From contig JABWCA010000014.1 of the NCBI GenBank assembly GCA_013359345.1, positions 1-33,031 of the forward strand: a DNA stretch of 33,031 bases. The letters run 5' to 3'. Position numbers and translations under genes: made by a program. Under the pieces are notes generated by a model that made no database searches, had not been told where the DNA came from, and saw nothing but the letters and a program-made list of their open reading frames with translations. The stretch comes from Ignavibacteriaceae bacterium (GTDB taxonomy: Bacteria; Bacteroidota; Ignavibacteria; Ignavibacteriales; Ignavibacteriaceae). Each line of letters begins with the position of its first letter. Positions within the stretch are counted from its first letter, which is position 1. Shown piece after piece: positions 1-33,031 of this stretch.

Positions 1-765
<765 letters not shown>

Positions 766-769
766 TGCA

Positions 770-1183
770 ATGAAGGAGTTTACGCTTGAAATTCTGACCC
801 CGTCAAAAAAGTTCTTCTCCGGACCGGTTACTTCAATAACTGTTCCCGGTACAAAAGGCGAGTTTCAGGTTCTTTATAATCACGCCCCGATCATCTCGAC
901 TCTTGATATCGGTAAAATTAAAATTACAGATACCGAGGGCAAAGAGCAGATATATGCCGATGGCGGAGGAGTGATTGAAGTGCAGCATAATAAAGTGCTG
1001 CTTCTTGTCAACTCAATAGAAAACGTAAGTGATATTGATGCCGCGAGAGCTAAAAAATCGCTTGAACGGGCAAAAGAAAGACTTGCCGCCAAAAAAGAAC
1101 AGATCGATTTTCAACGTGCTGAACTCTCCCTCAGGAGGGCGGTAAACAGGTTGAAACTCACGGGTTCTTATCATAATAATTAA
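770..1183 (+). CDS. atpC: ATP synthase F1 epsilon subunit
   Basis: A 137-residue epsilon subunit, the small central-stalk protein that couples rotation to catalysis and can inhibit ATP hydrolysis. The N-terminal beta-sandwich is clear (LEILTPSKKFFSG, VPGTKGEFQVLYNHAP with the LxxHAP-type motif). The last 50 residues form the two-helix domain (AARAKKSLERAKERLAA, RAELSLRRAVNRLKL). The start at 770 was chosen because upstream in-frame codons lie inside atpD and would add a non-homologous 39-residue tail; MKEFTLEILTP is where family members begin. It starts 4 bp after the atpD stop and ends just before an intrinsic terminator, so it is the last gene of its operon. No strong Shine-Dalgarno is seen; coupling to atpD is likely. 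Confidence 0.95.
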   Translation: MKEFTLEILTPSKKFFSGPVTSITVPGTKGEFQVLYNHAPIISTLDIGKIKITDTEGKEQIYADGGGVIEVQHNKVLLLVNSIENVSDIDAARAKKSLERAKERLAAKKEQIDFQRAELSLRRAVNRLKLTGSYHNN

Positions 1184-1191
1184 AGCTCAGA

Positions 1192-1214
1192 GGCTGTCCC
1201 AAAGACAGCCTTTT
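1192..1214 (+). terminator. Intrinsic terminator after atpC
   Basis: A perfect 7-bp stem (GGCTGTC at 1192-1198 and GACAGCC at 1204-1210) with a 5-nt loop, followed by four T. It starts 9 bp after the atpC stop codon, exactly where the ATP synthase operon should end. Confidence 0.85.
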
Positions 1215-1610
1215 CGCTTTCTGTCCTCATTACTTCAACGGATGCTGCATTCCGGTGCGGAAAAACCATTCAACTCTCTCCGGCAGAAAATAACAGATGC
1301 TCTTATATTCGTAAAAACTTCTTGCATGAAGTATGTTATTCAGGCGTTCTTTCCTGCTTCCGGCATAAGCCGCAAAGATCAGGGCCTGATAGCAGAGCCA
1401 TAATTTATCCGCAACCATCCTGAATATCTATTCATAACAATGCACATTACTGCACGCAGACACACAATCAGCCTCAGGCTGTTTCAGAATTGTGAAATGA
1501 TCAGGAAGATATATCAGAATCAGAATTTATTATGTTACAGGAAGTTTGCAGGCAGGGGGAGTAAAAAACAGGGAAATATAACCGGGTGAGATTAGAATCA
1601 GAATAAAAAT
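1215..1610. other. Intergenic stretch without a supported gene
   Basis: About 400 bp between the atpC terminator and the convergent LON-domain gene. A minus-strand frame of 62 codons (1230-1418) starts ATG with AGG directly against it, which is too close to serve as a ribosome site. Its translation, ending RTGMQHPLK, resembles no family I know. It could be a decayed gene fragment or chance. Positions 1470-1482 hold a short CAGCCT/AGGCTG dyad, and around 1598-1611 there is an A/T palindrome just after the LON gene stop. Nothing else stands out. Confidence 0.4.
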
Positions 1611-2270
1611 TTATTCCTCTTCTTCACGGTCCTGTTTGAATGTATCCTTGTTTATATATCCGTCATTTAATACTATCTGTCTTACGACCTCCCGATTATC
1701 CAGAAATCCGTTAATGTAATCCAGATGTTCAATCAGAAAGAAAAGGCGCTCACCTTCACTCTGAAGTATCAGCAGATCCTGCTGCTGTTTAAGTGTGAGT
1801 CCGCTTTTTTCTGCGAGTTTGTATGATTTCAGTTTGGCGGAGTTAAGATTATCCCAGAACTCATCTTCAAGTTTAATCTCGGCTTTTTTCACAATTTCTT
1901 CAAACTTGTGTCTTGCCTCGTCTTCAAGATCAGTAAACGCGGCAGATCCTATATCCTCGTAACCGTCTGCTTCGCCCATGAAGTAGCCGTCTTCGTGCTG
2001 CAGAATTGATCGGAGCACAAATCTTCTGGTTCCCTCAATCATTATATCGAATGATCCGTCCTCATTTGTTTTAACAATGCGGATCACTTTAACAAGAGAG
2101 CCTATTCTTGCCGGTTCGCTGTCTTTGACGGGAATAATTCCGAACTCCTGATCAAGAGTGCGCACAAAGGCAATCATCTTCTTATATCTTTCTTCAAATA
2201 TATGGAGCATATATTTAGCCGAAGGATACACAACGAGAGGGAGCGGAAAAAGGGGTACAATTTTACTCAT
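1611..2270 (-). CDS. LON substrate-binding-domain protein (no protease domain)
   Basis: A 219-residue stand-alone LON N-terminal domain protein. The start IVPLFPLPLVVYPSAKYMLHIFEERYKKM is the classic first strand-and-helix of the family, and the middle carries the GTRRFVLRSI segment. The C-terminal 100 residues are charged helices ending in an acidic tail (QDREEEE). There is no ATPase and no Ser-Lys protease dyad, so it is not Lon protease itself; such short proteins are widespread and their role is unclear (substrate or adaptor binding is an inference). The ATG at 2270 fits the family start. A TTG at 2288 in the same frame would add six residues. Unusually, the ATG follows directly on the eight-T tract of the superoxide dismutase terminator, leaving no ribosome site in the normal place. 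Confidence 0.85.
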   Translation of the reverse strand: MSKIVPLFPLPLVVYPSAKYMLHIFEERYKKMIAFVRTLDQEFGIIPVKDSEPARIGSLVKVIRIVKTNEDGSFDIMIEGTRRFVLRSILQHEDGYFMGEADGYEDIGSAAFTDLEDEARHKFEEIVKKAEIKLEDEFWDNLNSAKLKSYKLAEKSGLTLKQQQDLLILQSEGERLFFLIEHLDYINGFLDNREVVRQIVLNDGYINKDTFKQDREEEE

Positions 2271-2295
2271 AAAAAAAAGGGGAGACAAGCTCCCC
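2271..2295 (-). terminator. Intrinsic terminator after the superoxide dismutase gene, touching the next start codon
   Basis: On the minus strand: GGGGAG (2295-2290), loop CTTGT, CTCCCC (2284-2279), then eight T (2278-2271), directly followed by the ATG of the LON-domain gene at 2270. The stem is perfect and begins 7 nt after the sod stop codon. The left arm GGGGAG could itself serve as a ribosome site for a TTG at 2288. Confidence 0.85.
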
Positions 2296-2302
2296 GTAAA
2301 AG

Positions 2303-3034
2303 TTACTTGCTTTCAGTGAATCTTTTAGATACTTCGTCCCAATTGATTGTATTAAACCAGTTGGCTACGTATTCATTTCTTTTATTCTGGTATTTAAGAT
2401 AATATGCATGTTCCCAAACATCAATACCAAGAATTGGTGTTCCTTTTACATCGGCAACATCCATAAGGGGGTTATCCTGATTTGGTGTCGATGAAACAAC
2501 AAGTTTACCGCCCGAAACAACCAGCCATGCCCAGCCTGATCCGAATCTGGTCATTGCGGCATTTGAAAGTTTCTCTTTGAAATTATCAAAACTGTCAAAA
2601 GCAGCATTAATTGCATCAGCAAGAGCACCCTGAGGAGCGCCGCCGCCGGCAGGTTTCATAATCTTCCAGAAGAGATCATGGTTGTAATGTCCGCCGCCGT
2701 TGTTTCTTACCGCAGCAGGATATTTTGAGATATTTGCGAGAAGGTCGTGCATTGAAAGGCCTTCCATCTCTGTTCCGGCTATTGCATTATTCAGGTTATT
2801 TACATAAGCCTGATGATGTCTGCTGTGGTGTATTTCCATGGTCATCTTATCAATAAACGGCTCAAGGGAGTCATACTGATAAGGTAGCACTGTTAATTCG
2901 TATTTTGCCATCTTTATATTCCTTTCGTTAAAACCTGTTACTTTATTTATCATACCGGCGGCGGCTTCCGCTTTTGAAGCAGCCAGGCCGATGCCCAGCG
3001 CAGACAGTGAAGCTATAAATTTTCTCCTGTCCAC
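2303..3034 (-). CDS. Fe/Mn superoxide dismutase with N-terminal twin-arginine signal (second start at 2911)
   Basis: Converts superoxide to hydrogen peroxide and oxygen. From the GTG at 3034 the product is 243 residues and begins [20 protein letters not shown], a textbook twin-arginine (Tat) signal with an AEAAA-like end, then a short linker, then the enzyme. From the internal ATG at 2911 it is 202 residues, the normal family length, starting [19 protein letters not shown]. Both starts have good ribosome sites (GGAG 6 nt before the GTG; AAAGGA 8 nt before the ATG). Metal ligands are visible in [18 protein letters not shown] and DVWEHAYY. The GGGH and NQDNPLM neighbourhoods look more like manganese than iron enzymes, though metal cannot be settled by eye. 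The GTG lies 1 nt after the stop of the A-type carrier gene, so the long form is translationally coupled. Confidence 0.93.
2911..2925 (-). promoter_or_regulatory. Internal ribosome site and ATG for a cytosolic superoxide dismutase
   Basis: AAAGG at 2925-2921 on the minus strand lies 9 nt upstream of the ATG at 2911 (8 nt if the next A is counted). This start yields a protein that begins exactly where ordinary superoxide dismutases begin. Together with the GTG start at 3034 it suggests two products from one gene. Confidence 0.6.
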
Positions 3035-3044
3035 ATTAAACTCC
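3032..3044 (-). promoter_or_regulatory. Ribosome site that supports the GTG start of the Tat form
   Basis: GGAG (3044-3041) lies six bases before GTG (3034-3032) and overlaps the last codons and TAA stop of the upstream gene. It decides the start at 3034 over the earlier in-frame ATG at 3079, which would sit within the neighbour's coding sequence. Confidence 0.65.
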
Positions 3045-3389
3045 GAATGATGATCCGCACCCGCAGGTTTTGGCGGCATTAGGATTGTTGAAAGTAAATC
3101 CGCGGCCGTTTAATCCGTCTGTGAAATCGAGTTCTGTTCCCATAAGATAGAACAGGCTTTTAGCGTCAACAAATAATTTAACGCCATTATGCTCTATAAC
3201 GGAATCAGCCGGTTTGGGTTCTGCATCAAAACCAAGTGTATAGGTTAAACCGGAGCATCCGCCGCCTTTTACACCTACTCTGAGGCCATGGCTTTCAGGA
3301 ATGCTGTTTTCCTGTTTAAGTCTTACAATCTGTCTTGCGGCACTTTCAGTTACCTTAACTTCGGGTTCCATTATGCTTGTTTCTGACAT
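3036..3389 (-). CDS. A-type iron-sulfur carrier (HesB/IscA/ErpA family)
   Basis: A 117-residue A-type carrier that takes newly built [2Fe-2S] or [4Fe-4S] clusters to client proteins. The three family cysteines are all present: C45 in GGGCSGLTY, and C109 and C111 in the C-terminal TCGCGSSF. The N-terminal [11 protein letters not shown] is also typical. The ATG at 3389 has AGGAG 7 nt upstream. I cannot tell IscA, SufA and ErpA subtypes apart by eye, so no symbol is given. It lies downstream of a cysteine desulfurase and complex I, whose many Fe-S clusters are natural clients, and 1 nt upstream of the superoxide dismutase GTG start. Confidence 0.93.
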
Positions 3390-3439
3390 TTTTTTCTCCT
3401 GAAATAAAAAAACTTATCTTTTAAATTTAACTAATAAAC

Positions 3440-3727
3440 TTATAATTTCACGGTCAGTTCAGGATTATTGACCCTCCAGGAACGGTCATCAATTCTGATG
3501 AAAGTTGCTGATGCTTCAAGCCTTCTGATTATTTCTCCTGCCATTGCTTCCGCTTCAGTAAGGGTAATTTTAATATCATAATAGTTAAAGTATGATTTTA
3601 CGGCATGCTGAATATCTCTCAGAAACACATTTGAGGCATGATATACCGGATAATTGTTCTTCAGAAACTGAATGAACTTATCAGGCTCATTTTTCAGTCG
3701 GTTTACAATAGCTGATTTATTTTCCAT
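3440..3727 (-). CDS. Unknown small protein between cysteine desulfurase and Fe-S carrier
   Basis: A 95-residue protein I do not recognise. It is mostly helical, charged and without signal or membrane segments. It has no cysteine, so it is not itself a cluster ligand donor through thiols. A C-terminal stretch with IRIDDRSWRVNNPEL could be a short beta-hairpin, and the helix-then-hairpin order would be compatible with a small winged-helix or adaptor fold; that is only a guess. Its ATG overlaps the end of the cysteine desulfurase gene by 11 bp, and the A-type carrier follows 50 bp later. The tight placement is the best evidence that it is real and is co-made with Fe-S assembly genes. Confidence 0.75.
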   Translation of the reverse strand: MENKSAIVNRLKNEPDKFIQFLKNNYPVYHASNVFLRDIQHAVKSYFNYYDIKITLTEAEAMAGEIIRRLEASATFIRIDDRSWRVNNPELTVKL

Positions 3728-4874
3728 CTGATTTCTTTTTTCTCAGTTCCTTTATCTTTGCAGTAAGCTGCTTGCGGAGTTTCACTGCTTCTGATGTTGT
3801 GTTAAATCTTCCGATTCCAATCCTTATGCACGACTTTATCTGTTCTGGTGTAAGCCCTATCGATTTAAGGACATGGCTTGTTTTACCTGATGAACTTTTA
3901 CATGCTGCGGCTGATGATAATGCAAAATCTTTCAGCTCGGTTATAAGCGTGTCAGAATCAATCCCCTCAATCAGAAAGTTAAGATTGTTGGGTATTCTGT
4001 GATCGGGTGACCCATTGAGCTTTACTTCAGGGCACTTCTTCATCACTTCCATCAATTCATTCCTGCAAACATGATAAACTGCCATATCAAAGTCTCTTTC
4101 CGTATGGGCAATCTCACAGGCTTTACCTATACCAACAATCAAAGGCACCGGTAAAGTTCCTGCCCTTAAACCATCCTGCTGCCCGCCGCCCCTTAAAAGA
4201 GGTTCAATTTTAATGCTTTTGGAATTTATGAAAAGTGATCCTATCCCTTTCGGCCCGTAAAATTTATGTGCGGATAAAGATACCAGATCAGGGAGAGTGA
4301 ACTGGTTAAAGTCACTTGTTTTTCCATAGAGCTGGGTACAGTCTGAGTGGAAAACAGCTTTGTGAAAAGTGCATAATTCCCTGATCCTCAGAAGATCATG
4401 AGTCACCCCGATTTCATTATTTGCACCCATCAGCGTTACGAGTGAAGGTCTTTTATCTGCAAGCCTTTCTTCAAGTTCTGAATAATTCAGCATGCCAAGA
4501 CTGTCAATTGAAATGTATTCAATCTCAACACCAAGGCTTTCGAGGTATCTGCAGGTATCGAGTACAGCGGAGTGTTCAGAAGGGGAGGTTATGATTCGTC
4601 TGATACCGGTTGCGGTGATTGTTCCGGTCAGAGCCATATTGATGGATTCGGTTGCGCCTGAAGTATAAATTATTTTCGCACTCTGGTTCCCGATTGTGTC
4701 TCTGATTCTTCTTGTGGCAAGATTCACCGCTGCAGAGGCCTCAAACCCATACTTATTCCTTACGGAAGAAGGGTTGCCGTAGTGCTCCGTAAAATACGGC
4801 AGCATCTCCTCAACCACACGGGGATCTGTTTGGGTTGTGGAGTTATTGTCAAAATAAATTATGTTATAAGACAC
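3717..4874 (-). CDS. NifS/IscS-type cysteine desulfurase
   Basis: A 385-residue PLP enzyme that takes sulfur from cysteine as a persulfide for Fe-S cluster and other sulfur pathways. Visible features: IYFDNNSTT at the start, TSGATESIN phosphate loop, H101 in EHSAVL, D178 in FHSDCTQ, the PLP lysine K204 in SAHKFYGPKG, and the loop cysteine C325 in SSAAACKSSSG, with the following SHVL as in the NifS/IscS group. The start is a GTG at 4874 placed directly after the nuoN stop (TGAGTG), with no clear ribosome site, so coupling to nuoN translation is likely. It overlaps the next gene by 11 bp. No IscU or SufB/C/D is seen in the window, so its scaffold must be elsewhere. Confidence 0.93.
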   Translation of the reverse strand: MSYNIIYFDNNSTTQTDPRVVEEMLPYFTEHYGNPSSVRNKYGFEASAAVNLATRRIRDTIGNQSAKIIYTSGATESINMALTGTITATGIRRIITSPSEHSAVLDTCRYLESLGVEIEYISIDSLGMLNYSELEERLADKRPSLVTLMGANNEIGVTHDLLRIRELCTFHKAVFHSDCTQLYGKTSDFNQFTLPDLVSLSAHKFYGPKGIGSLFINSKSIKIEPLLRGGGQQDGLRAGTLPVPLIVGIGKACEIAHTERDFDMAVYHVCRNELMEVMKKCPEVKLNGSPDHRIPNNLNFLIEGIDSDTLITELKDFALSSAAACKSSSGKTSHVLKSIGLTPEQIKSCIRIGIGRFNTTSEAVKLRKQLTAKIKELRKKKSDGK

Positions 4875-6386
4875 TCAGTTGATACCAAGAATTTTACCAA
4901 AATTGCTGGAGAGATTTATAACCGGTGTGAACCACACACCGAAAATAATTACGGGAGTAACCAGCATTAAAAGTAAAATATAATAAATCATCGGTAAAGA
5001 AAAAACAGATTCGCTGATTTCTTTTTCCTCAGGCTGATACAGAGTTCTGAGCAGGTTAAAGTAATAGTAAATTGATATAACGGTATTGAGCAGAGCAATG
5101 AGCGCAATGACCAGATAACCGCTGTCAATGAGGTTGGTGAAAAGATAAAATTTCACGAAGAATCCCGCGGTAGGGGGGAGCCCTATTAATGACACGACAA
5201 ATATTACAAGAGATACCGCAGTTAAAGGATGTTTATAACCAAGGCCTTTGAAAGATGAAATCTCTTCGCTCTCAGAGTATCTTACAAGAATTGTCGAAGT
5301 TAAAAATGCCCCGATATTCATAATTGCATAGATTATGATATATGCAAGCAATGATGAAACTGATTCGGCATTTGAAATCAGAAGAGCGGATAATATAAAC
5401 CCAGCATGCGATATGCCGCTGTAAGCCAGAAGTCTCTTAATATTATTCTGCCTGAGTGCAGCTATATTACCGATAAACATTGATGAAATACTTAACACCA
5501 TTATAATGGCATCATAATTCAGGTTTGCCTTAATTGCCTGTGCCAGTGCAGCATCTGAGAACACCGGGAAAAATGTGTGAACTATCCTCGCAAAGATGCC
5601 GAATGCTGCAACTTTTGTGGTTACGGCAAACAGGGAGGTGACTGATATGGCAGAACCTTCAAATACATCGGGTGACCAGAAATGGAAAGGTGCGGAAGCC
5701 ATTTTGTATCCCATTCCCAGAACAACCATCAGGAATCCCGCCCCGAACAGCGCATAAGAGCCCTTGGTTTCAGTCAGAAAATCCCGTATCTCATTATACT
5801 GAAAAGTGCCCGCAGCACCCCAGATAAGCGAAATGCCGAAAAGCATTACCGCAGAGGCTGAAGCTCCGTAAAGAAAATATTTAATTGATGCTTCACTGCT
5901 TTTTTCAGATAATCTTATATAACCCGCAAGGACATAAGAAATCAGTGACATAAATTCGACTGTCACATAAGTGAGCAGCAAATCAACAGAAGTAACCGAG
6001 ATCATCATGGCAGGCAGAAATGAGACCAGAAGGATATATAACTGACCCTGTCTCATCTTTTCTGCGAGAAGTTCTTTATCAAGATAGGTCAGCAGAATGA
6101 CAACAAGGAAAGTGAACATAATCATTCCGCGGAGTATCAGTCCATAACCGTCATTAACAGCAATGACATAATCTGATCCGGTTGATATTTCACCCATCAT
6201 CCATCCTGATACCGAAATCAGTATTGTGATTGCCGCAATTAATCCTGCTGCAATCAGGGTGATGGCTCCTTTGACTTTATACTTTTTCTGCGAAAGATCT
6301 GTGAATAAAAGCGCAATCAGTATTCCCGTGAGTAAAATCTCAGGAAGATATACGAGAAAAAGCTCCTTGGTTGTATTGAGAATCAT
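4875..6386 (-). CDS. nuoN: NADH-quinone oxidoreductase subunit N
   Basis: A 503-residue antiporter-like membrane subunit of complex I, one of three that pump ions while quinone is reduced. About 14 hydrophobic segments are visible. The conserved glutamate lies in YVTVEFMSLISYVLAGY, and the pumping lysine in GMGYKMASAPFHFWSPDVFEG. Length is normal for NuoN (about 480-500). It begins 9 bp after the nuoM stop and is the last canonical nuo gene, with the cysteine desulfurase starting immediately after its stop codon. Confidence 0.95.
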   Translation of the reverse strand: MILNTTKELFLVYLPEILLTGILIALLFTDLSQKKYKVKGAITLIAAGLIAAITILISVSGWMMGEISTGSDYVIAVNDGYGLILRGMIMFTFLVVILLTYLDKELLAEKMRQGQLYILLVSFLPAMMISVTSVDLLLTYVTVEFMSLISYVLAGYIRLSEKSSEASIKYFLYGASASAVMLFGISLIWGAAGTFQYNEIRDFLTETKGSYALFGAGFLMVVLGMGYKMASAPFHFWSPDVFEGSAISVTSLFAVTTKVAAFGIFARIVHTFFPVFSDAALAQAIKANLNYDAIIMVLSISSMFIGNIAALRQNNIKRLLAYSGISHAGFILSALLISNAESVSSLLAYIIIYAIMNIGAFLTSTILVRYSESEEISSFKGLGYKHPLTAVSLVIFVVSLIGLPPTAGFFVKFYLFTNLIDSGYLVIALIALLNTVISIYYYFNLLRTLYQPEEKEISESVFSLPMIYYILLLMLVTPVIIFGVWFTPVINLSSNFGKILGIN

Positions 6387-6395
6387 CCCGGTACC

Positions 6396-7985
6396 TTATT
6401 TCACGAGGTTATAAAAGTTTAACAGAACACTCTGCAGCGAATTCATAGAGGGCGTTATCATATTCAGGATCGGTGAAGGATAGACGCCGAAGAAAATCAT
6501 CAGGAAAACCAGGGGAGTGAACATAATCCACTCGCGGAGCGTGAGATCTTTAAGCTCGCCCCATTTTTCATTAGTCTTTCCGAAGAAGACTCTTTTCATT
6601 GTCCACAGGAAATATGCAGCTCCCAGGAGCACACCAAGAAGGGCTATCAGGGCTAACATGCGTGTAACTTCGCTCTGGAATGCGCCCATGTATACAAGCA
6701 GTTCCGACACAAATGCGTTAAGTCCGGGAAGGCCGAAACTTGCGAAAAATGCTATTGTGGTGACTCCGGTGTATACCGGCATGACGTTTGCGAGTCCGCC
6801 AAAATCATTTACTCCTCTGAGGTGGGTACGGTCGTAGATTACACCCACAAGAAGGAAGAGAGATGCGGTGGTTATACCATGATTGAACATCTGGAATACT
6901 GCTCCGCTCATTCCGGTTGTATTCACTGCCGCAATTCCCAGCATGACATAACCCATGTGAGAGACAGAAGAATATGCAATGAGTTTTTTGATATCCTCCT
7001 GAGCCATTGCAGCAAGTGCGCCGTATATTATATTAATAACGCCGAACAGACCGGTAAACCACGCAAGCTGCACAGAGAATTCAGGGAAAAGGGGATACAC
7101 TATTCTCAGAATACCATAACCGCCGAGCTTAAGAAGAACACCAGCCAGAACTACGCTGATGGGTGTGGGTGCTTCAACGTGGGCATCGGGAAGCCATGTG
7201 TGGAACGGGAACACAGGAATTTTGATTGCAAAACCGATCATCAGGGCAATAAATGCAAAGTATCTCAGATTATGAGGGTTAAAGTAGGAGAGGAACCCGC
7301 CGTCTTTTATTCCGTTTTTAATGTTGCTCAGTTCAATAAGGTTAAATGTGAACACAGATCCGTTGCCGCTGCCTTCCCTGAAGCTGAGGTAAAGTCCTAT
7401 GAAAACAACCAGTATCAGAACAGATCCTACCAGCGTATAGATAAAGAACTTCATTGCCGAGTATTCTTTTCTGGGTCCGCCCCAGATACCTATCAGGAAG
7501 AACATTGGCAGAAGAACCAGTTCCCAGAAGATGTAGAACAGGAAAAGATCAAGGGAAACAAAAACACCCATCATGCCGGTGTTAAGCAAAAGCAGCAGAC
7601 TGAAAAAACCTTTGACAGATGTATTTATGCTCCATGAGGAGATTGTTGCCAGAAAAACTATCAGCGAGGTGAGGAAGATAAGCGGTGCGCTCAGCCCGTC
7701 AATGCCGAGAAAATAATCCACCTTGAAAGTGCCGACCCATGAAAGATTTTCAATATGAATCCATCTGAACTTTTCAACAAACTGAAAACTTTCATATGTG
7801 TTGAATCCTGCAGCCGAATAATTATAACCGTACCAGATGACTCCGGAGATAATAAGCTGCAATATTGTGACCGCAAGGGAAGTTACTTTTATTGCCGTGC
7901 CCTTTGAAGAGGGAATTAAAAGCACGATAACAACAAATAAAAGCGGTAAAAAAGTTATCAGCGTTAAAAGTGGTAATTCGTTCAT
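6396..7985 (-). CDS. nuoM: NADH-quinone oxidoreductase subunit M
   Basis: A 529-residue antiporter-like complex I subunit. Key membrane residues stand in the glutamate helix LFYIFWELVLLPMFFLIGIWG and in the lysine segment AIKIPVFPFHTWLPDAHVEAPTP, the strongest signature of NuoM. PISVVLAGVLLKLGGYG and the AMAQEDIKKLIAYSSVSHMG segment also match. It lies 13 bp after nuoL and 9 bp before nuoN. A 271-codon frame on the opposite strand (6822-7637) is only a shadow of this gene. Confidence 0.96.
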   Translation of the reverse strand: MNELPLLTLITFLPLLFVVIVLLIPSSKGTAIKVTSLAVTILQLIISGVIWYGYNYSAAGFNTYESFQFVEKFRWIHIENLSWVGTFKVDYFLGIDGLSAPLIFLTSLIVFLATISSWSINTSVKGFFSLLLLLNTGMMGVFVSLDLFLFYIFWELVLLPMFFLIGIWGGPRKEYSAMKFFIYTLVGSVLILVVFIGLYLSFREGSGNGSVFTFNLIELSNIKNGIKDGGFLSYFNPHNLRYFAFIALMIGFAIKIPVFPFHTWLPDAHVEAPTPISVVLAGVLLKLGGYGILRIVYPLFPEFSVQLAWFTGLFGVINIIYGALAAMAQEDIKKLIAYSSVSHMGYVMLGIAAVNTTGMSGAVFQMFNHGITTASLFLLVGVIYDRTHLRGVNDFGGLANVMPVYTGVTTIAFFASFGLPGLNAFVSELLVYMGAFQSEVTRMLALIALLGVLLGAAYFLWTMKRVFFGKTNEKWGELKDLTLREWIMFTPLVFLMIFFGVYPSPILNMITPSMNSLQSVLLNFYNLVK

Positions 7986-7998
7986 ATTATAAACTGGT

Positions 7999-10107
7999 TT
8001 AAATTGATGCTAAAACTATCAAAAAGATTAATGTGAAGACTACAAAAAGAAGGTAGTCCTGAACTTTGCCGGTCTGGATTTTCCTGACCGCAAAGCCGGT
8101 TTTATCAGTTATCCATGCGGTGAAATTGACAGCACCGTCAACAACATATTTATCAAAAATTCCTGCGGCTGTTGAAATCCAGACAGTTAATGTTCCCATG
8201 AAATTAACGATCCCATCAACCACGTATTTATCAAATAATGCAATCAGCTGAGTAAATTTCACAGCCAGAGGTGAGATGATATCTGTGTAAAAATAGTCGA
8301 GATAATACCCGTTATACAGAATACGTGTGAATTTTCCTTCGGGATCAGGTGTAAGTTTCTTCATTCTGAAAAGTATGATCGCCAGAAGCGCACCCAGCAG
8401 GGTGACACCTGTTGCCGCAAAAGGAGTGATCAGCTCTGCCTGATGTTTAAGTTCACTCTCAGGACCCTCACTAAGGCTGTACGGATAAAGTGAATCGGCG
8501 GGAGCGGAAGAACCGAGTTTTTCAGCAGTCAGATAGGGGAAAAGATAGTGAGAATCTGCATGCCCTATCGGATTCAGGACATAAAGCACCCAGACGCTCA
8601 GCACCGCCAGAACTATCAGAGGCAGCTTAATTGCATAGCCATGCTCATGTATATGATGATGATGCTCTCCGTGGTCATCATCTGAGTGAGCTGCGGTGTT
8701 CTCATCTGAAACTTCATGATGATGTGAGGATTCTGCGGGCAAATCAGCTTTATCTTTCCTGAATACCACCAGCCACACTTTCACAGAATAATAAGCCGTG
8801 AAAAGGGAAGTGAGCAGCATAAGAGCTGCTATCAGGTAATTTCCGTTTATCAGACCAAAAAGAATTGTGGATGCAACCACACCCTCTTTTGAAACGAAAC
8901 CGCTGGTGAATGGGGCTCCGCAGATGGCGAGTGCAAAAACCACGTATACTGCAGTTGTGACAGGCAGAAATGCTGCAAGGCTTTTCAGTTTTCTGATATC
9001 CTGCTCATGGGTTGAGTGAATGACTGAGCCTGAAGTAAGAAATAATCCTGCCTTAAAAAATGCATGCGTTACAAGGTGGAAAAATGCAAAATATACCGAA
9101 CCGGTGCCCAGAGCGGCAAACATCATTCCGAGCTGTGAAATTGTTGAATAGGCAAATATTTTTTTAATGTCCGTCTGCACCGTTGCAACTGAAGCGCCAT
9201 AAACTGCAGAGATGCCACCGATTAATGCCACCACATAAGCGGCAGTGCCGTTAAGAAGCGGTGAGGCAATAATCATCAGATAGACACCTGCTGCAACCAT
9301 GGTTGCTGCATGGATAAGTGCCGATACCGGAGTGGGACCTTCCATTGCATCAGGCAGCCAGTTCTGAAGCGGGAACTGAGCAGATTTTGATACCGCCCCG
9401 CCGAATATCATTATGCCGAGAAGGGTAAGTCCCCAGTCTGCACCGAAAGGCAGGTTCCCCTGATTTACATATTCAAATATCTTTGTGATGTCAAATGTTT
9501 TATAATGAATCAGTGCAATCAGAATCCCGATAAAGAACATCATATCACCGACCCTGTTCATCAGGAATGCTTTCATCTGAGCCGCTGCAGCGCTGTCTTT
9601 ATGCCTCCAGAAGCCGATAAGTTTGTATGAGGCAAATCCCACAAGTTCCCAGAAAATGTATAAAATCATCAGTGAAGGTGACGCTATCAGCCCTGACATT
9701 GAGAAAACGAAGAATGATATCAGTGAGAAATATCTGTGTATATCAGGATCACCGTGCATATAATCAGTTGAGTAAACAAGGACCACAAAAGCGACTATAT
9801 TCACCACGGTAAGCATTATCACATTGAGATTATTAACCCAGTATGAAAGTGAAATTGAAAATGATTCTGACCCTGCTGCAGAATTTATTGCCAGCCACTC
9901 AAATGAATGATTCCAGTTTTCATGAGGGAAAAACTGAAGTTTAAGGTAAAGTGCGGTAAGGGATAAAGCGAGTCCGATGCCGCCGAAAATGACATTGATA
10001 TAATATACTTTGCTGAGTTTTCTTCCGATAAAGAAAGAGATCAGAAATCCTGCAAGAGGAGTAAAGACTGCTGAAAGAAACAGGTTAATCACAATCTGAG
10101 GCTGCAA
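7999..10107 (-). CDS. nuoL: NADH-quinone oxidoreductase subunit L, with His-rich loop and repeated tail
   Basis: A 702-residue subunit L, the distal antiporter-like pump of complex I with the long lateral helix. The glutamate (E154, FWELVGFASYKLIG) and lysine (K241, GGAVSKSAQFPLQNWLPDAMEGPTP) are in place. It is longer than the roughly 610-residue E. coli protein. Residues about 462-490 form a hydrophilic loop with 11 histidines among Asp/Glu, and near the C-terminus FDKYVVDG occurs twice, at 625 and 651, as a 26-residue tandem repeat before the final membrane helix. The start is TTG, supported by GGAG 7 nt upstream. It follows nuoK by 4 bp. Confidence 0.96.
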   Translation of the reverse strand: MQPQIVINLFLSAVFTPLAGFLISFFIGRKLSKVYYINVIFGGIGLALSLTALYLKLQFFPHENWNHSFEWLAINSAAGSESFSISLSYWVNNLNVIMLTVVNIVAFVVLVYSTDYMHGDPDIHRYFSLISFFVFSMSGLIASPSLMILYIFWELVGFASYKLIGFWRHKDSAAAAQMKAFLMNRVGDMMFFIGILIALIHYKTFDITKIFEYVNQGNLPFGADWGLTLLGIMIFGGAVSKSAQFPLQNWLPDAMEGPTPVSALIHAATMVAAGVYLMIIASPLLNGTAAYVVALIGGISAVYGASVATVQTDIKKIFAYSTISQLGMMFAALGTGSVYFAFFHLVTHAFFKAGLFLTSGSVIHSTHEQDIRKLKSLAAFLPVTTAVYVVFALAICGAPFTSGFVSKEGVVASTILFGLINGNYLIAALMLLTSLFTAYYSVKVWLVVFRKDKADLPAESSHHHEVSDENTAAHSDDDHGEHHHHIHEHGYAIKLPLIVLAVLSVWVLYVLNPIGHADSHYLFPYLTAEKLGSSAPADSLYPYSLSEGPESELKHQAELITPFAATGVTLLGALLAIILFRMKKLTPDPEGKFTRILYNGYYLDYFYTDIISPLAVKFTQLIALFDKYVVDGIVNFMGTLTVWISTAAGIFDKYVVDGAVNFTAWITDKTGFAVRKIQTGKVQDYLLFVVFTLIFLIVLASI

Positions 10108-10111
10108 CTTT

Positions 10112-10420
10112 TTACTCCTTGAGTGTTTTTATTTCATTCGGATCAATCGATCCGAAATTTCTGAAAATATTAATAAAGATAGCAAGCGCAACCGCGGTTT
10201 CGGCCGCAGCAATAACTATCACTATCAGCACCGCCACATCACCTCTGAACGGTGTGTCTGAAAAGCGTGCAAATGCAACAAAATTGAGATTTGCAGCATT
10301 AAGAATGAGCTCAAGACCCATAAGAATGGTTACTGAATTACGCCTTGTTAATATGGCGAACAGACCGAGGCTGAATAAAACAGCGCTTACCGCAATAAAA
10401 TGTGTTAAGGTGATACTCAT
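10112..10420 (-). CDS. nuoK: NADH-quinone oxidoreductase subunit K
   Basis: A 102-residue membrane subunit of complex I (MrpC-like) with three transmembrane helices. The conserved glutamates that relay charge are visible in MGLELILNAANLNFVAF and in AAAETAVALAIFI. Length is normal. The gene starts 1 nt after the nuoJ stop and ends 4 nt before the nuoL TTG, so it is embedded in the operon. Confidence 0.96.
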   Translation of the reverse strand: MSITLTHFIAVSAVLFSLGLFAILTRRNSVTILMGLELILNAANLNFVAFARFSDTPFRGDVAVLIVIVIAAAETAVALAIFINIFRNFGSIDPNEIKTLKE

Positions 10421-10421
10421 G

Positions 10422-10910
10422 TCATTTTCTCGCTATACTTGAAGCCGCAATCAGAATTACGAGCAGCAGAAGCCCGAGTATTTCGAATACGATCAGATAA
10501 TCATTAAAAAGTATCAGGGCAATCTGATTTAACTCTATGTTTTTCAACACTTTACCAAGTGCAGCCTCACGGAATTCCATCGCGCCTTTTATGATGAATC
10601 CGGCAAGAATGCCGGTCAGAACGAGAGCCGGAATTACAAAATGAAATTCGGTTTTGAACTGCAGGTCACGGATTCTGTTTGTGAGCATGATACCGTAAAC
10701 AATAAAGACAAGAACACCCCCGACGTAAACAAGAACCTGAATAAATGCAAGAAACCTTGCATCAAGCAGGAAAAACAAACCGGAAATGCCCACAAGGGTT
10801 GTTAGCAGGCCCACAGCCGCATAGAGCAGATTCTTTGAGAACACCACAACCGCCGCGGAGGCAAGAACTATGAAGGAGAAAAAGTAAAAGTAATAATCAA
10901 AGTATTCCAT
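10422..10910 (-). CDS. nuoJ: NADH-quinone oxidoreductase subunit J
   Basis: A 162-residue membrane subunit of complex I with five predicted hydrophobic segments. The third, with FIQVLVYVGGVLVFIVYGIML, is the conserved helix with a pi-bulge in this family. Its ATG shares one base with the nuoI stop codon (TAATG), giving translational coupling. Confidence 0.95.
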   Translation of the reverse strand: MEYFDYYFYFFSFIVLASAAVVVFSKNLLYAAVGLLTTLVGISGLFFLLDARFLAFIQVLVYVGGVLVFIVYGIMLTNRIRDLQFKTEFHFVIPALVLTGILAGFIIKGAMEFREAALGKVLKNIELNQIALILFNDYLIVFEILGLLLLVILIAASSIARK

Positions 10911-11443
10911 TATTCTCCTTTGCTTTCCAGCAGGTTTTTGGCTGCTGCCTTTCCTTCTTCATATTTCCTGAAATTCTCCACTTTCTCAATGGCTTCTTCC
11001 TTTGAAAGAGTGGTGAAATTGTAAACCAGGTTATTTCTCTCATACTCTGAATATTCGTAAACAGGTGTCATGTAGATGCAGTCGGTGGGGCAGGGGAACA
11101 CGCACAATTCACAATAACAGCATTTCGCAAAATCGATTTCAAATTTCGTAACCCATAGAAGCTTTTTCTTTCCCTGGGAGGTTTTGCCGAGATCCTCGGT
11201 CGGGAGCGATTTAACCGTTTCAATATCAATGCAGCTTACAGGGCAGGCTCTTGAGCACTGGTCACACCCTATACAGTCATCCATATTCACATAAAGGCGG
11301 TTTCTTACTCTTTCGTTAAGGGGTACTTTAACTTCGGGGTATTGTATGGTTACGGGGTCCCTGAACATGTTTTTCCAGGTGATACCCATGCCGATAAATA
11401 TTGTCGTGACAGTCTGATATATGTTTCTGAAGTATTCTCTCAT
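10910..11443 (-). CDS. nuoI: NADH-quinone oxidoreductase subunit I, 2x[4Fe-4S] ferredoxin
   Basis: A 177-residue peripheral-arm subunit that carries clusters N6a and N6b. Two CxxCxxCxxxCP motifs are seen: C57, C60, C63, C67 (CIGCDQCSRACP) and C108, C111, C114, C118 (CCYCELCVFPCP). The N-terminal helix lies along the membrane arm. It gives electrons to the NuoB cluster. It lies 10 bp after nuoH and overlaps nuoJ by 1 bp. In an 11-subunit enzyme lacking NuoEFG this subunit would be near the electron entry point, where ferredoxin is thought to dock in related enzymes. Confidence 0.96.
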   Translation of the reverse strand: MREYFRNIYQTVTTIFIGMGITWKNMFRDPVTIQYPEVKVPLNERVRNRLYVNMDDCIGCDQCSRACPVSCIDIETVKSLPTEDLGKTSQGKKKLLWVTKFEIDFAKCCYCELCVFPCPTDCIYMTPVYEYSEYERNNLVYNFTTLSKEEAIEKVENFRKYEEGKAAAKNLLESKGE

Positions 11444-11453
11444 CGTACCGGAC

Positions 11454-12512
11454 TCAAATCATAGTGATAAACGTTACTAAAACAAATAAGAACAATGCAA
11501 TCGGGATCAGATATTTCCAGCATAATGACATGAGCTGATCTATTCTGAGCCTCGGGAGCGTCCATCTCAGCCACATCTGTACAAACACCAGACCCAGCGC
11601 CTTGATTGTAAACCAGAAGAACTGTTCGGCCGGCACAAGCCAGCTTAAGTTAAGGGCATCTCCGAGATAACCGAAAGGTGACTGGTAGCCTCCGAAAAAC
11701 ACCGTTGCAATGAGCGCCGAGACTGCAAACATATTTGCATACTCTGCAAGGAAAAACAGCGCAAACTTGATTCCTGAAAACTCAGTGTGAAAACCTGCCA
11801 CAAGTTCCGATTCTGCTTCTGGCAGATCAAACGGCGTTCTGTTCACTTCGGCAAGTGTGCTTATAAATAGTATGACAGCAGATATTATCATTATCGGGAT
11901 AAATATAAACTTTTTCCACGTTAAGTCAGGTCCGCCAAGTATATACCAGTTAAATATGTTAGCTGTCTGCTTCTCACTTATTTCTGTAAGGCTCAGTGAC
12001 TGCGTTATGACAAAAAGAATCATCACAACCATCACACTGGGAATCTCGTAACTGATTATCTGCGCTGCAGATCTGAGTGCTCCCAGAAGCGAGTATTTAT
12101 TGTCTGATGACCATCCTGCAACAAGTATCCCGATTACAACAATTCCGCTGACCGAGAGGAGAAAAAGCAATCCCAGATCAAGGGTTGCACCGGTGAGAAT
12201 CGAGTTAAACGGTAGTGCAGCATATATCAGATAAGACCCCAGGAACACGACAATCGGTGATGCCGAGGTCAGGAATCTGTCAGAATGGCCGGGTCTCATA
12301 TCTTCTTTCTGCAGAAGTTTAAGAATATCGGCAGTGGTCTGGAGCAGTCCGAGAGGTCCTGTACGGTTGGGGCCGATTCTGTTCTGCATATAAGCTGACA
12401 CCTTACGTTCGGCGTAAACCGCCATCAGTGCAAACGGAATCACAAAAAGAAGCGGAAATATGGCCAGAAAGAGGTAATAAAGCATCGGGTAGCCATTCAT
12501 GAAGTCTGTCAT
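11454..12512 (-). CDS. nuoH: NADH-quinone oxidoreductase subunit H
   Basis: A 352-residue membrane subunit that forms the quinone channel between the peripheral and membrane arms. The signatures AERKVSAYMQNRIGPNRTGP and EVNRTPFDLPEAESELVAGFHTE are present (shown in part), carrying charged residues of the E-channel. The ATG at 12512 has GAGG about 8 nt upstream and overlaps the nuoD stop by 4 bp (ATGA). In most bacteria nuoE, F and G lie between nuoD and nuoH; here they are absent. Confidence 0.96.
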   Translation of the reverse strand: MTDFMNGYPMLYYLFLAIFPLLFVIPFALMAVYAERKVSAYMQNRIGPNRTGPLGLLQTTADILKLLQKEDMRPGHSDRFLTSASPIVVFLGSYLIYAALPFNSILTGATLDLGLLFLLSVSGIVVIGILVAGWSSDNKYSLLGALRSAAQIISYEIPSVMVVMILFVITQSLSLTEISEKQTANIFNWYILGGPDLTWKKFIFIPIMIISAVILFISTLAEVNRTPFDLPEAESELVAGFHTEFSGIKFALFFLAEYANMFAVSALIATVFFGGYQSPFGYLGDALNLSWLVPAEQFFWFTIKALGLVFVQMWLRWTLPRLRIDQLMSLCWKYLIPIALFLFVLVTFITMI

Positions 12513-13630
12513 CTGTCAACCTCACCCAGAACAATATCTATTGAGCCAAGAATTGCAACTATATCTGCGACCAGGTTTCCTCTGCAAAGCTCATCAAGAA
12601 GCATGAGATGAATGAATGAAGGGGGACGCACTTTCACCCTGAACGGATTATTTGCACCTTTACTTATAATAAAGTATCCGAGCTCACCCCTTGGGTTTTC
12701 AACTCTTGTGTATAACTGACCGGCAGGAACCTTTATTCTTTTCGGGATTGCGCTTTTTACGTCACCATCGGGTATATTATCAATAGCCTGCTCAATGATT
12801 TTTATGCTTTCTTCCATTTCACGGACCCTGATATAGTAACGATCCCAGCAGTCACCTGTTGTGCCCATTGCGCCATCGCCCACGGGTATTTCAAAATCGA
12901 ATTTATCGTAGATGGAATAAGGATCATCTCTGCGCAGATCCCATTTATAACCGCTGGCTCTCAGATTAGGACCTGTTACGCCGTAATTAATGGCCTTTTC
13001 AATATCAAGCACGCCAAGATTGGCAGTTCTGTCTATAAATATCTTATTGCCTGTAAGCAGGCGGTTAAGTTCTGTCAGTTTTGGCTTGAAGTAAACTAGA
13101 AATTCTTTGGTAAGCCTTACAAAATCAGGATGAATCTCTTTTGAGAGTCCTCCCGGCCAGATGTAATTATAAAGGAGACGTGCTCCGGAAACCAGCTCAA
13201 AAAGGCTCAGAATCTTTTCCCTGTCACGGAAACAGAAAAGGAAGGGGGTGAATGCTCCCACATCAAGTCCGTAAGTTCCCACCGCAACCAGATGCGACGC
13301 GATTCTCTGAAGCTCACCTAATATAACCCTCATGTATTCAACCCGCGGGGGTACTTCAATGCCGGCCATTCTTTCAACGGCGAGCGCAAAGCCGAATTCA
13401 TTGTACATTGCCGCGAGGTAATCCATGCGGTCAACATAAGGAACAATCTGAGGATAAGTAAGGGCTTCTGTGTGCTTTTCGAAACAGCGGTGCAGATAAC
13501 CGATATGAGGAATAACCTCTTTAACTATTTCACCGTCAAGCTTAACTTCGAGTCTGAGCACACCGTGAGTTGACGGGTGCTGCGGACCCATATTGATGAC
13601 CATTTCTTCAGAGACAAATTCTTTTATCAT
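12509..13630 (-). CDS. nuoD: NADH-quinone oxidoreductase subunit D
   Basis: A 373-residue 49-kDa-type subunit that builds the quinone site with NuoB. The motif NMGPQHPSTHGVLR near the N-terminus contains the quinone-contacting histidine, and IGYLHRCFEK and MDYLAAMYNE follow as expected. It ends GSIDIVLGEVDR, the usual C-terminus. It is not fused to NuoC. ATG shares a base with the nuoC stop (TGATG). Confidence 0.97.
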   Translation of the reverse strand: MIKEFVSEEMVINMGPQHPSTHGVLRLEVKLDGEIVKEVIPHIGYLHRCFEKHTEALTYPQIVPYVDRMDYLAAMYNEFGFALAVERMAGIEVPPRVEYMRVILGELQRIASHLVAVGTYGLDVGAFTPFLFCFRDREKILSLFELVSGARLLYNYIWPGGLSKEIHPDFVRLTKEFLVYFKPKLTELNRLLTGNKIFIDRTANLGVLDIEKAINYGVTGPNLRASGYKWDLRRDDPYSIYDKFDFEIPVGDGAMGTTGDCWDRYYIRVREMEESIKIIEQAIDNIPDGDVKSAIPKRIKVPAGQLYTRVENPRGELGYFIISKGANNPFRVKVRPPSFIHLMLLDELCRGNLVADIVAILGSIDIVLGEVDR

Positions 13631-14175
13631 CAGTAGGGTACCTTTATACCCTGATAAAATTCAGGATTTTGATAATCTTTTCTCAGGGGAAAGCCAAATT
13701 CCCAGTCATAAGGCATAAGAATGCGGATAAGATTAGGATGACCTGTAAAAATAATGCCGTACATATCGTATGCTTCGCGCTCCTGCCAGTCGGCACTGAC
13801 CCATAGAGGGGTCACACTCGGAACCTCAGGATTAGCTTTTGGAACAATAGTTTTTATTATGATCTTTTTCCTGTTGGGAAGCGATTCAAGATGATAAACC
13901 ACACTCAGGTTTCCGCCTGTCAGAGTTTCCGAGCCGTCATCATTTTTGGTCTTAACGGCGTCATCCTCATCATTGCCGGTAAGCAGAACCAATGAATCAA
14001 ACCCCAGTGCAGGATTATCATAAAGTTCTGTCATCACAACGGAAATCAGCTCAGCCGGAACTGTGAGGAAAGTTTCGAACGGGGATTCGGTAATTACGAT
14101 CTGTGAGGCTTTCTCTTCTCCGAGCAGGAGAGTGAACCGGTCTGTAACCGATTTTATAAATTCTGTATCAGCCAA
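13630..14175 (-). CDS. nuoC: NADH-quinone oxidoreductase subunit C
   Basis: A 181-residue 30-kDa-type peripheral subunit. The family signature is in the last third: [20 protein letters not shown] and [18 protein letters not shown] (family REVWDMFGI and GHPxLRRIL). The N-terminal 100 residues are poorly conserved, as in relatives, and include an acidic loop ([17 protein letters not shown]). It overlaps nuoB by 8 bp and nuoD by 1 bp. Confidence 0.95.
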
Positions 14176-14650
14176 CTCTGCTCTCGTTTCTGATTTTTTC
14201 CTGAAGTTTCAGAAGCCCTTCAAGAAGTGCTTCCGGTCTTGGGGGGCATCCCGGGATGTAGACATCAACGGGGATAACTCTGTCCACTCCTTTAAGCACA
14301 TGATAACCATGATCCCAGTACGGGCCGCCGCAGTTTGCGCATGAACCCATTGAAATGACGTATTTGGGATCCGGAATCTGCTCGTAGAGTCTTTTAACTC
14401 TTGAAGCCATCTTTAATGTAACGGTTCCGGAGATAATAATTATATCCGACTGGCGGGGTGATGGCCGCGGTATCACACCGAACCTGTCAAAATCATAGTG
14501 AGAAGCTGAAGTTGCCATCATTTCAATGGCACAGCATGCAAGGCCGAACCCAACCTGCCATAATGATGAAAGGCGTGCCCAGTTAAGAAGTGCATCAAGA
14601 TTTGTTACAATGATGTTTGAGTCTGTGAATTCTTTATCCAGATAACCCAT
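14168..14650 (-). CDS. nuoB: NADH-quinone oxidoreductase subunit B, [4Fe-4S] cluster N2
   Basis: A 160-residue subunit that holds cluster N2, the last electron carrier before quinone. The tandem cysteines C39-C40 ([10 protein letters not shown]) and C104 and C135 ([20 protein letters not shown]) are the expected four ligands. Its ATG shares a base with the nuoA stop (TAATG). Confidence 0.97.
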
Positions 14651-15030
14651 TAGTCCCTGTTCTCCGGTTCTGCAGTTTTTTCGTTCCAGTCAAGATCACC
14701 CTTTTTCCACTCGTATGCCAGACCAAGGATCAGTAAACCGATGAATATCAGTCCCGAAAAATACATAAACCAGTTTTTATCAGGCAGGGTGGTAATCCAG
14801 GGAATTATGAGGACAAGTTCTACGCCAAAAATGAGAAAAAGGAGGGCAATGATATAATATTTGATGCTCAGCCTTACATAAGGTGAGCCCTGTGCATCCT
14901 CACCGCATTCATAACTCAGATTCTTTTCGTATCCGGGCCTGCGGGGTCTGAGGATTTTTGCAGTCACATACGCAATGATTCCAAAGCCTATTGCAACCAG
15001 CGTGAAAAAAGAAACACCAATTAATTCCAT
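14650..15030 (-). CDS. nuoA: NADH-quinone oxidoreductase subunit A
   Basis: A 126-residue membrane subunit with three helices; the loop [17 protein letters not shown] is the family hallmark (family YECG). [11 protein letters not shown] lies in the second helix. I chose the ATG at 15030; a TTG at 15039 in frame would add three residues. A GAG lies 4 nt before the ATG. It is the first gene of the nuo operon, about 108 nt downstream of a Bacteroidota-type promoter match. Confidence 0.95.
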
Positions 15031-15144
15031 AAAACTCAAAAATTATCGGTGTAAATATAATCAGAATTCATTTATCTGATTAGAATGTTAAAAAAAATGT
15101 GTCTTGATTAAATAAAACAGAATTAATAATCTGTTTTTCATCTC

Positions 15145-15176
15145 CAAATATATATCAATAATATTTCTGATTCAAA
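15145..15176 (-). promoter_or_regulatory. Candidate promoter of the nuo operon
   Basis: On the minus strand TTTG (15176-15173), 20 nt, then TATATTTG (15152-15145) match the Bacteroidota sigma-A pattern (TTTG, about 19 nt, TAnnTTTG) with one extra spacer base. It lies in the only gap before nuoA and would give a leader near 108 nt. The same arrangement with a 20-nt spacer recurs at 21553-21583 and 32245-32275. Confidence 0.55.
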
Positions 15177-15183
15177 TATCCGG

Positions 15184-15208
15184 GGGATTCTTTTTTTTTC
15201 AGAATCCC
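15184..15208. repeat. Inverted repeat with homopolymer loop downstream of the acyl-activating fusion
   Basis: GGGATTCT (15184-15191) and AGAATCCC (15201-15208) form a perfect 8-bp stem; the loop is eight T and a C on the plus strand, that is A-rich on the transcript of the upstream gene. No T tract follows on either strand, so this is not a standard intrinsic terminator. It lies 28 bp after the fusion gene and just before the nuo promoter. Confidence 0.6.
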
Positions 15209-15235
15209 TCAGATATTAACTAATCCTGACAGAAT

Positions 15236-17698
15236 TTATGAAAGTGCAGATTCCAGCTCGGCTCTCACTTTATTGGTGAAGGTTTCATAATCGTCACCGT
15301 TGGGGTAAACAGGCTTATGAAATTTTACCTCAATTTTCTTCATCGGCCTGGGGAGAATGCTGCCCTTGGGTAATGCCCTGTGAGCACCGTTGATAGAAAC
15401 CGGAACCACGGGAACATTGAGTTCAACACTGAGTATTGCAAATGCTTTCTTAAACTCGCCGAGTTTGCCGTCGGTTGATCTGGTGCCTTCAGGGAATATA
15501 ATCACCTTTTTACCCTTTCTCAGAACTTCGGCAAGTTTTTGCAGGCTTTGTTTAAGATCTTTGTTTATATCCATGACAATAACGTTGTTTCTGTCGGCCA
15601 GAGCCTTGAGGAGGGGGAACCTCACATGTTTCTCTTTGGCATAGAAATAAGTTTCTTTAAAGAACTTATTCTTCAGGAAGATTGAAACAAACAACCCGTC
15701 AAAGAAACTCTGATGATTTGGTGCAATTATAACGGGTCCGTCAGGAAGATTTTCAAGCCCTGCGCCTTTTATTCTGAAATAGGATTTGAACAAAACCTTT
15801 GATGAATTTTTGAATAAGTTCTGAGTAAACCATGACTTAGGCAGCTTCAGATCAACCTTTTCCTTAAATATTTCAGCCCATTTTACGGTTTCAACAGAGA
15901 GTTTGTTTTTATTCTCCCGCATGAACTTTGAGAGTTTTTCAACTGTGGGATGATGCACAAAAATATCTTCGGAAATTTTGATGCCGAAAGTGTTCTCAAG
16001 AAATACCTGGAGGTTTACCTTATCCAGCGAATCGAGCGCAAGATCAATTTCAAGGTGGTCATCCGGTGCTATCTCACTCTTTTTCTGTTCCTTAAGGAAC
16101 TGGCTGATAATGAGATACTCCTCAAATTTCGGCTCTTCCTTTTTGGCCCTGCTTTCTTTATTTGATTTCTCAATAAAATCAGCAAGCTTGAATCTCTGAA
16201 TCTTGCCAAGTCTGGTTTTGGGAAGTTCTTCCTTGCACAGCACCATCTTATTTATTTTTTTATAGTATGATGCCGATTGGTTGTACTTATCCACAACCTC
16301 CCAGCGGAAAAGCTCCTCAAGATTAACAACATTTGCGTCGCCGATGCGTTTGAAATCAGGGAAGATGGCTGCATAAAGAAGATCATCCTTTGCGAAGATT
16401 GCAATTTCGCTCACAAAAGGCGTCATTTCTTTAATCTTATGTTCAATCTCTTCGGGATTGATGTTTTTTCCGTTGGAAAGGATGATAATTTCTTTAGATC
16501 TGCCCGTGATGTGGATAAAGCCTTCTTCATCAAAATGGCCAAGGTCACCGGTATGAAGCCATCCGTCTTTAAGTATTGCGGCAGTTTCTTCGGGGCGGTT
16601 GTAATAACCCTGCATAATGTTACGCCCTTTGGCAACTATTTCACCGTTACGTGATTCAACCATGAGTCCGGGCATCTTCTCGCCCGCACTGCCGATTTTC
16701 CATCTTCCCGGACGGGTGAATGTGATCATCGGGGCGGCTTCGGTCATACCGAATCCTTCAAGCATCTCAAAGCCGAGAGTCTTGAAATCTCTTGCAACAT
16801 CCTCATTAAGTTTTGCACCTCCGCATACCATATACTGGAGATTTCCGCCGAATCGATCATGAACCTGCTTGAAGATTTTCTGTGAAAAATTTCTTGAATC
16901 CATTCGTTTTGCCACATTAAAAAGCGCTTTTGCGACAGCTTTTTTCCTGATTTTCTCCATGATACCTTTACGGATTGCTTCGTAAAGACGGGGAACGCCA
17001 ATCATGATTGAGACTTTATTCTTCTGCAGGGTTCCGATTATATCTTCCGAAACCATTGACGGCGCAAATGCCATGGTTGCTCCCACATAAGCTGGGCAGA
17101 TAAAAGTACCGAGAAGGGGAAATATATGGTGCAGCGGCAGAAGGGTGAGTACAGTTCTGTCGGCCCGGTAGATGGGAATGTTTTCTGATACAGCTTCAAT
17201 ATTGGAAAGAAGATTATCAAATGAAAGCATTACCCCTTTTGGTGAACCGGTTGTTCCGCTTGTGTAGATAATAACCGCGGTGCGGTTTACATCTGCTATT
17301 TCAAATCCGTCTATAGCGTTTTGTGAGAGTTCCGGTTTATGCTCTTCAAATATGACCACTCTTATCCTGTAGCTGAGCATCTTCTCAATGGCGTCCATAT
17401 TCTCTTTAAGTTCAGCGGAAATGAATATTACTCCCGGTTTGCAGTCATTAAGAATATAGGCTACTTCCTCGGGTTTGGCCATGAAGTCGATCGGCACAAT
17501 TGTAGCAAGATTTTTCCAGCCCGCAAAAAATGCGAAAGTCCATTCCGGACGGTTACCGCTGTAAATGGCAATTCTCTCGGGAACAGATTCTGAGTTGAGT
17601 AAATCTGAATAATTATCAACATACCTGAAAAAATCTGAATATGTGATATTTTCTTCTTTCCACACAATAGCTGTGCGGTCATAAACCCTGAATTTCAA
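15236..17698 (-). CDS. Three-domain acyl-ACP synthetase / acyl carrier / acyltransferase fusion
   Basis: An 820-residue fusion for activating and transferring fatty acyl chains. Residues 1-510 are an AMP-forming acyl ligase: P-loop YTSGTTGSPKG (145-155), FGMTE (316-320), HTGD (382-385) and the adenylation lysine in RLGKIQR (499). Residues about 525-600 are a carrier domain with the phosphopantetheine serine in LALDSLDK (S557). Residues about 640-820 are a PlsC-type acyltransferase with NHQSFFD (661-667) and EGTRS (737-741). In E. coli Aas the acyltransferase and ligase are in the reverse order and there is no built-in carrier. The start is TTG, backed by AGGAG 6 nt upstream. Likely roles are fatty acid salvage into phospholipid or lysophospholipid re-acylation; substrate is not visible from sequence. 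Confidence 0.93.
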   Translation of the reverse strand: MKFRVYDRTAIVWKEENITYSDFFRYVDNYSDLLNSESVPERIAIYSGNRPEWTFAFFAGWKNLATIVPIDFMAKPEEVAYILNDCKPGVIFISAELKENMDAIEKMLSYRIRVVIFEEHKPELSQNAIDGFEIADVNRTAVIIYTSGTTGSPKGVMLSFDNLLSNIEAVSENIPIYRADRTVLTLLPLHHIFPLLGTFICPAYVGATMAFAPSMVSEDIIGTLQKNKVSIMIGVPRLYEAIRKGIMEKIRKKAVAKALFNVAKRMDSRNFSQKIFKQVHDRFGGNLQYMVCGGAKLNEDVARDFKTLGFEMLEGFGMTEAAPMITFTRPGRWKIGSAGEKMPGLMVESRNGEIVAKGRNIMQGYYNRPEETAAILKDGWLHTGDLGHFDEEGFIHITGRSKEIIILSNGKNINPEEIEHKIKEMTPFVSEIAIFAKDDLLYAAIFPDFKRIGDANVVNLEELFRWEVVDKYNQSASYYKKINKMVLCKEELPKTRLGKIQRFKLADFIEKSNKESRAKKEEPKFEEYLIISQFLKEQKKSEIAPDDHLEIDLALDSLDKVNLQVFLENTFGIKISEDIFVHHPTVEKLSKFMRENKNKLSVETVKWAEIFKEKVDLKLPKSWFTQNLFKNSSKVLFKSYFRIKGAGLENLPDGPVIIAPNHQSFFDGLFVSIFLKNKFFKETYFYAKEKHVRFPLLKALADRNNVIVMDINKDLKQSLQKLAEVLRKGKKVIIFPEGTRSTDGKLGEFKKAFAILSVELNVPVVPVSINGAHRALPKGSILPRPMKKIEVKFHKPVYPNGDDYETFTNKVRAELESALS

Positions 17699-17927
17699 GC
17701 AGTTCTCCTGGGATATTTTTGGTTATTAAATACTTTTTATTACGGATTTTAACTTAATATATAGTCAATTTATTTAAAGGTAACTAATGTAAAATATTTC
17801 CCTGAATCCCGTGCAAATAGCTGCTGTTTTATTAAAATTAAAATCTGATGTGCAATATAACTGTAAAATATGTAAACTGAATAATCAGGTGAAATATTCA
17901 ATCCGATGCCATGTTTCAATTTTTACT

Positions 17928-17935
17928 TATATTTG
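17928..17935 (+). promoter_or_regulatory. Possible -7 box upstream of alr
   Basis: TATATTTG fits the TAnnTTTG consensus and lies 24 nt before the alr ATG at 17960. No TTG is found at the expected distance upstream, so this is half a promoter match only. The 261-bp gap 17699-17959 separates divergent genes and is A/T-rich. Confidence 0.3.
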
Positions 17936-17959
17936 ACACTTAAATTTAATTTTAACGAG

Positions 17960-19066
17960 ATGTATAATTCTTACGCTGTAGTCAATCTTTCGAACCTGGA
18001 ATTTAATTATAATCAGATACGCAGAAAAGCAAAGGGAAGCGGTGTTATCGCCGTTGTAAAGGCTGATGCATACGGTCATGGTGCCAAAGAAGTTTCAATA
18101 AACCTTGCAGGGCTTGCCACTCCGCCTGAATCCCTGGCTGTTGCGCGCACCGAAGAGGCAATTGAGCTGAGGCAGTATCTGCCTGATATTCCTCTTCTCG
18201 TATTTGATTCTATTTCTGAAAACAATATCAGATACTATCAGGAGTTTAATCTTGAGGGAACTCTTACCGATATAAGACAGCTTAAAGTGATAAAGGATTC
18301 AGGATTGAAGCAGAAGCTTAACGTGCATGTCAAGGTGGATACCGGCATGGGCAGAGTTGGCCTGTTTCCTGACCAGGTGCTTAAATTTTTCACGGAGGCA
18401 GAAAAGATTCAGAATCTCAGGATCAATGGAATTTATACCCATTTTGCGACATCCGACGAAAAAGACAAAAGCTATGCTCATTTACAGCTTGAGAATTTTG
18501 ACAGGGTGATCAGCTCACTTAAATCACATTCCGTTAATTACGGGAGCATCCACGCAGCAAACAGCGGTGCGATACTTGACCTGCCTGAGTCATATTTTGA
18601 TTATGTGCGTCCCGGAATTTCGCTTTACGGTTATTACCCCTCACACGAAACATCCGAATCAATTCCGCTTAAACCGGTGATGAATCTTATCTCTCACATC
18701 AGCTCATCCAGATTTATGAAAAAAGGGGACAGCGTGAGCTACTCCCGCAGATATATACTCAGCGAAGATGCAAACATTATCTCCATTCCTCTGGGATATG
18801 CCGACGGAATAAACAGGAGACTTACCAACAGGATGAAAGCCCTGATAGGAGGGGAAGTTTATGATCAGGCCGGCACCGTTACAATGGACAGGATAATGTT
18901 TAACACCGGGAATAAAAAATTCAATCCCGGAGAAAAAGTGATTCTGCTGGGCGAGGATAAAAATCACAGAATAGACGCCTGGAACTGGTCCGATCTGCTT
19001 GAGACTATTCCTTATGAAATAACATGCGGCATCTCAAAAAGAGTACCGAGGTATTATGTTAGATAA
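17960..19066 (+). CDS. alr: Alanine racemase
   Basis: A 368-residue PLP enzyme making D-alanine for peptidoglycan in the cytosol. The PLP lysine K34 is in VVKADAYGHG, followed by the TIM-barrel; HVKVDTGMGRVG and HAANSGA segments match. The second-domain catalytic tyrosine lies in SVSYSRRY, ahead of IPLGYADG. The ATG at 17960 was chosen because AVVNLSNLEFNYNQI is the usual N-terminus; an upstream ATG at 17906 would add 18 unrelated residues and include the -7 box. It is the first gene of a four-gene unit, overlapping the next by 11 bp. Confidence 0.95.
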   Translation: MYNSYAVVNLSNLEFNYNQIRRKAKGSGVIAVVKADAYGHGAKEVSINLAGLATPPESLAVARTEEAIELRQYLPDIPLLVFDSISENNIRYYQEFNLEGTLTDIRQLKVIKDSGLKQKLNVHVKVDTGMGRVGLFPDQVLKFFTEAEKIQNLRINGIYTHFATSDEKDKSYAHLQLENFDRVISSLKSHSVNYGSIHAANSGAILDLPESYFDYVRPGISLYGYYPSHETSESIPLKPVMNLISHISSSRFMKKGDSVSYSRRYILSEDANIISIPLGYADGINRRLTNRMKALIGGEVYDQAGTVTMDRIMFNTGNKKFNPGEKVILLGEDKNHRIDAWNWSDLLETIPYEITCGISKRVPRYYVR

Positions 19067-19829
19067 TCTGTTTGAAAAAAAGTATTTCGAGCAGTTACTG
19101 ATGGAATCAACCTCCAGTATCAATCTTGGTGCCGACTGGAATAATTTTATCAACCAGGTCATAATGATGCTGGCACATAATGAAAAACCGGCCCAGATTT
19201 TAAGATTTATTGAGAAGGAGAAGGAGCTTTTCCCTTTTAATCAGATTTTATGGGACAGCCTTCTTTTTCTGAATTCACCCGGACTGATGATACGTGATCT
19301 GAGCGGCAGACTCATCTCGGATTCACTGAAACTTAAAGATGTGATAATCAGATTGCAGAAGACCATAACTCCTGCAACAATAAGAGATCTGACCACGAGC
19401 ATCTCGGATCATTTAAGGACAACAAAAGAGATAACCCCGGTACCTGAGGAGCAGAAACAGAGCCTGCCCCCCAAATACAGGAATTATCTGCTTGAGTCAC
19501 TGAGATTCCTTCTTAATTTTATTGACGAACTTAAAAGCGGAAATGCTAAAAGAAGCGACCTTGCTTATTATGCCGGCATTATGCGTGAAAATACAATTTT
19601 CTGCAGCAGGCACCAGTTAATTCTGCCCGAAAAGTACTTTGATTTCCTTGAAAAAATTCTGCTTAAGATGAGCAGCGGAATAACCCCGGCTGATGAAGAG
19701 AATTTTGAGGGGATCAGAAATTGTATGATAGTGCTTTTTTCCAATCTGAAGGATGTTGATAAGGATATCAGCAATTTTATGGATAAGGCAGAAGATTTTA
19801 TACAGAAACATTCAAACCCGGAAAATTAA
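19056..19829 (+). CDS. Unknown helical protein between alr and the GDP-mannose gene
   Basis: A 257-residue soluble protein I cannot place. It is nearly all predicted helix, with no signal peptide or membrane segment, no obvious catalytic motif and only two cysteines. A proline-rich hinge near residue 130 (PVPEEQKQSLPPKYR) splits it into two helical halves. It starts inside alr (11-bp overlap) with GAGG close upstream, and its TAA stop shares a base with the next ATG. This packing argues that it is truly expressed with cell-envelope sugar and D-alanine genes. Confidence 0.8.
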   Translation: MLDNLFEKKYFEQLLMESTSSINLGADWNNFINQVIMMLAHNEKPAQILRFIEKEKELFPFNQILWDSLLFLNSPGLMIRDLSGRLISDSLKLKDVIIRLQKTITPATIRDLTTSISDHLRTTKEITPVPEEQKQSLPPKYRNYLLESLRFLLNFIDELKSGNAKRSDLAYYAGIMRENTIFCSRHQLILPEKYFDFLEKILLKMSSGITPADEENFEGIRNCMIVLFSNLKDVDKDISNFMDKAEDFIQKHSNPEN

Positions 19830-20896
19830 TGGAAACTTATGCAGTTATAATGGCCGGCGGAGTTGGTTCCAGATTCTGGCCCAGAAGCCGTGAAAGAAGG
19901 CCCAAACAGTTATTAAATATTCTCAGCGAAAAAACTCTTATTCAGAACACAAGAGACCGGCTTGATGGTCTCATACCCGATAAAAATGTTCTTGTTATCA
20001 CAAATAAACTTCAGGCAGAACAGATTCAGAAACAGCTGCCCGGCATTCCGGCAGAAAATATCATAGCTGAACCGTTCGGGAGAAATACGGCTGCATGTAT
20101 AGGGCTGGCTGCAAAGATAGTTGAAAAGCGGTCGCCTGGTGCGGTAATGGTTGTTGTGCCGGCCGATCATATAATACGTGATGTTCCGGGATTTATAAGC
20201 ATTCTTGGCAAGGGTATTGATTTTGCACGTGAAGAAAAAGCTCTTGTAACAATCGGGATAGAACCCACCCGCCCGGAAACAGGCTACGGATATATTCAGA
20301 TTGAACAGAATCCTTTCACAGATCATATTTATAAAGTATCAACTTTTGCAGAGAAACCGAATTTTGCCACAGCCGTCAGGTTTGTTCAGAGCGGCGATTT
20401 CTTCTGGAACAGCGGAATGTTCATCTGGAGAAGCGATGTCATTCTGGAAGAACTTGCACTTTATCTCCCGGAAACCGCAAAACATCTTAATGAACTCGAT
20501 TCATCTGTTGATAATGAAAATTTTTATCCCGTGCTTGAAGAAGTGTACGGAAAGCTTAAGAGTATATCAATAGATTATGGCGTGATGGAAAAATCAACCA
20601 GAGTTTATCTTCTTAAAGGTTCTTTCAGCTGGAGCGATGTGGGCAGCTGGGAAGAAATTTATAATCTTGAGAAAAAAGATGATAACGGCAATGTGCTTGA
20701 GGGTAAAGTTTTTGCCGAAATGGTTAATGATTCATATATTTATTCTCCCGATATTTTTACTGCTGTGGTGGGAGTTGATAACGTAGTGGTTATAAACACA
20801 GGTGACGCTCTTCTTATATGCAGGAAAGACCTCAGCCAGGAAGTTAAAAAGGTGGTTGAACACCTTAAATTAAACAATAATTCTGATATACTTTGA
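19829..20896 (+). CDS. Mannose-1-phosphate guanylyltransferase
   Basis: A 355-residue nucleotidyltransferase that makes GDP-mannose from mannose-1-phosphate and GTP. The motif GGVGSRFWPRSRERRPKQ (residues 10-27) binds the nucleotide. EPFGRNTAACIGLAA, VVPADHII, ETGYGYIQ, FAEKP and FFWNSGMFIW are all family landmarks. There is no C-terminal mannose-6-phosphate isomerase domain, so it is the single-function type (ManC/RfbM-like). GDP-mannose feeds surface polysaccharides and glycosylation. It overlaps its neighbours on both sides by 1 bp (TAATG and TGATG). Confidence 0.93.
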   Translation: METYAVIMAGGVGSRFWPRSRERRPKQLLNILSEKTLIQNTRDRLDGLIPDKNVLVITNKLQAEQIQKQLPGIPAENIIAEPFGRNTAACIGLAAKIVEKRSPGAVMVVVPADHIIRDVPGFISILGKGIDFAREEKALVTIGIEPTRPETGYGYIQIEQNPFTDHIYKVSTFAEKPNFATAVRFVQSGDFFWNSGMFIWRSDVILEELALYLPETAKHLNELDSSVDNENFYPVLEEVYGKLKSISIDYGVMEKSTRVYLLKGSFSWSDVGSWEEIYNLEKKDDNGNVLEGKVFAEMVNDSYIYSPDIFTAVVGVDNVVVINTGDALLICRKDLSQEVKKVVEHLKLNNNSDIL

Positions 20897-21540
20897 TGTC
20901 TAAAAAAGTCATTACCGAAAGAGATGTGAACGATGCCCTGAAAAAGGGGCTTAAGTCTTTGGAAATTCCTGAGAACGCTCTCATAACGCCTCTGGCGGCC
21001 GATAGAATTAAAATATCGGGTATAGGTGTTGTAAAAGCAGCTCCGGCTCCGGTGCACTCTCACATATCTTTCGCTGATGATGAAGCTAAGCGGGTTGTTT
21101 CGGTCGGTTGTGATCATAACGGATTTCAGATAAAGCAGGTGCTTATGCAAATGCTTAAAGATTCAGGCTTTGTCGTAAAAGATGAGGGCTGGTATGACTC
21201 ATCACCCGCAGATTACCCTGAAATTGCATTCAGAGTGGCAAAGGCCGTATCTGCAGGTGAAGCTGCTTTCGGGATCGTCATAGACGCCACCGGCAATGCC
21301 TCGGCAATTGTGGCTAATAAAATAAAAGGGGTCAGGGCGGCGGTTTGTTATAATGAATTCACGGCAGACAGTGCCAGATCTCATAATAATTCCAATCTTC
21401 TTGCCCTGGGCGCAAAATCTCTGGGTGAGGAAACCATTAAGTCGGTTCTGAAAACCTTCATAAATACGCCTTATCAGGGAGGCAGACATCAGAAAAGACT
21501 TGATATGATGTTAAAGATAGAAAATAATTCGCTTAAATAA
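20896..21540 (+). CDS. RpiB/LacAB-family sugar-phosphate isomerase homologue lacking the catalytic Cys
   Basis: A 214-residue protein whose residues 67-205 match ribose-5-phosphate isomerase B: GCDHNG (71-76), the loop FGIVIDATGNASAIVANK, RSHNNSNLLALGAK and GGRHQKRLDMM with the phosphate-binding His and Arg. In E. coli RpiB the loop has the base Cys66 (ILICGTGIG); here aspartate (D130) stands in its place. The glutamate used as base by the mycobacterial enzyme is also missing. About 65 extra N-terminal residues precede the fold, with ITERDVNDALKKG and ALITPLAADR. The ATG at 20896 overlaps the previous stop (TGATG). It may have a different sugar phosphate or reaction; I would not assume ribose-5-phosphate isomerase activity. 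Confidence 0.85.
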   Translation: MSKKVITERDVNDALKKGLKSLEIPENALITPLAADRIKISGIGVVKAAPAPVHSHISFADDEAKRVVSVGCDHNGFQIKQVLMQMLKDSGFVVKDEGWYDSSPADYPEIAFRVAKAVSAGEAAFGIVIDATGNASAIVANKIKGVRAAVCYNEFTADSARSHNNSNLLALGAKSLGEETIKSVLKTFINTPYQGGRHQKRLDMMLKIENNSLK

Positions 21541-21552
21541 TTTTTTGATTTG

Positions 21553-21583
21553 TTGGAAAATAGTCTGCCGCTGATTATTTTTG
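21553..21583 (+). promoter_or_regulatory. Promoter of the pyrK-ftsE unit
   Basis: TTG (21553-21555), 20 nt, TATTTTTG (21576-21583): a full match to the Bacteroidota promoter pattern. It is in the 164-bp gap between rpiB-like and pyrK and predicts a leader of about 115 nt. Confidence 0.6.
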
Positions 21584-21630
21584 CATACATCTTATATCAA
21601 TCTTATCTTTTTATTCCGGTAATAATCAGC
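21570..21630. repeat. 10-bp inverted repeat straddling the pyrK promoter
   Basis: GCTGATTATT (21570-21579) and AATAATCAGC (21621-21630) are perfect reverse complements separated by 41 bp. The left arm overlaps the first half of the -7 box, the right arm lies in the leader, so the pair could be operator half-sites or a long-range RNA stem. Confidence 0.5.
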
Positions 21631-21704
21631 TTTAGGAAAATTAAAACCAATAATCTTATCATTTTGCCCGTCTGATTCATATTGCAAAACTCCAAGGTAC
21701 AAAT

Positions 21705-22466
21705 TTGCATATTTTAAATTGTAGTATTGATTCTGTTATAAAACTAGAAAAGAACATAATTCTTCTCAAAATAAAATCACCTGAAATTGCTTCAGAAATA
21801 AAACCGGGACAATTTCTTAATATCAAGGTTTCTGATTCTTATTCGCCTCTTCTCAGAAGGCCTTTCAGTGTGTGCGATCGTGAGGGGGATTTCATCTATA
21901 TTATGTTCAATATCATGGGGGAAGGCACAAAAATCCTATCGTCAAAAAGACGCGGTTCAAAAATTGATATACTCGGCCCGCTCGGGCATGGTTTTAATCT
22001 CGAAGGTGATTACGATACTGCAGTTCTTGTGATGGGGGGGCTTGGTGCTGCTCCGTTTCCTTATGTCGTGAGAGAAATCATCGGTGAAAAAGAGATTATC
22101 TCAATCACCGGCGGAAGAAATGAACATGATGTTATAACCTACGGACTCAGCAATATTTTTGTGGCCACAGATGACGGGAGCATGGGTTTCAAAGGCAATG
22201 TGGTTGAACTCCTCAAAAAGAATTACAACAGCATAAAGAATAAAAAAATAAAAATTTTTGCCTGTGGGCCTTCTGCAATGCTCAGAGCGCTTCAGGAATT
22301 TGCACTGGAAAATAATATTGATGGCGAGGCTGCAACCGAGTGTGCAATGGCATGCGGATTCGGGATTTGTCAGGGCTGCCCCATTGAATCAGCCACAGGT
22401 CAGGATTCATACCTTCTTGTATGCAAAGACGGACCTGTATTTAATTTCAGGGATGTGGTGATATGA
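21705..22466 (+). CDS. pyrK: Dihydroorotate dehydrogenase B electron transfer subunit
   Basis: A 253-residue FAD/[2Fe-2S] protein that passes electrons from PyrD to NAD+. The N-terminal flavin barrel has PLLRRPFSV; the NAD-binding half has VLVMGGLGAAP; the C-terminal cysteine cluster C217, C222, C225, C240 (ACGFGICQGCP and LLVCKDGP) binds [2Fe-2S]. The start is TTG with AAGG 7 nt upstream; no ATG lies near the family start. It overlaps pyrD by 4 bp (ATGA), which is the normal partner order. Confidence 0.95.
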   Translation: MHILNCSIDSVIKLEKNIILLKIKSPEIASEIKPGQFLNIKVSDSYSPLLRRPFSVCDREGDFIYIMFNIMGEGTKILSSKRRGSKIDILGPLGHGFNLEGDYDTAVLVMGGLGAAPFPYVVREIIGEKEIISITGGRNEHDVITYGLSNIFVATDDGSMGFKGNVVELLKKNYNSIKNKKIKIFACGPSAMLRALQEFALENNIDGEAATECAMACGFGICQGCPIESATGQDSYLLVCKDGPVFNFRDVVI

Positions 22467-23380
22467 TGAAACCTGATTTATCAGTTGAATTTCTCGGAAT
22501 AAAATTCCGCAACCCCATTCTTCTTGCTTCCGGTACCGTGGGATATGGTTATGAAATTTCGAATTTCACCGACCTTAATACAATCGGCGGAATAGTCACA
22601 AAATCACTCAGCCTTAAACCAAGAAAAGGAAATGCGCCACAGAGAATAGTTGAAACTCCTGCCGGTATGCTTAATGCAATAGGGCTTGCCAACGTGGGTG
22701 TTGAAGTTTTCATGAAGGAAAAAATTCCCTTCCTTGAAAAATATGACACTAATCTGATATGCAACATTGCCGCAGGAAGTGTTGAAGAATATGCCGAGTG
22801 CACTCGTATTCTGACCTCATCTTCCTTCATCAAAGCTTTTGAAATTAATGTCTCATGCCCGAATGTTAAAGACGGCGGGCTGATATTCGGGAACGATATA
22901 AACTATGTGGCAAAAATCACCGAGACGGTTAAAAAGGTTTCATCAAAGCCGGTGATAGTTAAGCTGAGTCCCAATGTCTCTGACATTGCATCATTTGCCC
23001 TTGCAGTTAAAAATGCGGGTGGTGACGCCGTTTCGGCTATCAACACTCTTGTGGGTACATCATTCAATATCTGGAGCAGAAAGCCTCACATTAAAAATGT
23101 AACAGGCGGGCTCTCGGGGCCGGCAATCAAACCGGTAGCACTTGCAAAAGTTCTCGAAATATCAAGAAAAACCGATATCCCGATAATAGGCATCGGGGGT
23201 ATCATGAACTGGCATGATGTTGCTGAGTTCATGATTGCGGGAGCATCTCTCATTCAGCTTGGGACCGTTAATTTTATTGATCCGGGAGCATCAGCCGGGA
23301 TCATAACCGGTCTTGAAGAATATTGCGTAAAACAAAAAATTGAAAAAATCACTCAACTGACAGCATCGTATGTCATTTAA
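22463..23380 (+). CDS. pyrD: Dihydroorotate dehydrogenase, class 1B catalytic subunit
   Basis: A 305-residue FMN enzyme that oxidises dihydroorotate to orotate in pyrimidine synthesis. Class 1 is shown by the active-site cysteine C132 in INVSCPNVKDGG, and class 1B by the adjacent pyrK. Other landmarks are NPILLASGT, NAIGLANVG, VKLSPNV and GIGGI. It starts within the pyrK stop and overlaps folC by 11 bp. Other pyr genes are not in the window. Confidence 0.96.
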   Translation: MMKPDLSVEFLGIKFRNPILLASGTVGYGYEISNFTDLNTIGGIVTKSLSLKPRKGNAPQRIVETPAGMLNAIGLANVGVEVFMKEKIPFLEKYDTNLICNIAAGSVEEYAECTRILTSSSFIKAFEINVSCPNVKDGGLIFGNDINYVAKITETVKKVSSKPVIVKLSPNVSDIASFALAVKNAGGDAVSAINTLVGTSFNIWSRKPHIKNVTGGLSGPAIKPVALAKVLEISRKTDIPIIGIGGIMNWHDVAEFMIAGASLIQLGTVNFIDPGASAGIITGLEEYCVKQKIEKITQLTASYVI

Positions 23381-24665
23381 TAATACAGAATACCGGGAAT
23401 TACTTGATTTCCTTTTCTCACTCCATAACTACGGAGTGAAGCTCGGCCTTGAAAACATTTCAGCTTTTCTGGAACGGATAGGTAACCCCCATAAAAAAAT
23501 CAAAGCATTTCATGTAACCGGCTCAAACGGAAAAGGGAGCACCTCATCTTTTCTGGCGAGCATCCTTTTTCAGAACGGCTTTAAGACCGGTCTCTATACA
23601 TCGCCCCATTTTGTGAAGTTCAATGAACGGATCAGGATCAATGGTGAAGAGATAGATGATGATTATGTTCTCTCTTTCATTAAAAAGCACCGCGCTTACA
23701 TTGAAGAAACGAAGCTTACATTTTTTGAAGTGACTACAGCGCTTGCTTTTCTATATTTTGCAGAAATGAAGGTTGATTACGCCGTGATTGAAGTGGGGCT
23801 TGGCGGGAGGCTTGATGCAACAAATGTTCTTAATCCCGTTGCTTCAATCATAACCACCATAAGTCTTGAACACACAAATGTGCTTGGCAGCACCCATGCT
23901 GACATAGCAGCCGAAAAGGCAGGAATCATTAAACCGGGAGTTAAAGTTTTCACAGGTCTTCTTAACAAAGAAGCATCAGATGTGATTGCCAGGAAAGCTG
24001 CCGAACTGCAATGCAGGCTCTTCCCGCTTGATGAGTATATCATTATGCGTAACCGGAAGGCAGAGTTATACACTGATGACCTCTTCATGGATGAAGTGAT
24101 TTCACCCCTGAACGGTTACTATCAGAAAATAAATGCCTCACTGGCTGCCCTCACAATAAACAAAACACTCGGTATAACAGACTCAGACCTCTTCAACTCA
24201 GCTTTCAAAAATGTCATAATCAATACAGGATTCCAGGGCAGATTTGAAATTATCTCACAAAAACCATGGCTTATTCTTGACTCTGCACACAATCTTGAGA
24301 GTCTGGTTAATTTCATCAAAGAATTTAAATATTACAGAAAAAAATTCACCCGGGTTACCGTATTGTTCAGCGTGCTCAAAGATAAAAACTATGCTGAGAT
24401 GATAGAGCAGCTCAAAGGTGAGTTTGATGAATATATAGTAACAGAAATAAAAGACAATGAGAGAGCCGCACCGCTTGATGAGCTCGGTAAAGTTTTTGAT
24501 ACTTACGGTATATCATTCCGAACGGTTGATGATCCCGGAAAAGCAGTATCTGAACACCTGAGCAGCAACGAGCCGAAAAGCTGTCTGGTTGTCATGGGCA
24601 GTATGTATCTGATCGGGGAAGTCAAAAAACATCTGTCTGATTCAGTAAATAATCAGTTTATATAA
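23370..24665 (+). CDS. folC: Dihydrofolate / folylpolyglutamate synthase
   Basis: A 431-residue Mur-ligase-like enzyme that adds glutamate to dihydropteroate and folates using ATP. The P-loop is VTGSNGKGS (about 49-57), followed by TGLYTSPHFVKFNERI, the cluster EVGLGGRLDATN and, in the C-terminal domain, DSAHN. Length is usual. Its start lies inside pyrD (11-bp overlap) and its stop is 26 bp before rho. Whether it has one or both activities cannot be seen from sequence. Confidence 0.95.
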   Translation: MSFNNTEYRELLDFLFSLHNYGVKLGLENISAFLERIGNPHKKIKAFHVTGSNGKGSTSSFLASILFQNGFKTGLYTSPHFVKFNERIRINGEEIDDDYVLSFIKKHRAYIEETKLTFFEVTTALAFLYFAEMKVDYAVIEVGLGGRLDATNVLNPVASIITTISLEHTNVLGSTHADIAAEKAGIIKPGVKVFTGLLNKEASDVIARKAAELQCRLFPLDEYIIMRNRKAELYTDDLFMDEVISPLNGYYQKINASLAALTINKTLGITDSDLFNSAFKNVIINTGFQGRFEIISQKPWLILDSAHNLESLVNFIKEFKYYRKKFTRVTVLFSVLKDKNYAEMIEQLKGEFDEYIVTEIKDNERAAPLDELGKVFDTYGISFRTVDDPGKAVSEHLSSNEPKSCLVVMGSMYLIGEVKKHLSDSVNNQFI

Positions 24666-24691
24666 TCTTAAAGGTAAAGGTATATTAACTC

Positions 24692-25939
24692 ATGGACATG
24701 TCCGAATTAAAAAAAATGAAGATCGTGGATCTGTACCAGCTTGCGAAGGATCTCAACATCCCCGGGTATTCCGATCTCAGAAAACAGGATCTGATTTTCA
24801 AGGTTCTGGAAGCCCAAAGCAATAAGGATGGCTTCACTTTCTCAAGAGGTGTGCTTGAAGTCCTTCCCGACGGTTACGGATTCTTAAGATCAGCCGACTA
24901 TAACTATCTCCCTTCTCCTGACGATATCTACGTATCACCATCACAGATCAAGAAATTTGGTCTCAGAACCGGTGATCTCGTTAACGGTCAGGTAAGGCCC
25001 CCAAAAGAAGGCGAGAGATTCTTTGCTCTTCTCAGGGTTGAATATGTGAATGATAAAGACCCCGGCGAAATCAGGGAAAGAACCCTTTTTGACAACCTCA
25101 CGCCGATTTACCCGACAAAGAAAATCGTGCTTGAATCTGCGCCCGGTGAGTATTCTATGAGAATAATAGATCTTCTTGCCCCTATTGGAAAAGGGCAGAG
25201 AGGTCTTATAGTTTCACCTCCCAAAAGCGGTAAAACAGTTCTCCTGCAGAAAGTTGCCAACTCTATAAGAAGAAACCATCCTGAGATCAAGCTTATAATC
25301 CTCCTCATTGATGAGCGTCCTGAAGAAGTGACCGATATGGAACGCAGTGTTGATGCCGAAGTTATCAGTTCAACATTTGACGAGCCCGCAGAGCGTCACG
25401 TGCAGGTTGCAGATATGGTGATTGAAAAAGCCAAAAGAATGGTTGAGGCAGGTCATGATGTTGTTATTCTTCTTGACTCGATCACAAGGCTTGCAAGAGC
25501 GCATAACGTGGTTGTTCCTCACAGCGGCAGGATACTTTCGGGTGGTATCGATTCAAACGCGCTCCACAAGCCGAAAAGATTCTTTGGTGCTGCAAGAAAC
25601 ACGGAAGACGGCGGAAGCCTTACAATCATCGCCACTGCACTTATTGATACCGGCAGCCGTATGGACGACGTGATCTTTGAGGAGTTCAAAGGAACCGGTA
25701 ACATGGAACTTGTTCTTAACCGTGACCTCAGTGACAGAAGAATATTCCCCGCAATGGATATCAATAAATCAGGTACAAGAAAAGAAGAAATGCTCATTAA
25801 GGAAGAAGATCTGCAGAAACTCTGGATCCTCAGGAAAATTCTCAGTGATCTTTCTCCCGTTGAAGCAATGGAATTCCTGCTCGATAAGATGAGGGGAACC
25901 AAGAACAATAAAGAATTCCTTTCAATAATGAACAGCTGA
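24692..25939 (+). CDS. rho: Transcription termination factor Rho
   Basis: A 415-residue hexameric RNA helicase that ends transcription. Order: N-terminal helical domain (1-45), RNA-binding cold-shock domain (about 50-125, with [14 protein letters not shown]), then the RecA-like motor with Walker A SPPKSGKT (175-182), Walker [11 protein letters not shown] (257-266), and the Q/R loops in [14 protein letters not shown] and [20 protein letters not shown]. It has no long N-terminal insert, unlike the enlarged Rho of many Bacteroidota. AAAGG lies about 15 nt before the ATG. It is placed between folC and a GWxTD gene with gaps of 26 and 4 bp. Confidence 0.98.
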
Positions 25940-25943
25940 TCAT

Positions 25944-27206
25944 TTGAAAAAATCCCTGCAAAAAACCTTTACCTTAATTATCTTAGCGGTGCTCTTCCTA
26001 AGCGGGGGAGCATCGGCTCAGTTTTATTCAGCCGGCGATCTGGGGGTGAACGGTTTTTACCTTTCGTTCTTCACTGAAAAAACCGCGGCGGATGATTCTG
26101 TTGACCTCACAATTTTTAACCGGATTTCAAATTCACTTCTGATTTTTGAAAAAGCACTTAACGGTAAATTTACCGCCTCATTCAGGATCAGTTATGAACT
26201 GCTTGATACAACAGGAAGCATTGTTTACAGGGGCTATCTTGAAAATAAAAGAGAAGTGACATCATTTTCCGAAACATCGGGAAATTCTTCATACACTCAG
26301 ACTTTTGCGACCGTAAGAGTGCCTGCGGCAGCGGCCTTTTTACGCGGCAGCTTTACTGATCAGACGAGCTCACGGGAAATCCCTCTAAGAATACGGGATA
26401 TCAGGGCTGATGATTTTCAGTTCATAATTGCAGGCTTTAATGGTTCTGAGCGAACAACTTATCTGAATTTCTCTAATGCTGCACCCTTTAATAACATCGG
26501 GTATAAAATTGCCCTTTACCTTAAGCAAGCTCCCGATGATAAGCCCGAGTTCTTTTTCAGGCAGAAAGATAAAGATTACAGATTAAATCCTGAGTTTACG
26601 GGCAACGGGAAACCGGTATTCAGTTATGCAGATACTTCGGTTGCGCTTGACCATCTTCCCGACCACCATAACATCTGGGTGGTTCCTTCTCTTCAGGCAA
26701 TTGCTGATGAAGGTAAAGGGGAAATCCTGGTTATAACGGGAGGCAAGGATACTCTGAGAAGTGAGATCTCATGCTACTGGATCAACCGGCCGGCAATTCT
26801 GGTTTACCCGGAGCTGGCAGTAAGAGCCCTCAGGATCATTGAGGAATCTGACAGTGAAATATCTGCTATTCTGCGTGCCGGTGATGAGAATATGTATGAC
26901 GCAATTAAAGCTTATTGGAAGAAAAAAGATCCCACTCCCGGCACTCTCTATAATGAGCTCATGGATGTGTTTTTTACGAGAGTTGAGTATGCAGCTGATG
27001 CATTCATGACTCTTGACCGCAAAATCGGGTTTGATACCGACAGAGGTAAAACTTACATAAAGTACGGGCCGGCAGACGAAATTAAAAAACTTATCTCAAC
27101 AGAGGGTTACCCGGTTGAGATATGGAATTATAAAAAGAGCAATACCAGTTTTTATTTTGCTGACCGTACAAGAGACGGAAGTTTCAGACTGGAAGGGACC
27201 AAATGA
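25944..27206 (+). CDS. Exported GWxTD-domain protein
   Basis: A 420-residue protein with a signal peptide ([25 protein letters not shown]), so it is exported; no lipobox cysteine is seen. The last 100 residues are the GWxTD domain: [15 protein letters not shown], the core [19 protein letters not shown] (Trp of the name replaced by Phe) and PVEIWNY. The middle is beta-rich. The family is common in Bacteroidota, Chlorobi and Acidobacteria and of unknown function. The start is TTG, 4 bp after the rho stop; no good ribosome site is seen. The stop overlaps pdxA by 4 bp. Confidence 0.88.
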
Positions 27207-28219
27207 CCTGCGGAATTACCTGTGGTGATATAAACGGCATAGGACCTGAAATAATTGTCAGATATTTGAAGGAAAGAACGCAGGCTGAAAGCTCTGAGGC
27301 AGGAGCCGGTTCTGATAAGTTTCTGATAGTGATTCCCCCCGATGTTTTTGATTATTATAACACACAGCTTGATGCAAATCTTAATTTCCGCCTGATAAAC
27401 AGTTCTGAGATTCACGACACCGAAAAAGGCGACTCCGGAATTTACATTCTTTCCCTTGATAAAGCGGATTTTACACCGGGCAAGCCAACCCGTGATTCAG
27501 GAACCACAGCTTTTAACTCAATACTTAAGAGTTATGAACTCATCAATGCCGGCGCGATTGATTTTATTGTTACGGCACCCATCTCAAAATATGCGTTCCG
27601 TCTTGCCGGAATTGATTTCCCCGGGCACACAGAACTCTTTGCTGCACTTGATAAATCTGCTGATTTTATGATGTGCTTTCTTTCTGAGAGCATGAAATGC
27701 GGGCTTGCCACAATTCACGAGCCTTTATCAGCCGTTCCGGCTCTTATCACACAGGAACTCCTCGAAAAAAAACTGCGCGTTATTTCCGGAATGCTGCAAA
27801 ACGATCTGCTTATTGATTCACCGCAGATTGCAGTGCTCGGGCTGAATCCGCACGCGGGTGAGAACGGGCTGCTCGGCAGGGAAGAACAGCTTATAATTGA
27901 TCCGTTCGTGAAGAATCATCCCGGATTGCTGTTTGGTGCATTTCCTCCTGATTCCTTTTTCGGCCGTAAAATGTACTCCGGTTTTGATTTTGTTCTGGGA
28001 ATGTATCATGACCAGCTTCTTATTCCGTTTAAGCTCCGGAACCAGAATGCCGGGGTTAATTACACTGCGGGACTCTCCTTTGTAAGAACTTCACCTGATC
28101 ACGGCACAGGATATGATATAGCCGGCAAGTTTTGTGCCGATGCATCAAGTCTTGCCGAAGCAGTAAAATGGGGTGCCCTTATTGCAAAAAACAGAAAAAG
28201 CCATGCTTACCAGAACTGA
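27203..28219 (+). CDS. pdxA: 4-hydroxythreonine-4-phosphate dehydrogenase
   Basis: A 338-residue NAD-dependent enzyme of vitamin B6 (pyridoxal phosphate) synthesis. Landmarks: GDINGIGPEI at the N-terminus, TAPISKYAF, FPGHTE (H142, metal ligand), LNPHAGE, GMYHDQLLIPFK and SPDHGTGYDIAGK, which together hold the three metal histidines. It starts with ATG in the stop of the GWxTD gene and overlaps the methyltransferase gene by 17 bp. Confidence 0.96.
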   Translation: MTCGITCGDINGIGPEIIVRYLKERTQAESSEAGAGSDKFLIVIPPDVFDYYNTQLDANLNFRLINSSEIHDTEKGDSGIYILSLDKADFTPGKPTRDSGTTAFNSILKSYELINAGAIDFIVTAPISKYAFRLAGIDFPGHTELFAALDKSADFMMCFLSESMKCGLATIHEPLSAVPALITQELLEKKLRVISGMLQNDLLIDSPQIAVLGLNPHAGENGLLGREEQLIIDPFVKNHPGLLFGAFPPDSFFGRKMYSGFDFVLGMYHDQLLIPFKLRNQNAGVNYTAGLSFVRTSPDHGTGYDIAGKFCADASSLAEAVKWGALIAKNRKSHAYQN

Positions 28220-28934
28220 CAGGGCTGAACCCTATTCCTTATTTGCACCCGTTTATAATTATCACATGCGTTATGTTAATTATGTTTATTGGTCGCGGTA
28301 TCTGCTTAAACTAATGCAGAAGAACGGGATCGAAAAAGGTAACCTTCTTGAAATTGCCGCGGGAACAGGTACGCTGGCATCTTATCTGAAACCTCATTTC
28401 AAATCATACATGATTTCTGATATCTCAAAAGATATGCTGAAACAGTCAAAATCAGGTCTGCAGAAAATCTGTTTTGATATGAGAAAGTTTCCTCTCAAGA
28501 CCCGTTTTGATATTGTTCTGAGTGCGTTTGATTCTATAAATTACATTCTGAGCCCCGGCGAAATAAAAAAAGTGTTTGATAACGTTTCGGCTGTGCTCCC
28601 CGGGGGGGGGAAATTTCTGTTTGATACAAGCCTTGAGAGAAACAGCCATGTTTACAGCACAATATTCAAGAAGCCGATCAGAATCAAAGATTTTGTGGTT
28701 AAGCAGGAAAGCAGGTATGATTCAGAGGAGAAGATTCATACTAACACATTCACTTTTGAATTTGAGAGCGGTAAAATAATCAGGGAGATTCACCGGCAGA
28801 GAATTTACACCGTGGCGGAGATTGAGGAAATTCTCACCGCAAGCGGTTTTACCGAAATTAAAAAGTTCGATTCATTCAGTTTCCGTGAAGGAAATGAAGA
28901 ATCATTCAGAATACAGTTCATAGCAGGAAAATAA
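28203..28934 (+). CDS. Class I SAM-dependent methyltransferase, substrate unknown
   Basis: A 243-residue methyltransferase of the Rossmann type. Motif I is LLEIAAGTGTLASYL, motif II-like MISDISKDML follows, and DIVLSAFDSINYIL gives motif IV; VLPGGGKFLFDTS is the usual post-motif region. A run of nine G (28602-28610) encodes the GGG. I chose the ATG at 28203, which begins MLTRTDRAEPYSLFAPVYN, a start seen in this class. The substrate cannot be read from sequence. It sits between pdxA (17-bp overlap) and ftsE (3 bp apart). Confidence 0.85.
   Translation: MLTRTDRAEPYSLFAPVYNYHMRYVNYVYWSRYLLKLMQKNGIEKGNLLEIAAGTGTLASYLKPHFKSYMISDISKDMLKQSKSGLQKICFDMRKFPLKTRFDIVLSAFDSINYILSPGEIKKVFDNVSAVLPGGGKFLFDTSLERNSHVYSTIFKKPIRIKDFVVKQESRYDSEEKIHTNTFTFEFESGKIIREIHRQRIYTVAEIEEILTASGFTEIKKFDSFSFREGNEESFRIQFIAGK
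28602..28610 (+). repeat. G9 homopolymer inside the methyltransferase gene
   Basis: Nine consecutive G within codons for Gly-Gly-Gly, directly after CCCC. Loss or gain of a base would truncate the protein near its middle. Confidence 0.7.
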
Positions 28935-28937
28935 AGT

Positions 28938-29603
28938 ATGCTTGAAGTTGCAGATCTAAAGTTTGGTTACAACGGACATCTCATATTCGAAAATCTTTCA
29001 TTCACCGTTGATTCAGGTGAGTTTGTTTTTCTCATCGGGAAAAGCGGCTGCGGAAAGACCACTCTGCTTCAGTTGCTCTATTTTAACCTGTTCCCTGAAT
29101 CGGGTGAAATCAGGGTGGGTGAGTATGCTTATTCAACCCTGAAAAAATCAGAGATCCCTCTGGCAAGAAGAAAAATGGGATATATATTCCAGGATTTCAG
29201 GCTTCTAAGGAACAGAACGGTTTATGAAAACCTGGCATTCGTGCTTGAGGTTGTTAACACCCCTTCAAAACTGATCAGAGAAAAGATAAACGCCGTACTG
29301 ACCGAGGTGGGGCTCAACCACAGAAGGCACAGTCTCCCCGGTGAACTTTCAGGCGGTGAACAGCAGAGAGTTGCAATTGCAAGGGCAATAGTGAATGATC
29401 CGTTTCTGATAATTGCGGATGAACCAACGGGAAATCTCGATCCCGAGACTTCCCTTGAAATTCTTGATTTGCTTAAGAGAATCAATAAGAGGGGAACCGC
29501 AGTTTTAATGGCAACTCATAATTACGATTTACTGGCAACTGCGGATTCAAAAATTTACAGACTTGAAAACAGATCGTTATCTGAAGTCAGGATTAAACAG
29601 TAA
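28938..29603 (+). CDS. ftsE: FtsE-like cell-division ABC ATPase
   Basis: A 221-residue ABC ATPase. Walker A GKSGCGKTT (34-42), Q-loop FQDFRLL, the FtsE-like RNRTVYENLAF, signature LSGGEQQR (137-144), Walker B LIIADEPTGNLD (157-168) and MATHNYDLL. FtsE works with FtsX to activate cell-wall hydrolases at the septum. No ftsX is adjacent, since the gene ends in an 11-bp tail-to-tail overlap with adk. A LolD-type or other MacB-like ATPase is the main alternative, but the RTVYEN and HNYDLL runs favour FtsE. Confidence 0.85.
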   Translation: MLEVADLKFGYNGHLIFENLSFTVDSGEFVFLIGKSGCGKTTLLQLLYFNLFPESGEIRVGEYAYSTLKKSEIPLARRKMGYIFQDFRLLRNRTVYENLAFVLEVVNTPSKLIREKINAVLTEVGLNHRRHSLPGELSGGEQQRVAIARAIVNDPFLIIADEPTGNLDPETSLEILDLLKRINKRGTAVLMATHNYDLLATADSKIYRLENRSLSEVRIKQ

Positions 29604-30258
29604 TATCTTCCTTAACACCCTGTAATATTTTGATGATTTCTTCGGTAACCTCATCAACAGGGTTAAGTGCATTAATAAAGTAAATCTTCTCTTTAGCCCT
29701 CATATAGTTCAGGACCGGCAGAGTTGATTCCTCATATATCTTAATTCTTTTTCTTATAACCTCTTCCTTATCATCATTTCTCTGATAAAGAGTGCCTTTT
29801 GCACCGCAGTTAGGGCAGGTATCAAGACCTTTAACCTTATCATGTGTGAAGATATTGTTGCAGCTTGAACAGGTGCGGCGGTTTGTAAGACGCTTTACAA
29901 TTTCATCTTCTTCTGCCTGCATCATCAGTACAACAGTATGATTGAAGTTTAATTCCTTAAAAAGCTTCTCAAGAGCCTCAGCCTGTGAGACAGTCCTAGG
30001 AAAACCATCAAGGATAAAGCCATTCTGATAGGCTTTCTCTCTGAGCATTTCCCTCATAAGGTCAATCATGATATTATCCGGAACGAGTTCGCCCCGTTCT
30101 ATTAACTCATGCGCCTTCAGACCAAGGGGAGTTTTGTTTCTGTATGCATCTCTCAGTAAATCGCCGGTAGAAATATGGGGTATTGCAAGCCTGTTATTTA
30201 GAATTTTAGCCTGTGTACCCTTACCGACACCGGGAGAGCCGAAAATTATTATCTGCAT
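29593..30258 (-). CDS. adk: Adenylate kinase with zinc-type lid
   Basis: A 221-residue kinase that interconverts AMP, ADP and ATP. P-loop GSPGVGKGT (7-15), STGDLLRDA, GFILDGFPRT and the lid with four cysteines (C130, C133, C148, C151) in CSSCNNIF and CPNCGAKG, which suggests a structural zinc. The ATG at 30258 is chosen: an upstream start at 30282 would add eight unrelated residues. The gene ends inside the ftsE stop region. No intrinsic terminator is visible, so the two convergent transcripts must overlap. Confidence 0.97.
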   Translation of the reverse strand: MQIIIFGSPGVGKGTQAKILNNRLAIPHISTGDLLRDAYRNKTPLGLKAHELIERGELVPDNIMIDLMREMLREKAYQNGFILDGFPRTVSQAEALEKLFKELNFNHTVVLMMQAEEDEIVKRLTNRRTCSSCNNIFTHDKVKGLDTCPNCGAKGTLYQRNDDKEEVIRKRIKIYEESTLPVLNYMRAKEKIYFINALNPVDEVTEEIIKILQGVKEDITV

Positions 30259-30333
30259 AAATAACCTGAATTGTTTCTGCAAAGATATTGATATGTAGTA
30301 AGATATACAACCAATTGTTAATAAAGAAGTTAA

Positions 30334-30801
30334 TTAAGTCCGGTTTCTTTTCCTCTGAAAAAAATCCTTTAAGAGGGAGCTGGATTTTTCCTCAAGAAGT
30401 CCGGAGAAGACTTTAACTGTATGATTCAGCCGTGCATCTTCTGCAATATTATAAAGCGAACCGCAGGCTCCCGCCTTGGGGTCGAATGCCCCGAAAATCA
30501 GTGTGCCGAGTTTTGCCGTGACTGCCGCCGCCGCACACATTGAACAGGGTTCAAGTGTTACATAAAGCGTTGCTCCTTCAAGCCGGTCGCTTTCAAGATT
30601 TTTACAGGCTTCACGTATAGCATTAATTTCAGCGTGGGCAGTGGGATCAGTCTTTCTTTTGTTACTGTTATATCCTGACCCTATGATTACATTATTCTTA
30701 ACCACACAGGCACCAACAGGCACCTCTCCTGAAGTGGCTGCCTCCTTTGCCAAAAGCAGACAGTATTCCATGAAGTCTTTATCAGATTCAGAAAAAATCA
30801 C
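30334..30801 (-). CDS. tadA: tRNA-specific adenosine deaminase
   Basis: A 155-residue zinc deaminase that converts the wobble adenosine of tRNA-Arg to inosine. Zinc motifs: HAEIN (H56, with proton shuttle E58) and PCSMC (C86, C89). EVPVGACVV and the FGAFDPKAGACGSLYN segment match TadA rather than cytosine or guanine deaminases. Start is uncertain: GTG at 30801 or ATG at 30771 (MEYCLLLAKEAA); the longer form fits the family's N-terminal helix, but neither has a strong ribosome site. It lies 75 bp upstream of adk on the same strand. Confidence 0.92.
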   Translation of the reverse strand: MIFSESDKDFMEYCLLLAKEAATSGEVPVGACVVKNNVIIGSGYNSNKRKTDPTAHAEINAIREACKNLESDRLEGATLYVTLEPCSMCAAAAVTAKLGTLIFGAFDPKAGACGSLYNIAEDARLNHTVKVFSGLLEEKSSSLLKDFFQRKRNRT

Positions 30802-30970
30802 AGGAACTTTTATAGCGGATTGGTAAAAAAAGAATGCAATCTATACTTTAAATAAACAAATTGACGGCCTCTTTGTAAAGAAAAAAAAGATCAGTATGCA
30901 TTTTTGGGTTAGAAAAATTCCGCAAATTTATTATTATATCAGGGTATTATTTAACATTTTTCAGAAATTG

Positions 30971-32011
30971 ATGAACCACTCTAATTTCACCTTTAACAAC
31001 ATTAACTCAAACATCAAAGAAATTATCCGTAACTATCAGAAATCAAGCCTGCCTAAAAGCATCTGGCAGCTCTCATCAAATCTAATTGCTTACATTCTTC
31101 TCTGGGCTGCAATGTACCTCAGCCTCGATATTTCATACTGGCTGACACTGCTGCTTGCTGTTCCCGCTGCATTCATGGTTGTGAGAATATTCATTATTCA
31201 GCACGACTGCGGGCATGGCTCATTCTTCAAATCAAGGGACGCCAATGACCTCTGGGGAGTGATTTGCAGCCTTTTCACTCTTACACCTTATCATTACTGG
31301 AAACAGGGTCACTCAATACATCATGCCAGCGCGGGAAATCTTGAAGCAAGGGGCATAGGTGATATTTACACCATGACTGTTTCAGAATATCTCAGCTCAA
31401 GTAAATGGGAGAGATTCAAATACCGCATATACAGAAATCCGGTTGTGTTGTTCCTGGTGATTCCGACAATTCTGTTTGTTATCCTTTACAGGTTCCCGAT
31501 AGCAAGATCAAAGAGCCTTAAACCTACTTACCCAAGCATTTATTATACTAATCTGATTCTTGGCGGAATCTTTGTTCTGACAGGACTCACTTTAGGTTTC
31601 ACCGAAGTTTTAATGATTCAGCTTCCTGTCACATTCATCAGCTCAACAGCAGGTGTGTGGCTGTTTTATGTTCAGCATCAGTTTGAAGAAACATACTGGG
31701 CTAATGATGAGGCATGGAATTTCACGCTTTCAGCACTTCAGGGCAGCTCCTATTTCAAGCTGCCGAAAATTCTTCAGTGGGCAACAGGGAACATTGGGTA
31801 TCACCACATCCACCACCTGAGCCCAAAAATTCCTAACTACCATCTTGAAAAATGCCATAAAGAAAATCCGGTGTTCCAGCAGGCTGTAACACTCACTCTT
31901 TTAACAAGTTTCAAAACGATGTTCCTCAGCCTTTGGGAAGAGAATCAGAAGAAGCTTGTGAGCTTCAGGTATCTGAAGAAATTCAGAGCAAACCATGAAG
32001 GCGGAATCTGA
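30971..32011 (+). CDS. Membrane fatty acid desaturase
   Basis: A 346-residue di-iron membrane desaturase that inserts double bonds into acyl chains. The three histidine boxes are HDCGH (78-82), HSIHH (114-118) and HHIHH (278-282), with several hydrophobic segments (for example 36-76, 155-175, 195-235). The acyl-chain position cut cannot be told from sequence; the pattern fits the acyl-lipid or acyl-CoA omega-6/delta-9 group of bacteria. I chose the ATG at 30971; the ATG at 30896 would add 25 residues. A strong terminator follows. No clear promoter was found between it and divergent tadA (30802-30970). Confidence 0.9.
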   Translation: MNHSNFTFNNINSNIKEIIRNYQKSSLPKSIWQLSSNLIAYILLWAAMYLSLDISYWLTLLLAVPAAFMVVRIFIIQHDCGHGSFFKSRDANDLWGVICSLFTLTPYHYWKQGHSIHHASAGNLEARGIGDIYTMTVSEYLSSSKWERFKYRIYRNPVVLFLVIPTILFVILYRFPIARSKSLKPTYPSIYYTNLILGGIFVLTGLTLGFTEVLMIQLPVTFISSTAGVWLFYVQHQFEETYWANDEAWNFTLSALQGSSYFKLPKILQWATGNIGYHHIHHLSPKIPNYHLEKCHKENPVFQQAVTLTLLTSFKTMFLSLWEENQKKLVSFRYLKKFRANHEGGI

Positions 32012-32033
32012 TAAATTAAGCTTTTGATTTTCG

Positions 32034-32075
32034 GCCGGTCAGGAGAATATTACTCTCTGACCGGCTTTTTTTTTT
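32034..32075 (+). terminator. Strong intrinsic terminator after the desaturase gene
   Basis: A GC-rich stem, GCCGGTCAGGAGA (32034-32046) with TCTCTGACCGGC (32054-32065), one bulged G, followed by ten T. It lies 22 bp after the desaturase stop codon. Confidence 0.9.
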
Positions 32076-32204
32076 GCACACCCAACCCCTCCCCGGAAGC
32101 ATGATCTTCGGACAGTATTACGACTGCGAGCTCTGCATAAGCTTAAATTTGTGATTAATAAAGTTAAATTCACTTCCGTCATTAAAAAAAATAAGAGTGA
32201 ACCG
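32076..32204. other. Intergenic segment with no gene seen
   Basis: Between the desaturase terminator and the next promoter. The first 60 bp are GC-richer than the rest and contain a bulged CCGGAAG/CTTCGG hairpin near 32096-32114; the remainder is A/T-rich. The 79-codon minus-strand frame spanning it runs through the terminator and promoter and is not convincing. Confidence 0.4.
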
Positions 32205-32233
32205 GAATTCATGAATAAAAATAATATGAATTC
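32205..32233. repeat. Inverted repeat upstream of the last promoter
   Basis: GAATTCAT (32205-32212) and ATGAATTC (32226-32233) form a perfect 8-bp repeat with a 13-bp A/T spacer, ending 11 bp before the -33 element; possibly an operator. Confidence 0.4.
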
Positions 32234-32244
32234 AATAAAAAAGA

Positions 32245-32275
32245 TTTGACAATACCGAAATATCTCCTTATTTTG
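32245..32275 (+). promoter_or_regulatory. Promoter of the secreted propeller-like gene
   Basis: TTTGACA-like element at 32245-32251 with TTG at 32246-32248, 20 nt, then TATTTTG (32269-32275). It matches the promoters of pyrK and nuo in spacing. Predicted leader is about 55 nt to the ATG at 32338. Confidence 0.55.
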
Positions 32276-32337
32276 CACCCACTCTCAACGAAAACAACTA
32301 TCTCAATTATTAACTAACTAAACCAAAAGGTCTCTCT

Positions 32338-33031
32338 ATGAAAGTTGCTTCTTTCCTTTTTGCAGTATTGTTTGCTGCATCTCTGACTTTTGCCCAGAGT
32401 GAAATGGCTCCAAGAAATTCCAAAGGTGATCCCATACCTGCTGATACCATCCGCCCGCAGAATTTCCCTTATCCCACTGCTTTCAATTTCAACTATTCAA
32501 CGGTTCCGGGTATGAATGGCGGAACAGTAGGCGCCATGTTCCTCAACGGAAAATACTATTTTAACAGATGGAACTCAACCATGATGTACCGTTACAATCC
32601 AGACGGACCGGGAGGCGGACCAGGTACTCTTTCTGATTCAATCACATATCAGGGTTCTGTAAGAGATCTTGCCACTGATGGTCAGTTCCTTTACGGCGGC
32701 AATGCTACTGCAACACTATACAAAATGGATCCTTCAACAATGGCAACAGTAGCCACCATCACTTTAACAGGCGGCTCAACAAGAGCAGTTGCATATGACC
32801 CCAGCCGCGGCGGTATCTGGAACACTAACTTCAGCGGAAACATTTTCCTCCACAGCCTCACCGGCACTTTATTACAGACTATAACCAGCCCGCTCACCGG
32901 TAAATACGGTATGGCTTATGACAGTGTGCCGGGTCAGCCCGCTTATCTCTGGGTATGGAATCAGGTAACTGGTGGTCTTTCTAATTCACTGCATAAGATC
33001 AACATTGCAACCGGTGCTGAAGAAGTTAACT
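32338..33031 (+). CDS. Secreted beta-propeller-like protein, 5' part only
   Basis: The first 231 codons of an exported protein that runs off the right edge. MKVASFLFAVLFAASLTFAQ is a signal peptide with cleavage likely after FA. The mature part is rich in Gly, Asn, Thr, Ser and aromatics and shows repeating strands of propeller type: LATDGQFLYGG, LYKMDPSTMATVATI, RAVAYDPSRGGIW, KYGMAYDSVPG and SLHKINIATG. This resembles NHL/YVTN or glutamine-cyclotransferase-like propellers. Many such proteins end in a type IX secretion signal, but the C-terminus is not in view. AAGG lies 8 nt before the ATG, and a strong promoter match lies upstream. Confidence 0.8.
   Translation, partial: MKVASFLFAVLFAASLTFAQSEMAPRNSKGDPIPADTIRPQNFPYPTAFNFNYSTVPGMNGGTVGAMFLNGKYYFNRWNSTMMYRYNPDGPGGGPGTLSDSITYQGSVRDLATDGQFLYGGNATATLYKMDPSTMATVATITLTGGSTRAVAYDPSRGGIWNTNFSGNIFLHSLTGTLLQTITSPLTGKYGMAYDSVPGQPAYLWVWNQVTGGLSNSLHKINIATGAEEVN

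What the first reader, a model, noticed from the sequence alone, without database searches (positions are those of the whole stretch)
20896..21540. RpiB-like protein with Asp in place of the catalytic Cys and a 65-residue N-terminal extension
Phosphate-binding and fold residues are kept, but the base Cys of E. coli RpiB is Asp130, and the mycobacterial alternative Glu is also missing. The N-terminal part (ITERDVNDALKKG, ALITPLAADR) is not in normal RpiB; it reminds me of short N-terminal segments on some microcompartment-linked enzymes, though no shell gene is seen. The protein may act on another sugar phosphate, or bind without catalysis. Its neighbours make GDP-mannose and D-alanine.
Basis: partly seen in the sequence, partly recalled or inferred. 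Interest (0 to 1): 0.6.

Follow-up and report, generated by a model that had tools for sequence, protein, structure and literature searches.

The report
Microcompartment-linked RpiB with catalytic Asp
This gene encodes a sugar-phosphate isomerase-like protein that carries an organelle-docking domain and an aspartate in place of the usual catalytic cysteine; it almost always occurs together with the scattered shell genes of a bacterial organelle of unknown function, and so hints at what that organelle does.

Summary
Window 20896-21540 (+) encodes a 214-aa protein: RpiB fold (PF02502, residues 68-205) behind a folded ~47-residue N-domain and a flexible linker, with Asp130 at the position of E. 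coli Cys66. It is not an oddity: 87 of 88 homologues with the N-domain carry this Asp, while 35 of 37 without it carry Cys and the other 2 are Mycobacterium-type. The Asp form is one group in the tree. The other catalytic and phosphate-binding residues are kept, and relatives show purifying selection. The N-domain matches microcompartment (BMC) proteins: TIGR02536, the EutQ N-terminus (published shell-binding part) and PduM. The genome does have BMC shell genes, on other contigs, including three BMC-P genes, like the published FRAG BMCs of unknown function. In 395 genomes of the phylum, 70 of 71 carriers of the long form have shell genes (Fisher p about 1e-65), without linkage. A DeoC aldolase with a helix-like N-terminal extension follows the same pattern. 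Best reading: a shell-docked cargo isomerase of a dispersed, SPU-like BMC, with Asp as probable general base. Substrate, activity and encapsulation are untested. New variant of a known kind.

The parts
20896..21540 (+). CDS of the N-domain/RpiB-like protein, 214 aa; its start overlaps the stop of the upstream mannose-1-phosphate guanylyltransferase gene (TGATG)
20902..21042 (+). N-terminal domain (residues about 3-49), matching the EutQ N-terminus, PduM C-terminus and TIGR02536 C-terminus; folded in the AlphaFold model; proposed shell-docking module
   Evidence: function by homology to EutQ helices H1/H2 (PMC12487888)
21043..21096 (+). flexible linker (residues about 50-67), low pLDDT near residues 51-60, variable in sequence and length, weaker constraint in relatives
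21097..21510 (+). RpiB/LacAB domain PF02502 (residues 68-205)
21283..21285 (+). codon of Asp130, at E. coli RpiB Cys66 (catalytic base)
21301..21303 (+). codon of Ser136, at E. coli position 72 (the catalytic Glu position in mycobacterial RpiB); Ser in 86 of 88 of the group
19829..20896 (+). upstream mannose-1-phosphate guanylyltransferase (ManC-like); conserved neighbour, not claimed as part of the system
   Evidence: function named from sequence knowledge

Best explanation
The gene encodes a cargo enzyme of a bacterial microcompartment whose shell genes lie elsewhere in the genome (FRAG-like organisation). Shown by computation: (1) a three-part protein (EutQ-like N-domain, flexible linker, intact RpiB fold); (2) a fixed Asp in place of the catalytic Cys, coupled to Ser at position 72; (3) near-perfect genome-level co-occurrence with shell genes without linkage; (4) the same pattern for a DeoC aldolase with an N-terminal extension. 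Inferred: the N-domain docks the protein on the inner face of the shell, as the homologous H1/H2 part of EutQ binds the shell in Salmonella; Asp130 takes the role of Cys66 as the general base that moves the proton between C1 and C2 of an aldose/ketose phosphate; together with the extended DeoC it forms a dispersed version of the sugar-phosphate-utilisation (SPU) pair, breaking down or interconverting pentose phosphates inside the shell so that the aldehyde stays enclosed. Rough odds per step: BMC association 0.9, inside or on the shell 0.75, catalytically active 0.7, Asp as the base 0.6, ribose-5-phosphate as the main substrate 0.45.
For: N-domain: 42 of 42 members in the order match TIGR02536, 30 the EutQ N-terminus and 12 PduM; the only other NCBIfam matches are one-member singletons and a second PduM model. 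In whole genomes its non-RpiB hits below E 1e-3 all lie in or beside BMC shell loci. The EutQ N-terminus (1-99) suffices to bring sfGFP to the Eut BMC, and its H1/H2 helices (9-41) bind the shell (PMC12487888). Shell genes in the same genome: BMC-H x2 and BMC-T, BMC-P x3. Co-occurrence in 395 genomes: 70 both, 1 long only, 10 shell only, 314 neither, p 1.6e-65. Extended DeoC with long RpiB: 56 both, 1 DeoC only, 15 RpiB only, 323 neither, p 8e-53; its extension is modelled as a low-confidence helix plus disordered linker. Published SPU BMCs share DeoC + RpiB, and FRAG BMCs of Ignavibacteriae lack an assigned signature enzyme (PMC8217296). Asp in 87/88, other catalytic residues kept; core rmsd 0.7 A to C. 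thermocellum RpiB; dN far below dS in N-domain and core of relatives.
Against: No experiment. The gene sits in a mostly housekeeping operon (alr, manC, pyrK, pyrD, folC, rho), far from shell genes. Genomes with shell genes but without the long form exist (G025, G277, G170, G304, G417, G003, G011, G024 and others), some with other BMC loci and some incomplete. In other RpiBs, replacing the Cys (C69S, C69A) abolishes activity (PMC4783025). Thr68 and Gly71 are often replaced too, so the reaction may differ. The genome lacks a canonical PduL, and a BMC-type aldehyde dehydrogenase was not searched for in it. Deoxyribose-5-phosphate, having no 2-hydroxyl, cannot be a substrate for an aldose-ketose isomerase, so how the two enzymes work together is not explained in detail.
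Confidence: 0.72

Rival explanations
1. Non-catalytic scaffold: the RpiB fold has lost isomerase activity (Cys to Asp) and the protein serves as a dimeric linker that ties other cargo, such as DeoC, to the shell, as EutQ does.
For: The N-domain is homologous to the shell-binding part of EutQ. Cys mutants of other RpiBs are dead. Thr68 and Gly71 of the proton-transfer loop are not kept. RpiA covers the usual reaction.
Against: A scaffold would not need D9, H10, Y43, H99, R133, H134 and R137, which are kept in about 95% of 88 sequences or more. The Asp is invariant, not drifting. Only G049 and G023 show decayed copies.
Confidence: 0.17
2. Ordinary cytosolic ribose-5-phosphate or allose-6-phosphate isomerase with a tolerated Cys to Asp change; the link to microcompartments is a side effect of shared ancestry.
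For: RpiB fold and ligand residues intact; conserved place in a housekeeping operon in the order.
Against: The N-domain family is otherwise seen in BMC proteins. The co-occurrence holds across 16 families, and several families also contain genomes lacking both. Short Cys-type RpiBs show no such restriction.
Confidence: 0.08
3. Microcompartment enzyme with altered chemistry: the Asp/Ser loop serves an isomerase for a different sugar phosphate, or an epimerase or lyase, and not the RpiB reaction. (Overlaps with the best explanation in its microcompartment part.)
For: Coupled changes at positions 66, 67, 68, 71 and 72 across the group; RpiA present for ribose-5-phosphate; RpiB proteins can isomerise a variety of sugars (PMC4207490).
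Against: No change in the residues that hold the phosphate and open the ring; no direct evidence for another substrate.
Confidence: 0.3

Closest known systems
RpiB of SPU (sugar-phosphate-utilisation) microcompartments (PMC4207490, PMC8217296)
   Same: PF02502 isomerase-like protein paired with a DeoC aldolase in BMC-bearing genomes
   Different: Here neither gene lies in a shell locus, and the RpiB carries an EutQ-type N-domain. The first SPU RpiBs were described as 48-53% identical to C. thermocellum RpiB; this one is 39%. Whether SPU RpiBs carry Cys was not tested
RpiB of E. coli / C. thermocellum (2vvr, 3he8)
   Same: Fold (0.7-0.8 A), phosphate-binding Arg/His, ring-opening His99, Asp9 and Tyr43
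   Different: Cys66 replaced by Asp, Ile72 by Ser, Gly67/Gly71 often Ala/Pro; extra N-domain and linker
RpiB of Mycobacterium tuberculosis (Glu75 base)
   Same: Shows that a carboxylate can replace the Cys as base in this fold (PMC4783025)
   Different: There the carboxylate sits at the position of E. coli residue 72; here it sits at 66 and position 72 is Ser
EutQ N-terminal region (H1/H2), PduM C-terminus, TIGR02536 C-terminus
   Same: Homologous domain of about 45 residues; in EutQ it binds shell proteins (PMC12487888)
   Different: Here fused to an RpiB instead of a cupin; no counterpart of the cargo-binding H3/H4 region was seen
FRAG-type microcompartments (PMC8217296)
   Same: Shell genes scattered, three BMC-P genes, reported in Ignavibacteriae
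   Different: Published FRAG BMCs have no assigned signature enzyme; this work proposes RpiB-Asp plus extended DeoC. Shell-protein subtype trees not tested

Membership tests
RpiB/LacAB sugar-phosphate isomerases (PF02502) | Domain and fold | tested here: met
   PF02502 159.7 bits against cut-off 24.7; 0.7 A to 3he8
RpiB/LacAB sugar-phosphate isomerases (PF02502) | Phosphate and ring-opening residues (Ec D9, H10, Y43, H99, R133, H134, R137) | tested here: met
Classical RpiB | Catalytic Cys66 (or mycobacterial Glu at position 72) | tested here: not met
   Asp at 66, Ser at 72
Classical RpiB | TIGR01120 rpiB equivalog cut-off | tested here: not met
   138.0 bits against 138.65, just below; the broader NF004051 and TIGR00689 subfamily cut-offs are passed
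Classical RpiB | Ribose-5-phosphate isomerase activity | not testable with these tools
   needs an assay
EutQ-type N-domain | Sequence homology to the EutQ N-terminus / TIGR02536 / PduM | tested here: met
   TIGR02536 42/42, EutQ 30/42, PduM 12/42; the window copy alone scores 8.8e-8 to TIGR02536 but only 0.07 to EutQ
EutQ-type N-domain | Binding to shell proteins | not testable with these tools
   shown for EutQ only (PMC12487888)
FRAG microcompartment | Shell genes in several separate places | tested here: met
   contigs C56, C453, C60, C314; in single-contig relatives such as G006 and G056 shell genes lie hundreds of kb apart
FRAG microcompartment | BMC-P triplet | tested here: met
   three PF03319 genes
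FRAG microcompartment | Shell-protein subtype by phylogeny/HMM colour | not tested
   published models not available here
SPU microcompartment | PF01791 and PF02502 both in the shell locus | tested here: not met
   both are in the genome with N-terminal extensions, but neither lies on a contig where shell genes were found
SPU microcompartment | Aldehyde dehydrogenase and PduL | tested here: inconclusive
   no PF06130 in the genome; aldehyde dehydrogenase not searched in it; a relative has one beside PduS-like and BMC-T genes (L157)

The most novel reading that the evidence does not exclude
The Asp66/Ser72 form is a third active-site type of the RpiB family, found only in shell-docked enzymes, and together with the extended DeoC it identifies the enigmatic FRAG microcompartments of this phylum as dispersed sugar-phosphate (SPU-like) metabolosomes whose cargo genes are unlinked from the shell genes.
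Probability: 0.5. Interest if true: 0.85.

Novelty: new variant of a known kind. Interest (0 to 1): 0.72.

Why it matters
FRAG microcompartments were catalogued in 2021 with no known function, because their shell genes are scattered and mostly remote from enzyme genes. A protein tied to them by a shell-docking domain and by near-perfect co-occurrence gives a direct, testable candidate for their chemistry. It also offers a natural experiment in enzyme evolution (a carboxylate at the catalytic Cys position, fixed across a large group) and suggests that the EutQ shell-binding module is a portable tag that can reveal unlinked cargo in other genomes.

Tried and rejected
1) Close-relative scan of genome contigs with the single protein: only two hits, neither with the N-domain; it spent the one scan. 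2) Plasmid search: the best hit, Methylomagnum, is an ordinary 145-aa RpiB (mycobacterial-type loop) with no shell genes nearby; rejected. 3) The ORFs of about 240 aa next to the long RpiB in six distant loci looked like degenerate PduL; the profile comparison gave 0.7% probability and there was no Pfam or NCBIfam match of note, so the PduL idea was dropped. 4) Solved structures for the N-domain by sequence: none. 6) A functional link through GDP-mannose or D-alanine: the operon is conserved in the order but made mostly of housekeeping genes; not pursued. 7) Papers: the held library gave no report of an RpiB fused to an EutQ-like domain, of an Asp-type RpiB, or of a cargo for FRAG BMCs; the library is not complete.

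Full report
What is there. The ORF at 20896-21540 (+) is a 214-residue protein whose ATG overlaps the stop codon of the gene before it. Residues 68-205 are a complete RpiB/LacAB domain (PF02502, E 5.3e-47; NF004051 and TIGR00689 subfamily cut-offs passed, TIGR01120 rpiB equivalog missed by 0.65 bit). Alignment with solved RpiBs is ungapped across the active-site loop and puts Asp130 on E. coli Cys66. AlphaFold2, with an alignment of 82 homologues, gives mean pLDDT 93; the core lies on C. thermocellum RpiB with 0.7 A rmsd. Residues 1-48 form a small folded alpha/beta domain (pLDDT 90-98 in blocks), followed by a linker with pLDDT near 60.

The Asp form is a group, not a slip. I collected 88 N-domain-bearing and 37 other RpiB sequences from this order and the wider phylum sample, plus one plasmid, one Synergistaceae contig and three solved structures. 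Position 66 is Asp in 87 of 88 long forms (the exception, L145, is a decayed copy) and Cys in 35 of 37 short forms; the other two short forms have the mycobacterial-type loop with Glu at position 72. In the 82-sequence alignment of long forms Asp130, Gly133 and Ser136 are invariant. A tree built without the motif columns separates long and short forms with a single change (SH-aLRT 88); with 140 columns it is a short alignment. Ser at position 72 occurs in 86 of 88 long forms, Pro or Ala at position 71 is common, and position 68 is Thr, Val or Ala. D9, H10, Y43, H99, R133, H134 and R137 are kept in about 95% or more. Ratios of nonsynonymous to synonymous change in four pairs of relatives are 0.07-0.24 overall, low in both N-domain and core and higher in the linker. 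So the protein is constrained and its ligand site is intact; only the proton-transfer loop has been rebuilt.

The N-domain. Scanned alone, the 42 N-domains of the order match TIGR02536 (42 of 42, best 7.8e-12), the EutQ family at its N-terminus (30) and PduM (12, and 5 to a second PduM model); the three other NCBIfam families listed are matched by one member each, and Pfam has only weak hits, the best to 'PDU_like'. A profile of the domain searched through 59 relatives found, beyond the RpiB fusions, five hits below 1e-3; all lie in or beside shell-gene loci, one of them in an EutQ. In Salmonella the EutQ N-terminus (1-99) is enough to target GFP to the compartment, and its first two helices (9-41), the part that aligns here, bind the shell (PMC12487888). 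The window protein therefore carries a homologue of the shell-binding half of the EutQ linker. That it binds a shell here is inference. No solved structure of the domain was found by sequence.

The missing shell genes. The genome (G000, 4.26 Mb, 454 contigs, 99.4% complete) has two BMC-H genes on C56, a BMC-T gene on C453 next to a PduS/RnfC-like gene, and three BMC-P genes on C60 and C314. One BMC-H passes the EutM cut-off. Scattered shell genes with a BMC-P triplet are the published mark of FRAG BMCs, reported in Ignavibacteriae and related groups and without an assigned function (PMC8217296). The shell-protein subtype itself was not tested, and the organism's name is not known to me; an Ignavibacteria-like origin is inferred from this match and gene content.

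Co-occurrence without linkage. In 395 genomes drawn from the phylum, 71 carry the long RpiB and 80 carry PF00936; 70 carry both (Fisher p 1.6e-65). The one long form without a shell gene (G367) comes from an 81% complete genome. The pattern spans 16 families, and several families (f4, f10, f24) mix genomes with both and genomes with neither, so it is not just one inheritance event; I made no formal phylogenetic correction, and the p value should be read with that in mind. Among 59 close relatives all long-form genomes have shell genes, but G003, G011 and G024 have shell genes and no long form found. In single-contig relatives the gene lies about 100 kb or more from the shell genes listed (for example G006, G056, G063, G086); in two genomes of one genus (G040, G042) the distance is about 21 kb. 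In the order it sits in a conserved operon alr - unknown - manC - RpiB - pyrK - pyrD - folC - rho, a mostly housekeeping setting.

A partner. The genome's DeoC aldolase (C423) has an N-terminal extension of about 65 residues. Across the same 395 genomes, DeoC with this extension (match starting at residue 45 or earlier, no clutter of internal stops) occurs in 57 genomes, 56 of them long-RpiB genomes and 56 with shell genes; G038, G025, G018 and G412, which lack the long RpiB, have DeoC without it. Extensions too divergent to align, as probably in family f40, were not counted. The extension is modelled as one long low-confidence helix and a disordered linker, which resembles encapsulation peptides; this is a resemblance only. 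DeoC plus RpiB is the pair shared by all SPU compartments (PMC8217296), where both genes sit in the shell locus. Here both are dispersed.

Mechanism. Most likely the protein is docked on the inner shell face through its N-domain and isomerises a pentose (or related sugar) phosphate, with Asp130 as general base where Cys66 acts in E. coli. A carboxylate base is known in this fold (Glu75 in M. tuberculosis), but at another position. Against this, Cys69 mutants of trypanosomatid RpiBs are inactive (PMC4783025), and the loop has further changes, so a different substrate or a structural role remains possible. RpiA is present, so ordinary ribose-5-phosphate supply should not depend on this gene. No canonical PduL was found.

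Verdict. It is a new variant of a known enzyme kind and a concrete candidate cargo for FRAG microcompartments. What is untested: catalysis, substrate, shell binding and encapsulation.

Noticed in passing
L175, L182, L190, L192, L193, L194 (ORF beside the long RpiB): In six distant loci an ORF of about 240 aa or more beside the long RpiB ends in a second copy of the EutQ-like domain; no Pfam or NCBIfam family fits it and it is not PduL by profile comparison.
   Followed up: partly
L144:6894-7502 (G023) and L145:6755-7369 (G049): Decayed long-form RpiBs in genomes that keep shell genes; G049 also keeps the extended DeoC.
   Followed up: partly
L139:7338-7655, L141:8524-8838, L143:9228-9527: Small proteins (100-106 aa frames) in BMC loci whose C-terminus is the same domain (TIGR02536/PduM-like); possible stand-alone shell linkers.
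   Followed up: partly
L157:5466-7040: In relative G008 an aldehyde dehydrogenase gene sits beside the PduS-like and BMC-T genes, a candidate FRAG enzyme; not searched in the window's genome.
   Followed up: no
L059 (G000:C56): The BMC-H pair lies among housekeeping genes and near glycolate oxidase GlcD/GlcF genes, as in three relatives.
   Followed up: no
window 2303-3079 (-): A superoxide dismutase-like ORF with a twin-arginine-like N-terminus ([13 protein letters not shown]); an internal ATG may be the true start.
   Followed up: no
window 4875-15039 (-): Complex I genes nuoN, M, L, K, J, I, H, D, C, B, A in a row; no nuoE, F or G seen in the window (named by eye).
   Followed up: no
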